A stretch of 64,000 nt of DNA from Sediminispirochaeta smaragdinae DSM 11293 (lineage in GTDB: Bacteria; Spirochaetota; Spirochaetia; DSM-16054; Sediminispirochaetaceae), in NCBI RefSeq assembly GCF_000143985.1, contig NC_014364.1, positions 3,100,001 through 3,164,000 of the forward strand. The letters are read 5' to 3'. The translations under genes and the position numbers were made by a program. The notes below the pieces were generated by a model, which was not told where the DNA came from, did not search any database, and was given only the letters and a program-made list of their open reading frames with translations. Positions 1-64,000 of this stretch are shown one piece after another (within the stretch, counting starts at the first letter, position 1; every line of letters starts with the position of its first letter).

Positions 1-410
1 GTGGCAATTCTACTCCCCCCCTCCACGAAAAGCACACTTTTCGGCTGACTCCCCGTCTGGATAAAACCCATAAAGCCAAGCGAAGAAGAACGAGGTTCCA
101 ATTTGACCTCGAGATCCATTCGGGGACGCAACCTGCTAAGAGGACCGGAAAGCGAGGGATGGCGGAGCAGGCGATCACGATATCCCGGTGCGGAAAGTTT
201 CAACACCGCGGGGAACTGTGTCGTGAAGCGATACAGCCTTACCGCCTCAGGCATTTCGATCGTAATAGGATAGACAGGTACATCGTCGGCAAGAAGAAGA
301 GCATTTTTGGGAGCCAGTTTCAAGGAGAGGTCCCAATCTTGACCCGATAAAGAAATAAAGGAAAGCTCAAACAGCAGAACAACAAGGCAGTAACGCTTCA
401 TCGGCGCCAT
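1..410 (-). CDS. Exported protein of unknown function, partial (cut by the window start)
   Basis: An open minus-strand frame runs from an ATG at 410 (or a second in-frame ATG at 401) without a stop to base 1, so the gene continues beyond the window. The N-terminus beginning MKRYCLVVLLFELSFISLSG is a typical signal peptide (basic start, hydrophobic core, small residues), so the product is probably exported to the periplasm or outer membrane. The visible 130 or so residues after it are beta-rich and show no motif I recognise. No clear ribosome binding site separates the two starts; the ATG at 401 gives the better signal peptide. The start lies close to that of the divergent NlpC/P60 gene, so the two probably share a short promoter region. 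Confidence 0.6.
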   Translation of the reverse strand, partial: MAPMKRYCLVVLLFELSFISLSGQDWDLSLKLAPKNALLLADDVPVYPITIEMPEAVRLYRFTTQFPAVLKLSAPGYRDRLLRHPSLSGPLSRLRPRMDLEVKLEPRSSSLGFMGFIQTGSQPKSVLFVEGGSRIA

Positions 411-445
411 TGTATCATGGTGAAGAATTGTGGTATACAGAATTT

Positions 446-964
446 ATGGACCGTTCGCGACACATCATGGTGGTAGTCGGACTTCTCATCTTCGCCGTAA
501 TCATGATCATCATCGACTACCTGGTCCCAATCGAGATAACCTCGGATGCTCCTGCCGAAATACGAAGGGCGGCGGTGGAACAGGGACTCCCGCTGATCGG
601 TACACCCTATCGTTTCGGAGCAAAGGGCCCTGTCGCCTTCGATTGCTCCGGCCTTATCGTCTATCTTTACACCAAGGCTGTGGAGGCATCGGAATTCAAA
701 CTCCCCTTTGAGGATGCACATGCGCAGGAACTTGCCCACCAGTACTCCAGTCCCGTTTCCGATCCGATGCCCGGAGATCTTGCCTTCTTTCAGTCGGAAA
801 CGGGGAAAATCACCCATGTCGCGCTTATTATCGCGGTAAGCGAACAAGAGTTTCTACTGCTCGAAGCAAGCGGCTACACTAATTCGGTGGAAAAACGCAA
901 CGTGGAAAAAAACAGAAGCGACCTTTTCAGCGTGGCACGGCTGCGACTCGTGAAGCACTATTAA
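446..964 (+). CDS. NlpC/P60-family cell-wall endopeptidase, membrane anchored
   Basis: Cysteine peptidase of the NlpC/P60 family, which cuts gamma-D-glutamyl-diaminopimelate bonds in peptidoglycan stem peptides. Residues about 7–28 (HIMVVVGLLIFAVIMIIIDY) form one membrane segment near the N-terminus. The catalytic domain follows with FDCSGL (nucleophile Cys), THVALI (catalytic His) and a polar third residue near LLEASGYT. It is compact (about 172 residues) with no SH3 or LysM substrate-binding domain. The frame stays open upstream to a TTG at 410, but the ATG at 446 places the membrane segment correctly and is preferred. It acts on the periplasmic side of the inner membrane, probably in wall remodelling. 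Confidence 0.85.
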   Translation: MDRSRHIMVVVGLLIFAVIMIIIDYLVPIEITSDAPAEIRRAAVEQGLPLIGTPYRFGAKGPVAFDCSGLIVYLYTKAVEASEFKLPFEDAHAQELAHQYSSPVSDPMPGDLAFFQSETGKITHVALIIAVSEQEFLLLEASGYTNSVEKRNVEKNRSDLFSVARLRLVKHY

Positions 965-985
965 CATAGAAAAACCGACAGCAAC

Positions 986-1444
986 CTAAAAGGTAACCAG
1001 GCGATCGGAATCTATCTCACGCACATAAATCCTGCGATAACGACCGGAGTGACTCGGCGGTTCTTTTTTGTCGGGAGGAGCTTTTCGGGAGAAGAAAAAG
1101 CAGAGATCCTCCATGTCGTGGATATTTTCGATAAGCGAATAACGAAAAAAGCAGGAATGGCCCTCGACAATTGCCTTTTGAATAGGGGCATCATCCAGGA
1201 GTGTGGGATCGATGTCCCGTCGCAGATGTTCCCGAATACCGCCATACCATGCCATCTGGAAAAAAACCTGCTTCAGAGTCCCTCCCGGCTCCCGGTAGTA
1301 GAGTTCATAGATCCCTGCCATGGAAGGAGCCGATCCTAAAATTGTATAGCGTTCGGCTTTGGTGAGGTGAGACCAGGCAATGGAAAAATAGACATCATCA
1401 TCCTTTTCCTGCTTCTTTACACGAAACCGCTTTATATCTTCCAT
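986..1444 (-). CDS. Conserved hypothetical protein with faint GIY-YIG-like pattern
   Basis: 152-residue soluble protein with no signal peptide or membrane segment. I do not recognise a family with confidence. Residues about 43–80 contain AGIYELYY, and about 25 residues later YGGIREHLRR, which loosely resembles the two beta-strand signatures and following Arg of GIY-YIG nucleases. The spacing and the absence of an obvious catalytic Glu make this only a suggestion. It is transcribed away from trmL, whose start lies 70 bases upstream, and ends close to the convergent NlpC/P60 gene. Codon use and the ATG start look normal, so I take it as a real gene of unknown function. Confidence 0.6.
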   Translation of the reverse strand: MEDIKRFRVKKQEKDDDVYFSIAWSHLTKAERYTILGSAPSMAGIYELYYREPGGTLKQVFFQMAWYGGIREHLRRDIDPTLLDDAPIQKAIVEGHSCFFRYSLIENIHDMEDLCFFFSRKAPPDKKEPPSHSGRYRRIYVREIDSDRLVTF

Positions 1445-1514
1445 GGCTTATAGTACCAACCGAAAAAGAAGAGGGCAATCGATTTCCTGGACGAAAGAAG
1501 CCCCGCTCGTTACA

Positions 1515-2006
1515 ATGAGCGACATGGATTTGCATATTGTCCTGGTGGAGCCGGAAATTCCACAAAATACAGGAAACATCGCCCGCACTTGTGGTGCTCT
1601 CGGGGCCGATCTTCATCTCGTTCATCCCCTTGGATTTTCCACATCGGACCGCTATCTCAAAAGGGCGGGACTCGATTACTGGCATCTTTTAAAGGTGCAT
1701 CATCACGACAGCCTCCAAGCCTTTCTCAACGACTATGGAAACGAAAACCTTTACTTTGTTTCAAAAAAGGCCCCCTTACGCTACGATCACATCAGCTATC
1801 CCGATCGACTCTTTCTTCTTTTCGGTAAAGAAACGGCAGGGCTGCCCGAAGAACTACTGAGGAAGCATCGGGACACAACAGTCAGGATCCCCATGGTAGC
1901 CGAGGCCCGATCACTCAACCTCTCAAACGCCGTCGCCATCATGGCCTATGAAGTCCATCGGCAACACGATTTTCCCGGCCTCATGGAAAAAGGAGGACTG
2001 GTTTAA
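1515..2006 (+). CDS. trmL: tRNA (cytidine(34)-2'-O)-methyltransferase TrmL (SPOUT family)
   Basis: Methylates the 2'-hydroxyl of the wobble nucleotide of tRNA-Leu species using S-adenosylmethionine. The protein of about 163 residues has the small-SPOUT layout. PEIPQNTGNIAR near the N-terminus is the substrate-side motif, and LLFGKETAGLPEE, IPM and SLNLSNAVAIMAYE form the trefoil-knot cofactor site. The length fits the family. The frame extends upstream to 1443 but the first 24 codons do not match the family. The ATG at 1515 (or 1524) starts immediately before the conserved HIVLVEPEIPQNTGN segment. It is separated by only 57 bases from proC, so the two may be co-transcribed. Confidence 0.9.
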   Translation: MSDMDLHIVLVEPEIPQNTGNIARTCGALGADLHLVHPLGFSTSDRYLKRAGLDYWHLLKVHHHDSLQAFLNDYGNENLYFVSKKAPLRYDHISYPDRLFLLFGKETAGLPEELLRKHRDTTVRIPMVAEARSLNLSNAVAIMAYEVHRQHDFPGLMEKGGLV

Positions 2007-2062
2007 CCTCTTTTCACTGATAAATCGGCATGGTACTCTCTTTAGCTGAAAGGAGAGAAAAG

Positions 2063-2875
2063 ATGCATACGATAGGAATTATCGGTACAGGGGTTATGGG
2101 GACAGCCATTGCAACAGGAGTTCATGCCGCCCACCCCTCCACCGGAATTGTTCTCTTTGATATCAACCGCAAGACCGGTCAGGCGCTGGCAGAAAAGATA
2201 GGCGGGACCTTTGCCCAAAGTCCAAAGGATTTAATTCAGACAGTCAAACAAGAGTCGGGAACCATGGTCCTCGCCGTAAAGCCACAGCACCTTGAGGGCC
2301 TTGCACAGGAAATCGGCAAGGATTGCGAAGGACTTCGGCTCATCTCGATTGCGGCCGGTCGATCGATTCAGACGATAGAACCTCTTTTTCCGGGAAGCTC
2401 GGTGATCCGTTTCATGCCGAATATCGCGGCCCAAATAGGCAAAAGTATCGTCGCCGTTGCCGCTCCCGAGGGAACCGCTCCCGACTTTCTTGAAGAGGCG
2501 CAAACCATTGCCAAATCTTTGGGAGAAGCCGTATTGCTTGACGAATCGCTTATCGCGGCATTTACCGGAGTCTCCGGTTCGGGTATTGCCTATGTGTTTT
2601 CCTTTATTCATGCCCTGGCATTGGGAGGAACAGAAAACGGCATTCCCTACCCCAAGGCCCTTACCATTGCCGTAGAGACACTTCTTGGGGCAGGAGAACT
2701 GGTAAAGGCGACCGGGGCGAACCCGGCAGAGCTGCTAACGCGGGTAACAAGCGCGGGAGGAACCACCATAAAGGGTATTGCCGCCTTGGAGAAAGGGGCC
2801 TTTACCTCTCTTATTATGGATGCGGTACGTTGTGCTACGGAAAAAGCAGAGACCATGGAAAAAGGAAAGGCATGA
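2063..2875 (+). CDS. proC: Pyrroline-5-carboxylate reductase
   Basis: Catalyses the last step of proline synthesis, NAD(P)H-dependent reduction of 1-pyrroline-5-carboxylate. The N-terminal Rossmann motif GIIGTGVMG (about residues 5–13) and the C-terminal signature region AGGTTIKGIAALEKG, with the preceding FTGVSGSGIAYVF segment, identify ProC. The ATG at 2063 is preceded by AAAGGAGAG at 2050–2058, which decides this start over an upstream in-frame codon at 2030. The length of 270 residues is normal. It ends one base before the serS start, so the two genes are almost certainly one transcript. proB and proA lie 32 kb away on the other strand. Confidence 0.95.
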   Translation: MHTIGIIGTGVMGTAIATGVHAAHPSTGIVLFDINRKTGQALAEKIGGTFAQSPKDLIQTVKQESGTMVLAVKPQHLEGLAQEIGKDCEGLRLISIAAGRSIQTIEPLFPGSSVIRFMPNIAAQIGKSIVAVAAPEGTAPDFLEEAQTIAKSLGEAVLLDESLIAAFTGVSGSGIAYVFSFIHALALGGTENGIPYPKALTIAVETLLGAGELVKATGANPAELLTRVTSAGGTTIKGIAALEKGAFTSLIMDAVRCATEKAETMEKGKA

Positions 2876-2876
2876 C

Positions 2877-4181
2877 ATGCTTGAAATGAAATTCGTAAAA
2901 GAACATCTTGCAGAAGTTCAGCAAAACATCATCAACCGACATATGAAGGTCGATGCCGCCGAAGCCGTCAGGCTCTACGACAAACGCAATGAACTGCTGC
3001 GTTCCGTCGAGGAAAAGCGAAGAGCCAGAAACGAGAACGCCCGAGCCATGAAGGGAAAACTCTCCCAAGAGGAGCGGACCAAGCTTATTGAAGATGGTAA
3101 AGAGCTCAAACGATCCATCGCCGAGCTGGAAAAAAATCTGGAAGAGACCGAAACAGCCCTGCAGGGATACACGTCGGCTATTCCGAATATGGCCCACCCC
3201 GATGCTCCCGTCGGTAAAGAGGACAAAGACAACCTGGAGATCAAACGCTGGGGAACGGTTCCTCACTTTGATTTTCCGTCAAAGGACCATGTGGAACTTG
3301 GCTCCGCCCTGGATATCGTCGACTTTGAAACTGCCAGTCGGGTGACAGGCCAGAAATTCTACTATCTGCGGAACGAAGGGGTTTTTCTCGAACTTGCCCT
3401 TGTCCGCTATGCCCTGGATATCCTTACGAAACGTGGCTTCACCCCGACGATTACCCCGGATTTGGCACGGGAAGAGATCGTCGAAGGGATAGGCTTCAAT
3501 CCCCGGGGTGAAGAGAGCAACATCTACACCCTGGAGGGAACCGGCACCTGTCTCGTCGGTACCGCAGAGATTACCCTGGGAGGCTATCATGCCGGGGAGC
3601 TGATTGACGGGCAGAGGCTTCCCATCAAACTGGCGGGTCTCTCGCACTGTTTCAGAAGAGAGGCAGGGGCCGCGGGCCAGTTTTCGAAGGGGCTCTACCG
3701 GGTGCACCAGTTTACGAAGGTTGAAATGTTTGTCTACTGTACTCCGGAAGAAAGCGAAGCAATGCACCATTCACTGCTCGCCATAGAAGAAGAAATTTTT
3801 CAGGGTTTGGAGATCCCTTACCGCATCGTCGATACCTGCACCGGCGATCTCGGAGCCCCGGCCTATAGAAAATTCGATATCGAAGCGTGGATGCCCGGCC
3901 GGGGAGATGGCGGAGAATGGGGCGAGGTGACGAGCACCAGCAACTGCACCGACTATCAGAGCAGGCGTCTCGGTGTCAGAATGAAAACCGAAAGCGGTAA
4001 CCGCTACCTCCACATGCTCAACGGTACAGCGATAGCCGTAAGCAGGGGTATTATTGCCATCCTGGAAAATTTTCAACAAAAAGACGGGTCGGTACGGATT
4101 CCTGAAAAGCTGGTCCCTTACACCGGATTTTCGGAGATCAAGGCTCGCGAAGCATCCAATCGGTCAAATTTTTTGATATAA
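2877..4181 (+). CDS. serS: Seryl-tRNA synthetase
   Basis: Class II aminoacyl-tRNA synthetase charging tRNA-Ser. Residues about 1–110 form the coiled-coil tRNA-binding arm, rich in E, K and R (for example RNELLRSVEEKRRARNENA). The catalytic core follows with motif 2 around HCFRREAGAAGQFSKGLYR and motif 3 near NGTAIAVSRGIIAILENF. The 434-residue length is normal for bacterial SerRS. The start MLEMKFVKEH lies one base after the proC stop, and a Shine–Dalgarno AAAGGAAAGG sits inside the proC 3' end. A hairpin beginning 6 bases after the stop is the likely terminator. Confidence 0.97.
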   Translation: MLEMKFVKEHLAEVQQNIINRHMKVDAAEAVRLYDKRNELLRSVEEKRRARNENARAMKGKLSQEERTKLIEDGKELKRSIAELEKNLEETETALQGYTSAIPNMAHPDAPVGKEDKDNLEIKRWGTVPHFDFPSKDHVELGSALDIVDFETASRVTGQKFYYLRNEGVFLELALVRYALDILTKRGFTPTITPDLAREEIVEGIGFNPRGEESNIYTLEGTGTCLVGTAEITLGGYHAGELIDGQRLPIKLAGLSHCFRREAGAAGQFSKGLYRVHQFTKVEMFVYCTPEESEAMHHSLLAIEEEIFQGLEIPYRIVDTCTGDLGAPAYRKFDIEAWMPGRGDGGEWGEVTSTSNCTDYQSRRLGVRMKTESGNRYLHMLNGTAIAVSRGIIAILENFQQKDGSVRIPEKLVPYTGFSEIKAREASNRSNFLI

Positions 4182-4186
4182 AGATG

Positions 4187-4228
4187 GAGGGGCGTTTCCA
4201 CAGGGAGACAGCCCCTCTTCATATTTTG
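4187..4228 (+). terminator. Probable Rho-independent terminator after serS
   Basis: Inverted repeat GAGGGGC (4187–4193) / GCCCCTC (4211–4217) followed by the T-rich TTCATATTTT. It begins six bases past the serS stop codon and would end the proC-serS transcript. Confidence 0.65.
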
Positions 4229-4242
4229 CTATATTTGTCCCC

Positions 4243-4664
4243 ATGAAAAAATACGCTTTTTTATTTCTCTCCCTCTGCATATCTGTTTTACCTGTGGCGG
4301 GCGAGCACAGCATAACGCCCCCAGAGTCTAAATAGACAGGATCGAGGAGCACAAGCTGTCACCGTACGGGCAAAGACGGTAAAAGAGGACACCATCGATG
4401 GTATTACCGCTCCCTGGTACCTTATCGCGGAATAGGACGGCTATAGAAAGTGAAAGCGGCGGAAGCGCCTGGGCTTGAATATTCTGAGGCTATGCAGAGG
4501 AGTTTGGCAAGGAGAAATACGAGTACTATACGCAAATTCGGGACAAAACCCTTCCGGATACCCTACGCGCCAGCGGGCTCTTCGATCGGGCCGATCAAGG
4601 GGAATGAATGGGGCTTATCTACGGAGAAGCGCTACGCGGTATAAAGAAGAAGCTGCCTCTTTGA
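4243..4664 (+). pseudogene. Decayed exported SH3-type protein in three reading frames
   Basis: An intact signal peptide, MKKYAFLFLSLCISVLPVAG, starts at 4243 and stops at a TAG at 4333. In the next frame, from 4337, AVTVRAKTVKEDTIDG and then ITAPWYLIAE follow. This looks like the strands of a bacterial SH3 (SH3b) domain before a stop near 4434. In the third frame, from 4488, GYAEEFGKEKYEYYTQIRDK continues to a stop at 4605 and resumes as MGLIYGEALRGIKKKL up to 4664. Three frames carrying consecutive protein-like segments indicate at least two frameshifts and internal stops in one ancestral gene. A strong hairpin overlaps its end. The original function cannot be told beyond a secreted SH3-domain protein. 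Confidence 0.7.
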
Positions 4665-4678
4665 GGCAGCTTCTTCTT
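4644..4678. terminator. Strong bidirectional terminator hairpin
   Basis: A perfect 16-bp stem (AAGAAGAAGCTGCCTC at 4644–4659 against its complement at 4663–4678) with a three-base loop. It lies between the decayed plus-strand gene and the 3' end of the minus-strand zinc-ribbon gene, so it can serve both directions. Confidence 0.75.
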
Positions 4679-4693
4679 GGTCGACCGAAAGAC

Positions 4694-4906
4694 TTAGCCG
4701 CACATTTTTCTGAGAATTCCAAGATAGTGAGACTGGAAACCAGCCAGAGAGTATTGGGGATCTTTTGTAAGCGCGGCCCTTGTTTTTTCTTCAAGCTCCG
4801 CCTCGCAACTTTTGCAGATCGCCTTATCGGTAACATAGATAAAGTTTCTCCCCGGCATGGCATTTGGTACAGCCTTTTTGCAGACATCACATACGATAGA
4901 AATCAT
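4694..4906 (-). CDS. Small double-CxxC zinc-ribbon-like protein
   Basis: A 70-residue protein with CDVC near residue 6 and CKSC near residue 35, which could bind one zinc ion as a treble-clef or ribbon. No other domain is visible and there is no signal peptide. The ATG at 4906 is chosen because AAGGAG lies eight bases before it; an in-frame GTG three codons upstream would leave no room for the binding site. It stands alone, divergent from pncB, and ends at a strong bidirectional hairpin. The function is unknown; small proteins of this kind often bind nucleic acid or protein partners. Confidence 0.6.
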   Translation of the reverse strand: MISIVCDVCKKAVPNAMPGRNFIYVTDKAICKSCEAELEEKTRAALTKDPQYSLAGFQSHYLGILRKMCG

Positions 4907-5003
4907 ATTCTCCACTCCTTGTCTGAGGTTTAGCGGACATCTTTTGTAAATAGTACTGAACCTATGCGCCTCTGTCGAGTAGAAAAAAAAAAGAAAAGAG
5001 CGT

Positions 5004-5009
5004 TATAAT
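5004..5009 (+). promoter_or_regulatory. Candidate -10 element for pncB
   Basis: A perfect TATAAT (5004–5009) lies 35 bases before the pncB start. It is preceded by an A-rich tract (4982–4998) rather than a recognisable -35 box. Only the -10 is convincing. Confidence 0.45.
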
Positions 5010-5043
5010 AGAAGCCATCATTACTGATTCAAGGACTAAAAAG

Positions 5044-6489
5044 ATGAAATACTCAGCGCTTCTTACCGACCTGTATGAACTGACCATGATGCAAGGCTAT
5101 TATCTGCTTGGAAACAACCCTCAGGTCTCTTTCGACATGTTTTTTCGCCGCAATCCCTTCTCCGGCGGTTATTCTATTTTTGCGGGTCTTGGAGATCTGA
5201 TCGACACCCTCGAACACTTCTCCTTCGACCAAGAGGCAATCGACTATCTTGACTCTCTGGGAATCTTTAAGAAAGATTTCCTTGATTACTTATCCAATTT
5301 CCACTTTAGCGGGAACCTTTATGCAATGGATGAAGGGACGGTTATCTTTCCCGGAGAACCGATAGTAAGGGTCGAAGCAAATCTCATCGAAGCACAACTT
5401 ATTGAGAGCATTCTCCTCAATATCCTCAACTTTCAGACCCTAATCGCAACAAAAACGGCAAGAGTCTACAATGCCTCCAGGGGAGGGCTTATCCTGGAGT
5501 TCGGGCTCAGACGTGCCCAGGGCTGGGACGGGGCCGTTTCGGCAAGCAGAGCCGCTTATATCGGTGGTGCGGCCGCCACAAGCAATACCCTGGCAGGGAA
5601 GCTTTTCAATATTCCCGTAAAAGGGACCATGGCCCACTCCTGGGTAATGGCATTTCCAAACGAGCTGGAATCCTTCCGCAGCTTTGCAGAAATCTATCCG
5701 GACAACGCAATACTTCTTATCGATACCTATGATGCCCTTGGAAGTGGCATCGAAAACGCCGTTATCGTTGGAAAGGAAATGAAGAAAAAGGGGAAATCAA
5801 TCGGAGTCAGGCTTGACAGCGGAGACCTCTCCTATTTGAGCCAGAAGGTGCGAAAACGACTCGACAAAGAGGGCCTTGAAGATTGTACCATCACCGTTTC
5901 AAACGATTTGACAGAAGAAATCATTCACCAGCTTATGTCCGATGGTGCGCCGATCGATTCATGGGGTGTCGGCACCCATCTGGTTACCGGAGGCTCGGAA
6001 GCAAGCCTTGCCGGCGTGTATAAACTTGGTGCGAAAGAGGTTGACGGCAAGATGGTACCGACGATAAAGCTATCAAACAACGCCGAAAAAACCACGAATC
6101 CCGGTATTAAGCAGGTTTGGCGATTTTTTGATGCGGACAACATGGCGATTGCCGATCTCATCGCCCTTGAAGAAGAACAGATTGCTCCGGGAAAGGCGTA
6201 TCGCTTCTACCATCCTATGTATGAAAATGCCCACTTCATTCTGGATTCCTACGATACCATCAAGCCGCTACTCAAAAAAAAGATCGAAAAGGGCAAGGTT
6301 ATCGCTCCCAAGGAAGGGTTGCCGGAAATACAGCAAAGGGTAAAAGATGGGCTCTCAAAATTCGATAGAACCTATAAGCGTATCATTAACCCCCACATCT
6401 ATAAGGTATCGCTGACATCTGCCTTGAAAAAGCTCAAACTTCATATGATAGAAGAGAGTGAAGAGTGGACGCCGGAAAACGGAAAATAA
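5044..6489 (+). CDS. pncB: Nicotinate phosphoribosyltransferase
   Basis: Makes nicotinate mononucleotide from nicotinate and phosphoribosyl pyrophosphate with ATP hydrolysis, the first committed step of the Preiss–Handler NAD salvage pathway. Diagnostic segments are the N-terminal LLTDLYELTMMQGY, the RRAQG segment near residue 160, GTMAHSWVMAF near residue 200 (the phosphorylated His region) and the phosphate-binding VRLDSGDL. The 481-residue length matches the long bacterial NAPRTase type. A TATAAT box lies upstream. The 3' end overlaps the start of the NeuB-like gene by 25 bases, so the two are probably translated from one message. Confidence 0.95.
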   Translation: MKYSALLTDLYELTMMQGYYLLGNNPQVSFDMFFRRNPFSGGYSIFAGLGDLIDTLEHFSFDQEAIDYLDSLGIFKKDFLDYLSNFHFSGNLYAMDEGTVIFPGEPIVRVEANLIEAQLIESILLNILNFQTLIATKTARVYNASRGGLILEFGLRRAQGWDGAVSASRAAYIGGAAATSNTLAGKLFNIPVKGTMAHSWVMAFPNELESFRSFAEIYPDNAILLIDTYDALGSGIENAVIVGKEMKKKGKSIGVRLDSGDLSYLSQKVRKRLDKEGLEDCTITVSNDLTEEIIHQLMSDGAPIDSWGVGTHLVTGGSEASLAGVYKLGAKEVDGKMVPTIKLSNNAEKTTNPGIKQVWRFFDADNMAIADLIALEEEQIAPGKAYRFYHPMYENAHFILDSYDTIKPLLKKKIEKGKVIAPKEGLPEIQQRVKDGLSKFDRTYKRIINPHIYKVSLTSALKKLKLHMIEESEEWTPENGK

Positions 6490-7604
6490 AGACGAACGCC
6501 GTCCCCTGGATCGTTGCGGAGATTGGTTCGGCCCACCATGGTGATATGGTAAAAGCGGACGAGCTTATCGCCGCGGCGGCAGAATCTGGAGCCGATTGTG
6601 CAAAGTTCCAACTCATCATTGCCGATGAGATTCTTCATCCCGACAGTGGATCCATCATCCTACCCGGGGGGGCGACACCGATCTTTCAGCGGTTTCAGGC
6701 ACTTGAACGCCCCTCCGAGTTCTACAGGGAGCTATCAGAACGCTGTACCAAATACGGGGTCGAGTTTCTTTGCTCTCCATTCGGCGTGCAAAGTGCCGCA
6801 ATCCTACGGGAGATCGGCGTACGGGCGGTAAAGGTAGCATCTCCGGAGCTCAACCATGTTCCGCTTCTGAGGGCTCTTGCCGGTATTCCAAGGATACTTT
6901 CCACGGGGGTCTCAACCCTGTCGGATATCGAAGCCGCCCTCGATGTCTGCGGGACCGAAGAGACGGTGCTCTTGCACTGTGTCACGAGTTATCCGGCCGA
7001 TCCCGCCGAGTATAATCTTTCGATCATTCCCCACCTATCCTCTCTTTTCGGCGTTCCCGTGGGGGTTTCCGATCATTCCACAGATCCCATCCTTATCCCC
7101 GTTATCGCCACAGCCCTCGGGGCAGTGGTCATAGAGAAACACTTTACCCTGGACAAGAAGGGAAAGGGACTCGACGATCCGATAGCCCTTAGCCCTGCGG
7201 AGTTTCAGGCCATGGTATTACAGGTCAGAAAGGCGCGGAGCATGGAGCCACAGAAGATTCTGCAGACACTTTCCAACCAATACGGCAAAGAAACGGTCGA
7301 AGCAATACTGGGAGACGGGAGGAAAGTGCTGAGCAGATCAGAAAAGAGGTACTATACCACGACGAATCGTTCGATTATGGCAATTAAAAACATTGAAGAG
7401 AGGGAAGCTTTTACGACGGAAAATATTGCGCTTCTTCGCAGCGAAACCAACATGAGGCCTGGACTTCCGGGACAATTCTGGGACCTTGTTTTGGGAAGAA
7501 GGGCCGTATGTCCGATAAGAAACGGAGAAGGCATCACCTGGCGCCACTTCAGTGGGCAAGGAGCCCCAGATCGAGCATCATTGATACCAACTTCTCTTTC
7601 GTAA
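6465..7604 (+). CDS. NeuB/SpsE-family nonulosonate (sialic-acid-type) synthase
   Basis: Condenses phosphoenolpyruvate with a six-carbon amino sugar to make a nine-carbon sialic-, legionaminic- or pseudaminic-type acid. An N-terminal TIM-barrel NeuB domain is visible: VAEIGSAHHGD with metal/PEP-binding residues, CAKFQ, VKVASPEL, LLHCVTSYP, GVSDHS and VIEKHFTLD. A C-terminal SAF (antifreeze-like) domain follows at about residues 300–365, containing RSIMAIKNIEE and MRPGLP. It starts with GTG at 6465 inside the pncB 3' end. Its last 56 bases run convergently into the minus-strand cheY gene. It is the only synthase of this type here and could feed the SpsF/SpsG-like glycan cluster at 27.8–34.6 kb; the exact sugar is unknown. 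Confidence 0.85.
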   Translation: MDAGKRKIKTNAVPWIVAEIGSAHHGDMVKADELIAAAAESGADCAKFQLIIADEILHPDSGSIILPGGATPIFQRFQALERPSEFYRELSERCTKYGVEFLCSPFGVQSAAILREIGVRAVKVASPELNHVPLLRALAGIPRILSTGVSTLSDIEAALDVCGTEETVLLHCVTSYPADPAEYNLSIIPHLSSLFGVPVGVSDHSTDPILIPVIATALGAVVIEKHFTLDKKGKGLDDPIALSPAEFQAMVLQVRKARSMEPQKILQTLSNQYGKETVEAILGDGRKVLSRSEKRYYTTTNRSIMAIKNIEEREAFTTENIALLRSETNMRPGLPGQFWDLVLGRRAVCPIRNGEGITWRHFSGQGAPDRASLIPTSLS

Positions 7605-7947
7605 TCGGTTTCTGGATATAGCCTTCACACTGACTTCGAAAGGCGGTCATGACATTCACGGCATCACCTAAAGCGGTAGTCATAATCACCTTTGCACCGT
7701 CCAGTCCCAAAATGCCGCGTTCCTCTTCTATCCTTCGGACCTCCCGCAGCACGGTCTGCCCGTCCAGCTTCGGAAGCATGATATCAAGGCAGATGAGATC
7801 ATAGGGAGTTTTATCCTCAAGGCTGATTCTGAAGGCTTGAAGGGCCTCCTCTCCATCAACCACCGAATCATAGTCGCCGAACTCTTTCAGCAGGTTTTCC
7901 ATCAACTTCCTACTTGCAAAATCATCTTCGACAATCAAAATTTTCAT
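7549..7947 (-). CDS. cheY: CheY-like single-domain response regulator
   Basis: A 132-residue stand-alone receiver domain with the acidic pair EDD (residues 7–9), phospho-acceptor Asp55 in CLDIMLPK, the Thr of MTTAL and the conserved Lys in YIQKP. A longer spacer (LEDKTPYDL) precedes the acceptor strand. The ATG at 7947 has GGAGAG five bases upstream, which also spans the end of the preceding cheX-like gene; an in-frame GTG two codons earlier is less likely. It is the last gene of the first chemotaxis operon. The final 56 bases overlap the oppositely oriented NeuB-like gene. Its target is unknown and it carries no output domain. Confidence 0.85.
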   Translation of the reverse strand: MKILIVEDDFASRKLMENLLKEFGDYDSVVDGEEALQAFRISLEDKTPYDLICLDIMLPKLDGQTVLREVRRIEEERGILGLDGAKVIMTTALGDAVNVMTAFRSQCEGYIQKPITKEKLVSMMLDLGLLAH

Positions 7948-7949
7948 GA

Positions 7950-8417
7950 TCACTCTCCAGTTTCATGAGCATATACCGAAACGACAAGAAGTGTTCCCTC
8001 GGCACTAAAATAGTAATCGGAATACCTTTCACAGTGGTCTACTTCCGACCGTTCGAAAAGCACTTCGGGAAATGAAAGATTTATCTTCGTTTCTTCGCCG
8101 AAAAGTATCTGAAGAAAATTACCGGCAAGGACATTCAATAACTCAAGAAGGCAGTCGTCGATCTGGGCAGTAGTTAAACCTTCCCATGAAGCGGCATGAA
8201 CATTCTCAACGATTTGTCGTTTCAACTCCAGAGGAAGCATTAATATCATTCCACCGGAGATCGGAGCAACAAAGGAAATATAGAGAAGCTGGCCGTCCTC
8301 AAGCGCACCGCTATCGAAAACCGGCTGAACATCGAGAAAACTCATATCGGCAAACGTCAGTGCAATGGCATCAATAAGGGCTTTCTCAATACGATCTGAA
8401 GTACAGAGTGTTTCCAT
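7950..8417 (-). CDS. CheX-like CheY-phosphate phosphatase
   Basis: 155-residue member of the CheC/CheX/FliY phosphatase group. These proteins dephosphorylate CheY through a conserved E..N motif, seen here as Glu92 and Asn95 in ELLNVLAGN. The single motif copy and the length fit CheX rather than CheC. It lies between two receiver-domain genes, overlapping the downstream one's ribosome binding site and two bases from the upstream stop. This suggests it acts on one or both neighbouring CheY proteins. It is clearly different from the second cheX at 17.8 kb. Confidence 0.75.
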   Translation of the reverse strand: METLCTSDRIEKALIDAIALTFADMSFLDVQPVFDSGALEDGQLLYISFVAPISGGMILMLPLELKRQIVENVHAASWEGLTTAQIDDCLLELLNVLAGNFLQILFGEETKINLSFPEVLFERSEVDHCERYSDYYFSAEGTLLVVSVYAHETGE

Positions 8418-8419
8418 GC

Positions 8420-8791
8420 CTACTCCCCTTCCAAAACTTCGGCAATCTTGGCAGGTGAGAGTGGTTTTCGTATGATGGCGAGGACTTGATCTTCCCCCAA
8501 CTCTTTTTCCATCTGCTCATTGCCCATACTCGATAGTACGATAACAGGAATTGAAGCAGTACGTTCTCTCATGTTCAACTTCCGAACAAAAGTCTTTCCG
8601 TCCATTTTCGGCATACGAAGATCCGTCACAATAAGATCAACAAGCCGGTCGTTCAAAAACGTCATTGCATTCAGTCCGTCTTCTGCTTCGTGAAAAATAA
8701 TATCCTGAAACCCCGCCATCATAAAACAACGCTTTGTTATCATTCTAGAAGTAGCAGAATCGTCTACAATAAGAATGCTTTTCAACTGCAT
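8420..8791 (-). CDS. cheY: CheY-like single-domain response regulator
   Basis: A 123-residue receiver domain: Asp10/Asp11 in IVDDS, acceptor Asp57 in VTDLRMPKMDG, Ser in VLSSMG and Lys in IIRKP. No output domain. It sits between cheD and the cheX-like gene, with two to 27 bases to its neighbours, in the same direction as cheB-cheR-cheA. It is one of four single-domain CheY-like proteins in the two operons. Which one reaches the flagellar motor cannot be told from sequence. Confidence 0.85.
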   Translation of the reverse strand: MQLKSILIVDDSATSRMITKRCFMMAGFQDIIFHEAEDGLNAMTFLNDRLVDLIVTDLRMPKMDGKTFVRKLNMRERTASIPVIVLSSMGNEQMEKELGEDQVLAIIRKPLSPAKIAEVLEGE

Positions 8792-8818
8792 CTTTTCACA
8801 CTCCCCTCGGTACGAAAA

Positions 8819-9295
8819 CTATAAACTCCATACTGACTTCGCATTAGAAATAGTAACCTCTCCCGTCTTAACTTCGATCCGAACAGTCCGGCTGATCGTA
8901 CCGCCTACATCCTCGCGAAGCACGCCGAGCCCAACTTTCCAGAGAAAACGTTTAATGGCTATCATATTTCTTCGACCGATATCAAACTGTCGATTTTCAT
9001 CCATAATGCTGGCACCACCTGCCAACTTTATCTTGAGCTTTCGCCTGTTTGCGCCCTGTTTTTCCAAGGCTTGAAGAAAAATCGGCAAGCCGCTATCTGC
9101 AAAATATCCCGGCCGCTTTTTGGCCTTATCGAGATTAACCTTTGCCTCGGGTAGAGCTATGTGGATCAAACCGGCGACATGTCGTTCCTGATCATAGGCG
9201 ATGACAGCCACACAGGAACCAAGGGCATAGGTTTTAATCTCATCTTCGAGACGAGCACTAACCCCAAATTCTCCGATGCCCACATCCAACCTCAT
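8819..9295 (-). CDS. cheD: Chemoreceptor glutamine deamidase CheD
   Basis: Deamidates glutamines in chemoreceptors and, in CheC/CheX systems, is tied to adaptation. The catalytic triad residues are visible as Thr22 and Cys28 in TYALGSCVAV and His45 in GLIHIALPE. The C-terminal half has the conserved KLAGGASIM and DIGRRN segments. The 158-residue length is normal. The ATG at 9295 overlaps the cheB stop by four bases (ATGA), indicating translational coupling to the methylesterase that modifies the same receptor sites. Confidence 0.95.
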   Translation of the reverse strand: MRLDVGIGEFGVSARLEDEIKTYALGSCVAVIAYDQERHVAGLIHIALPEAKVNLDKAKKRPGYFADSGLPIFLQALEKQGANRRKLKIKLAGGASIMDENRQFDIGRRNMIAIKRFLWKVGLGVLREDVGGTISRTVRIEVKTGEVTISNAKSVWSL

Positions 9296-10350
9296 CTATC
9301 GAGCTCCTTCAAAATGGAGACCAAGGCCTTCGGAATTTCTTCAAGAGAAACCAGTTTTTCAGCTCCACCGTTTTCCCACGCCTCTTTCGGCATGCCGAAC
9401 ACCACACTGCTTTTTTCATCTTGTGCAATGGTACGAGCCCCGTTATTTTTCATCCGAAGCAGTCCATCCGCCCCATCTCTCCCCATTCCGGTCAGAAGAG
9501 CACCCACTGCATTGGGTCCTACATTTTCGGCAACGGAATCAAACAACACATCAACAGAGGGGCAATGCCCGTTTACCTTGCTTCCCTCTTTAATCCTAAC
9601 GATATAGCGGCCGCCGGACCGGACTATCTCCATATGATAGCCGCCGGGAGCGACAAGAACCCTTCCGCGAAGTACTCTATCGCCATTTTCAGCCTCTTTT
9701 ACCTCAACATCCGTAATCTCGTTGAGTTTATCGGCAAACATCTTTGTGAATTTCGGAGGCATATGCTGAACGATCACCGTTCCAGGCATATCGGAAGGAA
9801 AAGCCTCAACAATCTGACGAAGGGCTACGGTTCCTCCGGTAGAGGCCCCGATAGCGACAACCTTATCTGTCGAACCACTTAAAACCCCGCTTACCTGTTT
9901 TCGTAGCCGTTTAGCGTGGAAACGGCCCTTAAATCGACTTACATCGACAACCGAGGCAGCCTTGATCTTTTCGATAAGTTCACCCAGCATATCCTCCAGA
10001 TTATTTCCAAAACTGGAAGAGGGTTTTAAAACAAAATCGACAGCTCCGTTTTCCAGAGCGTCTAAGGTCACCCGTGCGCCGGGAGCTGTCATGGCCGATA
10101 CCATAACAACCGGAATCGGATATTGCGGCATCAGGCGCTTGAGAAACTCTACGCCGTCCATCCTCGGCATTTCCACATCGAGGGTAACGACATGAGGCTT
10201 TAAGAGCACGATTTTATCCCGAGCGACATACACATCGGGAGCAACGCCGACTACCTCGATGGAAGGGTCCTGAGAAAGTCCCTTCGACAAGATCGATCGG
10301 ACAAGAGCCGAATCATCAACAATCAGGACACGAATCTTATGCTGCACCAT
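9292..10350 (-). CDS. cheB: Protein-glutamate methylesterase CheB
   Basis: Two-domain response regulator that removes methyl groups from chemoreceptors when phosphorylated by CheA. The receiver domain (about 5–120) has VDDS and acceptor Asp58 in TLDVEMPRMDG. The esterase domain (about 163–345) carries the Ser-His-Asp triad: Ser170 in IGASTGG, His196 in VQHMPP and Asp292 in TGMGRDGA. The ATG at 10350 has AAAGGAG seven bases upstream and overlaps the cheR stop (TGATG). A GTG one codon earlier is also possible. It couples with cheD downstream. Confidence 0.96.
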   Translation of the reverse strand: MVQHKIRVLIVDDSALVRSILSKGLSQDPSIEVVGVAPDVYVARDKIVLLKPHVVTLDVEMPRMDGVEFLKRLMPQYPIPVVMVSAMTAPGARVTLDALENGAVDFVLKPSSSFGNNLEDMLGELIEKIKAASVVDVSRFKGRFHAKRLRKQVSGVLSGSTDKVVAIGASTGGTVALRQIVEAFPSDMPGTVIVQHMPPKFTKMFADKLNEITDVEVKEAENGDRVLRGRVLVAPGGYHMEIVRSGGRYIVRIKEGSKVNGHCPSVDVLFDSVAENVGPNAVGALLTGMGRDGADGLLRMKNNGARTIAQDEKSSVVFGMPKEAWENGGAEKLVSLEEIPKALVSILKELDR

Positions 10351-11189
10351 CACACCGCTCCTTTCCGGTACGTAGCCGGCCGGATATACCGAAACGAAGG
10401 GTGACTTCGCCCCAAAGTTTCCGAATGCCCGATAAAGAGAAAACCATCCGGCTCCAAAAAATGCTGAAATTTCGCTATCAACCTATCCTTTGTGGGAGGA
10501 TCAAAATAGATCATTACATTACGGCAAAAAATAACGTGAAAAGCGTTCCGAAACGGGAAATGCTCGTTATTAAAATTGAATCGTTTAAAAAGTATCAGTT
10601 TCTTCAGCACATCCTTAACCTGATAACGATCCATCCCCAGCTTCGTGAAGTATTTTTGCAAAAAGAGCTGTGGAACATCTTTCAGCCGCTCAAAGGGGTA
10701 CGATCCCAAAAGTGCCGCATTCAAGGCGGTAGAAGAAACATCGGTAGCAAGAATAGGAGCACCCGCAGAAAAATAGTCGAACCCGTAGGTTTCGGCAAGC
10801 AGCATGGCAAGGGTATAAGCCTCTTCTCCCGAAGCACATCCTGCACTCCATATTCGAAGATCCCGATTTCCTTTCTTCGCCATAATCTCGTTTAGCCAGG
10901 GAACAACGGTTTCACAAAAAAAATCAAAATGGTCGTTTTCCCGAAAAAAATAGGTGTGGTTCGTCGATATTCTGTCGATAAGTTCGCTGATATTCCTTCC
11001 GCTGGTATCCGACTCGAGAGCATGAAAATACTCCTCAAATGATGAGAATCCGAGCCTTCTGATTACCTTGTTCAGCCTTCCCCGAACCAGCATCTTTTTT
11101 TTATCGGTGAGATGTATTCCCACCGTACGATAAATGAGATCCGCGAGAGTCCGAAACTCTTTTTCACTTATCTCTATCAGCCCATCCAC
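10350..11189 (-). CDS. cheR: Chemotaxis protein methyltransferase CheR
   Basis: S-adenosylmethionine-dependent methylation of receptor glutamates. An N-terminal helical CheR domain contains ISTNHTYFFREN (about residues 75–86). The methyltransferase domain follows with WSAGCASGEEAYTLAM (cofactor site), ATDVSSTAL and FCRNVMIYFD. No pentapeptide tether or TPR extension is seen. The GTG start at 11189 has GGAGCGG upstream and lies 12 bases after the cheA stop. Gene order cheA-cheR-cheB-cheD supports a full adaptation module. Confidence 0.95.
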   Translation of the reverse strand: MDGLIEISEKEFRTLADLIYRTVGIHLTDKKKMLVRGRLNKVIRRLGFSSFEEYFHALESDTSGRNISELIDRISTNHTYFFRENDHFDFFCETVVPWLNEIMAKKGNRDLRIWSAGCASGEEAYTLAMLLAETYGFDYFSAGAPILATDVSSTALNAALLGSYPFERLKDVPQLFLQKYFTKLGMDRYQVKDVLKKLILFKRFNFNNEHFPFRNAFHVIFCRNVMIYFDPPTKDRLIAKFQHFLEPDGFLFIGHSETLGRSHPSFRYIRPATYRKGAV

Positions 11190-11201
11190 AATCCGCTCCG
11201 G

Positions 11202-13775
11202 CTATTGAAGTGTAGTACCGAGTAATGCCCCGGTATCAACAATAAGACTTACCTTTCCATCACTCATTATGCTACATCCGGAAACGGCCCGCAAATTTCC
11301 AAGATAGGAAGGGAGAGCTTTGATAACCATTTGGCGATATCCCACGATTTCATCCGCAAGCAGGGCCGCCGTATGATTGCCGGAGCGGACCACAATAACA
11401 ATTCCCTCTTCAGCTTTCTCTTTGCCCTCTGTTACGGCAAAAAACTCTTTCATTTTTATCAGAGGGAGCACCTGACCGCGTAAGGTAATAATTTGACGAT
11501 GTTCTTCCGTTTCGGTCAATTCAGAACCGACCGCCTTATAAAACTGAATGACATCGGTGATGGGTATGGCATAGAGCTGTCGCCCGACGGTAAAATTAAT
11601 TGCATCGATAATCGCCAGCGTGAGAGGAATTTTTAGGGTAAAGGTAGTACCCTTCTCCTCCTGGCTCTCGATATCGATTTTACCTCGAAGTTTCTCCAGA
11701 TTCTTCTTGACGACATCCATGCCGACACCCCGGCCGGATATTTCCGATACCTGTTCGGCAGTGGAAAACCCAGGTTCGAAAATCAACTGGAACACTTCCT
11801 TATCGGAAAGCACCTGATCATCTTGTACAAGACCCCGTTCCATTGCCCGCTCGAGAATCCGCTTTTTATTAAGCCCTCCACCGTCATCGGCAATGGTGAC
11901 CCATATCTCGTTTCCCTCATAGCGAGCCCGCAGTTCGATTGTCCCATCTTCGGCCTTTCCGGCCTTCTTTCGGCTCTCGGGGTCCTCAATTCCGTGATCA
12001 ATGGCATTTCGAATAATATGAACCAAAGGATCTGAGATCTCTTCCATAACATTACGGTCCATCTCGGTCTCTTCGCCGCTGACCACCAAAGAAATCTCTT
12101 TATTAAACTTCTTTGAAAGATCCCGAACCAGTCGCCGCATTTTATTGAACAAACCATCCATCGGGATCATCCTGATCGTCATGGTAATTTCCTGCAGCTC
12201 ACGGCTTATTTTCGAAAGATAGGCCGCAGATCGGTCGAAATTGGGATGATCGAACTCCTCCAGCTCGGGACTATTAAGCACCATGGCCTCGGCGGTGATC
12301 AACTCACCCATCAAATCAAAAAGGGTATCAAGACGTTCGGTATCAACCCGAATATCCTTCCGCTTGAGGCGGTAGTTGGCAAACTGATCATTTTTTCCTG
12401 CGGGCTTGCCCTGGCTTTCCAGCGCCTTTTCAACCGCCTTTGGTTCTGCCTTTCCCTGCTTTACAAGGATTTCACCCAATCGCATCTGCTGAAGTTCGAG
12501 TGCTTCATCTACCGACTCTCGCGAGGCTACTCCCATCTCAACTAAGAGATCCCCCAGCGGTTGATAGTCTCCGGCATTTTTGCTGTTCATTGCCTTCTCA
12601 GCAATGATATGATGCTCAGTATCTACGCCGGGCTTCAAATCGCCACTTTGGATCTGCTTCAGACTGGTTCGAAGATTATCGATACCTTCAAGAAGCAGGT
12701 TAACAACCTTCGAATCGACCTTTCGATCCCCCTTACGCAAGGCATCAAGAACCCCCTCAATGGCCATACACATGCCCTCGACGGTACCGAACCAGAAAAA
12801 ACCGGCATTCCCTTTGATTGTATGAACGACGCGAAAGGCTTCTTCGATATTGGCCTTCGTCTCTTTACCCCGTTCCAACGAAAGAGCGGCATTTTCCGCT
12901 GTATCGAGTAAATCGGAAGATTCTTCCACAAATTTCTGCACCATCTCCGGAGTGATCAGTCCGTCGGCATAGGGATCATACGCAGGAGCCTTGTGCTCTA
13001 CTATCTTCCGCTCTTTTTCAGGAGAGGGAGCCGGTGCCCGAGAGGCGGCGGTATCGGAATGGCCATTCGTTTTCAAAATCGCATCAAGCTTATCGATGAT
13101 ATCGTCAATATCGGCGCCACTTTCGTAAACGGTCCCGCCCTTGTCGGAATGGAAACCGGCAGCCTGGAGCTCAAGACTTCCAATGAGGCCATTAAGACGG
13201 TCGCTGCCTTGGAGTAAGATATCGATACAATCAGAATCAACGGTGATTGTCCCGACACGAAGCTCGTCCAAAAGATTTTCCAGGCGGTGGCTTAATTGCT
13301 TTATCTTTTTCAAACCGATAAAGCCGGAAACCCCCTTGATGGTATGCATCGATCGAAAAATGGCATGAACGAGATCTTCGCTCCATTCCCTCTCGAGGGT
13401 AAGGATATCTTCTTCGATGGTATCCAGATGCTCTCTGGCTTCCTGGAGGAAGGAAAAAAGGATGTCCGGATCGTCGACAACAATGCCGTTTTCTCCCGAA
13501 ACGGCCTCTTCAGCCTCGCCTACCGGAGGCGCCTCCTCCAGCTCCCTGACACGGGAAAGATAGGAGGCAATAAGCGTCTCCCCTTTGTCCTCCTGCCCCA
13601 AGAGAATACGATTCATTACCTCGGCAATCTCATGGAACAACGATGCAGAGGGCCCCTCATGTTCACGCTCCTCAAGCTCCAAAGTCTGAGCAGCCTCTTT
13701 TGCCACCAAGGCCGTTACCAAATCACCTTCAGAGAAGCCTTCAAGCTGTTTAATAAGATCATCTAAACGGCGCAT
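11202..13775 (-). CDS. cheA: CheA-type histidine kinase with two Hpt domains and a tandem MshEN-like motif
   Basis: Kinase of the first chemotaxis system, 857 residues. Hpt domain 1 (about 100–205) has phospho-acceptor His144 in MHTIKG. Hpt domain 2 (about 275–380) has His318 in VHTIKG. Residues about 406–455 hold two copies of the pattern (R/P)LG-(D/E)-(L/I)LV-x3-G-x8-(A/V)-x(2)-ALE-x-Q, as in the MshEN (GspE N-terminal) domain, some members of which bind cyclic di-GMP. A short P3 dimerisation segment (475–540), HATPase (N box IIRNAIDHG, ADDGGG, FSTAEQVSEISGRGVGMDVV) and CheW-like P5 (about 718–855) follow. No classical P2 is obvious. Binding of a nucleotide by the MshEN-like part is inference only. 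Confidence 0.92.
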   Translation of the reverse strand: MRRLDDLIKQLEGFSEGDLVTALVAKEAAQTLELEEREHEGPSASLFHEIAEVMNRILLGQEDKGETLIASYLSRVRELEEAPPVGEAEEAVSGENGIVVDDPDILFSFLQEAREHLDTIEEDILTLEREWSEDLVHAIFRSMHTIKGVSGFIGLKKIKQLSHRLENLLDELRVGTITVDSDCIDILLQGSDRLNGLIGSLELQAAGFHSDKGGTVYESGADIDDIIDKLDAILKTNGHSDTAASRAPAPSPEKERKIVEHKAPAYDPYADGLITPEMVQKFVEESSDLLDTAENAALSLERGKETKANIEEAFRVVHTIKGNAGFFWFGTVEGMCMAIEGVLDALRKGDRKVDSKVVNLLLEGIDNLRTSLKQIQSGDLKPGVDTEHHIIAEKAMNSKNAGDYQPLGDLLVEMGVASRESVDEALELQQMRLGEILVKQGKAEPKAVEKALESQGKPAGKNDQFANYRLKRKDIRVDTERLDTLFDLMGELITAEAMVLNSPELEEFDHPNFDRSAAYLSKISRELQEITMTIRMIPMDGLFNKMRRLVRDLSKKFNKEISLVVSGEETEMDRNVMEEISDPLVHIIRNAIDHGIEDPESRKKAGKAEDGTIELRARYEGNEIWVTIADDGGGLNKKRILERAMERGLVQDDQVLSDKEVFQLIFEPGFSTAEQVSEISGRGVGMDVVKKNLEKLRGKIDIESQEEKGTTFTLKIPLTLAIIDAINFTVGRQLYAIPITDVIQFYKAVGSELTETEEHRQIITLRGQVLPLIKMKEFFAVTEGKEKAEEGIVIVVRSGNHTAALLADEIVGYRQMVIKALPSYLGNLRAVSGCSIMSDGKVSLIVDTGALLGTTLQ

Positions 13776-13781
13776 AGTAAA

Positions 13782-14150
13782 TCAACCGGTCAACATGGAA
13801 ACCAACTTCACAAGTGAAGTTGCCTCAAAAGGTTTGACGATCCAACCCCGAACGCCCAACTCTTTTCCCCGTTGCTTTTTATCACTCCCGCTTTCCGTTG
13901 TAAGAAACACCACGGGAACGGTAGCTCCGCTATCTCTGTTTTTCAAACGTTCAGCAAACTGAAACCCGTCCATAACAGGCATATTAACATCAACAAGGAA
14001 AAAATCGATATGTCGACCATCAGATATATCAAGAGCCTCTTTTCCGTTTGCGGCGTCCACCACCTCGTAGCCTTCGGGCTCAAGGGCCTTGTGTACCAAC
14101 TTCCGAATAGTCGGAGAATCATCAACGCAGAGTACTGTTTTCTTTTCCAT
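13782..14150 (-). CDS. cheY: CheY-like single-domain response regulator
   Basis: A 122-residue receiver with Asp9/Asp10 in CVDDSPT, acceptor Asp54 in LVDVNMPVMDG, Thr in FLTTES and Lys in IVKPF. The ATG at 14150 follows GAAGGA by eight bases; the frame is open far upstream through the 3' end of the receptor gene but without receiver homology. It lies directly before the double-Hpt cheA (six bases apart) and is the most likely direct partner of that kinase. Confidence 0.9.
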   Translation of the reverse strand: MEKKTVLCVDDSPTIRKLVHKALEPEGYEVVDAANGKEALDISDGRHIDFFLVDVNMPVMDGFQFAERLKNRDSGATVPVVFLTTESGSDKKQRGKELGVRGWIVKPFEATSLVKLVSMLTG

Positions 14151-14166
14151 GCCAATCATCCTTCCC

Positions 14167-15465
14167 TCAAGAAAAGAGAGTAATATCCCCTTCCTCTTCC
14201 TTTTTTTCACTATCCTGAAACGATTCATCGAGATGCAGCCCAAAGGCGTTCCACTCGGCTCTTGTGGTAAAGCGTTTTGAAAGACGACCTTCCAGCGCTT
14301 TTTGCATCGATGAATCGGCATCTTCGATCCCCACGGGAGAATCATGGCGAAGCTCCTGAAGGAATTCAATCATATGCTCGAGAATCTGCCGTACACTATC
14401 CTGGCTCTGCAGACTGGCGGAAATTCGATCCAAGCCCTCCTGTACCGAGCTACTTGTCGAAGTAGTTGCTTCAACTCCTTTCCTCAGCCGTTCAATATGG
14501 GGAGAAAGAATATCAGCCCTGCGTTCTTGTTCCCGCTGCCCTCGCTCAAGGCGGACAATGGCCCCTTCTATCCGTTCACGCTGCTGTCCGAAGGATTCTC
14601 TAACCTTTTCATCGGCAAGCTCCAAGGTTGATCCGATCGATTGAGCAACGTTCCGAGAAGCATCCGCCAGCTTGTGGACTTCTCCTGCAATAACAGCAAA
14701 CCCTTTACCGACCCCCCCGGCCCGGGCCGCTTCGATTGATGCATTTATGGCGAGGATTCCCGTTTGTTCGGCCAATTCCGATATGGTCGCTATATATCCT
14801 CCTACCGATTCCACCGCGGAAGAGACGACATCCATATCGGATTGCTGTCGGTTCTGTATTTCCTGAAAACGTTCGACAACAAGTTTTGTTTCCGATACGC
14901 TGTTTCTCAGCGTTCGAATTTCTTCCATCAAACTGGATTCACCAAAGGTGAGGCTCTCCAATTGCTCACGAATCTGTTTTCCGAGAAGGTTGCTTTTTTC
15001 AGCCAGCGCATATATCTGTTCGGTAAGCTCGAGGGTTGAGGTCTCGGTCATTTCAACGATGACATCGGCAAGACGTTTTTCCATGGGAACGGCAGTGACA
15101 AATTCCGAAAGAACGGCTTTATACGCACGTAATTGCTCCTCAAGATCAAGCAGCCGCCCTTCAAGCTCTTCATTCTCGTGCTCTTCATATACGGGCTCTT
15201 CAGCAAGGAGTTCTTCATCGGTCTCGACGGTAATGGCAGCCTCTGCTTCGCCCTCCGTTTCATCACTTGGCAAAAATTTGGCATCCGCCTTTTTTCGTTC
15301 TCCGACGAACACCAGAAAAACTGCAAGAGCAGAACCGAGCACCGGGAGATAGGGGGCCCAGAAGCTATCCACAAAAAGCGGCACAAGAGTAAGGACAACT
15401 ATCCCGAGGAGGAGTCGCATACAAGCGCCGAATCTATGATTTTTACATGCACCGTTGCCTGACAT
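14167..15465 (-). CDS. Methyl-accepting chemotaxis receptor lacking a ligand-binding domain
   Basis: Receptor-like signalling protein. Two hydrophobic segments (around LLLGIVVLTLVPLFV and YLPVLGSALAVFLVFV) are separated by only a few residues, so there is almost no periplasmic sensor. An acidic linker and a long coiled coil follow. The conserved hairpin tip of MCP signalling domains is present: ISELAEQTGILAINASIEAA, then ARAGGVGKGFAVIAGEVHKL. The protein ends in a glutamate-rich tail. The start is uncertain: ATG at 15465 or 15420, neither with a clear ribosome binding site. Its place directly upstream of cheY-cheA suggests it is the dedicated or accessory input to this system, perhaps sensing an internal or membrane signal. 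Confidence 0.85.
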   Translation of the reverse strand: MSGNGACKNHRFGACMRLLLGIVVLTLVPLFVDSFWAPYLPVLGSALAVFLVFVGERKKADAKFLPSDETEGEAEAAITVETDEELLAEEPVYEEHENEELEGRLLDLEEQLRAYKAVLSEFVTAVPMEKRLADVIVEMTETSTLELTEQIYALAEKSNLLGKQIREQLESLTFGESSLMEEIRTLRNSVSETKLVVERFQEIQNRQQSDMDVVSSAVESVGGYIATISELAEQTGILAINASIEAARAGGVGKGFAVIAGEVHKLADASRNVAQSIGSTLELADEKVRESFGQQRERIEGAIVRLERGQREQERRADILSPHIERLRKGVEATTSTSSSVQEGLDRISASLQSQDSVRQILEHMIEFLQELRHDSPVGIEDADSSMQKALEGRLSKRFTTRAEWNAFGLHLDESFQDSEKKEEEGDITLFS

Positions 15466-15521
15466 CGTATACTTATTATTGACTACTAAGGTTGCAATTG
15501 CAAGCAAGAGGAAGGCTTTTT

Positions 15522-15917
15522 CTATTCGAGGGAAATGATGGAAAAGAATGACTCAAACCCGAGGAGGTGCATAACTGAGCTAACCTTTTCGGTGGGATTT
15601 GCAAGGAGAAGCACCACACCTGACGCCCGTGCCATTGTCAAAATGGACATCATGATGCCGATCCCGGCAGAAGATGCATAGGTAAGTCTGTGCAGATCAA
15701 TAACCAATTCTCCACGCTCTTCTTCAAGGCATACATCGATAAGTTTCTTTGCCGCCCCTAGAAAAAGGGTGGAATTCTCTCCGTCCAGCGCCCCTGAAAC
15801 GCGAGCGACAACCGCCTGAGGTCGAATCTCGCTTACTGAAGATTCAAGAACCGCTCGATTTTGAGAAGAGGTAAACTCACGATCAATTATTTCCAGGTTT
15901 TTTTTGTTCTCCTGCAT
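15522..15917 (-). CDS. STAS-domain (anti-sigma-factor antagonist-like) protein
   Basis: 131-residue protein whose C-terminal 100 residues form a STAS domain. VIDLHRLTYASSAGIGIMM carries the serine pair at the position phosphorylated in SpoIIAA-type antagonists. The N-terminal 30 residues are charged. The ATG at 15917 follows AAGGAAG by eight bases and lies inside the 3' end of the receiver/HD-GYP gene (35-base overlap), so expression is coupled. No cognate anti-sigma kinase is in the window. In chemotaxis operons such proteins may instead regulate through partner-switching, but the partner here is unknown. Confidence 0.8.
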   Translation of the reverse strand: MQENKKNLEIIDREFTSSQNRAVLESSVSEIRPQAVVARVSGALDGENSTLFLGAAKKLIDVCLEEERGELVIDLHRLTYASSAGIGIMMSILTMARASGVVLLLANPTEKVSSVMHLLGFESFFSIISLE

Positions 15918-17178
15918 CTGTGTCGCTTCCTTCATGTTCGGGTCTAATGTAATATCCTTTACGCTCCTCTATCAGGTCGCGAAACCGATCTATGCGCTCA
16001 AGGATTTCCGCCGTTATCACAGTCTTGCCGGGAAGAAAAAGGACACCGTCTTTAAGAAAGATATCACTCATCAACTCCATTCCCGGCTTCAGATCTTTCA
16101 GTGGGACACTGGAACTGTTTGTTTCACCACTCTCCCTAAGCAATTGGTGAAAACGTGTGACCACCAATGGATCGTATAGTTGTTCACTATGTTGGAGTAA
16201 GAAGGCAAGAGCGTCCTGCACACTCTTCCCGTCCCTGTGTATCATCCAGTCATATTCGGCCAAAACCTTAAGGATTCTTGACGACAAAGGGATGGCCTCG
16301 CCTGCAAGGCCGTCGGGCCGCCCCGATCCGTCGAAATGTTCGCGATGGTGGCGGATGATCGTCCCGATATCCTTCATCCCCATGCCTTGTGAAATCAGGT
16401 TCTCCCCGATCTCGGCATAATGTTCCTGAGCCACCGGCTCATCTCCGGTATCCTGCCGCCCTACCTTGCCGATCTCATGAAAATAGGCAGCCATCATCAA
16501 ATTGCGGACATCCTCCCCCTGGAGTTTCATTAAAGGGATCATTTGCTCGCATAAAAGAGCCACACGACGGGCATGGTTGCCAATATCCCGCTGAAACAGG
16601 TGGATCATGCTGCTCAAAAGATTTGCAGACTTTCGAAAGCCTCCTACTGCCCGGTCCCTGGAGTCTTTTAGGAGTTCAAGTGTTTTCTGGAGTTCGGAAG
16701 TCCGCCGTTGGACCAAGGCCTCAAGTTTGTTGTTCATCTGTTCAAGTTCATGATTTTTTTTCTTGAGTTCTTCTTCCAGGCGATTATGGTCACGCAAAAG
16801 CTTCCCGTGTTCAAGAGCCCTGCGCACAATAACGAGTAGCTCCTCATCGTCCCAGGGTTTCTGGATAAATCGGTATACCTCTCCCCTATTTATTGCCGAA
16901 GTGAGCACCTCCGGATCTGAGTAGCCGGTAATAATAATCCTGACCGTAAATGGATAGCGTTCCTTTACAAAAGCAAGAAAAGCATGACCGGAGACCTTGG
17001 GCATACGCTCGTCACAGATAATGAGATCGATAGGTTGTTTTTTTAAAATCTCTTCAGCCTCGTAGGGATCGGTCGTGGTTATGCATTCCACCATGGAGAG
17101 GTTGCGAAAAAGGCGTTTCAGAGCCTTAAGAATATTTTCTTCATCATCTACCGCAATAATGGTAAAGCGTTCTTCCAT
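15883..17178 (-). CDS. Response regulator with receiver, coiled coil and atypical HD-GYP domain
   Basis: 431 residues. The receiver domain (1–125) has AVDDEEN and acceptor Asp56 in ICDERMP, of the RpfG-like kind. A coiled coil spans about 130–175 and an HD-GYP-related domain about 180–370. HD-GYP proteins hydrolyse cyclic di-GMP at a bi- or tri-metal site. Here the canonical HD pair is His234-Glu235 (HEIGK), the HHE motif is HHREH, and the GYP triplet is GRP (DGSGRPDGL). The site is therefore partly conserved and catalysis is uncertain. A C-terminal 60 residues of unknown fold follow. The ATG at 17178 follows AGAGGT. It is the promoter-proximal gene of the first chemotaxis block, just below tRNA-Val and its terminator. 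Confidence 0.88.
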   Translation of the reverse strand: MEERFTIIAVDDEENILKALKRLFRNLSMVECITTTDPYEAEEILKKQPIDLIICDERMPKVSGHAFLAFVKERYPFTVRIIITGYSDPEVLTSAINRGEVYRFIQKPWDDEELLVIVRRALEHGKLLRDHNRLEEELKKKNHELEQMNNKLEALVQRRTSELQKTLELLKDSRDRAVGGFRKSANLLSSMIHLFQRDIGNHARRVALLCEQMIPLMKLQGEDVRNLMMAAYFHEIGKVGRQDTGDEPVAQEHYAEIGENLISQGMGMKDIGTIIRHHREHFDGSGRPDGLAGEAIPLSSRILKVLAEYDWMIHRDGKSVQDALAFLLQHSEQLYDPLVVTRFHQLLRESGETNSSSVPLKDLKPGMELMSDIFLKDGVLFLPGKTVITAEILERIDRFRDLIEERKGYYIRPEHEGSDTDAGEQKKPGNN

Positions 17179-17224
17179 AATGACCTCTCTCAAGTCTACA
17201 CGAGAGCAACAAGAAAGAAAAGAG

Positions 17225-17254
17225 AAAAAAAATCCCACCGAACCACGGTGGGAT
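17225..17254 (-). terminator. Rho-independent terminator after tRNA-Val
   Basis: On the minus strand a 9-bp stem (ATCCCACCG at 17232–17240 pairing with 17246–17254, loop of five) is followed by an uninterrupted run of T (plus-strand A run 17225–17232). It lies nine bases past the tRNA 3' end and shields the HD-GYP gene from tRNA transcription. Confidence 0.85.
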
Positions 17255-17262
17255 AACAAAAA

Positions 17263-17336
17263 TGGGCGACACAGGAGTTGAACCTGTGACCTCATGCGTG
17301 TCGAGCATGCGCTCTAACCAACTGAGCTAGCCGCCC
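17263..17336 (-). tRNA. tRNA-Val (anticodon GAC)
   Basis: 74-nt cloverleaf on the minus strand. The acceptor GGGCGGC pairs with GTCGCCC (one G-T wobble). The D arm is GCTC-AGTTGGTTA-GAGC. The anticodon stem CATGC/GCATG surrounds loop TCGACAC with anticodon GAC, which reads valine codons GTC/GTT. The T arm is ACAGG-TTCAACT-CCTGT and the discriminator is A. CCA is not encoded. It separates the two chemotaxis operons. Confidence 0.95.
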
Positions 17337-17359
17337 TCGGCTGGCAGGAATATACCATA

Positions 17360-17794
17360 TTACTGGAGGCTCATCAATACCCTTTCAAGAACTTTTGCCC
17401 GATCAAGGGGTTTCACAATATAGTTCTTGGCACCAAGCATGAGCGCCTTCTTTACAAGATCCTGCTTACCAAGAGCACTAATCATAATAACCCGTGCTTC
17501 TTTGTCGAACTCAATGATCTTTTCTAAAGAGGTAACCCCATCCATCTTCGGCATGGTAATATCCATGGTGACAAGATCGATATTCGGATAAAGCTCTTTA
17601 TATTTTTCGAGCCCCTCTTCTCCGTCGGAGGCTGTTCCTGCAATCTCAAACCCTTCCGAGGTAAGAATCTGCGAAATTTGTTTACTGACAAACATCGAAT
17701 CATCGACAATTAATACACGGTAGGGGGTTCCATCGGGCTTTAGTCCATCAGGTTTGCGTTCATTTATGCTGGGAAAATCCATTTTTGTTTTCAT
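17360..17794 (-). CDS. cheY: CheY response regulator of the cheAWXY operon
   Basis: 144 residues. A 25-residue N-terminal extension (MKTKMDFPSINERKPDGLKP) precedes the receiver domain. The domain has VDDS at about 30–33, acceptor Asp78 in TMDITMPKMDG, Ser in MISALG and Lys in IVKPL. The TMDITMPKMDG and MISALGKQDLV forms are typical of spirochaete and Thermotoga-type CheY. The ATG at 17794 has AGGAGG ten bases upstream. It closes the cheA-cheW-cheX-cheY operon that in treponemes governs flagellar motor switching, so it is the best candidate for the motor-binding CheY. Confidence 0.93.
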   Translation of the reverse strand: MKTKMDFPSINERKPDGLKPDGTPYRVLIVDDSMFVSKQISQILTSEGFEIAGTASDGEEGLEKYKELYPNIDLVTMDITMPKMDGVTSLEKIIEFDKEARVIMISALGKQDLVKKALMLGAKNYIVKPLDRAKVLERVLMSLQ

Positions 17795-17808
17795 TGGACC
17801 GCATCCTC

Positions 17809-18273
17809 CTATGCTCGTTCACGGATCGCAACATTAATCTCAATCTTTCCCTGCTCAAGCTGAACGGGAACAATAAGGGCTTCAACCTCGGTATCGGTCA
17901 CTTCCATATTTTCTCCCGTAATAAGAGCAGGCGGCGTCAAATCAAACTTAAAACCGAGTTCATGAAGTTTTGTTACCGCCTGAGCCGTTATCATGTTGGC
18001 CAATTCGGTAATTGTGGCTTTCACAAGCTCATCAAGGGAAGTAAGCGATTCCCCATTCATTGCGGAAGCGACTCCCAAAGCCGTGTCTTTTGTCATATCG
18101 AAAAGAACCCGGCCTTCCACATCTCCGGCAAGCCCGACTATAGCTGCAACACCAAGTACCGGTTGGGAACTGGATTTAAGGAAAAGCTCTCCTCTCTCAA
18201 CATTAGACCCTACGACCTCTTTCAATACATTGAAAGCGGACTCGACAAAGGGATTAATATACTCGACTCTCAT
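17809..18273 (-). CDS. cheX: CheY-phosphate phosphatase CheX
   Basis: 154-residue CheX. It removes phosphate from CheY-P through the E..N motif, here Glu90 and Asn93 in TELANMITAQA. The C-terminal VPVQLEQGKIEINVA matches CheX strands that swap in dimerisation. It replaces CheZ, as usual for spirochaetes. It lies 14 bases upstream of its substrate's gene and 14 bases after the cheW/R fusion. Confidence 0.93.
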   Translation of the reverse strand: MRVEYINPFVESAFNVLKEVVGSNVERGELFLKSSSQPVLGVAAIVGLAGDVEGRVLFDMTKDTALGVASAMNGESLTSLDELVKATITELANMITAQAVTKLHELGFKFDLTPPALITGENMEVTDTEVEALIVPVQLEQGKIEINVAIRERA

Positions 18274-18287
18274 CGGCTGCTCCTTTT

Positions 18288-19625
18288 CTATCTTTTTTTG
18301 CGGTAAGCAGTCAGCCCGGCCTGCTCAACAGTTTCCCATCCGGGATCTGATATTACCTCATTTTTACCAAGAACAAGTAATCCGCCTGTTCTTATCTTTT
18401 CCGTGAAAATTCGTATTAATTTGTCCTGATCCTGTCTGCTAAAAAAAGAACCAAGGTCACGAGCAACGATCAAATCGACCTCAGGAAACGGATTACCATG
18501 CAAAATATCATGGTATTCAAAAAGAATAAGATCCTTCAATTCCGGTCCAAAGCTGAGACCATTTTTGCCCTCCACAACATAGGGAAGCAGGTAGCTGGGT
18601 ACATGTTCTTTTTGGAAAACTAAATTCGGAGCCGTCGATATCGACAGGAGATCCTTGTCATGGGCCCAAATCTTCACGGCTTTATCGGTAAACACCTCTT
18701 TGAGAATCGCAGCAAGCGAATAGGTTTCATAGCCTCTCCCACAACCTGGATTCCAGACCGCGATCTGCCCACGATCGGTTTTCAAGCTACGAAAAAGGGC
18801 AGCATATGCGTCTTTAAGCGATGCAGGGAAGAAATGGCCTGAAGCATCGGAATAGAAAGGCAAAAGAAAAGCATCCGCATCTTCCACATTCTGAAGCTGT
18901 ACTGCCTCAACCGCTTCCCCTCTTTCTTGTTTCCACTGCTCAAAACGGTGTTCGGTCCAGGCAATATTAAGGGGTGAAACAACAAAATGACGAAATGTAT
19001 TCAAGGTTTCAACAACAAAAGAGAAATCGACTTTTGCTTCGGAAGCCACAGGCTCGGCATCAAGATTTTTATCTTCCGAATAGGCCTCTTCTTCCACCGG
19101 CGCAACGGCGGCAAGCGGTCGAGGCCCGCGAGAAGGAGCTTCCCCTTTTTGTCCAAGGATCCTTTCGACATCAAGAATGAGATAGAGTCGATCATCGTTT
19201 TCAACGACTCCCTTGATGAACTTGATATTGATATCACCGAAAATGGGGTGCGGAGGCTGTATAGTCTCCGAGTTGATACCCACGACCTTGTCGATGGAAT
19301 CGACAATAACGCCAATCAACATCTCGTCCAAACGAAGGATAATCATATCCTCCATAACCCCCTCGGCAACCTTCGGAGCTGGCAGATTAAACATAACCCG
19401 CAAGTCTATTACCGAAATAATATCACCACGAAGATTGTAGACACCGCGGACATAAGATGCCGAGTTAGGTACGAAGGTGAAACGGTTTGCTTTCGAAATC
19501 TCCTTCACCTTCATGATATCGATACCGTATTCTTTACCGGCAAGAGAAAATGTGACCATCTTAAAGTCAATATTCTCGATGCGCGAGGCCTCTTCCTCTT
19601 TAATATTTTGTCGAATGGTACTCAT
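18288..19625 (-). CDS. cheW: CheW coupling protein fused to a CheR-like domain
   Basis: 445 residues. The N-terminal CheW domain (about 20–165: MVTFSLAGKEYGIDIMKVKE, YVRGVYNLRGDIISVIDLR) links receptors to CheA. A linker rich in Ala, Glu and Pro leads to a C-terminal CheR-like methyltransferase fold (about 200–445). Its cofactor loop is WNPGCGRGYETYSLAAIL, where true CheR has W-x-AGC-x-GEE. The catalytic-side FCRNV-type strand is changed to VARDLGSFF. Methyl transfer is therefore doubtful. CheW–CheR-like fusions are known in Treponema chemotaxis arrays, where the extra domain is thought to be structural. A separate genuine CheR is encoded at 10.4 kb. Confidence 0.92.
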   Translation of the reverse strand: MSTIRQNIKEEEASRIENIDFKMVTFSLAGKEYGIDIMKVKEISKANRFTFVPNSASYVRGVYNLRGDIISVIDLRVMFNLPAPKVAEGVMEDMIILRLDEMLIGVIVDSIDKVVGINSETIQPPHPIFGDINIKFIKGVVENDDRLYLILDVERILGQKGEAPSRGPRPLAAVAPVEEEAYSEDKNLDAEPVASEAKVDFSFVVETLNTFRHFVVSPLNIAWTEHRFEQWKQERGEAVEAVQLQNVEDADAFLLPFYSDASGHFFPASLKDAYAALFRSLKTDRGQIAVWNPGCGRGYETYSLAAILKEVFTDKAVKIWAHDKDLLSISTAPNLVFQKEHVPSYLLPYVVEGKNGLSFGPELKDLILFEYHDILHGNPFPEVDLIVARDLGSFFSRQDQDKLIRIFTEKIRTGGLLVLGKNEVISDPGWETVEQAGLTAYRKKR

Positions 19626-19647
19626 CCCAACTCCCCTCTTTTTTCAC

Positions 19648-22017
19648 TCATCCGATGGTAGCAGACCTTCGGCGACGGTTCTCAAGCTCCTGACGCATTC
19701 CGAGATCAAGCAACTGGCTAACATCAATAATCAGGGCGACGGTTCCGTCTCCCAGAATGGTAGCACCGGCAATACCCGGGGCGTTGGTATATTTATCACG
19801 AAGCGGTTTGATAACCACATCCTCTTCTCCGATCAGCGAATCAACCACTAACCCCATCTTTTTATCTCCGGTTCCCACGATAACCACAAAATGATGGTCC
19901 TGATCCTCTCGTGTGGGGATACCGAAAAGGCGGTTAAGGCGGATAAGACTTACCACATCATCCCGGACATTAAAGACCTCGTAATTATCAATCATACGAA
20001 TCTCTTTGGGTTTGATGCGGTGACTATCGATAACCGATGTAATAGGTATGGCGTAGACTTCGCTGCCGACACGGATCAAAAGTCCCTGAATAATGGCAAG
20101 GGTCAGCGGGATTTTAATGGTAATTTTACTCCCCTTGCCGTGCTCGGACCAGACACTGACGTTTCCGTTCAACTTTTCGATCTGCTTCCGCACCACATCA
20201 AGGCCCACACCGCGGCCGGAGATATTGGTTACCTTCTTTGCCGTAGAGAAACCAGGCTCGAAAATCAAGTTGAAAGCCTCAATATCGGAAAGCTTCTTAT
20301 TCGGGTGGATCAACCCCCGTTCAATGGCCTTGCCTCGAACGGCGTCGACATCAATCCCCTTACCATCATCGATGATCTCGATGATGATCATATTTCCTTC
20401 ATTACTTGCCTTGAGCCTAACAAGCCCCTCTTTCTCTTTCCCCGCACGCTCCCTCTCTTCCGGGGTTTCCACTCCATGATCCACAGAATTGCGGACACAG
20501 TGGATAAGAGGATCAAGAAGGTCCTCGATTACCGACTTGTCAAGCTCCGTATCTTCTCCCTCGATCTCGAGCTTGACCTTTTTCGAAAGCTCACGGGAAA
20601 CATCCCGAACCAGCCGCGGAAAGCGGTTAAAGATCTGGCTGATGGGAACCATCCGGATCTGCATGACCCCTTCCTGGAGCTCACTGGTCGTACGGGAAAG
20701 GTTCTGGGCCGTACTCCTGAATTTGGCTACACTGCCCTTCAAAGAGCCTTCCAGCGGATCAAGAAGGGAATAAAGATGACCGAAACGGTCGAGAAGCTCC
20801 GCTTTGATCTGTTTTACCGCCGTACCCGATTGAATCTCCTCCAGGTAGTCCGGCAAAGAATCAAAAAGTTCTTTTAGGGTTTCGCGGTACTGTTTTTCAA
20901 TAGTGGAGAGGGAAAGTTGAGCCTCCCCAAACTGCACGCTGATCTGATTAAAGGTGGCCTTGGTAATAACCGCCTCACTGACAAGATTCAACAAATTATC
21001 GATCCGCCGGGAATCCACACGAAGAACGGAACCGGTAGATTGCTTCCGTATCTCTTGTTCACGCTTCTTCGAGCGAGGCTCGGCCTCTTTCTCTTCACTC
21101 TTTTCAGGCTGAAGGTCTTCTCCCTCGCCTGCATCGACCTCAGGTTCTTTCTCAGGCCCCTTATCGGCATCTGACGGCGAAAGAAGATGTTCCTCCACTT
21201 TCTGTTGCGAAAGGGTGGAAGTAAGCTCCTCAAGCGGAATCACCTGAGAATCGACGACAACATCGGCAACCTCGGTATGTTTCAAAACAGCATCCCGCGA
21301 TTCTTCGGTCGCAAGATAGTATCGCACCTCGGGATAAAACTCATCCTCATACAACTCTTCAAATTCGGGGATGGTCTTAAGAACGGTACCGAGACCTTTC
21401 AATGCAGCGAAAATCTGCACCCCCCCGACGGTATTCATCGGATGATCGGGGTTAAAATGAACGACGATCTCATACACATTTTCCTGCAGCTCCGCAGCTT
21501 CCTGTAATTCCAGGATATCATACTCGGAAAGCCCTTCACTGGCGGAGTCCGCCTTAGCAGACTGCACTTCGGCCTTCGGAGGAGGCGCAGCCTTCTTTTT
21601 TGCAGGAGCCTTACCGCCATTTCCGGGGAGGAGAGACTCCAGATGCTCCTTGATATCATCCACCGGCTCATCATAGACCGAACTATCAGCTCTCGCCGCG
21701 AGCATTGCCTTTATGATATCGATTGATTCGAGAAGCGTATCCACCACTCCGGTATCGACGCTTACCTCATCACTTCTGATACCATCGAGAACATCTTCCA
21801 CAACATGGGTAAATTCGGCGAGCTCGGTCATCTGAACGGTTGCTGATCCACCCTTGAGCGTATGTGCCGCCCTGAATATCTCATCAACCGAATCACGATT
21901 TCCCGGATCATTCTCCAAAACAAGGATGTTCTGTTCGAGGGTATCAACCTGAAGATTTGCTTCCATAAAGAAATCTTTCAGGAGTTCTTCGTTATTTGGA
22001 TCTAAGTAGTCGCTCAT
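19648..22017 (-). CDS. cheA: Chemotaxis histidine kinase CheA
   Basis: 789 residues with the classical five-domain order. P1/Hpt has phospho-acceptor His52 in AHTLKGG. A P2-like CheY-binding domain spans about 165–265, flanked by Ala/Pro/Lys- and Glu-rich linkers. A long P3 dimerisation domain (about 325–455) is larger than in enterics, as in spirochaete CheA. The HATPase has N box HCVRNSVDHG, DDGKG and FSTAKKVTNISGRGVGLDVV. P5 (about 640–785) binds CheW. It is first in the cheA-cheW/R-cheX-cheY operon, which probably starts from a promoter in 22018–22160. This is the ortholog-type CheA of spirochaetes; the second cheA at 11.2 kb has a different architecture. Confidence 0.96.
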   Translation of the reverse strand: MSDYLDPNNEELLKDFFMEANLQVDTLEQNILVLENDPGNRDSVDEIFRAAHTLKGGSATVQMTELAEFTHVVEDVLDGIRSDEVSVDTGVVDTLLESIDIIKAMLAARADSSVYDEPVDDIKEHLESLLPGNGGKAPAKKKAAPPPKAEVQSAKADSASEGLSEYDILELQEAAELQENVYEIVVHFNPDHPMNTVGGVQIFAALKGLGTVLKTIPEFEELYEDEFYPEVRYYLATEESRDAVLKHTEVADVVVDSQVIPLEELTSTLSQQKVEEHLLSPSDADKGPEKEPEVDAGEGEDLQPEKSEEKEAEPRSKKREQEIRKQSTGSVLRVDSRRIDNLLNLVSEAVITKATFNQISVQFGEAQLSLSTIEKQYRETLKELFDSLPDYLEEIQSGTAVKQIKAELLDRFGHLYSLLDPLEGSLKGSVAKFRSTAQNLSRTTSELQEGVMQIRMVPISQIFNRFPRLVRDVSRELSKKVKLEIEGEDTELDKSVIEDLLDPLIHCVRNSVDHGVETPEERERAGKEKEGLVRLKASNEGNMIIIEIIDDGKGIDVDAVRGKAIERGLIHPNKKLSDIEAFNLIFEPGFSTAKKVTNISGRGVGLDVVRKQIEKLNGNVSVWSEHGKGSKITIKIPLTLAIIQGLLIRVGSEVYAIPITSVIDSHRIKPKEIRMIDNYEVFNVRDDVVSLIRLNRLFGIPTREDQDHHFVVIVGTGDKKMGLVVDSLIGEEDVVIKPLRDKYTNAPGIAGATILGDGTVALIIDVSQLLDLGMRQELENRRRRSATIG

Positions 22018-22160
22018 CTTGCATTAATGTTTATATAGAACAAGGTTTAAGTCAAGTGACAATTTCGGACGATACGTAATAGTGGAGAGATTAACCTTTC
22101 TTTTTTATTTTCTGTGATATACACTACTAAAGAAGAGACAGGTAGAAGAGGAGTATTTTC
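22018..22160. promoter_or_regulatory. Divergent intergenic region between cheA and the outer-membrane protein genes
   Basis: 143 bases separating the divergent cheA and 22161 genes. On the plus strand GATATACAC (about 22117–22125) could hold a -10 box, and AGAGGAG precedes the ATG at 22161. No strong -35 or operator stands out on either strand. Confidence 0.4.
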
Positions 22161-23348
22161 ATGAGAATCATCCGCCCCAGGATTTTCACGCTGTGTATTC
22201 TTCTGATTCCCGCCATTTCCCTTTATGCGGCCGATCTGACGGTGCCTAAACTTGATTTACTTACCACAGGAAACTGGAATAAGGATACAAATCGGGTTGA
22301 TCTGGTAACAACGGCGGAGACGAAAATAGCTATTTCGGGGGGGTATAAGTTTGGGGGAAGTCTTTCGCTGGGTTTCTTCTCCGAAGATCTCGGATACCTT
22401 GATCAGGATGCATCCGATGTCGTTGACGAAACGGCAACGCCACAAGAAGATGTAGACGGCCTGGCGAACTACCTCGATAACAATACCTATCTTCGGTTCC
22501 AGGGTGCAGAACTGACCTACCGGGAACTGTTCGGCAGCAGTAATAACGATCTAACCTTTTTTGTCGGGGAATCGGACAGCTTCGCTTCCGGGGATGTTTT
22601 CATGACGCGATTCGGAAGCGCCGATATTACAACCCGCTATAAGGGAAACAGATACTTTGAAAGCGGCTTTGACGGGATTCACACTGTCAACGGAACGGGA
22701 CTTCGTATAGGAAGCTCTTGGGGAACGGACCGAAATCAAACCGATTTCTACTTTTACCAGGATGGTTATCTTGGAACGGGTATCTATTCTGCAGACGCCT
22801 GGACCGCCTTCAATCTGGAAACCATCAAATTCGAAACCTTTCTCGGAACAAGCTTTCCACAGAAAAGCGCCGGCATATATCGAGCGGGTTTCCTCTTCTA
22901 CTATAATCCCGGTACGACCGGAGAGTTTCTGGCTGAGATCGGTATTCCGAAATGGACAGCAGGTGAGGCCTTTGAGATCGGAGATTTTTATTTCCTTTTC
23001 GAGCCGAGAATCCATATTGACCCGCTTACCGTCATTCTTACGCTTTTCTGGCAGCCTAATTACTACCTCCAGAGCGAAACAACCGAGGGTGAATCGGCCG
23101 ACATTCATATCAATTTCCTCTTTGGAGATCCCTTACAATCGACAATTTCCGGTGGCCTGGAGACAAGCTTCATCGTAAATACAGACTATCAATCGACCGA
23201 TGAGGACCAATTTGAAATCGTTACCTCTCCCTACATCTCGCTTGGATCTCCGGGAATTTCCTGGAATTTTGCTTGTGATGTAAACCTTTTGCCCTTTCAT
23301 CTCGAGACTCTTGTGGAAGGAATCATCTATATCAAGGCGGCTTTCTGA
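22161..23348 (+). CDS. Predicted outer-membrane beta-barrel protein
   Basis: 395 residues with a clean signal peptide (MRIIRPRIFTLCILLIPAIS, then LYAAD cleavage region). The mature chain is made of alternating hydrophobic/polar stretches rich in Tyr, Phe, Gly and Thr, and it ends in a terminal Phe (IYIKAAF), the typical signature of a barrel inserted by BamA. No known porin family is recognised. AGAGGAG lies seven bases before the ATG. It overlaps the next gene by one base, so both proteins are likely made together. The location beside chemotaxis and flagellar-sheath genes does not by itself indicate a role. Confidence 0.75.
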   Translation: MRIIRPRIFTLCILLIPAISLYAADLTVPKLDLLTTGNWNKDTNRVDLVTTAETKIAISGGYKFGGSLSLGFFSEDLGYLDQDASDVVDETATPQEDVDGLANYLDNNTYLRFQGAELTYRELFGSSNNDLTFFVGESDSFASGDVFMTRFGSADITTRYKGNRYFESGFDGIHTVNGTGLRIGSSWGTDRNQTDFYFYQDGYLGTGIYSADAWTAFNLETIKFETFLGTSFPQKSAGIYRAGFLFYYNPGTTGEFLAEIGIPKWTAGEAFEIGDFYFLFEPRIHIDPLTVILTLFWQPNYYLQSETTEGESADIHINFLFGDPLQSTISGGLETSFIVNTDYQSTDEDQFEIVTSPYISLGSPGISWNFACDVNLLPFHLETLVEGIIYIKAAF

Positions 23349-24229
23349 TGTTTCGACGATTTAGTATCACCCTTATACTTCTGGTATCGATCACCCTTTC
23401 CCTTCAGGCCCTTGAGCTGACGGGATTATTGCATTCGGGAAATCTTTCCTTCGACAAGTCGGCAAAAACAACCCAGAGCTCAATCTCCGGCAGTTCGTTT
23501 TTCTACGGGGCCTCCTTGTATGCAACGCAAAAGATTAACGATGCATTGTCCCTGGATGCCGGCCTCGTCTATGATCCCGTCCTCAGATACACAACCATTA
23601 CCAGATTTCAATACGATCAGGACTATATAAGCCTTGGTGTCGGACCCTTTTTCGGAACGTTTAATACGACGGGAAAGATCCTGCAACCGGGGATCTCTAC
23701 CGAAGTGAAGGCTCAGCTTCCGGGAATTTTGTACGCATCTCTCCGATCGGACAGCACCATTGGCGCACGATTTTCGGAAGACGGTGACTATTCTCAGGAA
23801 TACAGCGCAATTTCTCTGGGCTATTATATTCCAAATGCGATTTGTTCCCTCAACCTTATCACAAAGGAATTTGCCCTCCGCAAAAGTTCCACCCTCGAAA
23901 TTACCGACTCGTTTACAGAATACTCCTTCAAGGTTGATATCTTCCAGAAAAACGTACCCTATGGCGTTTTACTAAACTTTGCCTATCAGCAGCTAACCAG
24001 AAATTACGCCGATACATCGGCATCAAGCAGTACGGAAAACGTCCTGAACAGCATTGTCCTCGGTACAAAGTTTACGTTTCGGGCAACCGACGCGCTCACC
24101 CTTCTTGCGGAGCTTGAAAGCAGCGTCTATTCTTTCGGAAGTGAAGAAGATGAAGAACTCACCCTTCCCGATGGGCTTCCCGAGGCGTATCTTTTTCGTG
24201 CCGCCCTTGGAGCAACCTGGAGTTTTTGA
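23348..24229 (+). CDS. Predicted outer-membrane beta-barrel protein, second of a pair
   Basis: 293 residues. The signal peptide MFRRFSITLILLVSITLSLQ is followed by a beta-rich chain with many aromatic residues and the C-terminal TWSF barrel signal. Its start codon overlaps the stop of the preceding barrel gene (TGATG), indicating translational coupling and perhaps a joint complex. No family match is recognised. The next gene is convergent. Confidence 0.72.
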   Translation: MFRRFSITLILLVSITLSLQALELTGLLHSGNLSFDKSAKTTQSSISGSSFFYGASLYATQKINDALSLDAGLVYDPVLRYTTITRFQYDQDYISLGVGPFFGTFNTTGKILQPGISTEVKAQLPGILYASLRSDSTIGARFSEDGDYSQEYSAISLGYYIPNAICSLNLITKEFALRKSSTLEITDSFTEYSFKVDIFQKNVPYGVLLNFAYQQLTRNYADTSASSSTENVLNSIVLGTKFTFRATDALTLLAELESSVYSFGSEEDEELTLPDGLPEAYLFRAALGATWSF

Positions 24230-24337
24230 AGTACAGAAGTACAAGACCAATAAGTATTTTCAAGATCCCTAAAGATCACTTAGCGATGCAGCAAGAACAT
24301 TCATCAAATCATAAGCGGTAGTATCAACATTCCTGGT

Positions 24338-24835
24338 TTATCTGCTTCCAGTCTTCCCGATACTGCCCCTAAATCGTATTCCAAAACGATCTACACCGCC
24401 TTCTCCCCACAGTGCAGTCACTCGGTGGTTATAAGAGTACACATCCTGTGGGTGGGAGCAATCATGGGAATAAAAGAACGTAACAAAACGATAGGAATAT
24501 CCCATTTCAAAATTGTAGTTGATAAATGTAGGATTATAGTTTAGAAAAAAGTCATAAATCGAGTTATCTGAAAATAAGCCTTTGTTCAGTAGCATTTGGA
24601 CCGTCATTGCTCCCCCGACATAGAAACGTTCAAAAAACCAAAAGTATGGGCTAAGCTCTATATATGTCACCTCAAAATTATAGAGAGATAGATACTCACG
24701 GTCCTGGTCGGTTTCTATCTCGCCGAATTTTCCATTTGCCATTCCTGTCTCAAACTGGAACTCGAATCCTAACCATTGTGAGAAAATGGGAGATGCAAGA
24801 AGAACTATTAAGGCGATACATAATAATTTCTTCAT
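24338..24835 (-). CDS. Small exported protein, possibly an outer-membrane barrel
   Basis: 165 residues with signal peptide MKKLLCIALIVLLASPIFSQ and an aromatic-rich mature part (many Tyr, Phe and Trp) of predicted beta character. It does not end in an aromatic residue. AAGAGGTAG precedes the ATG. Base composition is more AT-rich than most neighbours and this continues through 25.2 kb, which may mark acquired DNA. Function not recognised. Confidence 0.6.
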   Translation of the reverse strand: MKKLLCIALIVLLASPIFSQWLGFEFQFETGMANGKFGEIETDQDREYLSLYNFEVTYIELSPYFWFFERFYVGGAMTVQMLLNKGLFSDNSIYDFFLNYNPTFINYNFEMGYSYRFVTFFYSHDCSHPQDVYSYNHRVTALWGEGGVDRFGIRFRGSIGKTGSR

Positions 24836-24919
24836 ACTGATGCTACCTCTTCCTATCCTTCTTTAAGCATCGATAATACCGTGAAATACTTCAAACAATG
24901 CCCGTAAAAAGAGGGATTT

Positions 24920-25030
24920 ATGAGGCTTCTATCCTCATTTTACAAACGCACGGATAGCCAAGAGGCAAAAGGAAATTCGTTTGAAGCAATTTTTTCCGTA
25001 GCAGGAGCTTATCATGAGATAATCGGCTGA
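24920..25030 (+). CDS. Candidate 36-residue small protein
   Basis: In the 400-base stretch between two minus-strand genes there is a short frame, MRLLSSFYKRTDSQEA onward. AGAGGG stands a few bases before the ATG and a hairpin lies immediately after the TGA. A ribosome site, frame and terminator in register suggest a real small gene or the remnant of one. No homology can be asserted and the length makes chance quite possible. Confidence 0.25.
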   Translation: MRLLSSFYKRTDSQEAKGNSFEAIFSVAGAYHEIIG

Positions 25031-25033
25031 ACG

Positions 25034-25058
25034 CTAAACACCATGTTTAGTGTATTTT
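25034..25058 (+). terminator. Weak hairpin followed by T-rich run
   Basis: CTAAACA (25034–25040) pairs with TGTTTAG (25044–25050) and is followed by TGTATTTTT. It sits four bases after the stop of the 36-residue frame. Confidence 0.4.
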
Positions 25059-25119
25059 TAGCAATTAATACAATTTATTATGCAAAAAATAATTAACTCA
25101 TTATTCATTCAGAGTAAAA

Positions 25120-25157
25120 CAAAAAAGCGGTATAACGATTCGGTTATACCGCTTTAC
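25120..25157 (-). terminator. Rho-independent terminator of flaA
   Basis: A perfect 13-bp stem (AAAGCGGTATAAC at 25124–25136 against 25143–25155) with a six-base loop, followed on the minus strand by a T-rich tail. It lies about 75 bases past the flaA stop codon. Confidence 0.88.
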
Positions 25158-25232
25158 AAAAGCTAATCTAACAATCCTACAGAAAAGGATGTCAAAACAC
25201 AAGCTTCTCTTCTTCTCTATACGACCCGCTAC

Positions 25233-26249
25233 TTACGGATTTGTTGTAGCAGCAGGAGCTGCAGACTCACTGGAATCCTGATGAATCTTCCGTGCCTCAA
25301 GGGCTCTCAGCACCTGGATCTCTCCAAGACGCCGCCATTCAGCGGTCCTTCTTGAGGATTCTCTCGAATCAAGAATACCCCACAAGGCTTCATTATCGAT
25401 ATCTCCGGTACCCGGAATGACTGCCAAGTCATAAGTAACCTTCGCATCTTTGATATAGGTAATGATATCACCGCCTTCCTGGGCCGCATCCTTATAGACG
25501 ATAAACCCGACAAGCCTGCGCATGGGAGTCGTTCTAGGATAAAGTGGGTATTTGTGAAGTTCTCTGTTCCTCACATCGGAGATATAATTGGGGTTTACCC
25601 AACCGAGGGTCCGCCAACCATTAAAATCCATGTAATCAAGGAACATCGTCCTCTCTTCACCCTTCTCATCCTTAAGAATAATACCGAGACCATTGGGAAA
25701 GTTGCTTCCGTACACATCTACGGCAATGCTTTTGATGGCTCCGACGTTCTTTACGACACCATAGCTGTCGAACTTGCTTCCCTCACGATCTGTCTCATCC
25801 TCGACCAAGGTTCCGTCGGCCTGAAGCTGAGTTTTCCGCATGTAACCGGGAATCTCAAAGGGGGGTTTAATAACCGCATACGAGTTGAACGGCTCTTCTG
25901 GAAAATGAATACGAACACCCATTACTGTTTCACCGGCAAACTTGCTTGCCTGCTCACTGACTGGGGCTTCCTTTGTATAGGAAAGCTTTTCGTTCGTTAC
26001 AGTCTGGGAAGAAGAGGCCAGATCGACATCCCAATTCTCAATAGCAAGAGAAGTCTTCATCAACTGCTTTTCCTCATCGGTATAACCGACACCCGCTTTA
26101 CCGGAAAAATCAACTATTGTTGCTTCATTGTTGCCATCTTCAAGATCGGCTGTCAAAGTAGAAAAATCGATGAGAACCGATTCTTCCGCATAAAGTGAGA
26201 AACTCACTGCCAAAAGCATGATGCCGAGAAGAATTCCGAATCGTTTCAT
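25233..26249 (-). CDS. flaA: Flagellar filament outer layer (sheath) protein FlaA
   Basis: Forms the sheath around the FlaB core of spirochaete periplasmic flagella. 338 residues: signal peptide MKRFGILLGIMLLAVSFSLYA, then the FlaA domain with the conserved GVRIHFPEEPFNSYAVIKPP, VDVYGSNFPNGLGIILKD, LDYMDFNGWRTLGWVNPNY and GFIVYKDA segments. The C-terminal tail is variable, Ser/Ala-rich. AAAGGAG lies six bases before the ATG. It has its own near-consensus promoter and a strong terminator, so it can be expressed independently of the GerMN/amidase genes upstream. The amidase–GerMN–flaA order also occurs in Treponema. Confidence 0.97.
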   Translation of the reverse strand: MKRFGILLGIMLLAVSFSLYAEESVLIDFSTLTADLEDGNNEATIVDFSGKAGVGYTDEEKQLMKTSLAIENWDVDLASSSQTVTNEKLSYTKEAPVSEQASKFAGETVMGVRIHFPEEPFNSYAVIKPPFEIPGYMRKTQLQADGTLVEDETDREGSKFDSYGVVKNVGAIKSIAVDVYGSNFPNGLGIILKDEKGEERTMFLDYMDFNGWRTLGWVNPNYISDVRNRELHKYPLYPRTTPMRRLVGFIVYKDAAQEGGDIITYIKDAKVTYDLAVIPGTGDIDNEALWGILDSRESSRRTAEWRRLGEIQVLRALEARKIHQDSSESAAPAATTNP

Positions 26250-26291
26250 CCAGTGCTCCTTTTTATAAACAAGTTACCGTTTCCAACTAAA

Positions 26292-26319
26292 ATTATACGG
26301 AACGGTTTAGGTTTGTCAA
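26292..26319 (-). promoter_or_regulatory. Consensus sigma-70-type promoter of flaA
   Basis: On the minus strand a perfect TTGACA (26314–26319) and perfect TATAAT (26292–26297) are 16 bases apart, about 43 bases before the flaA ATG. It lies just past the stop of the upstream GerMN gene. Such a perfect pair fits the abundance of the sheath protein and indicates housekeeping-sigma rather than FliA or RpoN control. Confidence 0.9.
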
Positions 26320-26335
26320 CGATTTTTCTGGTTTT

Positions 26336-26830
26336 TCACCCCTTCGAAGGCGAGAGTCTTGGCGTTTCACCGTCAATAGTGATGATGATCTTTTCAACAG
26401 AGGGATAATTGAACGTGACGGTCTTCCGGAGTACACCGAGAGCTTCCTGAAAGCTTAACTCGCTATTTTTCGTATCCAGCACCGCCTCGATACTCAAATC
26501 GATATAAGCGGTCTTATCTCTTACCATGACCGTCCGAAGTTTCGTTCCCTCCGCGAAAAGGCGTTCGTTGGTCACCTCAATTGGTCCCAGAAGAATCTCA
26601 TCTACCAAAAGCTCGATATTTCCCTCGAGGTCATCCCTCACGGGAAGGTTTCTGCTCTCACCGGCAACCATGCTCGCTTTATACTGGGGAAAGAAGAACA
26701 CTTTTCTCCTGATCTCTCTTCCCCGAACCAAAAAAAGCGTCAGAGAAAGAAGGAAAAGGGTCAGTAAGAGCAACGACATCCAAGGAACGATTGCCGGGAT
26801 TCGATACTGTTTCGCTACGTGTTTAACCAC
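26336..26830 (-). CDS. Membrane-anchored GerMN-domain protein
   Basis: 164 residues. A basic N-terminus is followed by one membrane segment (WMSLLLLTLFLLSLTLFLV) and an extracytoplasmic GerMN domain (about 60–160), recognised by VDEILLGPI, VMVRDKTAYIDLS, FQEALGVLRKTVTFNYPSV and the closing IDGETPRL. GerMN domains occur in spore germination protein GerM and in cell-wall-associated lipoproteins, often encoded beside amidases as here. GTG start at 26830, 15 bases after the amidase stop. A role in wall remodelling with that amidase, perhaps for periplasmic flagella, is inference. Confidence 0.8.
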   Translation of the reverse strand: MVKHVAKQYRIPAIVPWMSLLLLTLFLLSLTLFLVRGREIRRKVFFFPQYKASMVAGESRNLPVRDDLEGNIELLVDEILLGPIEVTNERLFAEGTKLRTVMVRDKTAYIDLSIEAVLDTKNSELSFQEALGVLRKTVTFNYPSVEKIIITIDGETPRLSPSKG

Positions 26831-26845
26831 AAATAGAACTCCGCC

Positions 26846-27853
26846 TCATTCGCCGAAGCGATTAATAAATCCAACGACGCCATTATAGATGCCCTGGGTC
26901 AGTTTCTTCAAGTAGCCGGCGTCTCCAAGAGAGCGCGCCTCTTCGGGATTCGTGACAAAGCCCAACTCGATAAGCACCGAAGGCATCTTCGCATTACGTA
27001 CAACAAACCACGATTCCTCTTTCAGACCGCGGTTTTCGCTTTTATCGCCGATCATTTGTTCCATCCCAGCCGAAACACTACGGGCGAGAAGGATACTTTC
27101 AACGGTATATTCCTCTTCAAGCATGGTGTTGAGAATGGGAGCGACCTCTCTGGCATTCGGATCAATACTTTCGGGATCGATTAATTCTCTCCGGTAATCC
27201 GGAGGCAGGTACCACACCTCAAAACCGGAAGCCTTGCTATTGAAGGAAGCGTTGGCATGAATCGAGATAAAGACCATCGCCTCGTTTTCCCCCAACTCCA
27301 CCGAATTGGCTATCTCGGTCCGTTCTTCAAGGGTGGGATAGACATCGTCATTTCGAGTCAGCATGATCCGTTTTTCCGGATAGTTCTTCGAAAGCATGGA
27401 ATAGAGCTCTTTGGCAACCTCAAGGACGATGTCCTTTTCTTTGATTACATAAGGCTTTCCATCTATCGTATGGCGACCAACGGCCCCGGGATCTTTACCG
27501 CCGTGACCTGGATCGATAATGATGGTTGTTACGGAGACGGCACTGACATCGGAAACGGGAAAATGCTCTCTTAGTGCGGTGATAAAAGGCTGATCAGCAA
27601 CAAGAGACCCTTCTTTGTTTCTGGTGACGGAACCGCTGCCGATCTCATTCCCATCCAGAAGATAATAGCTTCCGTCGAGGCCAAAGCGTAAAGAATGACC
27701 ACCCCGCTCTAAAACCCCTATCCCAAGATAGGGGTCCCATCTAAAACTCAGACCAAGATTCTCTATTTCCGGCTTCAAAGCCTGCTGCCCAGCTGCGGGA
27801 ATCAGAGCACACAGAAAGAACAGCAGTGCGGCTGCGGCTATGCGTTTTCCCAA
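26846..27853 (-). CDS. N-acetylmuramoyl-L-alanine amidase (Amidase_3)
   Basis: Zinc amidase that cleaves the bond between muramic acid and the stem peptide. The signal peptide and an N-terminal AMIN-like region (about 25–105) are followed by the catalytic domain: IIIDPGHGGKDPGA (first zinc His), VIKEKDIVLEVAKEL (Glu ligand), FISIHANAS (second His) and SVLIELGFVTNPEEA (catalytic Glu). The best start is a TTG at 27853, which overlaps the ATP-grasp stop by 16 bases. In treponemes the same order amidase–GerMN–flaA is found, so it may open peptidoglycan for periplasmic flagella or daughter cell separation. Confidence 0.92.
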   Translation of the reverse strand: MGKRIAAAALLFFLCALIPAAGQQALKPEIENLGLSFRWDPYLGIGVLERGGHSLRFGLDGSYYLLDGNEIGSGSVTRNKEGSLVADQPFITALREHFPVSDVSAVSVTTIIIDPGHGGKDPGAVGRHTIDGKPYVIKEKDIVLEVAKELYSMLSKNYPEKRIMLTRNDDVYPTLEERTEIANSVELGENEAMVFISIHANASFNSKASGFEVWYLPPDYRRELIDPESIDPNAREVAPILNTMLEEEYTVESILLARSVSAGMEQMIGDKSENRGLKEESWFVVRNAKMPSVLIELGFVTNPEEARSLGDAGYLKKLTQGIYNGVVGFINRFGE

Positions 27854-29505
27854 ATTTGTAACTCCCGCCTATAGTCGATATCCCGCTCTCTCCAAGAGCG
27901 GACCGTGTCGATGATCCATACCCCTCCCTGAATGCCTCCCCGCAGAAAAGCCCTCCAGAAAAGCGATCCGAGGAGAAGGCCATCTTGTCCGGACATCCTC
28001 CACTTTTGGAGATCCATGGCAGATACTCCGGTGAGAGCAAGAAGACGATCAAAGCCTTCCCTCAAGCCGAGGCCGTGCCAATCTACGGCAGCCTCGCTTC
28101 TGAGTATCGGCAGAGAGGCAAGGGCAATTGAGTCCGAGAGAGGCGCGGAAGGCCTTTTGCCAACACCGTAGATCGGCTCAAGACGTGAAAGTTCAGCACA
28201 ATTTTCCTCACAGGAAAGAGAATATGCATCGGGGATCCAGGCCTCTTTTTTTCCAAACAGAAAAACCCCGGTCCGTTTTTCACCGGGAACAAGCCGTACA
28301 AAGACCCGACCTGCTCCATCTTGAGCAGAGGAAACAGCCTGATCACGACGGTCCGAGGACGCCAGGACATTTCCGCATTTCTGTACGTTGTTTACCGGAA
28401 AGTTCACCTCACTTCCCGGCTCAATAAGAACAAATATTTCCTTAACGCGCTTGATGGCCCTGGCCTTACCCAGAGATTCCACGGCAGCGACGACACCAGG
28501 TATCGAGATAAAACCTCGCTCGGCACAGGTATGATTGCGCACGGGAGAGGGAAGATTTGCCGGTAATCCGACGGCAATATTCAGGGCACCGGCGGTCGGC
28601 TGCACCCCGCTGGAGAGGGGATAGGTCCAGCCAGACATGAAACCACCGGAAAGTCGTGCGGCAAGCTCCCCGATCCAGGCCTTTCCCCGGCAGAACTTGA
28701 CATCCCCCTTTGCAGCACCATTATCGATTCCAATGGCCTCTACTGCCTTAAGGAATTCCCCCTTTACCTCTTCGATCATGTCGGCAGGAGCGGAAGAGGG
28801 AATAGTATGCCCCATCTCGACAAAATAGGGAGCAAAGGTGATGTGACGATCGGCAATACCGCAAAAACGCACCTGCCCCTTCTCCACCAAGGCGTCGATA
28901 CTGAATTCCGGTCCATCGAGAAACTCTTCAACGATCACCGAACCACTTCGACTGAAACGAAAGGCGTCATCGAGGGCGGAGGAAAGCTCCTCATCATTAT
29001 CAACCCTTCTGACCCCCCGGGCGCCCATGTTGTCGACCGGTTTTACCACAAGGGGATACGATAGCTCTTTGGGAATTTCTTTTTCTCCATCGGCCAATTG
29101 CACGAATCGGGGGACACGGACATTCGCATCGGAAAGAGTTCTTCGCATAAGCGCCTTATCGCTTGCAGCCATGGCTGCCTTGACGGAGATACCGGGAAGC
29201 GTGAGTTTTTCCGCTACACGAGCGACGGTGAGTGAAAAATCGGTACCGGCGGTAAACACCCCATCGATGCCCCCCTCCTTCCGCATCACCTCGGCAGCAT
29301 CGATCATCGCTTCCCATGCCTTCAAATCGACATGGAAGAATCGATCGGCGAGGGAAATACCGGGAGCCTCGTCGGATCCATCGGCCACGGCCACATACCA
29401 CCTCTTCGCCTTTGCAATCCGAATCGCCGGAAGCTGCATAATGCCGCCTCCAAGAATCAAGATACGTTTTTTTGCCGCAGCAGTCTCATTATTCTGGCCT
29501 ATCAT
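27838..29505 (-). CDS. ATP-grasp ligase of the glycan cluster, with C-terminal extension
   Basis: 555 residues. An ATP-grasp fold occupies about residues 14–340: preATP Rossmann part RILILGGGIMQLPAIRIAKA and FTAGTDFSLTVARVAEKL, ATP-binding YPLVVKPVDNMGARGVRRV, VIVEEFLDGPEFSIDAL, and GELAARLSGGFMSG near the metal site. About 200 further residues include a charged region and a tail without known domain. ATP-grasp enzymes join a carboxylate to an amine or similar nucleophile through an acyl phosphate. In a sugar locus this could add an amino acid or acyl group to a nonulosonate or amino sugar, but the substrate is unknown. ATG at 29505 after AGGAG; it overlaps the upstream gene by 17 bases and the amidase by 16. 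Confidence 0.82.
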   Translation of the reverse strand: MIGQNNETAAAKKRILILGGGIMQLPAIRIAKAKRWYVAVADGSDEAPGISLADRFFHVDLKAWEAMIDAAEVMRKEGGIDGVFTAGTDFSLTVARVAEKLTLPGISVKAAMAASDKALMRRTLSDANVRVPRFVQLADGEKEIPKELSYPLVVKPVDNMGARGVRRVDNDEELSSALDDAFRFSRSGSVIVEEFLDGPEFSIDALVEKGQVRFCGIADRHITFAPYFVEMGHTIPSSAPADMIEEVKGEFLKAVEAIGIDNGAAKGDVKFCRGKAWIGELAARLSGGFMSGWTYPLSSGVQPTAGALNIAVGLPANLPSPVRNHTCAERGFISIPGVVAAVESLGKARAIKRVKEIFVLIEPGSEVNFPVNNVQKCGNVLASSDRRDQAVSSAQDGAGRVFVRLVPGEKRTGVFLFGKKEAWIPDAYSLSCEENCAELSRLEPIYGVGKRPSAPLSDSIALASLPILRSEAAVDWHGLGLREGFDRLLALTGVSAMDLQKWRMSGQDGLLLGSLFWRAFLRGGIQGGVWIIDTVRSWRERDIDYRRELQIWENA

Positions 29506-31345
29506 GATAGCGCTCCTGTTTTGTTGCATAGAGTTCAAAGGTATCTCCCAGACGCAAACGAGCTGCAAGAGAATGGAGAAGGCTTTCAGGAAAAGCGCTA
29601 AACGGGAAAGGAAAACGCTCGCTGTGAATACCGGTGGAAACAAGCCTGTCGACACGAAAACCATGGCGGGAAAGCCAGCTGGAAACCTGCTCCGGAGCCA
29701 TGATCGAAAGATGATCCGAAGGACTCGCAGCAAAAAATGCATCAGGCTTACGTCTGGCACTCATGCCGCGAAACGAAGGCGTCGAGAACGCGAATACCCC
29801 CCCGGGACGAAGCAGACGTTGTATCCCTTCAATGACCTGAAAGAGGTTCGGCAGGTGTTCGACTACATACCAAAGGGTAATAACATCATAGTGCGCGGCC
29901 GTTGCTGCAAGGGGGCCGTCAAAAAGTATATCATCGACAGCTCCTGCATAAACAGGAATATCAAGCCGCTCTTTTACATATGATACGGCGCCAGGGGTGA
30001 TCTCGATACCTTCGCAGAAAAACCCTGCATCCCGGGCCGCGGCAAGAAAAGGACCGTAGGCACAGCCGATATCAAGGAGTCTGCGGCCGGAAGTTTTCCC
30101 GATAACGGCGGCGATATGCTCCAAGCGCTGCACAGAAAGGGCCTTGATATGGTCGAAATCCTCCAGATAATCCCGCCCGTATTGGCTCCGGTACTCGGAA
30201 AAGAAATAGTCTTCACCGTATCGGTTTTCAGGAGGAAAGGGATCGAAGAGGGCCATGGCTCCACAGGAGGCACAACGCCGTACCGACCTTTCCTCACTCC
30301 GATGTACCACAGAACTCTCCACACTGTTAAGGCGACGACCGCACAGGGGGCAGACGACGCCTCCTTCGGGCCTCATTGAGAGGATCAACGACTCAACATC
30401 GCGGTCGCAATTCCATCCGTCCCCGGGATTCGGGACATGAAGCCGACTGATCTCCAACCGGGTAAGCGGCCGTTCAGGAAACAGGTGCCGCAGTCGGATT
30501 TCAAGGCGGTCCCGGCCCTTCCGGCCCGACACCCAGCCGAGAGAAGAGAAACCACTCTGTTTGGAAAGGAGCTGATGATACCTTGAGGGGTTGAGCAAAA
30601 GAACGGCAGTACCGCAGGAGACCGCCTCCCAGGCAGTCAGACCAAAAGAACTTATAAGCAGGTCGGATGAACGGAACAGGGGAAGCGGGTCCGGAACCGG
30701 ATCAATCTGCTTTACCCCAGCAGGTAAGGCAAAGGGTTCACCAACGCTTCTGCGAATCACCTGAATCTGTGAAGCCTGGAGATAGGCACCATCGATCAAG
30801 AGTCGGACAATAAGAGGGGTCAAATTCTCAGGGTCCTCCCCCCCGAAGGAAATCAAAACGGACGGGAGATCAGAACTTCTCTTTGTTTCGGCCTCACCAA
30901 CGGAGGGAAGGATACCGATATTTGCTTTCCCTCCCTGTTTACGCTTCGGCAAAAGATCGATCAGATAGGAAAACTTTTGACGGAAGTCGCCTCCCTCATC
31001 GATTCCCACAAGATAACCGAGGGAATCCAGAAACGCCACTTCCTTAGCTGAGGAGGCTCGAAGATCGGCAACGATAAGCGGAGCGGGAGATTCCTCCCCA
31101 CAGAGCATTGGATGCCGGGGAAAATCCTCTAAAGAAAAGAGCAAGCTTGGGTCAACCCCATGGAGAAAAGCAAGCTTCCGCGCATTGACAAGCTGCCCCT
31201 CATCGACGGCAATCAGCACCCTACGTCCCTCGTCACGGGCACGCCTTGCCAGACGAAGGGAGCGGACAATATGGCCGGTACCGCTTCCCCTGCAAAAACG
31301 GGGAACACATACCACCGGAGGGCTTTCTCGTCGATTATCACCCAC
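29489..31345 (-). CDS. SpsG/PseG-like nucleotide-sugar GT-B protein fused to a zinc ribbon and a SAM methyltransferase
   Basis: 618 residues. The N-terminal half (about 10–325) resembles SpsG/PseG: GSGTGHIVRSLRLARRARDEG with the His typical of the family, LISFGGEDPENLT, and SDLLISSFGLTAWEAVSCGT. PseG removes UDP in pseudaminate synthesis. The middle has two Cys pairs (CPLCGRR and CASCG) forming a probable zinc ribbon. The C-terminal third is a class I methyltransferase (RLLDIGCAYGPFLAAA, WYVVEHLPN, LRPGGVFAFSTPS). The GTG at 31345 with GGGAG eight bases upstream is preferred over an ATG at 31375 and overlaps the SpsF-like stop by eight bases. The fusion suggests the same sugar is released and methylated. 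Confidence 0.82.
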   Translation of the reverse strand: MGDNRRESPPVVCVPRFCRGSGTGHIVRSLRLARRARDEGRRVLIAVDEGQLVNARKLAFLHGVDPSLLFSLEDFPRHPMLCGEESPAPLIVADLRASSAKEVAFLDSLGYLVGIDEGGDFRQKFSYLIDLLPKRKQGGKANIGILPSVGEAETKRSSDLPSVLISFGGEDPENLTPLIVRLLIDGAYLQASQIQVIRRSVGEPFALPAGVKQIDPVPDPLPLFRSSDLLISSFGLTAWEAVSCGTAVLLLNPSRYHQLLSKQSGFSSLGWVSGRKGRDRLEIRLRHLFPERPLTRLEISRLHVPNPGDGWNCDRDVESLILSMRPEGGVVCPLCGRRLNSVESSVVHRSEERSVRRCASCGAMALFDPFPPENRYGEDYFFSEYRSQYGRDYLEDFDHIKALSVQRLEHIAAVIGKTSGRRLLDIGCAYGPFLAAARDAGFFCEGIEITPGAVSYVKERLDIPVYAGAVDDILFDGPLAATAAHYDVITLWYVVEHLPNLFQVIEGIQRLLRPGGVFAFSTPSFRGMSARRKPDAFFAASPSDHLSIMAPEQVSSWLSRHGFRVDRLVSTGIHSERFPFPFSAFPESLLHSLAARLRLGDTFELYATKQERYHDRPE

Positions 31346-32045
31346 GCCCGTTGCTCCCTTCTTCTTCAGATGCACGGTACCATGAAATGAGCCGTTGTAC
31401 CGGTATGGGCTCTCCGGTATAGCACTCCCGAAAAATACGGGAGAGATAACGATAATCTTCCGGGGTATCCAGGGTCACTCGCATATCCGGCAGGGAAAGG
31501 GCTACAGGGGCCTGGGGTCTGGCAATAAGAAATCGTTCGGGTCGATGATACAGGAAGGGAGCGACATGCTCCCGCTCATAGGGATCGGTGCTCTCCTTAT
31601 CCGCCAAACGCAAGGCATCCGCCCTCATCACCTCAACACCGGTGCCAAGGGGTGGGCCAAGAAAGCCGCAATAATCCCAGCTGTGGAGCTGCTGGAGTTC
31701 GAGAAGTTGTGATGCGAGGGAAGCACTGACCAGGGGATTGTCCCCGGTTGCCCGTAGAATACGGTCAAACCCCCTGCCTTCAATGGCCAGGGCAAAACGC
31801 TTGAGAACATCCTCTTTGGGCCCTGTAAAAAGTTCAAAATCCCACTTTTCGGCAAGAGACTGGAGCTTGGAAGCACTATCGGCATCAGTAACAAGAATCC
31901 TATCGGCAGCAGGGACCAAGAGAAGAGAGCGCATGGCATGCTCGACAACGGTTAAATCGCCCAAAGCAAGGAGGGCCTTTCCCGGGAGCCTCGTGGAATC
32001 CAGGCGCACTTGCAGCAGAACCGCATCCTTTGTGGTACTACTCAT
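31338..32045 (-). CDS. SpsF/CMP-KDO-synthetase-family cytidylyltransferase-like protein
   Basis: 235 residues, GT-A fold of the CMP-sugar activating family. VLLQVRLDSTRLPGKALLAL is the SpsF variant of the nucleotide-binding P-loop-like start. RATGDNPLV carries the metal-binding Asp, and TDPYEREHVAPFLY and RVTLDTPEDYRYL close the active site as in SpsF and NeuA-like proteins. It probably couples a nine- or eight-carbon sugar acid, or an amino sugar, to CMP. The ATG at 32045 overlaps the upstream stop by four bases and has GGGAG eight bases before it. Together with a NeuB-like gene at 6.5 kb and the SpsG-like neighbour it points to a nonulosonate-type product. Confidence 0.85.
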   Translation of the reverse strand: MSSTTKDAVLLQVRLDSTRLPGKALLALGDLTVVEHAMRSLLLVPAADRILVTDADSASKLQSLAEKWDFELFTGPKEDVLKRFALAIEGRGFDRILRATGDNPLVSASLASQLLELQQLHSWDYCGFLGPPLGTGVEVMRADALRLADKESTDPYEREHVAPFLYHRPERFLIARPQAPVALSLPDMRVTLDTPEDYRYLSRIFRECYTGEPIPVQRLISWYRASEEEGSNGRG

Positions 32046-33001
32046 TCGGCAGTCTCCCACAGGTCCGTCACACTGCGGGCATCTCGGCAGAAACGAAACC
32101 GGTTTTCCCGGACCCAATGGGAAGCATCGCGGAATTCCCTGATCCTGGAAAAAATCGAACCTCCTTGCTTTCCTGCATAGGGTAAAAAGCGTCCTGCCGG
32201 CAAGACGCCGGCATCCCCATCGAAGCGGACGGCAAGATTTTTCAGATAAAAGCGGCCATAGCTCGCATCAGGGGTGGTATCCTCCGCCTCATGGTCACCA
32301 AGATAGCGAACGCGGAAGGAGGTGGAACAAAGCAGTTTTTCTCCCCACATATGGGTCCGAAACCCGAAATCCATTTTCTGCCAGTGGGGATTGGAGATCA
32401 GGGCATCGTACCCTCCAAGCAGGAGGAAACGTTCCCGTTCGTAGAGGCCACAGTAATCGAAGGGGAAGAGAGAGGGAACAGCATCGGCGCTCGGCACCAT
32501 GGGAAGCGTCTTGAGCCTGTTGCGATAAAAGGCAGGCGCGGCAATGGAAGGAACCGTTTCGAGCTTTGGTGATTGGAGATGAGGAACCGTACAAAGCCGT
32601 TCCTGGGACAATATTCGTGAAAGGAGCCCTTCGGAAAGGGGGCCGGGCAGCATATCATTCCAAAGCACGAGGACAAGTCGGCCCTGGGCCTCCTTCATAC
32701 CGAGATTTACCGCCTCCCCCGCCGAAACCCTTTGGTGCAGCAAGAGAAAACAGACCTGGGGATATCTAGCCGAAAGGGCCTCAACATCGAAGGACCGTTC
32801 TTGCCCCTCCACAGAGATAATCTCGAAATTCCCTATACGCTCAAGTTCCCGAAAATAATCGTTCCGATAGGGACGCCCTCCCCTATTGAGAACAACCAGA
32901 GATAAAAGGGGCGGAATGGTAAGCTTTCGGTCTTCGCGTTTCTTCCCGACGATGGTATAGGGAAGACGCGAATCGTCAGAAATTAAATGTGTAGTACTCA
33001 T
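32042..33001 (-). CDS. Putative glycosyltransferase (GT-A-like) of the glycan cluster
   Basis: 319 residues. The central part resembles family 2 glycosyltransferases: LSLVVLNRGGRPYRNDYFRE, VSAGEAVNLGMKEAQGRLVLVLWNDM (the end of the nucleotide-sugar region, with ND replacing the usual DxD), FDYCGLYERERFLLLGGYDA and HWQKMDFGFRTHMWG. It most likely transfers the activated sugar to a protein or glycan, but a degenerate, non-catalytic role cannot be excluded. The ATG at 33001 lies inside the 3' end of the radical SAM gene (26-base overlap) after GAGGG. No membrane segment or signal peptide, so it acts in the cytoplasm. Confidence 0.7.
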   Translation of the reverse strand: MSTTHLISDDSRLPYTIVGKKREDRKLTIPPLLSLVVLNRGGRPYRNDYFRELERIGNFEIISVEGQERSFDVEALSARYPQVCFLLLHQRVSAGEAVNLGMKEAQGRLVLVLWNDMLPGPLSEGLLSRILSQERLCTVPHLQSPKLETVPSIAAPAFYRNRLKTLPMVPSADAVPSLFPFDYCGLYERERFLLLGGYDALISNPHWQKMDFGFRTHMWGEKLLCSTSFRVRYLGDHEAEDTTPDASYGRFYLKNLAVRFDGDAGVLPAGRFLPYAGKQGGSIFSRIREFRDASHWVRENRFRFCRDARSVTDLWETAE

Positions 33002-34559
33002 CACAGCCCTCGCAGGGATATCCCCATTCCTGTCGGGTATGAGCAAGATACCGCTCCTCCCCACGCTTCCAAATGTCCTTCAGTGGCTCTTCAAAAACGT
33101 TGCCAAGCAGTGTCCCCTGCTGTATAGACTCGCTTCCGGGAATGATCTCCTTGCAGAGCGGCACCGAACCGTCAAGAAAGATATGAAGGTCACGTTTCAG
33201 ATGCCAACAGGGGAAACGAACCACAGGAGAAAGATCGGTAACCTTCAGCTCTTCAAGCGCTCCGGCAAAATTGTCGTATTTCTGAATGATCACCTCCACG
33301 TTCTGCTTCTTCCAAAATCGGTAAAATTGCTCAAGCTCGGCCTCATTCTCTTTCGTTCTGACCGCCTGGACCCTCACATGACCGGGAAAGCGCTCGGCGA
33401 GAGCCCTCACCGTTGCCAAGGCCTCTTCCATGCCCTCTCCTCGAAAACGACGATAGGTCTCAAGCTCAAAGGCATCCAGGGAAACGACCCATTCGATGCG
33501 CTCCGTTGCTGTCTCAAGAGTAGCAATGGCGTCCAACACGGACAAGTTCCATCCGATCCCTGAGGTTTCAATCATGGCCGATAATCCGGGCCGGGAGATT
33601 ACCTCCCCAACCATTGCCTGGATGTCGGGATGGAGCGCAGGCTCCCCCCAAAGGGAAAGGCCGATTACCGCCTCTTCACTGAGCTCAAGCACCTGATCGA
33701 GGATGGAGGCAAGGGCCTCAGGGCTCATCGATTCGCTGCGATCGATCGCCTTCGACGGTGCCTTCGGATAGGGACACCAACTACAGCGCTGAGGACAAGC
33801 GGAATGGATCTGAACATAGATAAAGGCGGGTACGGTTCGCAGCAATGCGGGCTGTCGGACCAAAATCTCCGGAATAGGCTCTACCTCTCCGCCCGCGTCG
33901 ATAATATGCTTGAGAAGCAGGGTCCGCTCTTTTCCCCTGGCCGCAAGATCGACCCGAAGAAGGCGCAGATCGTCGGGGGCTATTTCCGTCTCGATATCGA
34001 AGGCGTTGATATCTTTTTGGATAAGATCAAATAGGATGGAATCGGAAAGGGGTACATCCTTGCCGGAGGAACGTGAAGAGCGGTAGAGCTCCCGTATCTG
34101 TCCGATCGCCGAAACCGATACGATCTCGGGAGCGATGAACCTGGGATAGCCGTCGGCGAAACTATAGGTTGCATAATAATGTTCGTGATTATGCAGCATG
34201 CGCAGGGCAAGGCTTTCATCAAAGAGGGGAGCATCGGCATAGAGATGGTAAAAAAGCTGCAGAGATCCCTCTGTCGGGGCCGGAAGGGACGATGCAGCCT
34301 CATCCAGGGCCTGGAGAAAGGCATCGGTATCCCACTGCTGCCGCTGTACGAAGACTACGGCATCAAGCCCCTTTTCCCGTAGATGCCCGGAGGCGACATC
34401 TACATAGCGTGAGGGAAGAAAAAGGAAGCATCTGCCGCCGGGGGCAAGGGACAAGGCTTTTCGAACCGTCCTCGATAAAGCGGTATCACCGTCGGAGAAA
34501 AGAGGATCGAAGGCATGACCGTCGATGTGAATTGCATTCAGAACAACAAAGATATCCAT
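32976..34559 (-). CDS. Radical SAM/SPASM protein with an N-terminal nucleotidyltransferase-like domain
   Basis: 527 residues. Residues about 1–150 look like a GT-A nucleotidyltransferase domain (LFLPSRYV near 46–53, YADAPLFDESLALRML at about 107–122). From about 245, VQIHSACPQRCSWCPYP supplies the radical SAM CX3CX2C motif (Cys255, Cys259, Cys262) for the 4Fe-4S cluster. SLWGEPALHPDI and ETSGIGWNL are core strands. The C-terminal PLCKE and CEGCDEYY cysteines, with FPCWH before them, form a SPASM-type auxiliary cluster region. Reaction unknown; in sugar loci such enzymes perform epimerisation, dehydration or C-C chemistry. It is first of the five overlapping glycan genes, 38 bases after proB. 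Confidence 0.8.
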   Translation of the reverse strand: MDIFVVLNAIHIDGHAFDPLFSDGDTALSRTVRKALSLAPGGRCFLFLPSRYVDVASGHLREKGLDAVVFVQRQQWDTDAFLQALDEAASSLPAPTEGSLQLFYHLYADAPLFDESLALRMLHNHEHYYATYSFADGYPRFIAPEIVSVSAIGQIRELYRSSRSSGKDVPLSDSILFDLIQKDINAFDIETEIAPDDLRLLRVDLAARGKERTLLLKHIIDAGGEVEPIPEILVRQPALLRTVPAFIYVQIHSACPQRCSWCPYPKAPSKAIDRSESMSPEALASILDQVLELSEEAVIGLSLWGEPALHPDIQAMVGEVISRPGLSAMIETSGIGWNLSVLDAIATLETATERIEWVVSLDAFELETYRRFRGEGMEEALATVRALAERFPGHVRVQAVRTKENEAELEQFYRFWKKQNVEVIIQKYDNFAGALEELKVTDLSPVVRFPCWHLKRDLHIFLDGSVPLCKEIIPGSESIQQGTLLGNVFEEPLKDIWKRGEERYLAHTRQEWGYPCEGCDEYYTFNF

Positions 34560-34597
34560 AACTCGTTTATCGACACTCCCGAAAGGGGATTGTAGCA

Positions 34598-35698
34598 TTA
34601 ATCAAGAAAGACAATATCTTCAGGCAGCGAAACCTCATCCCGCCGTTTACTACCGATGATGGAGGTGATGTCGGCGGTGTGATGTCCCATCAATTTCCGA
34701 AGCTCCTCGCTATCGAAGGCGGTCACCGCCTTGGCAATATCGTTAATGGCAACCACCTCGCCCGAATCAAAGAAGCCCTCGACTCCTACGATCCCCGGAG
34801 GCAAAAGACTCTTGTGACGCCTGAGCGCACTAACCGCCCCCTCGTCTATCCAGATGGTACCTCGGGGGGCGCTATTGAGAATCCAACGGTTACGTGCCGA
34901 AAGACGTTTGCCCGCAAGAAAAAGGGTACCGATATCCTCCCCTTCACAAATTCTCGGAAGCACATTCTTCTCATTACCATGGGCCAAGACAATGGAACAG
35001 CCGGCCGAGGCGGCAATCTCTGCGGCGAGGAGTTTCGTCTTCATGCCGCCGGTGGAAAAGGTACTTCCGGGGGTTCCAGCCCAGCTGAACACCTCATCGG
35101 TGATCTTGGGAACAACGGCGATGCGACGTGCATGAGGGTCGTTTTTTGGGTCCCCATCGTAGAGGCCGTCAATATCCGTAAGGATGATCAGAAGATCGGC
35201 ATCGATCTTGCTGGCGACCATGGCGCTGAGACGGTCGTTGTCACCAAAGGCAAGGTTGATCTCATCAACGGCAATGCTGTCGTTCTCATTAAAGATAGGA
35301 ACAACGTTAAGAGAAAGCAGGGTTTCCACCGAAGCCTGAAGGTTAAGGTAGGTCCTGCGATTGTTCAGCACATAACGCGTAATAAGCACCTGGGCAATGG
35401 TGACTCCGTGATCTGCAAAACACTCCCGATACTGGTGCATGAGAAGGGGCTGCCCAATGGCGGCACAGGCCTGGCGCATCCGAATTTCGGTCACTCTACT
35501 CTCTATACCCAGTTCCATGGCCCCCATCCCGATGGCCCCGGAACTGACGAGAAGAACCTGTTTCCCTGCCTGCAGCAGGGAAGCAACCTGATCACAGAAT
35601 CGCCCCATTGCCTCCACATCAAGCCCTCCGTCCCGGGCCAATAGGTTTGTACCGATCTTGACCACAATCCGATTTGCTTTTCGAAGGGCATCTCTCAT
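34598..35698 (-). CDS. proB: Glutamate 5-kinase
   Basis: First enzyme of proline synthesis; phosphorylates glutamate and hands it to ProA. The amino-acid-kinase domain (about 8–260) shows VVKIGTNLL, LVSSGAIGMG, NENDSIAV, FGDNDRLSAMVA, LTDIDGLYDGDP and STGGMKTKLLAA. A C-terminal PUA domain (about 278–355) is present as in full-length bacterial ProB. The ATG at 35698 follows AGAGGTC. It lies nine bases after proA and 38 bases before the radical SAM gene, which suggests one transcript into the glycan genes. Confidence 0.96.
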   Translation of the reverse strand: MRDALRKANRIVVKIGTNLLARDGGLDVEAMGRFCDQVASLLQAGKQVLLVSSGAIGMGAMELGIESRVTEIRMRQACAAIGQPLLMHQYRECFADHGVTIAQVLITRYVLNNRRTYLNLQASVETLLSLNVVPIFNENDSIAVDEINLAFGDNDRLSAMVASKIDADLLIILTDIDGLYDGDPKNDPHARRIAVVPKITDEVFSWAGTPGSTFSTGGMKTKLLAAEIAASAGCSIVLAHGNEKNVLPRICEGEDIGTLFLAGKRLSARNRWILNSAPRGTIWIDEGAVSALRRHKSLLPPGIVGVEGFFDSGEVVAINDIAKAVTAFDSEELRKLMGHHTADITSIIGSKRRDEVSLPEDIVFLD

Positions 35699-35707
35699 AG
35701 CCGACCT

Positions 35708-37012
35708 CTATAACAACGCATCGGAGGGATCGGCGGAGATATCTTGATGGAGAAATGAACGGCGTCCGGAGGCGTAATCGTCGACAATCTGTCCGGAACC
35801 GATCATACGCCACTTATAGATCATAAGACCTTCAAGCCCCACAGGCCCCCTGGCATGGATCTTATTCGTACTGATCCCCACTTCGGCACCGAGACCATAG
35901 CGATATCCGTCGGAAAATCGTGTGGAACAATTCCAGAAAAGATCGGCGGAATCGACCCTGGCCATAAAGAACGACGCCTTAGCAGGATCATTCGTCACGA
36001 TGGCATCGGTATGGCCGGAACCGTAGCGGTTGATATGAGCGACAGCCTCATGGATATCCTTCACGACCCGTATGGAAAGGATCGGCCCCAGATACTCTGT
36101 ACGCCAATCCTCTTCGGTAGCGGCAGCTACATCGATAACGCTTCTGGTCGTATCACATCCCCTAAGCTCCACCCCTGCGGCCTGAAAGGCCTTTTGCAAG
36201 GGCGGCAACAGCCGGGAAGCGGCAGCCTCGTCAACGAGAAGGGTCTCAAGAGCGTTGCAGACGGCCATATACTGGGTCTTCGAATCAACGGCAATGGAAA
36301 CAGACATCACTTCATCAGCATCCTCGGCAAGATACAGATGGCAGATACCATCGGCATGTCCGAGAACTGGAATGGAAGAGTTCTTCATAATATGACGTAC
36401 AAAGTCGTTCGATCCCCGGGGAATAAGGAGATCAACCAGATCGTCGAGTTCAAGGAGTTCTCCCACCTCCTCTCTACTTTCCAAAAGGGCCATCCACCCC
36501 TTGGGGGCACCGGATGCAACACTCCCTTCGGCAATAAGAGAAGCGAGAGCTCTGTTTGTCCGCAGGGCCTCACTGCCCCCCTTGAGAAGCAATCCGTTTC
36601 CGCTTTTAAGTGCGAGAGATGCAATCTGTACCAGGGCGTCCGGCCTTGACTCGAAAATCATGCCGATGACCCCGATGGGACAGCTTACCCGATAGAGGTT
36701 GAGCCCCTCGTCCAGTTTTCTCGCTTCAAGGATCTTTCCGGCAGGGTCAGGAAGACCGATTAAGGCATCGATTCCGGCTATTACCTGATCGAGTTTGGTT
36801 TCGTCGAATTTGAGTCGTTTCAAAAGAGGTGCCGAAAGATTATCTTGTGTGGCAGCATCGAGATCGGCCCTGTTCGCCTCGAAAATTGTCTTTGCGCCTT
36901 TTCGAAGGGCCTGTTTCATGCCGACAAGCGCATCATTTTTCGCAGATCCTTTTGCCGCCCCAAGCAAAATCTGGGCATCTTTCACCATTAGGGCTTTTTC
37001 TCTGACACTCAT
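35708..37012 (-). CDS. proA: Glutamate-5-semialdehyde dehydrogenase (gamma-glutamyl phosphate reductase)
   Basis: Second step of proline synthesis: NADPH-dependent reduction of gamma-glutamyl phosphate. 434 residues of the aldehyde dehydrogenase fold. The conserved CPIGVIGMIFESRPDALVQI, LKSGNGLLLKGGSEA, VDLLIPRGSNDFVRHI and the AVCNALETLLV region with the catalytic Cys are present, as is GLGAEVGISTNKIHARGPVG near the end. The ATG at 37012 starts the typical MSVREKAL N-terminus; the frame is open a little further upstream. It is followed by proB after nine bases. proC is elsewhere (2.1 kb). Confidence 0.96.
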   Translation of the reverse strand: MSVREKALMVKDAQILLGAAKGSAKNDALVGMKQALRKGAKTIFEANRADLDAATQDNLSAPLLKRLKFDETKLDQVIAGIDALIGLPDPAGKILEARKLDEGLNLYRVSCPIGVIGMIFESRPDALVQIASLALKSGNGLLLKGGSEALRTNRALASLIAEGSVASGAPKGWMALLESREEVGELLELDDLVDLLIPRGSNDFVRHIMKNSSIPVLGHADGICHLYLAEDADEVMSVSIAVDSKTQYMAVCNALETLLVDEAAASRLLPPLQKAFQAAGVELRGCDTTRSVIDVAAATEEDWRTEYLGPILSIRVVKDIHEAVAHINRYGSGHTDAIVTNDPAKASFFMARVDSADLFWNCSTRFSDGYRYGLGAEVGISTNKIHARGPVGLEGLMIYKWRMIGSGQIVDDYASGRRSFLHQDISADPSDALL

Positions 37013-37066
37013 AGGTATATGGTAGACCGTAAAAGCCCAGCGTGGCAACAACCAATCACTGCTTGT

Positions 37067-38614
37067 TCAGGTCGCTTTCGGGATATCGCCGTAAATGGTC
37101 TGAACCTCTTCTTCCAGCGAGAGAAAGAGCCTGAGAATTTCCGGATCGAAATGATCAGGCGAAAGGCGATCATCACCCTCGCGCAATAAAGCGATGGCTT
37201 CGTCGTGGGAAAACGGCCTGCGAAAACTGCGCCGCGAACGCAAACTTTCATAAATATCGGCCACCCGTACCAATCGCGCCGCAAAAGGAATTTCCCGGCC
37301 CTTTCGACCAAGAGGATATCCTGTTCCGTCGTACCGCTCGTACAAATTTGCGGCAATCTCTCTCGCCGTGGAAAGACGAGGCAATTCGTGAAATACCCAG
37401 GAAGCCAAAACAGGGGCCTTACGAACAAGCGCCCATTCGGTACCCGAGAGAGGTCCGTCTTTGCTGAGTATGGATTGATCTATCATCAGCTTACTGACAT
37501 CGTAGAGTTGCACGGCATCAAGGAGTGTCGTTGTATAACCGGAAGAGCAATCGAGTCTATTGCAAAGCAAAGCGCAGATTTTTTGAATACGTTTATGCTT
37601 CCCTTCCGATCCCTCTTTTACCTCAGTTATCTTTCCCAGCTCACGTACAAGATTGAGATATTCATCTTCTTTTTTGCCCATCTTTTCAAAGACAAGCAGT
37701 AATAAATAAATATAAAACCCGAGATGACGGTACCAGGTAAGATCAAACAGTTTAAGACTACGATGAAAGTTCAGAAAGAGAATACGCTGGGAATCATTAA
37801 CATAATAGAGGATAAAATTCCGTATCGTCCCAAGCTTTTCTACAAGTTTTTCAGGAAAAAACCTTGTATACGCTTCCGGCGAGGGAGAGGTTTCCTGCCA
37901 GTTCGACATCAACATCCCCTCTTGCCACACCCCGAGGGACTGCATCCGCTCTATATCAAGTTCGGCATCAATATCTTCTTCCTCGATGTCCCCTTCCGTT
38001 CTAAAAAACAGCTTTCCCCCGCATTCATAGCTCCCGGCACTAAGGGAGACAAACACTGCGTGCGGCCTGTGATAATCCTCGGGGCCGACAGCCAGATGAG
38101 CCTCAATAACACTCGCAATAAGATGATCGGCCTCGGCACAACTCAATTCCGTCGAATCCGAGAAGTCCGGAGCGGCTCCCTCACCGGTGGAAGACAAAAG
38201 TCCGCTGGAGGCAACATGGGCATTGAGTTCACGTATCTTCAGCAGGGTTCTGACGCGGACCATTAGTTCATTGATGTTGACCGGTTTGGAGATGAATTCA
38301 TCGGCCCCTGCCTTTATCCCCTCCTCGATATCCTCACGACTATGAAGGGCCGTGACAAGAATCACAGGGATATCCGCAGTCTCTTTACGTTCTTTAAGGC
38401 TGCGGCAGACACCAAACCCGGTTAAATCGGGCATCATCACGTCAAGCAGAATAAGATCAGGGGGCTTTTGCTCTACTTTTTCTAAAGCATCTTTACCATT
38501 GGCCGCCTCTTCCGGTAGATACCCCCGCTTTTTTAGGGCTGTAACAAGGAGGAGGCGATTTATGGCCTCGTCATCAACGACGAGGACATGCGGTAAAACT
38601 TCATCATTATTCAC
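37067..38614 (-). CDS. Response regulator with a degenerate HD-GYP domain
   Basis: 515 residues. The receiver domain (1–125) has VDDEAINR, acceptor Asp58 in LLDVMMPDLTG and Lys in FISKP. A middle region of about 200 residues without known domain follows. The C-terminal HD-GYP fold (about 335–510) has lost metal-binding residues: the HD pair is YD (LYDVSK, 370–375) and the HHE position reads LYE. DGTGYPLG, the GYP loop, is retained. Cyclic di-GMP hydrolysis is therefore unlikely; binding or signalling without catalysis is possible. GTG start at 38614 near AAGAG. It heads the long minus-strand run into proA. Confidence 0.85.
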   Translation of the reverse strand: MNNDEVLPHVLVVDDEAINRLLLVTALKKRGYLPEEAANGKDALEKVEQKPPDLILLDVMMPDLTGFGVCRSLKERKETADIPVILVTALHSREDIEEGIKAGADEFISKPVNINELMVRVRTLLKIRELNAHVASSGLLSSTGEGAAPDFSDSTELSCAEADHLIASVIEAHLAVGPEDYHRPHAVFVSLSAGSYECGGKLFFRTEGDIEEEDIDAELDIERMQSLGVWQEGMLMSNWQETSPSPEAYTRFFPEKLVEKLGTIRNFILYYVNDSQRILFLNFHRSLKLFDLTWYRHLGFYIYLLLLVFEKMGKKEDEYLNLVRELGKITEVKEGSEGKHKRIQKICALLCNRLDCSSGYTTTLLDAVQLYDVSKLMIDQSILSKDGPLSGTEWALVRKAPVLASWVFHELPRLSTAREIAANLYERYDGTGYPLGRKGREIPFAARLVRVADIYESLRSRRSFRRPFSHDEAIALLREGDDRLSPDHFDPEILRLFLSLEEEVQTIYGDIPKAT

Positions 38615-38703
38615 TCTTAAAATGTAGACATAGCGGTATGCCAGGTCAATAGATAAGAGAATGATTAGCAGAGCAGCATAAAATCTGTTATGATCATCTC
38701 GCT

Positions 38704-39504
38704 ATGGAGCTCTTTACCATGTTGTTTGACAAGATAGAACAAGCATCCCCTCCCCATCCTCCGGTCATCGCCCTCGCCGGAGGAGGAGGAAAGAGTACGA
38801 CCCTCTATCGCCTTGCCGAATCTGCAGCACGCAGGGGAAAGAATGTGCTGATCACTACCACCACCAAAATGTTCGATCCGCGTATAGACCCTACCGCTCG
38901 TTTCCATCGTTGTTTCATAGGGGAAACGGTTGTCCCACCCTCTTCCGAGGGCGGATCCATAACCTTTGCCGCCGACGCTGAACTTCCGGAACTCAGGAAG
39001 GTCAAGGGATACGAACGGGACCGTATCGGTGAATTCCGCCGGGATTACGATCTGATCATTGTAGAGGCTGATGGGGCAAAGCGCCTTCCCCTCAAGGCAC
39101 CGGGATCCCAGGAGCCGCAGATACCGGCCTGTACCACCCACATCATTGCGGTCATCGGGCTCGACAGTTACGAAGCCCCCATGGATGAAAACCATGTTCA
39201 CCGTCCGGAATGTTTCGCATCTCTTACGGGCTGCCGCCCGGAATGTCCGGTTACGGCGGAACACTACTATCGTCTTGCCACCCATTCCGAGGGCGCTTTT
39301 AAGTCGGCTCCTCCTCATGCACGGCGTTTTCTCCTTTTTAACAAGCTGGATGTGCTGAATAAAGATCGTGCTATCCATCTTAAAGAGAGCCTTGAAAGGC
39401 TTTTTCTGCGCTCCGAAGGGGGAGAAAAAGGGATAGAGGTTCTCTTGGGATCAATGATGGCGAAGGACGAAAGGGCACAGATAATGGACTGCTTGAGAAA
39501 ATAA
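38704..39504 (+). CDS. yqeC: Selenium-dependent molybdenum hydroxylase accessory protein YqeC
   Basis: Putative nucleotide-binding accessory protein found with selenium-dependent molybdenum hydroxylases. 266 residues. The P-loop-like VIALAGGGGKSTTLYRLAE lies near the N-terminus, followed by LITTTTKMFDP, DLIIVEADGAKRLPLKAP and RFLLFNKLDVL, all typical of YqeC. An ATG at 38719 with GGAG nine bases before it is an equally good start. A TTATGAT box about ten bases before 38704 may be the -10. It stands first in the yqeC/xdhC-yqeB/selD/yedF run, with a miniature inverted-repeat element inserted after its stop. Confidence 0.85.
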   Translation: MELFTMLFDKIEQASPPHPPVIALAGGGGKSTTLYRLAESAARRGKNVLITTTTKMFDPRIDPTARFHRCFIGETVVPPSSEGGSITFAADAELPELRKVKGYERDRIGEFRRDYDLIIVEADGAKRLPLKAPGSQEPQIPACTTHIIAVIGLDSYEAPMDENHVHRPECFASLTGCRPECPVTAEHYYRLATHSEGAFKSAPPHARRFLLFNKLDVLNKDRAIHLKESLERLFLRSEGGEKGIEVLLGSMMAKDERAQIMDCLRK

Positions 39505-39506
39505 AG

Positions 39507-39655
39507 TAGTGTCCGGAATCCTGGTGGTCAAAGCCCCTCAATTTTTTTCCTTACCGCCAATTACAAGGGTATAGATACATAAGATCAAGTAATCCTGGAA
39601 ACCTAAGGATTTTTCCGGGAAAGAGGGCACAAAATCACCAGGATTCCGGACACTA
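39507..39655. mobile_element. Miniature inverted-repeat element, copy 1 (149 bp)
   Basis: Perfect 20-bp terminal inverted repeats, TAGTGTCCGGAATCCTGGTG at 39507–39526 and its exact complement at 39636–39655, with no coding capacity between. It begins two bases after the yqeC stop codon. A second 149-bp copy lies at 50831–50979 in the opposite orientation and shares interior blocks such as GGAAAC-x-TAAGGATTTT. A solo end is at 62667–62683. Flanking TA could be the target site. A MITE or similar non-autonomous element is the likely identity. Confidence 0.75.
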
Positions 39656-39668
39656 TAAAAAAATAACG

Positions 39669-39704
39669 GCATACCATTGGATCATTAGCAAAACAATGGT
39701 ATGC
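39669..39704. promoter_or_regulatory. Inverted repeat upstream of xdhC-yqeB, candidate operator
   Basis: GCATACCATTG (39669–39679) and CAATGGTATGC (39694–39704) form a perfect 11-bp inverted repeat with a 14-base spacer, 45 bases before the xdhC-yqeB start. TATGCTACAAT at its right arm could include a -10 box. It lies between the miniature element and the gene. A regulator binding site is likelier than a terminator because no T run follows. Confidence 0.5.
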
Positions 39705-39748
39705 TACAATGCTAATGTGTGAAAACAACGCTGTTCAGGAGCTGTCAC

Positions 39749-41377
39749 ATGAACCTTTTTGAAAAAGCCGCACAGCTGTCGGCAGAGCACACTCCCTTTG
39801 CCGTTGCCACTATTGTATCGTCATCAGGCTCTACCCCCCGAAGCAAGGCGAAAATGATTGTCCTAAGCAATGGCAAGAGTTTCGGAACAATTGGTGGAGG
39901 CCCTGTAGAGGGGATAGTGATTGAGGAGGCCTTGCAATGTATCCGCTTCGATCGCTCCACGCTTCTTGAATATGCCCTTGACAAGGGTGACAAGGGTGAC
40001 AAGGGTGACAAGGTCGAAAGCATAACCATGGAATGCGGCGGATCCTTAAAGGTTTTTATAGAATGCGTCAATCCGGGTCCCAGGCTCGTTCTTGTAGGAG
40101 GGGGACACGTAAGTCTTGAGATTGCAAAGGTAGCGGCGGAACTTGGTTTTCGTGTTGAGGTGGTGGAGGAGCGAGCCGAATTCTGTTCCGCAGAACGATT
40201 TCCCATGGCAGCAAAGCTATATCTCGAAAACAATCTCGAAGAGGCAATGGCCTCGCTTCCCTCCGATCCCTCCTCTTTTATTATCATTGCGACCAACAGC
40301 AGCGATGAGCGGGCCCTCCGTTACTTTGTTGGTAAATCGTTTATCTATCTCGGTATGCTCGGCAGCCGTCGAAAGGTTCGCCTGCTTATGGATAAATTGG
40401 CCGACGAAGGCGTGCCTCAGGCACAACTCGCCGGGATACGGGCTCCCATCGGTTTGGATATTGGAGCGGAAACACCACAGGAGATTGCAATATCGATAGC
40501 GGCGGAATTGCTTGCCGTTCGAAGCGGGCATACGGGAGTGCCGCTTTCGGGAGACCACCCCAAGCGTGTGGTGGTAAGGGGAGGAGGAGACATCGCCACC
40601 GGCACCATTTGCCGGCTTTTCAGGTCGGGCTTCGAGGTGGTCGTACTCGAGATTAAGCATCCGACGGTGATACGGCGTAGCGTTGCCTTCGCTCAAGCGA
40701 TGTTCGACGGAACCATGGTGGTGGAAGGGATCATCGCCTGTCGTGTCGAAAGCTTTGAAGAAATTGAGGCGGTGCTTACCGAAGGTAAGATCCCCGTCAT
40801 TGCCGACCCGGAAGGATCACTTATTCCGGCGCTCCGTCCGGCTGCCGTTGTCGACGCCATCCTTGCCAAGAAGAATCTCGGAACACATAAGAAGATGGCA
40901 CCTGCGGTCATAGGACTGGGACCCGGATTTTCCGCAGGTGACGATGTTGATGCGGTAATAGAAACAAATCGGGGACATCACCTCGGGAGTGTCATCCTCC
41001 ACGGCCAGGCACAGGCCAATACCAATGTTCCGGGAAACATCTCAGGGGTTTCTGCAAAGCGTGTCATCAGAGCCCCGGTAGCCGGTATCATTGAGGAACT
41101 TTGCGCCCTTGGCGATATTGTACGCAGCGGAGATCCTGTCATGGCCATCAGAGGAAAAGATGGGCAGAAGGATATCGTTACGGCTCCGATCGATGGCATG
41201 GTCAGGGGCTTAATCAAGGGAGGAAGCGAGGTTACCAAAGAGTTTAAAATCGGGGATGTCGATCCCCGGGGAGAAAAAGCGGACTTCACCACCGTAAGTG
41301 ACAAGGCCCGTGCCGTAGCCGGCGGGGTCCTTGAGGCAATCTTGATGCTTTTGGCACGGAGGAAAAAAATAGTATGA
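39749..41377 (+). CDS. yqeB: XdhC–YqeB fusion, maturation factor of a selenium-dependent molybdenum hydroxylase
   Basis: 542 residues. The N-terminal half is XdhC-like: TIVSSSGSTPRSKAKMIV, GTIGGGPVEG, ECGGSLKVFIE and a Rossmann part LVLVGGGHVSLEIAKVA with GSRRKVRLLMD. XdhC proteins insert the mature cofactor into xanthine dehydrogenases. The C-terminal half is YqeB: VVVRGGGDIATGTICRLF, AVIGLGPGF, GHHLGSVILHG and a biotinyl-lipoyl-like hammerhead VIRAPVAGIIEEL. YqeB belongs to the labile-selenium hydroxylase set. The ATG at 39749 follows CAGGAG. Residues near 85–95 contain GDKGDKGDK from a 9-bp DNA repeat. It overlaps selD by four bases. Confidence 0.9.
   Translation: MNLFEKAAQLSAEHTPFAVATIVSSSGSTPRSKAKMIVLSNGKSFGTIGGGPVEGIVIEEALQCIRFDRSTLLEYALDKGDKGDKGDKVESITMECGGSLKVFIECVNPGPRLVLVGGGHVSLEIAKVAAELGFRVEVVEERAEFCSAERFPMAAKLYLENNLEEAMASLPSDPSSFIIIATNSSDERALRYFVGKSFIYLGMLGSRRKVRLLMDKLADEGVPQAQLAGIRAPIGLDIGAETPQEIAISIAAELLAVRSGHTGVPLSGDHPKRVVVRGGGDIATGTICRLFRSGFEVVVLEIKHPTVIRRSVAFAQAMFDGTMVVEGIIACRVESFEEIEAVLTEGKIPVIADPEGSLIPALRPAAVVDAILAKKNLGTHKKMAPAVIGLGPGFSAGDDVDAVIETNRGHHLGSVILHGQAQANTNVPGNISGVSAKRVIRAPVAGIIEELCALGDIVRSGDPVMAIRGKDGQKDIVTAPIDGMVRGLIKGGSEVTKEFKIGDVDPRGEKADFTTVSDKARAVAGGVLEAILMLLARRKKIV
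39980..40015 (+). repeat. In-frame 9-bp tandem repeat inside xdhC-yqeB
   Basis: Three perfect copies of GACAAGGGT (39980–40006) plus a fourth, GACAAGGTC, encode GDK repeats in the XdhC part. Gain or loss of copies would keep the frame. Confidence 0.85.
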
Positions 41378-42414
41378 AAGATGAAGCAATAAAACTGACC
41401 GGTTTCACCCGTTTCTCTGGTTGCGGGGCAAAATTAGGGCCGGGACTACTCGATAAGGCATTATGCGGCCTTTCTCAACCCAAAAATCCGGCGGTTTTGA
41501 GTGATTTTTCCGCTGCGGAAGATGCGGGGGTCTATAAAATCGACGAGCATATGGCATTGGTCCAAACCGTCGACTTTTTTCCTCCCATCGTCGATGATCC
41601 CTTCACCTTCGGGAGGATAGCAGCAGCCAACGCCCTCTCCGATGTCTTTGCCATGGGAGGAACACCACTCACGGCACTCACCATCCTCTGCTACCCTAAG
41701 GATAAGATTCCCCTCGAACATCTGCGCAGTATGATGGAGGGAGGAATCTCCGCGCTCACAGAGGCATCCTGCTCCCTGGTCGGAGGACACAGTGTCGACG
41801 ACCCGGAGCTGAAGCTGGGCTTTTCCATCACCGGCAGGGTGGAGCCGCAGAAGGTATGGAGAAACAACACCCTCAGAAAGGGGGATGCCCTCATATTTTC
41901 AAAGGCCCTCGGAACGGGGCTGATCAACACGGCGCTTAGAGCGGAGCTGGCCAGCGAGGAGGCAATAGAGGCCGCCTCCCGGCAGATGGCTACCCTCAAC
42001 CTTTCCGCAATGGAAATTCTGAAAACCGCCGATCTATCCGCATGTACCGATGTGACGGGTTTCGGTCTCCTTGGACATGCCGCAGAGATGGTCTCAGGTT
42101 CCGCCTGTGGGCTTACGATCAAGAGCGGCAGCCTTAAGCTCCTTCCCGATGTCATGGAATATGCATCCATGGGTCTTGTCCCCGAGGGAACCTACCGGAA
42201 CAAGGAGTTCAGATTGCCTTTTATCGCCAATGCGGAAACGATTGATCCGGTTCTCCTTGACCTTCTTTTTGATCCGCAAACCTCGGGAGGCCTCCTGGCG
42301 GCCGTTTCCCCACGGGATGCGGAAAGATGTGTCGAAGCAATGAATGAACAAGGACTATCCGCGGCTCTCATAGGCAGTGTCGAAGGTCCTTCCGAGAAAA
42401 TCACCATAGCATAG
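41374..42414 (+). CDS. selD: Selenide, water dikinase (selenophosphate synthetase)
   Basis: Makes selenophosphate from selenide and ATP, the selenium donor for selenocysteine, selenouridine and labile selenium cofactors. 346 residues: the catalytic segment SGCGAKL has Cys17 (not selenocysteine) and Lys20. The ATP/metal-binding parts DFFPPIVDDPFTFGRIAAAN, VGGHSVDDPE, CTDVTGFGLLGH and FDPQTSGGLLAAV follow. The start overlaps the xdhC-yqeB stop by four bases, tying selenium activation to hydroxylase maturation. No selA, selB or tRNA-Sec is in the window. Confidence 0.95.
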   Translation: MKDEAIKLTGFTRFSGCGAKLGPGLLDKALCGLSQPKNPAVLSDFSAAEDAGVYKIDEHMALVQTVDFFPPIVDDPFTFGRIAAANALSDVFAMGGTPLTALTILCYPKDKIPLEHLRSMMEGGISALTEASCSLVGGHSVDDPELKLGFSITGRVEPQKVWRNNTLRKGDALIFSKALGTGLINTALRAELASEEAIEAASRQMATLNLSAMEILKTADLSACTDVTGFGLLGHAAEMVSGSACGLTIKSGSLKLLPDVMEYASMGLVPEGTYRNKEFRLPFIANAETIDPVLLDLLFDPQTSGGLLAAVSPRDAERCVEAMNEQGLSAALIGSVEGPSEKITIA

Positions 42415-42424
42415 TGGAGGAAAG

Positions 42425-43066
42425 ATGTCTGAAGAGAAAAAGCACGTAGTAGACGCCAGAGGGCTCCCCTGCCCTCAGCCTGTTATTCGCACCAAGAAGG
42501 CCCTTGGTGAGGGAAATTTCGATACACTCGAAGTGATTGTCGATAATAGTGCAGCGGTTACCAATGTTACGCGTTACGCCGAGCATGCCGGCTACAAGGT
42601 GATCGGTACCGAGGAACAGGAGGGTGCCTTTACCATCTCCATAGCAGGAGGCGCCGAGGTTTCTCAGGAAAGCGAGGCGGCAGCCTTCAACCAAGCCATC
42701 GCAAGCTGTCCGGTGACTCAATCCGGAGGGACGGCGGGAAAAACCGTTTTTATTTCCAAAGATACCGTAGGAGAAGGAGATCGGGAACTCGGACGATTGC
42801 TGATGAGCGCCTTTCTTTTCGCCCTTACCGAACTCGATCAGATGCCCAAACGGCTTGTTTTTATGAACAGCGGCGTTAAGTTGACCATAGAATCGGCAAA
42901 GGAGCTTGGCGACCTGAAGAAATTGGAAGCGGCAGGCATTGAGATTCTCGCCTGTGGGACATGCCTAGACTATTACGGATTGAAGGATAAACTTGCTGTC
43001 GGTATGGTCTCGAACATGTACGATATCGCTACTGCCCTTCTCGAAGGGGATACCGTTACGGTATAG
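42425..43066 (+). CDS. yedF: Selenium metabolism protein YedF (TusA and DsrE-like domains)
   Basis: 213 residues. An N-terminal TusA/SirA-like domain has the Cys16 motif GLPCPQPV that carries sulfur or selenium persulfide in the family. A C-terminal DsrE/DsrF-like domain (about 105–213) has FISKDTVGEGDRELG and GIEILACGTCLDYYGL. The YedF family is a marker of selenium-using bacteria with molybdenum hydroxylases. GGAGGAAAG lies just before the ATG, ten bases after selD. Probably moves reduced selenium to SelD or the hydroxylase cofactor; the exact role is not established. Confidence 0.92.
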   Translation: MSEEKKHVVDARGLPCPQPVIRTKKALGEGNFDTLEVIVDNSAAVTNVTRYAEHAGYKVIGTEEQEGAFTISIAGGAEVSQESEAAAFNQAIASCPVTQSGGTAGKTVFISKDTVGEGDRELGRLLMSAFLFALTELDQMPKRLVFMNSGVKLTIESAKELGDLKKLEAAGIEILACGTCLDYYGLKDKLAVGMVSNMYDIATALLEGDTVTV

Positions 43067-43087
43067 CCAAGGAAGAGGAGATATATC

Positions 43088-44179
43088 ATGAGTGCGCAAC
43101 GAAAAAGATTATGTTCCCTTCTTTTTCTCTTTTCAGCAATCTTTTCGCTCTGGGCCTCCGGTTCACAGGAAGCCCAGCAGGGTATCACCGTCACCGACTC
43201 AATCGGAAACCACGTTGTACTCCCCGCCCCTCCGGAACGGATCGTCGTCGCAGGAAAATCGACGCTTATAACCGCCGATACCCTCTTCCTCTTTCCCGAG
43301 GCAAGGGGAAAGGTCATTGGACTGGGAAAAACAAACCAAGGGCTGGGAGATTTTTTCCCCTATCTTGATCCCAACATCGGGGAGATAACCCGAATCGGCC
43401 ATGAGGTCGGGCCGGAACAGGTTATTGCCCTTAAACCGGATCTCTTTATCGTAAAAGATTTTGTATATGAAAAACTTGGTGCACCGGTGGCAAAGTTAGG
43501 GGTTCCGACCATAGCGCTATCTCTTGAAACGCCAAGCCAGTATATCGACGACATCATGATTGTCGGGCGTATCTTCGGAGATACAAAACGGGCAGAAGCG
43601 ATCAACGCCTATTATGCCGATTTTCTCGACAGAATAAACAAAAAAGTCGGGAAGATCCCTGAACAGAATAAACCATCGGTACTCCTGCTCTATTACTCCA
43701 ATAAGGGAGGAGAGACCGCCTTTAACATCTCACCGGTAAGCTGGATACAGACTGCTCAGGTTGAAAAGGCAGGGGGCAAGGCCGTCTGGAAGGAAAGCAA
43801 CAAAGGCGGTGGATGGAAAACAGTCAATTTTGAACAGATAGCGGCCTGGGATCCTGACTATATTTTCATTACCAGCTTCAACAGTGACAGTAGTGATTTC
43901 CTTCCCGGAATACTTGCAGATACGACGTGGCAGCAATTGCGGGCGGCAAAGGCAGGCAGGGTGAAGGCCGTCCCTTCCGATTTTCACAGCTGGGCCCAGC
44001 CTGATACCCGTTGGATACTCTGTATCGGCTGGATGGCAAAAACCCTCTATCCCGAAGAATTTTCGGATATGAAGATAAGCGATGAGGTGATCCGCTTTTA
44101 TAATGAACTGTATCATCTGGACCGATCGGTGATTGAGGAAGTTGTCCTTCCCAGGCTCGAAGGAGAGATAGCTGACTAA
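43088..44179 (+). CDS. ABC transporter substrate-binding protein (TroA-like, BtuF/MolB class)
   Basis: 363 residues. A signal peptide (LCSLLFLFSAIFSLWASGSQ) lacks a lipobox Cys, so the protein is periplasmic. The two TroA-like lobes are joined by a long helix. Family segments are VTDSIGNHVVLPAPPERIVV, EQVIALKPDLFIVKDF, LLLYYSNKGGETAF and FEQIAAWDPDYIFITSF. This class binds vitamin B12, iron chelates, haem or, in MolB proteins, molybdate/tungstate. Position directly after four molybdenum/selenium hydroxylase genes favours molybdate or tungstate, but sequence alone does not decide. AAGAGGAG precedes the ATG; permease and ATPase follow. Confidence 0.82.
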   Translation: MSAQRKRLCSLLFLFSAIFSLWASGSQEAQQGITVTDSIGNHVVLPAPPERIVVAGKSTLITADTLFLFPEARGKVIGLGKTNQGLGDFFPYLDPNIGEITRIGHEVGPEQVIALKPDLFIVKDFVYEKLGAPVAKLGVPTIALSLETPSQYIDDIMIVGRIFGDTKRAEAINAYYADFLDRINKKVGKIPEQNKPSVLLLYYSNKGGETAFNISPVSWIQTAQVEKAGGKAVWKESNKGGGWKTVNFEQIAAWDPDYIFITSFNSDSSDFLPGILADTTWQQLRAAKAGRVKAVPSDFHSWAQPDTRWILCIGWMAKTLYPEEFSDMKISDEVIRFYNELYHLDRSVIEEVVLPRLEGEIAD

Positions 44180-44225
44180 CCGAGACCTCGACTCAGATAC
44201 CGAAGAGGAAAAGCGCAGAGGGACC

Positions 44226-45194
44226 ATGGTAAAGCTACTGTGTGCTTTAGGGTTAGTGTGTCTATTGTCCCTTTTGGCAGGCAGGTACCCGTCCGCCGGT
44301 TTTACCGCTCCTTCGACATTTATTCATGACCGGCTTGCTCGGAACCTACTTCTCTCTTTACGGCTGCCGCGGCTTATTGCAGCCCTTTTGCTCGGGCTCG
44401 CCCTGGGAGCCGGAGGCACGGTTTTTCAGATGCTCTTCTCAAATCCCCTGGTGGAGCCGGGATTTCTCGGTGTGAGTCAGGGCGCCGCCTTCGGGGCTGC
44501 TGCGGCCATCGTACTTGGCGGAACGGCAGCCTGGTTGATACAGATATCGGCGGCATGCTTCGCCTTTGTCGGCCTCGGGGCAAGCTATCTTCTTGCACGC
44601 CATTTCCGCTTCGGAGGCTGGACCCTTCGTCTTGTCCTGGCGGGTATAACGGTTTCGGCCCTTTTCTCCGCAGGGGTTGGAATACTCAAATACACCGCAG
44701 ACCCCATGAGCCAATTGCCGGAGATCACCTTCTGGCTTCTCGGTGGCCTCTGGAGTGTCGGCTGGAAAGAGGTTCTTTCGGTGCTTCCTGTGGTTCTTCT
44801 CGCAGCACTTCTTCTTTTTGCCCATCGATGGCGCCTTAATCTTCTTTCGATGGACGACAGAACCGCTTTTTCCTTTGGAATCGCACCGGTACGCGAACGG
44901 CTTATTCTCCTTGCCGCAGCAACGGCGGCAACGGCAGCGGTCATCTCCATCAGCGGTATGATCAGCTGGGTCGGTCTGATCGTCCCCCATATGGCGCGAA
45001 AGCTCTTCTCCGCCAATTCCAGATGGTCGCTGCCCGGTGCAATGATGCTCGGTGCCTGCTTCACCATCGTCTGCGATACCCTTGCGAGAACCCTCCTTGC
45101 CGGGGAAATTCCCCTGGGAGTGCTCACCAGCTTCATAGGAGCCTGTTTTTTCATTATCCTCCTTACGAAAAAAAGCACAAAGCGAGGCCGGTGA
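44226..45194 (+). CDS. ABC importer permease (FecCD/BtuC/MolB-type)
   Basis: 322 residues, about nine to ten membrane helices. The family signatures LRLPRLIAALLLGLALGAGG, NPLVEPGFLGVSQGAAFGA, LLGGLWSVGWKEV, and SGMISWVGLIVPHMARKL before the coupling helix, mark the BtuC/FecCD group of type II importers. It follows the binding protein after 46 bases and is separated by one base from the ATPase start. The substrate is that of the operon, probably molybdate/tungstate or another chelate. Confidence 0.9.
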   Translation: MVKLLCALGLVCLLSLLAGRYPSAGFTAPSTFIHDRLARNLLLSLRLPRLIAALLLGLALGAGGTVFQMLFSNPLVEPGFLGVSQGAAFGAAAAIVLGGTAAWLIQISAACFAFVGLGASYLLARHFRFGGWTLRLVLAGITVSALFSAGVGILKYTADPMSQLPEITFWLLGGLWSVGWKEVLSVLPVVLLAALLLFAHRWRLNLLSMDDRTAFSFGIAPVRERLILLAAATAATAAVISISGMISWVGLIVPHMARKLFSANSRWSLPGAMMLGACFTIVCDTLARTLLAGEIPLGVLTSFIGACFFIILLTKKSTKRGR

Positions 45195-45195
45195 G

Positions 45196-45966
45196 ATGAT
45201 GATTCTTGAGGCAAGAGATATTAATTTTCGCTATCACCCGGAAGCACGGCCCGTTCTCTCGGACCTTTCCATGGGAGTGGAGAAAGGGAGCATTACCGCG
45301 ATCCTCGGTCCGAACGGTGCGGGAAAGAGTACCCTACTCGATCTCTGCCTCGGCTGGAAGCAGCCTTCCCGCGGTTCAATGCTGCTTCAAGGCAGGCCTA
45401 TCGGCTCCTATTCCCGAAGAGAAGCGGGACAATTGATAAGTCTCGTTCCGCAGGATGAGCGAATTTCCTTCGGTTATTCGGTAATCGAATACGCACTGCT
45501 CGGTAGAGCCCCCTATCTGGAACAGCTGGAAATGCCCGGTATCAAAGACAGAGCGATTGCCGAGCATGCCCTTGAAAAGACAGGAATCGCAAAGCTGAAG
45601 CAGCGGCCTGTTACGAGTCTTTCCGGCGGCGAATATCAATTGTTAATGATAGCCAGAGCCCTTAGCCAGGAGCCTTCGATCATGCTCCTCGACGAACCGA
45701 CCAGTAAGCTTGATCTTGCAAACCAGAGGCGGGTTTCGACCATTCTCGCATCACTTGCGCAGTCAGGAGTGACGATCCTCTTCACCACCCATCACCCTGC
45801 CTTGGCTGCGGCCATCGCCACCCACCTGGTGCTTCTCAAGGAGGGGCTGCTTCTGGAAGCAGGGCCAACCGAGAAGATACTAACGGGAAGAAACCTCTCC
45901 CGCCTGTACGATGTCCCTATCCATGTCCGTTCGGTGGAAGGAAAACCGGTCATCATCCAGGAGTAG
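45196..45966 (+). CDS. ABC importer ATP-binding protein (FepC/BtuD-type)
   Basis: 256 residues with Walker A GPNGAGKST, Q-loop LVPQDE, signature LSGGEYQLLMIARAL, Walker B IMLLDEPTSKLD and switch His in TTHHP. It powers the permease encoded immediately upstream. Start ATG at 45196 (or 45199). It ends nine bases before the convergent adenine deaminase stop. Confidence 0.93.
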   Translation: MMILEARDINFRYHPEARPVLSDLSMGVEKGSITAILGPNGAGKSTLLDLCLGWKQPSRGSMLLQGRPIGSYSRREAGQLISLVPQDERISFGYSVIEYALLGRAPYLEQLEMPGIKDRAIAEHALEKTGIAKLKQRPVTSLSGGEYQLLMIARALSQEPSIMLLDEPTSKLDLANQRRVSTILASLAQSGVTILFTTHHPALAAAIATHLVLLKEGLLLEAGPTEKILTGRNLSRLYDVPIHVRSVEGKPVIIQE

Positions 45967-45974
45967 CCATGGGG

Positions 45975-47705
45975 TCAAGGCACGGAATTACCGGTAAAGG
46001 TGAAGTGCTCGACATCAAAAAGCCCCATATCGGTCAGTTTCAATTTTGGGATTACCGGCAAGGCGAGAAAGCTCAGGGTCATAAATGGATCGAGCCCCGG
46101 ATTGATACCAAGCTTAGTCCTGGCAACATCGAGCATTCGGCTAAGTTTGGCGTTGATTTCAGCAGCACTTCGATCACTCATCAATCCGGCAATGGGTAAC
46201 TCCAGGGTCCCCATGACGTTTCCACCTGCCACAATGGTGATTCCTCCCCCCACACGGATCAACTCACGGACCGCCGTATACATATCCTCGTCTCCATCCC
46301 CTGCAACGATGATATTGTGGCTGTCATGGGCTATGGTCGACGCCACGGCGCCTCCCTTGATTCCGTAATTCTCCAAAAGCGCAAGGCCGATATTGCCTGT
46401 CGCGTTATGGCGTTCAATTACCGCCAATTTTACGATATCCCCTCCCGGAAGAGGGCGAAAATAGCCGGCATCATCCCGTTCGACCTCCCGTTCGACCGCT
46501 TCTGTGACAAGGGAGGCTTCGGCGACCTGAATGACTCTGGCACGCGAGGAGTCGAGTTTCAGGTGAAAGGCCTCGACGCCAAAGGGTTTGACGTGAACCG
46601 TGTCGGTAACAGAAGAGGCATCAATCTCCTTCGGAAGCTCAAAAAGCGAGCGTCCATCCCTTGCCACCACATTTCCGCCAACCAAAACCGTGGATACCGC
46701 AAAATCCTTCAGATCTTCAACGAAAACAAGATCCGCATCGTAGCCGGGGGCCACTGCACCCTTTCCGTCGAGCCGGTAACATTCGGCGGCATTGAGGCTT
46801 GCCATCGTTACTGCGGTAATGGGATCGATTCCGTTTCTGACCGCTATCCTCAGATGATTGTCGATGTGGCCCGCGGTCAGGATATCTTCCGGCTGGCGGT
46901 CGTCGGTGCAAAAGAGACAACGGCGGCTATTTTCGGGGGTCACTCCCTTAATGAGGGCTTCCACATTTCGGGCGGCAGAGCCCTCCCGCAGCAAAACATA
47001 CATGCCGCGGCTCAAGCGATCGTTCATCTCCTGGACCGTAGAGCATTCATGATCGGTGCGAACCCCTGCAACCGCATAGGCGGTAAGATCATTTCCCGAA
47101 ACCATGGGACTGTGACCGTCGACAAATTTATGGCGGCTTTTGGCAAGCATCACCTTTTTCAGCACCGGTTCGGAACCGGCGATGAGAGAAGGATAATCCA
47201 TAAGCTCTCCAAGACCAAGCACACACTCCTCATCGATGAGACGTTCCAACTCCTTTGCACCCAAAACGGCACCAGAATGCTCGAATCCGGTAGCGGGAAC
47301 GCAGGACGGGAGCATAAAATAGATGTCAACAGGAAGGTTCCTGCTTGCCTTCAGCATATACCGTATACCGTCGAGTCCACAGACATTGGCGATCTCATGG
47401 GGATCGGCAACCACGGTAGTGGTACCTCTGGGCAAAACGGCAGAGGCAAACTGGGCCGGTGTGGAAAGGGACGATTCGATATGAACATGACTGTCGATGA
47501 AGCCGGGAAGGATATAACGGCCGGCGGCATCGATCTCATGAAGCCCCCTATAATCACCGATGCCGATGATCGTTCCCCCTTCAATGGCCACACTGCCATG
47601 AACCAGGCCGTGACCAAAGAGATCAACCACGATGCCGTTTCGTATAACCAATGAGGCCTGCTTCCTCCCGGCCGCAATATCTATCCGCTGTTTCAAGTTA
47701 TCCAT
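45975..47705 (-). CDS. ade: Adenine deaminase
   Basis: Deaminates adenine to hypoxanthine. 576 residues of the amidohydrolase superfamily: metal-binding PGFIDSHVHIESS, VVADPHEIANVCG, GLGELMDYP, HSPMVSGNDLTAYAVAG, FCTDDRQPEDIL and the C-terminal AHDSHNIIVAGDGDEDMYTA and GGNVMGTLELPIAGLMSD typical of bacterial Ade. The ATG at 47705 follows AAAGGAG. A TATAAT box on the minus strand at 47772–47777 is the probable -10, with a TGTTG direct repeat just upstream of it. Divergent to the next amidohydrolase gene, feeding the hydroxylase at 55–57 kb. Confidence 0.95.
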   Translation of the reverse strand: MDNLKQRIDIAAGRKQASLVIRNGIVVDLFGHGLVHGSVAIEGGTIIGIGDYRGLHEIDAAGRYILPGFIDSHVHIESSLSTPAQFASAVLPRGTTTVVADPHEIANVCGLDGIRYMLKASRNLPVDIYFMLPSCVPATGFEHSGAVLGAKELERLIDEECVLGLGELMDYPSLIAGSEPVLKKVMLAKSRHKFVDGHSPMVSGNDLTAYAVAGVRTDHECSTVQEMNDRLSRGMYVLLREGSAARNVEALIKGVTPENSRRCLFCTDDRQPEDILTAGHIDNHLRIAVRNGIDPITAVTMASLNAAECYRLDGKGAVAPGYDADLVFVEDLKDFAVSTVLVGGNVVARDGRSLFELPKEIDASSVTDTVHVKPFGVEAFHLKLDSSRARVIQVAEASLVTEAVEREVERDDAGYFRPLPGGDIVKLAVIERHNATGNIGLALLENYGIKGGAVASTIAHDSHNIIVAGDGDEDMYTAVRELIRVGGGITIVAGGNVMGTLELPIAGLMSDRSAAEINAKLSRMLDVARTKLGINPGLDPFMTLSFLALPVIPKLKLTDMGLFDVEHFTFTGNSVP

Positions 47706-47768
47706 AGCACTACTCCTTTTTCGTTCATCCGTCTTGTAAGGCGGATATATTGGGTATACGATACTCCT

Positions 47769-49421
47769 GTGATTATAACACAACAAAACGCAACAAAGAA
47801 TGATATTTTTCTACTCTCGGGTGCAACCGTCATCAATGGGAAGGGGGCGGCTCCCTTTGTCGGCGACGTAAAGATCGAAGGCGATTCGATCACAGCCGTC
47901 GACAACACACTGCATAGTAATGATGAAAGCATGAAACGGATCGACTGCAGGGGGCTCTACCTTGCTCCCGCCTTCATTGATCCGCATACCCATACCGATG
48001 CCGCACCCTTTCTTCCCCAGGGATTTCGCCCCAAGATCACCCAGGGTATCGCAACCGAAACCGTCGGGGTTTGTGGTCTCGGTATTGCCCCGATGCCGAA
48101 GGAGCGGCAGGCTTCCTGGCGAAAAACCCTCGTCATCGGAAATCCCGATATTTCCTGGAGCTGGGAAACTACCGCTCAATGGTATGACGCAGTGGAAAAA
48201 GCGGGCCTTGAATGTAATGTTCTCCCCTTTGTGGGTCACGGGACCCTCCGCTACGCTGCAGCAGGCGGCAAAAGTGCCCCCCTTTCGCCGAAGGAAGAGG
48301 CGAAGATGCTTGACATGCTCGAAGAAGCATTCGATGCCGGTGCGATAGGAACAAGCCTCGGCCTGATCTATTTCCCAGCCCTCTTCGCCAGCAGAAACGA
48401 GCTGCTTGCCGTGGCGAAAAAGAGTGCCGAATATGGAAGACTCCTTGCCGTTCATATGAGAAGCGAAAGCGATGAGCTCTTTCAGGCCTTGAGAGAAATC
48501 ACCGACATCGCCGAAGAGGCGGGATGCAGGCTCCATATCAGCCATCTCAAGGCCATAGGAGAACGAAATCAGCGGCAGATTCCGCAGGTTCTCAGGTTCA
48601 TCGAACAAAAGGGGCTTAGCTTTGACAGCTATCCCTATGATTTCGGCAGCACCAGCCTTCTCTCTCTTCTACCGCCCTTCCTCCTCGAAGGAAGCAGCGT
48701 CGAGGGGGCAATCGGCCGATTAGGTGACGCCGAAACAATACAAAGGCTCGAAGCACTTTATGGGGGAGCACAAGCGGCGCCTTCCAACGTCCCATGGGAT
48801 AACCTTCCGCTTCTGATAGGCTGGGATAACATCGTTGTAACCGATCTGCCCGGAGTGTCAAAGAAAAAAGCCTTACGATATACAGGAAAGAGTATCGCCC
48901 GCATAGCCGAAGAAGAGCAAAGCTCACCGCTTGCGGCTCTCGGCCTTCTCCTCGCAGCGACGGAGGGAGCAGGACGGATGCTGGATCGCTACAGCCGGGA
49001 AGAACGTGTCGAAGAGATTCTCCTCCATCCTGCGGGCATGCTTTCCAGCGACACCCTTCTGGGAGGGAGGCTTCATCCCAGGGTCTACGGCACATTTCCC
49101 CGTTTTTTCCGCTGGCAGGTATTCGAAACCTCCCACCTCTCTTTGGAAGAGGCTGTGAGAAAGAGCTCAAAGGCCGCGGCCGACCTGTTTGGAATCAAAG
49201 ACAGGGCCATCATTGCCCCGAATAAGAAGGCGGATATCGTGGTCTTCGACTCGAATATCAAGGACTGTTCAAGCACAGCTTTCCCAGAGAGGGAATCCGA
49301 AGGAATCCACTGGCTTTTTATCAACGGGAAAGCCAAAATTGCCGATGGGCACTACCGTTCAGAAAAGCCGGGAAGGCTGATCAGAACATGCATGCAACAA
49401 GATGCAACATTATCCTTGTAA
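47769..49421 (+). CDS. D-aminoacylase/N-acyl-D-amino-acid deacylase-family amidohydrolase
   Basis: 550 residues, amidohydrolase superfamily subgroup of N-acyl-D-amino-acid deacylases. PAFIDPHTHTDAAP gives the first metal ligands, GVCGLGIAPM the family's Cys, HMRSESDELFQALRE, HISHLKAIGE and FDSYPY the remaining metal-site segments, and IAPNKKADIVVFD the small beta-domain. The GTG at 47769 is the only start close enough to the conserved DIFLLSGATVING. Divergent from ade and carrying operator-like repeats at both ends, it appears to belong to the purine regulon. Its true substrate may be a purine-derived amide or ureide rather than a D-amino acid derivative (inference). Confidence 0.8.
   Translation: MIITQQNATKNDIFLLSGATVINGKGAAPFVGDVKIEGDSITAVDNTLHSNDESMKRIDCRGLYLAPAFIDPHTHTDAAPFLPQGFRPKITQGIATETVGVCGLGIAPMPKERQASWRKTLVIGNPDISWSWETTAQWYDAVEKAGLECNVLPFVGHGTLRYAAAGGKSAPLSPKEEAKMLDMLEEAFDAGAIGTSLGLIYFPALFASRNELLAVAKKSAEYGRLLAVHMRSESDELFQALREITDIAEEAGCRLHISHLKAIGERNQRQIPQVLRFIEQKGLSFDSYPYDFGSTSLLSLLPPFLLEGSSVEGAIGRLGDAETIQRLEALYGGAQAAPSNVPWDNLPLLIGWDNIVVTDLPGVSKKKALRYTGKSIARIAEEEQSSPLAALGLLLAATEGAGRMLDRYSREERVEEILLHPAGMLSSDTLLGGRLHPRVYGTFPRFFRWQVFETSHLSLEEAVRKSSKAAADLFGIKDRAIIAPNKKADIVVFDSNIKDCSSTAFPERESEGIHWLFINGKAKIADGHYRSEKPGRLIRTCMQQDATLSL
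47772..47795. promoter_or_regulatory. Candidate ade promoter and direct-repeat operator A
   Basis: Plus strand: ACAACA (47780–47785) and GCAACA (47790–47795), so CAACA repeats 10 bases apart; on the minus strand this is TGTTG-CGTTT-TGTTG. Two bases past it on the minus strand is TATAAT (47772–47777), the likely -10 of ade, whose ATG is 67 bases further. It is one of five such repeats in purine-gene promoters in this window. It also overlaps the first codons of the divergent gene. Confidence 0.55.
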
Positions 49422-49444
49422 GATCGAATATCCTATTGTACAAT
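49394..49444 (+). promoter_or_regulatory. Promoter of the NCS2 permease gene with direct-repeat operator B
   Basis: GCAACA at 49394–49399 and 49404–49409 (10-base period) lie immediately upstream of a sigma-70-like promoter TTGTAA (49416–49421), 17 bases, TACAAT (49439–49444). The repeat sits in the last codons of the preceding gene. The permease ATG is 44 bases beyond the -10. Confidence 0.6.
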
Positions 49445-49487
49445 CGTGATGTCACTAAAACCCACAAGTACGATAGGAGTTGTACAG

Positions 49488-50771
49488 ATGGAAAAATTCT
49501 TTCAACTGAAGGCACACAATACTTCAGCCAAGACAGAGATGATCGCCGGTCTGACCACCTTTCTGACCATGGCGTACATTCTCATCGTCAACCCCCAGAT
49601 CCTAAGCGCTACGGGAATGAATCAGGGAGCCATCTTCACCGCAACGGCAATTAGTTCGGCAGTTGCGACTCTGATCATGGCCTTTGCGGCAAACCTTCCC
49701 TTTGCCCTTGCTCCCGGGATGGGGCTCAACGCATTCTTCGCTTTTACCGTCGTCCTCGGAATGGGCTACTCCTGGCAGTTTGCCCTGACAGCGGTATTTC
49801 TCGAAGGTATTATCTTCATCATCCTGACCATCTTCAATGTTCGTGAAGCAATCGTAAACTGCATTCCCATGAACGTGAAGCGGGCTATCTCCGTCGGTAT
49901 CGGCCTGTTCATCGCATTCATAGGACTGCAGGGTGCCGGAATCGTTGTTGCCGACCAAGCTACCCTTGTAACGGTCGGCAAACTTACCAGCCCCCAGGCC
50001 CTCGTGGCCGTTATCGGCCTGGTGATCATGGGTATCCTCCTCGCCTTCCGTGTAAAAGGGGCTCTCCTCATCGGTATCGTTGCGGCTACCATTATCGGTT
50101 TTCCCCTTGGGGTTACCAGCGCACCTTCAGGCAGCTGGGCTCCCCCCTCCCTGGCACCCATCTTCTTTCAATTTGACTTCAGCAGGGTCTTCAGCCTCGA
50201 CATGTTGGTCATTCTTTTTACCTTCCTTTTTGTCGATATGTTCGATACCGTAGGAACCCTCATCGGCGTATCGACCAAGGCAGGCCTGATTGATAAGGAC
50301 GGGAATATCCCAAAGGTTAAGGGTGCCCTCTTTGCAGATGCTTTCGGAACAGCCTTCGGTGCTATTCTCGGAACCTCTACGGTTACCACGTACGTGGAAA
50401 GCGCTTCCGGTGTTGCAGAGGGCGGAAGAACCGGACTTACCGCTGTTTCAACCGCGGTACTCTTCTTCCTCGCTCTTTTCCTTAGCCCCCTCTTTCTCAT
50501 GATCCCCGGTGCGGCTACCGCTCCCGCCCTGGTTCTTGTCGGTCTTTTTATGATGAGCCCGATCAAGAATATCGATTTCGATGATTACACCGAAGCAATC
50601 CCCGCCTTTTTGACGATGATCATGATGCCCCTTACCTACAGCATCGCCGAAGGTATCATGTTCGGAATGCTCGGCTACATCGTCCTGAAGGTCCTTACCG
50701 GTAAGGCAAAGGATGTTTCTGTTGTTACCTATATTGTCGGTATTCTTTTCTTGATCAAGTTTTTGTTGTAG
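49488..50771 (+). CDS. NCS2-family adenine/guanine/hypoxanthine permease (AzgA/PbuG type)
   Basis: 427 residues, about 12–13 membrane helices. AzgA-type motifs: EMIAGLTTFLTMAYILIVNP, FALAPGMGLNAFFAFTVV, SVGIGLFIAFIGLQGAG, LFVDMFDTVGTLIGVSTKAG, LGTSTVTTYVESASGVAEGG and FDDYTEAIPAFLTMIMMPLT. Proton-coupled uptake of oxopurines or adenine across the inner membrane is expected. The ATG at 49488 follows ATAGGAG; the frame opens earlier at 49446 without homology. It follows the amidohydrolase gene, with its own promoter and a direct-repeat element. Confidence 0.93.
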   Translation: MEKFFQLKAHNTSAKTEMIAGLTTFLTMAYILIVNPQILSATGMNQGAIFTATAISSAVATLIMAFAANLPFALAPGMGLNAFFAFTVVLGMGYSWQFALTAVFLEGIIFIILTIFNVREAIVNCIPMNVKRAISVGIGLFIAFIGLQGAGIVVADQATLVTVGKLTSPQALVAVIGLVIMGILLAFRVKGALLIGIVAATIIGFPLGVTSAPSGSWAPPSLAPIFFQFDFSRVFSLDMLVILFTFLFVDMFDTVGTLIGVSTKAGLIDKDGNIPKVKGALFADAFGTAFGAILGTSTVTTYVESASGVAEGGRTGLTAVSTAVLFFLALFLSPLFLMIPGAATAPALVLVGLFMMSPIKNIDFDDYTEAIPAFLTMIMMPLTYSIAEGIMFGMLGYIVLKVLTGKAKDVSVVTYIVGILFLIKFLL

Positions 50772-50795
50772 TTTACTAGGTAAACGTGATTGTAC

Positions 50796-50824
50796 AAACG
50801 GCCCCGGTCATCCGGCGGCCGTTT
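50796..50824 (+). terminator. Hairpin terminator after the NCS2 permease gene
   Basis: AAACGGCC (50796–50803) pairs with GGCCGTTT (50817–50824), with an inner CCGG/CCGG pairing, followed by a short T-containing run. It lies 24 bases past the stop. Confidence 0.65.
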
Positions 50825-50830
50825 CTTGTA

Positions 50831-50979
50831 TAGTGTTCCGAATCCTGGTGATACCTCGCCCTTTTCGCTGGTAAAATCCTTACGTTTCCCCCCTGCCGAG
50901 CTTTTTTTGTATTTCTCCTTAGCAATTGCCAATGGATACAGGAATTGCGCTTCATATACCACCAATTTTCGGAACACTA
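50831..50979. mobile_element. Miniature inverted-repeat element, copy 2 (149 bp)
   Basis: Left end TAGTGTTCCGAATCCTGGTG (50831–50850) and right end CACCAATTTTCGGAACACTA (50960–50979) are imperfect inverted repeats. The total length equals copy 1 exactly (149 bp). Read in reverse complement it aligns with copy 1 over its last 60 bases or so (TAAGGATTTT, AGGGC, TCACCAGGATTC blocks). Its right end is 61 bases before the rrf2-type regulator start, so it could influence that promoter. No coding capacity. Confidence 0.7.
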
Positions 50980-51040
50980 GGGACCAATAAAACAACCTGT
51001 TCCCCTTGCCTTTTTTTTCACAATACCATACTATGTAGGT

Positions 51041-51478
51041 ATGAAATTTTCGACCAGAACACGCTACGGTCTCAGATTCCTCATCTACCTCGGAAGCGAG
51101 GGGGGAGACCGTTATGTTCAGCTCGGCGAAATCAGCGAAGCCGAAAAGGTAAGCCAAAAATACCTTGAACAGATTGTCAGGCTCCTTAAGCCATCCGGAA
51201 TCCTCGATTCCGCACGTGGTGTCACAGGAGGATACAAGATCGCCGTTGACCCCGACAAAGTGCGTCTTGACCGTCTTTTCGAGCTTCTCGAAGGGGACCT
51301 TGCGCCGATCAACTGCCTCAGAGAGGATGAGCACTGCGAAAGGGCCTCCCGATGCCCGACGCTTCCTCTTTGGATGGAGCTTGATGATCTTGTCAAAAAT
51401 TTCCTTAAAGAACGAAGCCTCGGCGATCTTATACGGAACACCAAGGCCAATACCTGCAGCATGATGATGACAAACTGA
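51041..51478 (+). CDS. Rrf2-family transcription regulator with three clustered cysteines
   Basis: 145 residues. Rrf2 winged helix-turn-helix at the N-terminus (MKFSTRTRYGLRFLIYL, LGEISEAEKVSQKYLEQIVRLL, ARGVTGGYKIA wing). The C-terminal half has Cys in a C-x6-C-x5-C pattern (INCLREDEHCERASRC), close to the cluster-binding C-x5-C-x5-C of IscR/NsrR. An iron–sulfur or thiol sensor is likely. It precedes metA, O-acetylhomoserine sulfhydrylase and cysK and, like CymR, probably regulates sulfur amino acid genes. TTGCCT (51006–51011) and TACTAT (51029–51034), 17 apart, put the transcription start near the ATG, so the message may be almost leaderless. Confidence 0.88.
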   Translation: MKFSTRTRYGLRFLIYLGSEGGDRYVQLGEISEAEKVSQKYLEQIVRLLKPSGILDSARGVTGGYKIAVDPDKVRLDRLFELLEGDLAPINCLREDEHCERASRCPTLPLWMELDDLVKNFLKERSLGDLIRNTKANTCSMMMTN

Positions 51479-51496
51479 TACCTCGCCCCTTCCGAC

Positions 51497-51527
51497 AAGC
51501 CCCGCCGGCGTGTCCGGTTGGGGCTTT
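51497..51527 (+). terminator. Hairpin between the Rrf2 regulator and metA
   Basis: AAGCCCC (51497–51503) pairs with GGGGCTT (51520–51526), with an inner CCGG/CCGG stem, followed by TTT only. It begins 19 bases after the rrf2 stop and 18 bases before the metA start. It may be a partial terminator or attenuator; it does not look like a SAM riboswitch. Confidence 0.5.
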
Positions 51528-51544
51528 AGAAGAAGGAGGCTTTT

Positions 51545-52486
51545 ATGCCGATAAAGATAGACGGGGCTCTTCCCGCCCGCCGGGCCTTAGAGGCGGAAAA
51601 TATTTTCGTCATGACCAGCGAGCGGGCAATGCATCAGGACATACGCCCGCTGGAGATTGCCATCGTCAACCTGATGCCGGCAAAGATAGATACCGAGATT
51701 CAGCTTTTGCGGCTGATGGCCAACTCCCCAATTCAGGTCAATATTGATCTGCTTCACACCGAATCCTATACCTCGCGCCACAGTTCTCCGGCCCATCTGG
51801 AACGCTTTTATACCACCTTCTCAAGGGTTGAAAAAAAGCGCTACGACGGGATGATCATCACCGGAGCGCCTGTGGAGACCCTTCCCTTCACCGAGGTGGA
51901 TTACTGGGATGAGTTGGCTGCAATCATGGAGCACAGCAAAAAGAACGTCTATTCGACACTCCATATCTGCTGGGGGGCCTTTGCTGGCCTCTGGTACCAC
52001 TACGGAATCGACAAGCTTCTCTTATCTCACAAGCTGACAGGGGTGTTCGAGCACCGGCGAATGGATGATCATTCGCCACTCTTTCGAGGCTTCGACGACT
52101 GTTTTCCCCTTCCCCACTCCCGCTATACGGGGATCGACGAGGCTGCTCTAAAGAGGATTCCAAGGCTCGAGATTCTCGCACGATCGAAGGAAGCAGGTAG
52201 CGCCGTCATCCAGGCGCAGACGGGACGGCAGATCTTCATAACCGGTCATTTTGAATACGATGCCGACACGCTGGCAAAGGAGTACCAACGGGATACGGAA
52301 AAGGGGTTGGATGTGCCCACCCCCGCCCATTACTTTCCTCAGGATAATCCCAATGCTTTTCCCATCTCCACATGGAGGGCACATGCCCACCTCTTTTTTT
52401 CAAACTGGCTCAATTATTCAGTATATCAGGCAACCCCATACGATTTGGGAAGCCTGAAACCGATGTTCGAGGAGGAACAACAATGA
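51545..52486 (+). CDS. metA: Homoserine O-acyltransferase MetA, predicted acetyl-specific
   Basis: Activates homoserine for methionine synthesis. 313 residues: Cys142 in LHICWGAFAGLW is the acyl nucleophile, and His235 and Glu237 in ITGHFEYD complete the active site, in the positions known for the family. Residue 111 in TGAPVETLPF is Glu. In MetA proteins Glu111 has been linked to acetyl-CoA use while Gly111 gives succinyl-CoA, so acetylhomoserine is the expected product. This agrees with the O-acetylhomoserine sulfhydrylase encoded next, whose start overlaps the metA stop by four bases. AAGGAGG lies before the ATG. Confidence 0.95.
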   Translation: MPIKIDGALPARRALEAENIFVMTSERAMHQDIRPLEIAIVNLMPAKIDTEIQLLRLMANSPIQVNIDLLHTESYTSRHSSPAHLERFYTTFSRVEKKRYDGMIITGAPVETLPFTEVDYWDELAAIMEHSKKNVYSTLHICWGAFAGLWYHYGIDKLLLSHKLTGVFEHRRMDDHSPLFRGFDDCFPLPHSRYTGIDEAALKRIPRLEILARSKEAGSAVIQAQTGRQIFITGHFEYDADTLAKEYQRDTEKGLDVPTPAHYFPQDNPNAFPISTWRAHAHLFFSNWLNYSVYQATPYDLGSLKPMFEEEQQ

Positions 52487-53763
52487 ACAAGCATCTGGAA
52501 ACCATCGCACTTCATGGTGGCACTATTCCCGATCCCGTAACGGGCAGCAGAGCGGTACCGCTCTACCGGACAACAGCCTATCAATTCAAGGACAGCGGTC
52601 ATGCGGCCCGGCTCTTTGATCTGGCGGAACCGGGATTCATTTATACGAGGATCGGCAATCCGACCCAGGATGTCCTTGAACAGAGGATGCAGCTTCTGGA
52701 AGGTGGTGTCGGGGCCTTGGCCCTTGCATCGGGAACGGCAGCTGTCTTTTACTCCATCATCAATCTGGCAACGGCAGGTGATGAGATTATTGCAACAGCC
52801 AACCTATATGGAGGCACCCACACCCTTTTCACTTCAATCCTGCCGGATCTGGGAATCAAGGTAATCCTGATTCCTCCCAATGATATTCCGGCCCTCAAGG
52901 CCGCAATCAACGAAAAGAGCCGCGCCGTCTTTACCGAAATCATCGGCAATCCGGCCCTCGAGGTCGCCGACATACCAGCCTTAGCCGAGGCGGCCCACAA
53001 GGAGGCCCTTCCCCTCATTGTAGACTCAACCTTTGCAACCCCGGTCCTCAGTCGTCCCATCGAGCTGGGTGCAGATGTGGTCGTCCACAGTCTCTCAAAG
53101 TGGATCTGCGGAAGCGGAACGGTCATAGGAGGTGCCGTGATCGACGGTGGTAACTTCGATTGGTCCAGCGGCAGGTTCTCGCGTTTCACCGAACCGGATG
53201 AAAGCTACCACGGGATACGCTGGGCAAGGGACCTCGGAGACCAGCAGCGGGCAGCCTTTGTTATGAGGATGAGGACCGTTGCCTTAAGGAATACCGGGGC
53301 GGCCATCTCCCCGGATAATGCCTGGAACATCCTCCAGGGGATTGAAACCCTTCCCCTGCGCATGGAGCGTCACTGCGAAAATGCCGCTGCGGTCGCCGCA
53401 TTTCTTTCCGATCACGGCAAGGTCGACTGGGTACGTTACCCCGGGCTCGATACGGATCCCTCGAAAGAGGTCGCCGACAGGGTCTTGAGCGGGGGCTACG
53501 GCGGTATGGTTGTATTCGGCGTAAAGGGAGGTAAGGAGGCTGGTAAACGTTTCATTGAGAAGCTGAAACTCTTCAGCCACCTTGCCAACGTCGGAGACGC
53601 AAAGAGCCTTGCCATCCATCCGGGAAGCACCACCCACGCGCAACTCAGCGATCAGGAGCAGATTGCCGCCGGAGTAAAACCTGAGCTTATTCGGCTTTCC
53701 ATAGGGATTGAACATCAAGACGATATCATCGACGATATAAACCAGGCTTTGAAGGAGGTCTAA
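52483..53763 (+). CDS. O-acetylhomoserine sulfhydrylase (PLP-dependent, Cys/Met metabolism family)
   Basis: Forms homocysteine from O-acetylhomoserine and sulfide (direct sulfhydrylation). 426 residues: YTRIGNPTQDVLEQRMQLLE, ALASGTAAVFYSI, ATANLYGGTHTLF, DSTFATPVLSRPIELGADVV and HSLSKWICGSGTVIGG with the PLP Lys, and NVGDAKSLAIHPGSTTH, all characteristic of the MetY type. The ATG at 52483 is in a four-base overlap with metA and follows GAGGAGG. One base separates it from cysK. Together with metA and cysK it gives both cysteine and methionine from sulfide. Confidence 0.95.
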   Translation: MNKHLETIALHGGTIPDPVTGSRAVPLYRTTAYQFKDSGHAARLFDLAEPGFIYTRIGNPTQDVLEQRMQLLEGGVGALALASGTAAVFYSIINLATAGDEIIATANLYGGTHTLFTSILPDLGIKVILIPPNDIPALKAAINEKSRAVFTEIIGNPALEVADIPALAEAAHKEALPLIVDSTFATPVLSRPIELGADVVVHSLSKWICGSGTVIGGAVIDGGNFDWSSGRFSRFTEPDESYHGIRWARDLGDQQRAAFVMRMRTVALRNTGAAISPDNAWNILQGIETLPLRMERHCENAAAVAAFLSDHGKVDWVRYPGLDTDPSKEVADRVLSGGYGGMVVFGVKGGKEAGKRFIEKLKLFSHLANVGDAKSLAIHPGSTTHAQLSDQEQIAAGVKPELIRLSIGIEHQDDIIDDINQALKEV

Positions 53764-53764
53764 A

Positions 53765-54700
53765 ATGAAGATAGCAAAAAACATGACGGAACTTATCGGG
53801 AACACCCCCCTGGTATATGCGGATGTACTCCTCTCTCCACAGGCAGCGGCCCAGGGCACGCGGATCGCCGTCAAACTTGAGTCGGCAAATCCCCTCGGCT
53901 GTGTGAAGGAGCGGATCGCCCTTGCCATGATAGAGCAGGCAGAAGCCGACGGCAGCCTGAGGCCGGGAGGAATCATCGTCGAACCTACCAGCGGCAACAC
54001 CGGTGTCGGACTTGCTGGAGTTGCTGCGGTAAAGGGTTACCATATCATTCTCACCATGCCCGAAAGCATGAGCATGGAACGACGCAAACTCCTTGCGGCC
54101 CTGGGTGCAGAACTTGTGCTGACCCCGGCGGCGAAAGGCATGAAGGGGGCCATTGAAGAGGCAGAGAAGATTGCATCAAGCAGGGAAAACGCCTTTATTC
54201 CGGGGCAGTTCGATAACCCGGCCAACCCGGAGGCACATCGAAGGACCACCGCCCAGGAGATATGGCGCGATACCGACGGCAAGGTCGATCTCTTTGTCGC
54301 CGGAGTTGGAACCGGAGGAACTGTTACCGGTACGGGAAGCGCCCTTAAGGCAAAGAATCCGAAAATATCCGTTGTCGCCGTGGAACCCGAAGGCTCTCCG
54401 GTTCTTTCCGGAGGAAGTGCAGGCCCGCATAAAATTCAGGGCATCGGGGCCGGCTTCGTTCCCTCGGTGGTGGATATGTCGGTCATAGACAGGATCATCA
54501 CCATCTCCGATGAGGAGGCAGGAAAGAGTGCCAGGCTGCTTGCAAAAAAGGCAGGACTTTTGGTTGGTATCAGCTCAGGGGCTGCTGCGGCAGCGGCAGC
54601 GAGACTTGCCGATGAGAAGGAACATGCGGGAAAGCTGATTGTGGCACTGTTGCCAGACACCGGCGAGCGCTACCTTTCCACCTGGCTTTTCGAGGGCTGA
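53765..54700 (+). CDS. cysK: Cysteine synthase (O-acetylserine sulfhydrylase)
   Basis: PLP enzyme making cysteine from O-acetylserine and sulfide. 311 residues: ELIGNTPLVYAD, the PLP Lys in SANPLGCVKERIA (where most members read NPxxSVKDR), the substrate-binding EPTSGNTGVGLA, and VGTGGTVTGTG for the phosphate. The C-terminal GISSGAAAAAA carries the Ser that contacts the PLP ring. Third gene of the metA operon, one base after the upstream stop, with AAGGAGG before the ATG. The next gene is convergent after 30 bases. Confidence 0.95.
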   Translation: MKIAKNMTELIGNTPLVYADVLLSPQAAAQGTRIAVKLESANPLGCVKERIALAMIEQAEADGSLRPGGIIVEPTSGNTGVGLAGVAAVKGYHIILTMPESMSMERRKLLAALGAELVLTPAAKGMKGAIEEAEKIASSRENAFIPGQFDNPANPEAHRRTTAQEIWRDTDGKVDLFVAGVGTGGTVTGTGSALKAKNPKISVVAVEPEGSPVLSGGSAGPHKIQGIGAGFVPSVVDMSVIDRIITISDEEAGKSARLLAKKAGLLVGISSGAAAAAAARLADEKEHAGKLIVALLPDTGERYLSTWLFEG

Positions 54701-54730
54701 GACGAGAGGGAATGTGCCCGAAGAGGGAAC

Positions 54731-55222
54731 CTACAGCCCTCCCGGGTACATTCGCTTTGCGGCCATCTCCACCGCATCGATGATCTGCTGGTAGCCGGTG
54801 CAGCGGCAGAGGTTTCCGCTCATTGCCTTGCGAATTCTATCCCGGCTCGGCCGTTTCTCCCGAAGTAAAAGCGCATAGGCACTCATCACCATACCCGGCG
54901 TACAGAAACCGCACTGGATTGCACCGCAGTCGATAAAGGACTGCTGGATCGGATGAAGGCTTCCGTCCGGCCCTTCAAGCCCCTCGACGGTGATTACATT
55001 CTTTCCTAAGACCGACGAAAGCTTGGTACGGCAACTGCGTTTTCCCTGGCCGTCGATTACTACGGTACAGGCTCCACAGGCCCCGACCCCACAGCCGTTT
55101 TTGACTCCGGTAAGGTCAAGCCGTTCCCGAAGATACTCTAAAAGGCTGAGATCGAGATCTTCCCTGGCAACGCTTCGAACCACCCCGTTGACCGTTATTA
55201 CGCGTTCATCACTGCTGCTCAT
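54731..55222 (-). CDS. xdhC: Molybdenum hydroxylase small subunit, two [2Fe-2S] clusters
   Basis: 163 residues of the xanthine dehydrogenase/CO dehydrogenase small-subunit type. A plant-ferredoxin-like domain has the NGCGVGACGACTVVIDG cysteines plus a fourth Cys downstream. An all-helical domain has QCGFCTPGMVMSAYALL and NLCRCTGYQQI for the second cluster. It passes electrons from the molybdenum centre. The start overlaps the large-subunit stop by four bases. No FAD subunit follows; cysK is convergent. The symbol follows E. coli XdhC (iron–sulfur subunit), not the XdhC chaperone domain encoded at 39.7 kb. Confidence 0.92.
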   Translation of the reverse strand: MSSSDERVITVNGVVRSVAREDLDLSLLEYLRERLDLTGVKNGCGVGACGACTVVIDGQGKRSCRTKLSSVLGKNVITVEGLEGPDGSLHPIQQSFIDCGAIQCGFCTPGMVMSAYALLLREKRPSRDRIRKAMSGNLCRCTGYQQIIDAVEMAAKRMYPGGL

Positions 55223-57486
55223 TTCAAGTCCTCCGGGGTTATCGTGATAGGAAGGTTGTGGAAGCGAAGTCCCGTTGCGTTGTAGACTGCATTGGCAATG
55301 GCCGGGGCCATCAATTCAAGGGCAGGCTCGCCAATTCCCTTAGCCCCCGTGGGCGAGGTGGGATCGGGATTCTCCACAATGATCCCCTTAATCTCGGGCA
55401 GATCCTTCGCCCTGGGGATTTTGTACTTATCAAGATTGAGATTGCCGATTCGGCCTTCCCGCACCGCAAGATCTTCGCTCAAGGCCTGCCCTACAGCCTG
55501 AGCGATACCGCCGTACATTTGCCCCAAAACCATGGCCCTGTTGATCGCCCGACCGATATCGTGGACCGCGGTTAAAGAAAGGAGCTTTATCTTACCGGTT
55601 TTGCGGCTTACCGTCAGCTCGGCAGCCTGGGCGCTGTAAACAAAGGTAAAGTAGGCATCACCCTGCCCAAGCTCTTCGTCCCAGGAAACATGGGGCGCCT
55701 GAAAGGTGCCGAAAGCGTAGGGGTAGACCCGATGAAGATGCATCGCCTTCATGGCCTCTTCCCAGCTGAAGCTCTTCCCCAAAGGAACGCTGACCGTATC
55801 GTTTTCGAAAACGACCTCAGAAGGGTCGCCACCCAGCTCTTCGGCAAGGGTCTCGGCAATCAGCTTCTTTAGATTCCGGGCAGCGATAGCCACGGCGCCG
55901 CCTCCCATGATGGTTCCACGGGTCGCTACGGTGGTTCCGCCATCGGGAATATTGCTGGTGGAGGGTCGCTTATAGCGAATCCTCGAAAGGGGAACCCCAA
56001 GTTCTTCGCTGAGGATCATCATCTGGACCGATTCGGCCCCCTGCCCGTTTTCATGGATGGCTGCCTCCAGGAGGATCGAACCGTCCATCTGGCAATTGAT
56101 AATGGAGGAACAATAATCCATTCCCTCCGCCCCGAGGCTTGCGCCCCGATAGCTGATGGAAAAGCCAATACCGTAGAGCTCATCCCCTTCACCCTTGCCC
56201 CGGGAACAGGAGGGGTACTTTTCCCTGTAGGAAGACTCGGCAAGAAGACGATCCATGACCGCCTCAAGACTGACGGTGTGGTTATCAAGCACCTGCCCCG
56301 TTATGGTTGCATCCCCCTGCTTGACCATGTTGATGCGACGAATTTCCACAGGAGAGAGCCCCAGCTTTTCTGCGGCCATGTCCATAAGCTGCTCAACGGC
56401 AAAGTTGACCTGAGGAGCGCCGAATCCCCGCATGGCACCGGTAAAGACGTTGTTGGTGGTCGCGGCAACGATATCCATGCGTACCGCATCGGCAGTATAG
56501 GGGCCACAGCATTGGGCGGTGCTACGCCAGTTCACCCAGGGGGTTACGCTGGTATAGGCCCCCGAGTCGCTTACCATATCAATATCGGCGCCCCGAAGCT
56601 TTCCCCGCTTATCAAAGCCCACACGATAATGGAGATGATAGGGATGGCGTTTGTAACTCTCTTTCATAGACCAGCTGCGATCGTAGGTCAGTTTCACCGG
56701 TCGATTCAATTTCCGTGCCGCCAAAGCAGCCCTGGCGCACACAATGGCGGCGGTATCGTCCTTTCCTCCGAAGCCTCCCCCCATAGGCGTCATATAGACC
56801 TCAACATTGGCAAGGGGCTCACCAAGCATGGCCGACACAAAACGTCTGGTTGAATAGGGATGCTGCATGCTGCCGTATATCTCGATAACACCATCGGGAC
56901 GAGGCACCGCAATCCCCGCCTCGGGCTCCATATAGGCGTGCTCGATAAACTGGGTGGAAAACTCCTCATCGAGAACAAGATCACACCCCTGCAAAACAGC
57001 CTCCGCATCCCCCTTCCTGACCCGTCCATGGTTGATACGGTTGGTATTTCCTGCAGAACCTGGACGAAGGATCGGAGCATCGGGCTTGAGAGCCTCAAAG
57101 GGATCGGTAACGGGAGGAAGCTCATCTGCCTGCTCCTTTACCAAGGGCGCAGCGGCAAGGGCCGCCGCCCGGGTTTCGGCAACAACCAGGGCAATGACGT
57201 CTCCCTCGCAAAGGATGCGCTCCTGGGCAAGCATGGCATAATCGCGGTTGATCTGGCCGAAGCAGATCTGTCCGGGAATATCGGCTGCGGTAAAAACTCC
57301 GAGAACCCCGGGTGAGGCCGACGCCGCATCAACATCGACGCGAAGATGCTCGGCTCGTACATAGCCGGTATAAACGACAACCGCATGGGCCATACCGTAG
57401 AATTTCAGATCGTCGGTATACTTGGCCCGTCCGGTCACCTTGGAAACGGCATCGTTTCTGAAAACCGTCGTTCCGGAAACTGGCAT
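55219..57486 (-). CDS. xdhA: Molybdenum hydroxylase large subunit (xanthine dehydrogenase/purine hydroxylase type)
   Basis: 755 residues. An a/b hammerhead N-terminal domain (about 15–125) is followed by molybdopterin-binding domains: GSMQHPYSTRRFVSAML, VYMTPMGGGFGGKDD, AMRGFGAPQVNFAVEQLMD, HENGQGAESVQMMI and NPDPTSPTGAKGIGEPALEL with the catalytic Glu. The family hydroxylates purines or related heterocycles with water as oxygen source. The yqeC/xdhC-yqeB/selD/yedF genes upstream suggest a labile selenium ligand on molybdenum. AAGGAG precedes the ATG. Its promoter region carries a TGTTG direct repeat, and adenine deaminase and purine permeases nearby support xanthine or hypoxanthine as substrate. 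Confidence 0.93.
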   Translation of the reverse strand: MPVSGTTVFRNDAVSKVTGRAKYTDDLKFYGMAHAVVVYTGYVRAEHLRVDVDAASASPGVLGVFTAADIPGQICFGQINRDYAMLAQERILCEGDVIALVVAETRAAALAAAPLVKEQADELPPVTDPFEALKPDAPILRPGSAGNTNRINHGRVRKGDAEAVLQGCDLVLDEEFSTQFIEHAYMEPEAGIAVPRPDGVIEIYGSMQHPYSTRRFVSAMLGEPLANVEVYMTPMGGGFGGKDDTAAIVCARAALAARKLNRPVKLTYDRSWSMKESYKRHPYHLHYRVGFDKRGKLRGADIDMVSDSGAYTSVTPWVNWRSTAQCCGPYTADAVRMDIVAATTNNVFTGAMRGFGAPQVNFAVEQLMDMAAEKLGLSPVEIRRINMVKQGDATITGQVLDNHTVSLEAVMDRLLAESSYREKYPSCSRGKGEGDELYGIGFSISYRGASLGAEGMDYCSSIINCQMDGSILLEAAIHENGQGAESVQMMILSEELGVPLSRIRYKRPSTSNIPDGGTTVATRGTIMGGGAVAIAARNLKKLIAETLAEELGGDPSEVVFENDTVSVPLGKSFSWEEAMKAMHLHRVYPYAFGTFQAPHVSWDEELGQGDAYFTFVYSAQAAELTVSRKTGKIKLLSLTAVHDIGRAINRAMVLGQMYGGIAQAVGQALSEDLAVREGRIGNLNLDKYKIPRAKDLPEIKGIIVENPDPTSPTGAKGIGEPALELMAPAIANAVYNATGLRFHNLPITITPEDLK

Positions 57487-57788
57487 AATAACTCCTTGAA
57501 TACATATCCCAAAGGAGAGGGATTTGCAACATATTACAACACAATAGGCCCTAATGCAAATAAAAGCGGGGAATGTATCAGAAAAAAATCCATATCAATT
57601 ATAGGAAACCGCGGGGTCATTTTCGTTAAGTTTTTCTTTACAACTCAATATAGTGTTGTATACTGTTGCATAATATTTGGTCGCTCGCGTTGCGGATTGT
57701 TGTATTTCCCGGAACTGCTCGGTGCTCCTTTACCGGGCCGAAACATACCGCACAAAAAAACCAAAGGAGCGTCCGAAAAGGAGACCTC
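57487..57788. promoter_or_regulatory. Divergent regulatory region with direct-repeat operators C, D and E
   Basis: 302 bases between xdhA (minus) and the xanthine permease gene (plus). Site C (57526–57541) reads on the minus strand TGTTG-TAATA-TGTTG; its TAATAT could be the xdhA -10, with TTGCAT 17 bases upstream. Site D (57654–57670) reads GTTGTATACTGTTGC on the plus strand, and TATACT (57659–57664) pairs with TTTACA (57637–57642) at 16 bases as the permease promoter. In both, the -10 lies between the two repeat units. Site E (57688–57702) is CGTTG-CGGAT-TGTTG. The arrangement fits one regulator controlling both genes. Confidence 0.65.
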
Positions 57789-59216
57789 ATGAGCGATACC
57801 TCCGTTCAAACACCCCCGCAAAACGGGGCAGCAGGCAGTGCCGTAGAGATCATCTACGGTCTAAACGATCGTCCTTCCTTTTTGCAATCACTCTTCGCGG
57901 CACTGCAACACCTTCTTGCCATCTTTGTCAGTATTATTACCCCGCCGACCATCATCTGCGGTGTTTTGGGGCTGCCCATCCAGATGACCAGCTACATCAT
58001 TTCCATGGCCCTGGTCGTCTCTGGCATCGCAACCTTCATCCAGGCCAAGAAGTTCGGCCCTGTCGGGAGCGGACTTCTCTCCATACAGGGCACAAGCTTC
58101 ACCTTTCTCGGGACCATCATCGCCATCGGCATGGCGGTCAAGGGAGATGGCGGCAGCAACGAAGCCGCCCTTGCCACCATCTTCGGCATCTGCTTCTTCG
58201 GCAGTTTCATCGAAATGGTCTTTTCTCGATTTCTCAAGTTCCTCCAGAAAATCATTACCCCTCTGGTCAGCGGTATCATCGTCACCATGATCGGGCTCTC
58301 CCTGGTCAAGGTTGGGTTCACCGATATCGCAGGGGGATCGGCCGCGGTAGGAACCGACGCCTTTGGAAGCTGGCAGAACCTCGGTCTGGCTGCAATCGTT
58401 CTGGTAACCATCATCATCCTGAACCGCAGCAAAAACCAATGGCTTCGCATGGGAGCCATCGTTATCGGCCTTGCCGTCGGCTATGTCGTTGCGGCCTTCA
58501 TGGGGCGTATCGATTTTACCAAGCTCGACGGATTATCCCTGGTCAACGTGCCGATACCCTTCAAATACGGCTTTTTCAAATTTCGTTTCGACTATTTCAT
58601 CCCCATGGCGCTCCTCTACCTGATCACCACCGTGGAGTCCATCGGAGACCTCACCGCAACCAGTCTGGTATCAAATCAACCCATTGAGGGAAAACAGTAC
58701 ATTAAAACCATCAGCGGCGGGGTCCTCGGCGATGGAGTGAACTCCGCGATAGCGGCCCTGTTCAACAGCTTTCCCAATACCACCTTCAGTCAGAACAACG
58801 GCATCATCCAGCTTACCGGTGTGGCGAGTCGCTACATTGGCTACTTTATCGCCGCTCTGCTTGTCATATTCGGGGCCTTCCCCATCATCGGCGGAATCTT
58901 CAGCCTCATTCCCTCCCCTGTTCTCGGAGGAGCCACCATCATCATGTTCGGGACCGTTGCAGCCAGCGGCATCAAGCTGATCGGCACCAACGTCATCAAC
59001 CGTCGGGGGATCCTTATCATGGCCATAAGCTTCGGGCTCGGCCTCGGTGTGATCCTCGTTCCCGACGCCCTGGGGCACTTTCCTCCCCTGGCAAAAACCA
59101 TCTTCGGTTCGGCAATCACCACCGGCGGACTTTCCGCTATATTCCTCAACATCATTCTTCCCCGTTCCTACAAGGAGCAGAAGGTCCACGACGACCTTCG
59201 CACCGATATGACCTGA
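57789..59216 (+). CDS. NCS2-family xanthine/uric acid permease
   Basis: 475 residues, about 14 helices, of the UraA/XanQ/UapA branch. Segments include LFAALQHLLAIFVSIITPP, GSGLLSIQGTSFTFLGTI, ALLYLITTVESIGDLTATS, the NAT signature-like region SQNNGIIQLTGVASRYIG and GATIIMFGTVAASGIKLIG. Proton-coupled uptake of xanthine, urate or uracil is expected; linkage to the molybdenum hydroxylase favours xanthine. AAAAGGAG before the ATG at 57789 fixes the start. It is divergent from xdhA with overlapping regulatory signals. Confidence 0.92.
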   Translation: MSDTSVQTPPQNGAAGSAVEIIYGLNDRPSFLQSLFAALQHLLAIFVSIITPPTIICGVLGLPIQMTSYIISMALVVSGIATFIQAKKFGPVGSGLLSIQGTSFTFLGTIIAIGMAVKGDGGSNEAALATIFGICFFGSFIEMVFSRFLKFLQKIITPLVSGIIVTMIGLSLVKVGFTDIAGGSAAVGTDAFGSWQNLGLAAIVLVTIIILNRSKNQWLRMGAIVIGLAVGYVVAAFMGRIDFTKLDGLSLVNVPIPFKYGFFKFRFDYFIPMALLYLITTVESIGDLTATSLVSNQPIEGKQYIKTISGGVLGDGVNSAIAALFNSFPNTTFSQNNGIIQLTGVASRYIGYFIAALLVIFGAFPIIGGIFSLIPSPVLGGATIIMFGTVAASGIKLIGTNVINRRGILIMAISFGLGLGVILVPDALGHFPPLAKTIFGSAITTGGLSAIFLNIILPRSYKEQKVHDDLRTDMT

Positions 59217-59462
59217 TTTTTTTTGGGGGGCGCATCCCCTTCGGGGACCGCTCCTCCGCTGCAATTCCTCGCCCCGTCCGGGGCGGGAGCGGCAGACGGG
59301 CTCACTCCCGATCGCCCGCCGCTCCCTGCCGGGGCTGCGGGATTTCCGCTCCGTCCCTTGCGCTGATGCCCGACAGAATAGCGTCATCCTTAGGACCAGG
59401 GCCTCAGAGCCATTTGCAAAAAATTGTAATCCATGAGAAGATTGCGCAGAGTGTAAAGAAGA
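59217..59462. repeat. GC-rich, multiply hairpinned spacer after the xanthine permease gene
   Basis: No gene. It opens with a T run then G run (about 59219–59230). GTCCCCGA-type hairpins follow (ATCCCC/GGGGA about 59234–59246), then GCCCC/GGGGC (59271–59284) and a 9-bp stem GGGAGCGGC (59285–59293) with GCCGCTCCC (59318–59326). The composition is far more GC-rich than neighbouring spacers. It probably contains the permease terminator and may be a dispersed repeat. The last 60 bases are AT-rich and hold the clc promoter region. Confidence 0.5.
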
Positions 59463-61055
59463 ATGTCAGTAGCATCACGAAACATTACCGATAACGAAAG
59501 TATCCTGCCCACCTTAAACTTCTGGTACTCATTTCGGCCGGTACTCTTTGCAAAGAGTATCATAGTCGGCGTGGTAACCGGTTTCCTTGTCGTGGCCCTG
59601 CGCATCGGCCTCACCGCTGCCCATGATATACGAAAAAGCTTATACGAAGCATTGCCTGAGAAGCCCCTTCCTATTCAGTTGGGCTGGGTATTTCTTCTTG
59701 TTATAGCAGGTTTGCTCATAGGATATACGATAAAACGATACCCGCTCATTCGAGGAAGCGGTATTCCACAGGTGAAAGGGGCCCTTAACCGACAAATCCG
59801 CCTCTCCTGGTTCCCCGAACTCTTTTTGAAGTTTTTCGGAGGTATCGTCGGTATCGGTGCAGGGCTCTCCCTCGGAAGGGAAGGCCCCTGTGTGCAACTC
59901 GGTTCCTACGTAGGATTGAGTATGCTTCACCACTCAAAAACCCCCAATCTGGAACGTAAATATCTTATTACCAGCGGGGCTGCAGCAGGTTTGTCGGCTG
60001 CCTTCAACGCTCCCCTTGCCGGTGTCATCTTCGTCCTTGAAGAGATGCACAAAAGCTTTTCGCCGCTCTTGCTGGTCTGTTCCATGGCCTCGTCAACCGC
60101 TGCGGACTTTGTCGCAAGTCACTTCTTCGGACTCAGGCCCATTTTCGATTTCCACGCAATCAACGTCATTCCCCAGGAATACTTTCATTTTGCCATTATT
60201 CTGGGCATTGTCATCGCCTTTGTCGGCCATCTTTTTAAGAAGGCCCTCTACTTTTTTCAGGATTTCTACGTGAGGCTGCGTATCCCCGTGATATTGCGAC
60301 CGGTCCTGCCCCTTCTGCTCTCCGTGCTTCTGGGGCTCTACTGCTTCGATGTGACGGGAGGAGGACATCATTTAATCGAAAGCCTCTGCTACGATAACAA
60401 GACCCTCCTTTTCCTATCGGTTCTCCTGTGCCTCAAGTTTCTCTTCACCACACTATGTTACGGTTCGGGAAACCCCGGAGGTATCTTTTTACCCCTGCTG
60501 CTCATCGGCGCGCTGGTAGGACAGATATACGGGGGGCTTTTACAGGCCTTCGGTCTTATAGATTCTTCCCACAACATGAATTTCATGATTATGGGGATGG
60601 CGGCAAATTTTACCGCCATCGTTAGGGCCCCGGTAACAGGAGCAATCCTCATCCTTGAGATGAGTGGAAATTTTAATCACCTCCTCGGTCTGGTAGGTGT
60701 CTGCATGAGTACCTACCTTGTCGGCAGCTTCATAAAGTCAAGACCCGTATATGATGTGCTGCTTGACCGCCTCATACACCGAAATCCGGGAATTTTCGTC
60801 GGCAATGAGCGCCGTAAGGTTATCCTTGAAATTCCAGTCTCCATTGATTCCTTTCTGGAACATAAACAAGTGGCCCATATCGACTGGCCCGAGGGAACGG
60901 TGCTCATCGGCATCATGCGGGGCGAAAAAGAGTTCATCCCAAAACCGAAAACGGAGATCCTTCCCGGTGATCAGCTGTTGATTCTTGCTTCGGAAGAAGA
61001 TGCGGGAAAGGTCCAGATGTCTCTGATCGCCATGGGTGCTTCACCGGAGGATTGA
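59463..61055 (+). CDS. ClC-family chloride channel/transporter with C-terminal TrkA-C-like domain
   Basis: 530 residues. ClC membrane domain (about 28–430) with the three selectivity-filter motifs GSGIPQVKG, GREGPCVQLG (gating Glu present) and GNPGGIFLP, plus the later MGMAANFTAIVRAPVTGAIL. A soluble TrkA-C-like domain follows (about 450–527: VAHIDWPEGTVLIGIMRGEK, ILPGDQLLILAS), in place of CBS pairs. Chloride/proton exchange or chloride conductance across the inner membrane is expected, perhaps for pH or salt stress. Stands alone between the GC-rich spacer and tag. Confidence 0.93.
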   Translation: MSVASRNITDNESILPTLNFWYSFRPVLFAKSIIVGVVTGFLVVALRIGLTAAHDIRKSLYEALPEKPLPIQLGWVFLLVIAGLLIGYTIKRYPLIRGSGIPQVKGALNRQIRLSWFPELFLKFFGGIVGIGAGLSLGREGPCVQLGSYVGLSMLHHSKTPNLERKYLITSGAAAGLSAAFNAPLAGVIFVLEEMHKSFSPLLLVCSMASSTAADFVASHFFGLRPIFDFHAINVIPQEYFHFAIILGIVIAFVGHLFKKALYFFQDFYVRLRIPVILRPVLPLLLSVLLGLYCFDVTGGGHHLIESLCYDNKTLLFLSVLLCLKFLFTTLCYGSGNPGGIFLPLLLIGALVGQIYGGLLQAFGLIDSSHNMNFMIMGMAANFTAIVRAPVTGAILILEMSGNFNHLLGLVGVCMSTYLVGSFIKSRPVYDVLLDRLIHRNPGIFVGNERRKVILEIPVSIDSFLEHKQVAHIDWPEGTVLIGIMRGEKEFIPKPKTEILPGDQLLILASEEDAGKVQMSLIAMGASPED

Positions 61056-61121
61056 CGACCGTTATCGATGATTATCCGTACACCACTATCCTCCATCCAA
61101 GTGCGCAGGTATACTTAGCGC

Positions 61122-61706
61122 ATGAAAGAGCAAGCAGATAATCGCTGTCCCTGGTGCATGGGAAATGCCCTTATGCAAAGCTATCACGACACGGAATGGG
61201 GAGTTCCCCTCCATGATGAGAAGAAGCATTTTGAGTTTTTGCTCCTCGAAACCATGCAGGCGGGACTGAGTTGGCAGACCATCCTCAACAAGCGGGAGGC
61301 CTTTCGCAAAGCCTTTGCTGGATTTGACGTAGAGAAGGTTTCACGCTTCGGCGAAGAAGATACAGCAAGGCTGATGGATAATGCCGGAATCATCAGAAAC
61401 CGAAGAAAAATCGAAGCTGCAATCTCCAACGCATCGGCCTTTCTTCACATCAAAAAAGAATGGGGAAGTTTTGACCGCTACATCTGGTCCTTCACCGACG
61501 GTAAGGTGGTGGACCATCGGCTGACGACCATGGACCAGATGCCGGTACAAGATGAACTGGCGGAGAGGGTTTCTGCCGACCTAAAAAAGCGCGGCTTCAA
61601 ATTCGTAGGAGCAGTGACCATATATGCCCATCTTCAGGCCATCGGCGTTATCAACGACCATCTGACACATTGCTTCCGCTACAACGAGCTAAGGGAAAAA
61701 CCATAG
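61122..61706 (+). CDS. tag: DNA-3-methyladenine glycosylase I
   Basis: Base-excision repair enzyme removing 3-methyladenine. 194 residues: RCPWCMGNALMQSYHDTEWG with the zinc Cys and catalytic-pocket residues, the helix-hairpin-helix-like FEFLLLETMQAGLSWQTIL, GIIRNRRKIEAAISNA and FKFVGAVTIYAHLQAIGVIN, then the zinc ligands His and Cys in DHLTHCFRY. Normal length. No obvious ribosome binding site. Ends 16 bases from the convergent ADP-ribosylglycohydrolase-like gene. Confidence 0.95.
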   Translation: MKEQADNRCPWCMGNALMQSYHDTEWGVPLHDEKKHFEFLLLETMQAGLSWQTILNKREAFRKAFAGFDVEKVSRFGEEDTARLMDNAGIIRNRRKIEAAISNASAFLHIKKEWGSFDRYIWSFTDGKVVDHRLTTMDQMPVQDELAERVSADLKKRGFKFVGAVTIYAHLQAIGVINDHLTHCFRYNELREKP

Positions 61707-61722
61707 CGGCTCCCATAACAGC

Positions 61723-62610
61723 TCAAAGGGAAGCTATGCGGTCGACTGCATCATCGATGCGATCGGCGGCTGCCAGGGCTCCCGTCCAACGGACGGGGAT
61801 AGACGAGAAGCCGGAACGCGCGCCAAGGATCATTCCGGCAAGCAGGCCCCTGGCGGCAGAATCGCCCCCTGCTGCAACATTGGAAATCATCGCCTCTTCA
61901 TAGTCATCTGGATACGAAACAAGCAGGTGGATTGTCCCGGGAAGGGCTCGTTCGGCGCTGCACATCTGGCCGAAGCGGCCGATTACCGCAATTGTTTCCT
62001 CACCTGCGGTTTCCATACCGGCCTTTACCAGAGAGGGAAGAAGATCTCCGCTCTCCCAGACCTGCTCTTCCAGCACGCTTATGATGGCATCTTCCATGGG
62101 CTGATCTCCATGGAAAAGAAGACGGGAAAAAAATCGGGCGACATCCCGTACCAGGGGATGGTCGTGGGTCAGCGAAGCCTGGGAAGCCGCGGCATCCGCC
62201 AAAGCGGCCGGATCGGTAAAAAGCAGTGCAAGGGCGGCGGTCCGTCCGGCCCCGCCCAAGTCATCCATCGAGCTGGCCTTCCCGCCAGAGAGGGTATCTT
62301 TGCTGGCATGGTCCATATAGCCGTCATAGATGGCCATCTTCTCTTTCCAAAGCTGAAAAAAGGCCTCTTGGTCGTAACCGCCCTTATCGGCAATCGATTC
62401 AAGAAGCCACAGGGTTTGATCACCGTAATGGGTAAACTCACCCCGCTTTCTATTCGGATGAAAGGTTTTCACCAGCGGATCACTCAAGTCACGTGGCCGA
62501 CCGATCCGCTTGGCAATGGCATCGACATTGTAGATCCAATGGCTGCCGAGACTTAAAGAATCGGCTGCCAATGCCCCGTAGATGATTCCCTTACGTGTAT
62601 CATGTTTCAT
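61723..62610 (-). CDS. ADP-ribosylglycohydrolase/crystallin J1-family protein
   Basis: 295 residues, all-helical DraG-like fold. GALAADSLSLGSHWIYN at the N-terminus and FTHYGDQTLWLLESI follow the crystallin-J1-like subgroup, in which the metal-binding TDDT of true ADP-ribosylhydrolases becomes GDQT. The C-terminal GGDSAARGLLAGMILGA replaces GGDxDT. At least two of the usual metal-binding Asp residues are absent, so classical ADP-ribose hydrolysis is doubtful. Stands alone; a miniature-element end lies 57 bases upstream of its start. Confidence 0.85.
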   Translation of the reverse strand: MKHDTRKGIIYGALAADSLSLGSHWIYNVDAIAKRIGRPRDLSDPLVKTFHPNRKRGEFTHYGDQTLWLLESIADKGGYDQEAFFQLWKEKMAIYDGYMDHASKDTLSGGKASSMDDLGGAGRTAALALLFTDPAALADAAASQASLTHDHPLVRDVARFFSRLLFHGDQPMEDAIISVLEEQVWESGDLLPSLVKAGMETAGEETIAVIGRFGQMCSAERALPGTIHLLVSYPDDYEEAMISNVAAGGDSAARGLLAGMILGARSGFSSIPVRWTGALAAADRIDDAVDRIASL

Positions 62611-62666
62611 ACTTTCAAGGTAGTAATTACGGTGCCAAAAGGCAAATACAGGGGAAAGCGTAACAT

Positions 62667-62683
62667 CACCAGGATTCGGAACA
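62667..62683. mobile_element. Solo end of the 149-bp miniature element family
   Basis: CACCAGGATTCGGAACA matches the right-hand inverted repeat of copy 2 read in reverse and differs by two positions from copy 1. The preceding GGGGAAAGCGTAACAT also resembles the interior next to that end. The other end is missing, so this is a truncated copy. The rest of 62611–62902 holds nothing else I can support. Confidence 0.5.
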
Positions 62684-62902
62684 TTCCTTTTAACCGCTGA
62701 TAATGCATGAAACTATTGCTCGCCAATAAGTATTTGACCACGGCAATCACCATCAGGATCGTGTACCATGGATAATAGTGCCGTTACGGCATTCCTTTTG
62801 CCGATGCGATGGATTTCCAGTTGATAATGAATTGGGAAACCAATGGTTTTTTCTGTATTGTTGTTCGATGAAACAAAAAAAGAGCCTTGCTCAAGTTGTA
62901 TT

Positions 62903-63655
62903 TTATGTAGCTGTATCAGAAATGTCATGTACGTTTTCGGTATCTGCCAAAACTGCTTCCTCCAATTTACGGCGCGCACACACCAAATGTCCTATCATAT
63001 CATCACGGGCTCCGTTGCTATCTTTCGAAAGAATTTTATTGAAAATCGCCTCATGGGCCAGCAATGAGTCATAGGAATCAAATTCTCTTCTTATGGTATA
63101 TTGCTTTGACAATTCCAGGAGACTGAACAGAGAGCAATAGATACCCGTCAGTATTTCATTGTGTGCTGAGCGTACCAGAAGTGCATGAAATTCATGGGAG
63201 TATAACCGAAGCATCTCATAATCGGCATCCTTGATTTTAGCCTCTTTCAAAAGATCCCGCATCTTTTTCAGCGTCAAACGAATTTGTGTAATGTCTTCAC
63301 CTGTTCGTCGTATTGCCGCATAATAACAGGCCGTCGATTCCAGGGAAATACGTACCTCAAAAAGAGATAAAACACTTTGAGACTGTATTGATAAGCCGAA
63401 ACTGAGGTTTTCTATGATATGGGATATGTCGAGGTTATGTACATACAGCCCATCGTTAGGAACATTTTTTAAGATACCGATATATTCCAGAACCTTCAGG
63501 GCTTCCCGAACAGGGACCCTGCTGACGTTAAATTTTTCTGCCAGGCTTCGTTCGGAAGGGAATTTATCTCCTGCAGAATAAACTCCTGTTGCAATCAAAT
63601 CTTTTATGTGTTCGATAATATCTTTGTAATGACTACCACTTTTTTCATGGTGCAT
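62903..63655 (-). CDS. GntR-family (FadR/FCD subfamily) transcription regulator
   Basis: 250 residues. Winged helix at the N-terminus (YKDIIEHIKDLIATGVYSAG, FPSERSLAEKFNVSRVPVRE, ALKVLEYIGIL) and a helical FCD effector domain (about 85–235) with FEVRISLESTACYYAA, the metal-site type RLYSHEFHALLVRSAHN and HEAIFNKILSKD. FCD regulators usually sense sugar acids or similar carboxylates. The ATG at 63655 follows GGGAGG. A perfect palindrome TGGTATACCA lies about 50 bases upstream and would suit autoregulation. It is divergent from a truncated sugar permease gene, its likely former target. Confidence 0.92.
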   Translation of the reverse strand: MHHEKSGSHYKDIIEHIKDLIATGVYSAGDKFPSERSLAEKFNVSRVPVREALKVLEYIGILKNVPNDGLYVHNLDISHIIENLSFGLSIQSQSVLSLFEVRISLESTACYYAAIRRTGEDITQIRLTLKKMRDLLKEAKIKDADYEMLRLYSHEFHALLVRSAHNEILTGIYCSLFSLLELSKQYTIRREFDSYDSLLAHEAIFNKILSKDSNGARDDMIGHLVCARRKLEEAVLADTENVHDISDTAT

Positions 63656-63684
63656 TTTGCTACCTCCCAATTGTTAACACTATA

Positions 63685-63713
63685 TGGATGGCATCCATTA
63701 CACTGGTATACCA
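63685..63713. promoter_or_regulatory. Palindromic operators upstream of the GntR regulator
   Basis: TGGTATACCA (63704–63713) is a perfect palindrome of the kind bound by FadR-type GntR proteins, and TGGAT-GGC-ATCCA (63685–63697) is a second near-palindrome. TATAGTG on the minus strand (about 63678–63684) could be the gntR -10. The sites lie between the divergent gntR and permease fragment. Confidence 0.6.
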
Positions 63714-63723
63714 ATCAAATTGA

Positions 63724-64000
63724 ATTCATAAATGGAAAACTACTCCATTTATGACCCTGCTTCTTATTGCCGGATTACAAGCAATCCCCAAGGAACTATA
63801 TGAAGCAGTAAAGGTAGATGGAGCAGGAGCCGGTCGGACCTTTTTTTGCGTGACGCTTCCTCTGGTAAAAAATGCCCTTATGGTGGCCATGATTTTCCGT
63901 ACGCTTGATGCATTACGGGTTTTTGATCTTTTCCAAATAATCTTTGCCCAAAAACGTTTTTCCTTGGCTTCCTATACATATTATCAGCTGATTGATAGTA
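63724..64000 (+). pseudogene. 5'-truncated MalF-type sugar ABC transporter permease (continues past the window)
   Basis: An open frame with [20 protein letters not shown], then [15 protein letters not shown] and [13 protein letters not shown], is the C-terminal half of a MalF/UgpA-type permease, including the EAA-loop motif (EAV..DGA..G....LP). Immediately upstream is an in-frame TGA (63721–63723), and the region before it is the gntR promoter, so the first half of the protein (several helices) is absent. An ATG at 63751 could begin translation but would leave a non-functional fragment. The remainder runs beyond base 64000. A deletion or recombination joined gntR to the middle of the permease gene. 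Confidence 0.75.

Follow-up and report, generated by a model that had tools for sequence, protein, structure and literature searches.

A Conserved flaA-linked Operon of Spirochaetota with a Predicted Role in Flagellin Glycosylation

The window, the whole 64-kb stretch of Sediminispirochaeta smaragdinae DNA analyzed here, carries five overlapping genes for a radical SAM protein, a glycosyltransferase-like protein, an SpsF-like cytidylyltransferase, a fused SpsG-like/methyltransferase protein, and an ATP-grasp ligase, followed on the same strand by genes for an amidase, a GerMN-domain protein, and the flagellar sheath protein FlaA. The cassette is an old conserved operon. We consider it probable, with good confidence, that the block encodes the late part of a nonulosonic acid pathway by which the FlaB flagellins of the periplasmic flagella are O-glycosylated, and in which the methyltransferase and an amide-forming ligase would make the N-acyl arm of the sugar. 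The overall pathway assignment is strong; domain content, catalytic motifs, gene order, and phylogenetic distribution are read directly from the sequences, and the individual reactions, their order, and the identity of the S. smaragdinae glycan are matters that we infer. S. smaragdinae SEBR 4228T is a motile anaerobe with periplasmic flagella and a genome of 4,653,970 bp (PMC3035371). Filament assembly and motility of Treponema denticola depend on the glycosylation of its flagellin (PMC9481697), and in Leptospira glycans have been reported at the interface of core and sheath (PMC13144727). A literature search found no genes assigned to the late steps or the acyl arm of the published T. denticola sugar, and the operon names candidates for both, namely the ATP-grasp ligase, the fused methyltransferase, SpsF, and SpsG, which are conserved down to a 1.14-Mb genome of Treponema pallidum size.

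Organization of the Locus

All five open reading frames are on the minus strand and span positions 34598 down to 27838 of the window; ORF and domain searches bear out the placement and order given by the first-pass annotation. The spiro-SPASM radical SAM protein of 540 residues (32976..34598, starting at 34598 or 34559) is followed by the glycosyltransferase-like protein (32042..33001), the SpsF-like cytidylyltransferase (31338..32045), the fused protein with its SpsG/PseG-like domain (30371..31345) and its zinc-ribbon and class I SAM methyltransferase domain (29489..30370), and the ATP-grasp ligase with a LAL_C2 domain (27838..29505). Taking the most probable start codons, one finds overlaps of 26 bases between the radical SAM and glycosyltransferase genes (32976–33001), 4 bases between the latter and spsF (32042–32045), 8 bases between spsF and the fused gene (31338–31345), 17 bases between that gene and the ATP-grasp gene (29489–29505), and 16 bases between the ATP-grasp and amidase genes (27838–27853), so that the reported overlaps of 4 to 26 bases, continuing into the amidase, were recovered. 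Three conserved neighbors belong to the same operon and strand: an N-acetylmuramoyl-L-alanine amidase (Amidase_3, PF01520, E = 4e-49; 26846..27853), a GerMN-domain protein (Germane, PF10646, E = 7e-10; 26336..26830), and, as the last member of the conserved block, the flagellar filament sheath protein FlaA (PF04620, E = 1e-76; 25233..26249). Directly upstream of the radical SAM gene, on the same strand, are proA and proB (34598–37051); base 34598 is common to the proB frame (34598–35698) and the radical SAM frame. Among the loci that were read, this linkage occurs only in two families (f1 and f15), and proA and proB were rejected as members of the unit.

Conservation of Gene Order

Eighty loci around spiro-SPASM genes, from about 35 families, were taken for comparison, and their genes were marked by profiles built from the window proteins. 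The order radical SAM, glycosyltransferase, SpsF, SpsG/methyltransferase, ATP-grasp, amidase, GerMN, FlaA is nearly unchanged through the class. In 50 of 81 Spirochaetota loci the nine parts are all on the same strand and no more than 12 kb from the radical SAM gene; the linkage to flaA is kept across about 20 families, and FlaA is the final gene of the block in families f22, f24, and f37 as well. In more distant families only the radical SAM, SpsF, and SpsG genes stay together, the ATP-grasp gene being located elsewhere in the genome. As this order holds throughout the class and, in part, outside it, the cassette is far more than a chance arrangement. Spiro-SPASM was above its cut-off in none of 14 control genomes outside the Spirochaetota, and in a contig scan the best 80 loci (there were 423 further confirmed matches) all had spirochaete titles save one, titled "bacterium." The domain fusions, which had been described as new, are present, but they are old and widespread and not peculiar to S. 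smaragdinae; in Treponema (family f3) SpsF, SpsG, and the methyltransferase are usually a single protein. In both of the distant-family examples that were scanned (L233, 2172–4340; L234, 1319–3649), the ATP-grasp protein also contains a fused FMN-dependent dehydrogenase domain (PF01070); the hydroxy acid used by the ligase may be processed by this domain.

One genome (G366) has a FlaB gene just upstream of the radical SAM gene, with a protein of 247 residues that weakly resembles CBM9 between the two (L066:16600–17340). In another, two FlaA-like frames (L122:1708–3230) and a flagellin gene are separated by about 7 kb. The genome taken as T. denticola (G165) matches 13 of 13 primers tested from PMC9481697. 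Here the amidase, GerMN, and FlaA genes (TDE1714–1712) and the ATP-grasp gene are apart from the other cassette genes, and the conserved operon provides a context for flaA as an apparent orphan flagellar gene in this species. A search by eye for the ATP-grasp gene next to T. denticola flaA gave only TDE1715, which reads as phosphoglycerate kinase, and TDE1716, a small unrelated protein. The 1.14-Mb genome of T. pallidum size (G056) keeps the radical SAM, glycosyltransferase, SpsF/SpsG/methyltransferase, and ATP-grasp genes, together with NeuB, PseB-like, PseC-like, and four Maf genes.

Glycosyltransferase, SpsF, SpsG/Methyltransferase, and ATP-grasp Proteins

The sequence match of the glycosyltransferase-like protein is weak (PF00535, E = 0.004, below the cut-off of that family). 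Its structure model (pLDDT 88) has a GT-A fold, and with VIA-align it superimposes on the GT27 polypeptide GalNAc-transferases with Z of about 20, the next group having Z of 15, but at an identity of only about 15% and with no conserved D-x-D motif; the modeled fold is clear, and the protein is a putative glycosyltransferase. The SpsF-like protein, a predicted producer of CMP-sugar, matches CTP_transf_3 (PF02348, E = 8e-21), and its nearest solved relative is a Leptospira cytidylyltransferase (6oew, E = 6e-20), followed by KdsB. The CTP signature R-x-x-S-x-R-L...K is present in 62 of 71 orthologues, the window copy reading RLDSTRLPGK.

The SpsG domain, a predicted UDP-sugar hydrolase, is a weak match to PseG (TIGR03590, E = 4e-8, 33 bits versus an equivalog cut-off of 154), and the G-x-G-H-x-x-R motif is retained in 60 of 62 orthologues. 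The methyltransferase domain in the same frame matches Methyltransf_23 (PF13489, E = 2e-21); it is predicted to be an O-methyltransferase, the nearest solved structures being the O-methyltransferase UbiG and the sugar methyltransferase TcaB9. The ligase matches ATP-grasp_4 (PF13535, E = 2e-15, 57.5 bits) and LAL_C2 (PF18603, E = 3e-12, 47.2 bits), both above the Pfam cut-offs. Its nearest characterized relatives of solved structure, L-amino acid ligase BL00235 and BacD, are both amide-forming, and by sequence it is predicted to join an organic acid to a sugar amine. A second, distant relative of the ATP-grasp protein (146 bits) is encoded by a frame of 750 residues in one genome that also has a closer one (L237:3887–6136).

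The Spiro-SPASM Radical SAM Protein

The first gene had been identified as radical SAM, and the family was correct; it belongs to a named NCBI family, TIGR04321 spiro-SPASM, which it matches with 624 bits (curated cut-off 250) over positions 2–510 of 510. The first-pass annotation missed the N-terminal domain of about 230 residues, which is an SpsF-like nucleotidyltransferase domain (hhalign against SpsF: probability 98.4, E = 9e-15). In the structure model (pLDDT 92), the N terminus has Z of 20 to the Leptospira cytidylyltransferase and the C-terminal part has Z of 22–24 to BtrN, SuiB, and other SPASM/twitch enzymes. The CTP-binding signature was found in none of 174 spiro-SPASM N termini.

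In the window protein the CxxxCxxC motif is intact (CPQRCSWC) and is followed by a four-cysteine SPASM/twitch site of the form C-x12-G-x4-C ... C-x2-C. Of 174 sampled orthologues, 45 lack the CxxxCxxC motif, a fraction that gives no phylum-wide estimate because the sampling favored high-scoring orthologues; those without it include T. denticola, the genome of T. pallidum size, and all five Brachyspiraceae sampled. In contrast, 172 of the 174 retain all four SPASM cysteines. A quick protein tree made without the motif columns requires at least 17 changes of the motif, and under a one-way assumption with midpoint rooting there are 19 losses. One orthologue (L087, from G356 of family f3) is still full-length although neither the radical SAM cysteines nor any of the four SPASM cysteines remain in it. 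Since CxxxCxxC is missing in many orthologues, radical chemistry, which had been put forward as part of the pathway, is not its conserved function.

A literature search found no paper that names TIGR04321 spiro-SPASM, and the SpsF-like N terminus and the repeated loss of CxxxCxxC, both read from the sequences, are newly described here. We offer the following interpretation tentatively, as one that could well be wrong. Spiro-SPASM may be an SpsF paralogue that lacks the CTP signature and is fused to a radical SAM enzyme, with a conserved non-radical core formed by sugar-nucleotide binding and the SPASM metal site; the AdoMet cluster would have been discarded many times, the radical step would be optional, and lineages with the intact motif, such as S. 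smaragdinae, might make a flagellin sugar chemically different from that of T. denticola and Brachyspira. Repeated loss of the radical SAM cluster in a phylum-wide protein is an unusual natural experiment on enzyme repurposing, and the most interesting point is the role of this protein once the radical cluster is gone.

NeuB, Pse-type, and Maf Partner Genes

The NeuB/PseI-like nonulosonate synthase of the window (6465..7604, plus strand; PF03102, E = 6e-64, with an SAF domain, E = 3e-7) is unlinked to the cassette. Its mention in connection with the cassette proved apt: the NeuB proteins of T. denticola and T. pallidum are its orthologues, with 43% and 40% identity, respectively, and its phylogenetic profile is largely that of the cassette. 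The second NeuB of the genome, which is only 26% identical to it, was rejected as the pathway enzyme. In the T. denticola and T. pallidum-sized genomes, the NeuB gene is followed by genes for proteins of 137 and about 650 residues (L244:7659–10030 and L242:7231–9674), neither of which had a match within the window.

PseB-like and PseC-like genes are adjacent in the S. smaragdinae genome (C1:1421146–1423376), which also has five matches to Maf (PF01973). The PseI equivalog scores 216 against a cut-off of 340, and the PseC and PseB equivalogs exceed their cut-offs in no genome tested. Because the PseB, PseC, PseG, and PseI scores all fall below the equivalog cut-offs, the sugar may be another nonulosonate. 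No PseH match above the cut-off was obtained in 36 genomes, as would be expected if the ligase takes the place of the acetyltransferase; a weak PseH-like protein is present in some genomes, including T. denticola.

Proposed Pathway and Its Target

In the proposed pathway, the unlinked PseB-like dehydratase and PseC-like aminotransferase would produce a UDP-amino sugar, from which the SpsG domain would remove UDP, and the NeuB-like enzyme would carry out the condensation that turns the product into a nine-carbon diamino acid. Its free amine (N7, if T. denticola is a guide) would then be coupled by the ATP-grasp ligase to a hydroxy acid, O-methylated by the fused methyltransferase, and SpsF would form the CMP-sugar. 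Maf transferases would attach the sugar to Ser/Thr of FlaB before export, and FlaA, a product of the same operon, would then bind the decorated core. The T. denticola glycan is reportedly a mono-acetylated pseudaminic-type acid with a 2-methoxy-4,5,6-trihydroxyhexanoyl arm on N7. The computed masses of mono-N-acetyl Pse (274.117) and a methylated 3-deoxyhexonyl amide (176.068) add up to 450.185 Da, so that this structure is consistent, in mass alone, with the published 450.2 Da. A literature search on the chemical name of the acyl arm found nothing relevant. For such a sugar there must be a free amine, a ligase to form the amide, and an O-methyltransferase, and this is what the cassette adds to the NeuB/SpsF/SpsG set.

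It is unlikely that the glycan is placed on the FlaA sheath protein and not on FlaB. The position of flaA as last gene of the block and the Borrelia-like genomes, in which FlaB evidently assembles without the pathway, would favor such a target, but FlaA leaves by a signal peptide whereas Maf acts on flagellin in the cytoplasm. Moreover, the glycan of 450.2 Da in T. denticola, which is needed for filament assembly, was found on the FlaB proteins (PMC9481697), and the title of Wyss 1998 states that the flagellins are glycosylated and the sheath proteins are not. The "filament or sheath" of the first-pass annotation would most likely narrow to the FlaB core, and the FlaA sheath, to judge from that title, would be left out.

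Co-occurrence with Flagella

The distribution of the cassette also connects it with the presence of flagella, a link that had been set as a test of the proposal. A profile was made over 393 genomes, with flagellin found in 351 and a spiro-SPASM cut-off of 250 bits. Spiro-SPASM exceeded the cut-off in 290 of the 351 genomes with flagellin versus none of the 42 without it (some of these being identified by elimination, as genomes not on the list), in which the few matches all had E of 2e-9 or worse; Fisher's test gives p = 2e-28, a value that ignores shared ancestry. The cassette is thus not common in non-flagellated spirochaetes; the opposite finding had been named in advance as evidence against the link. 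Among the 61 genomes with flagellin and no spiro-SPASM, 36 belong to one Borrelia-like family with genomes of about 1 Mb, which we take to be Borreliaceae, and the rest are mostly divergent or incomplete. The co-occurrence is one-way because Borrelia-like spirochaetes have flagella without the pathway. Cassette and flagella were lost together at least three times, in family f12, in genus g13 of family f9, and in G363 of family f13, and relatives of the latter two (G298 and G309, respectively) keep both.

In a panel of 74 genomes, the ATP-grasp gene is present in 50 and missing from every Borrelia-like or flagellum-less genome tested, and Maf, present in 52, follows the same split between flagellated non-Borrelia genomes and the others with one weak exception. 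Strong NeuB, PseC-like, and PseB-like matches (the last over 57 genomes) mostly follow the flagellar split, with exceptions that include G224, G227, G250, G266, and G310; some flagellum-less genomes carry one or another of these genes, which probably serve other glycans there. One genome (G317) has flagellin, NeuB, and Maf and yielded neither the radical SAM nor the ATP-grasp gene; its assembly is fragmented (93% completeness), and therefore a contig may be missing.

These distributions bear on two other roles for the cassette. It is very improbable that it makes a sugar of a surface polysaccharide or LPS and lies near flaA by chance: members of the SpsF, SpsG, and NeuB families act in the synthesis of surface glycans as well, and the second NeuB of the genome is in an apparent polysaccharide cluster (L245), but the cassette is absent from all tested flagellum-less relatives, its tie to flaA persists across many families, and it is kept in the genome of T. 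pallidum size, T. pallidum being a bacterium without LPS. Modification of peptidoglycan or its precursors, which the Amidase_3 neighbor and a weak match of the ATP-grasp protein to D-Ala ligases might suggest, is likewise very improbable, as spirochaetes without the cassette still have peptidoglycan, the closer relatives of the ligase are L-amino acid ligases, and the profile tracks Maf and flagellin.

Comparison with Known Systems

The radical SAM gene of the window is a full member of the NCBIfam family TIGR04321 spiro-SPASM. Flagellin modification in Shewanella oneidensis needs a PseI-like protein, a SAM methyltransferase, and an ATP-grasp protein encoded in sfmABCDE; the product is a nonulosonate of 274 Da with an O-methylated substituent, and Maf genes are present (PMC3765264). 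The cassette and its partners share the PseI-like, methyltransferase, and ATP-grasp components with this system, a likeness by kind of enzyme, but no radical SAM/SPASM protein, SpsF–SpsG genes, or linkage to flaA are described there (PMC3765264). The legionaminic acid pathway of Bacillus subtilis sps has enzymes of the SpsE (NeuB), SpsF, and SpsG types in common with the cassette but is directed to the spore crust, and no methyltransferase, ATP-grasp, or radical SAM partner was found in its description (PMC7439481). Orthologues of the glycan genes of the cassette are present in T. denticola, the FlaB glycan of which (450.2 Da; Kurniyati 2017, cited in PMC9481697) has a mass compatible with a mono-acetyl nonulosonate that bears a single methylated hydroxy-acid amide, in agreement with the enzyme set of the cassette. 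In T. denticola, however, these genes are dispersed among several sites and the spiro-SPASM protein has lost its radical SAM cysteines; S. smaragdinae has the complete operon and intact cysteines, and its glycan may therefore differ from that of T. denticola.
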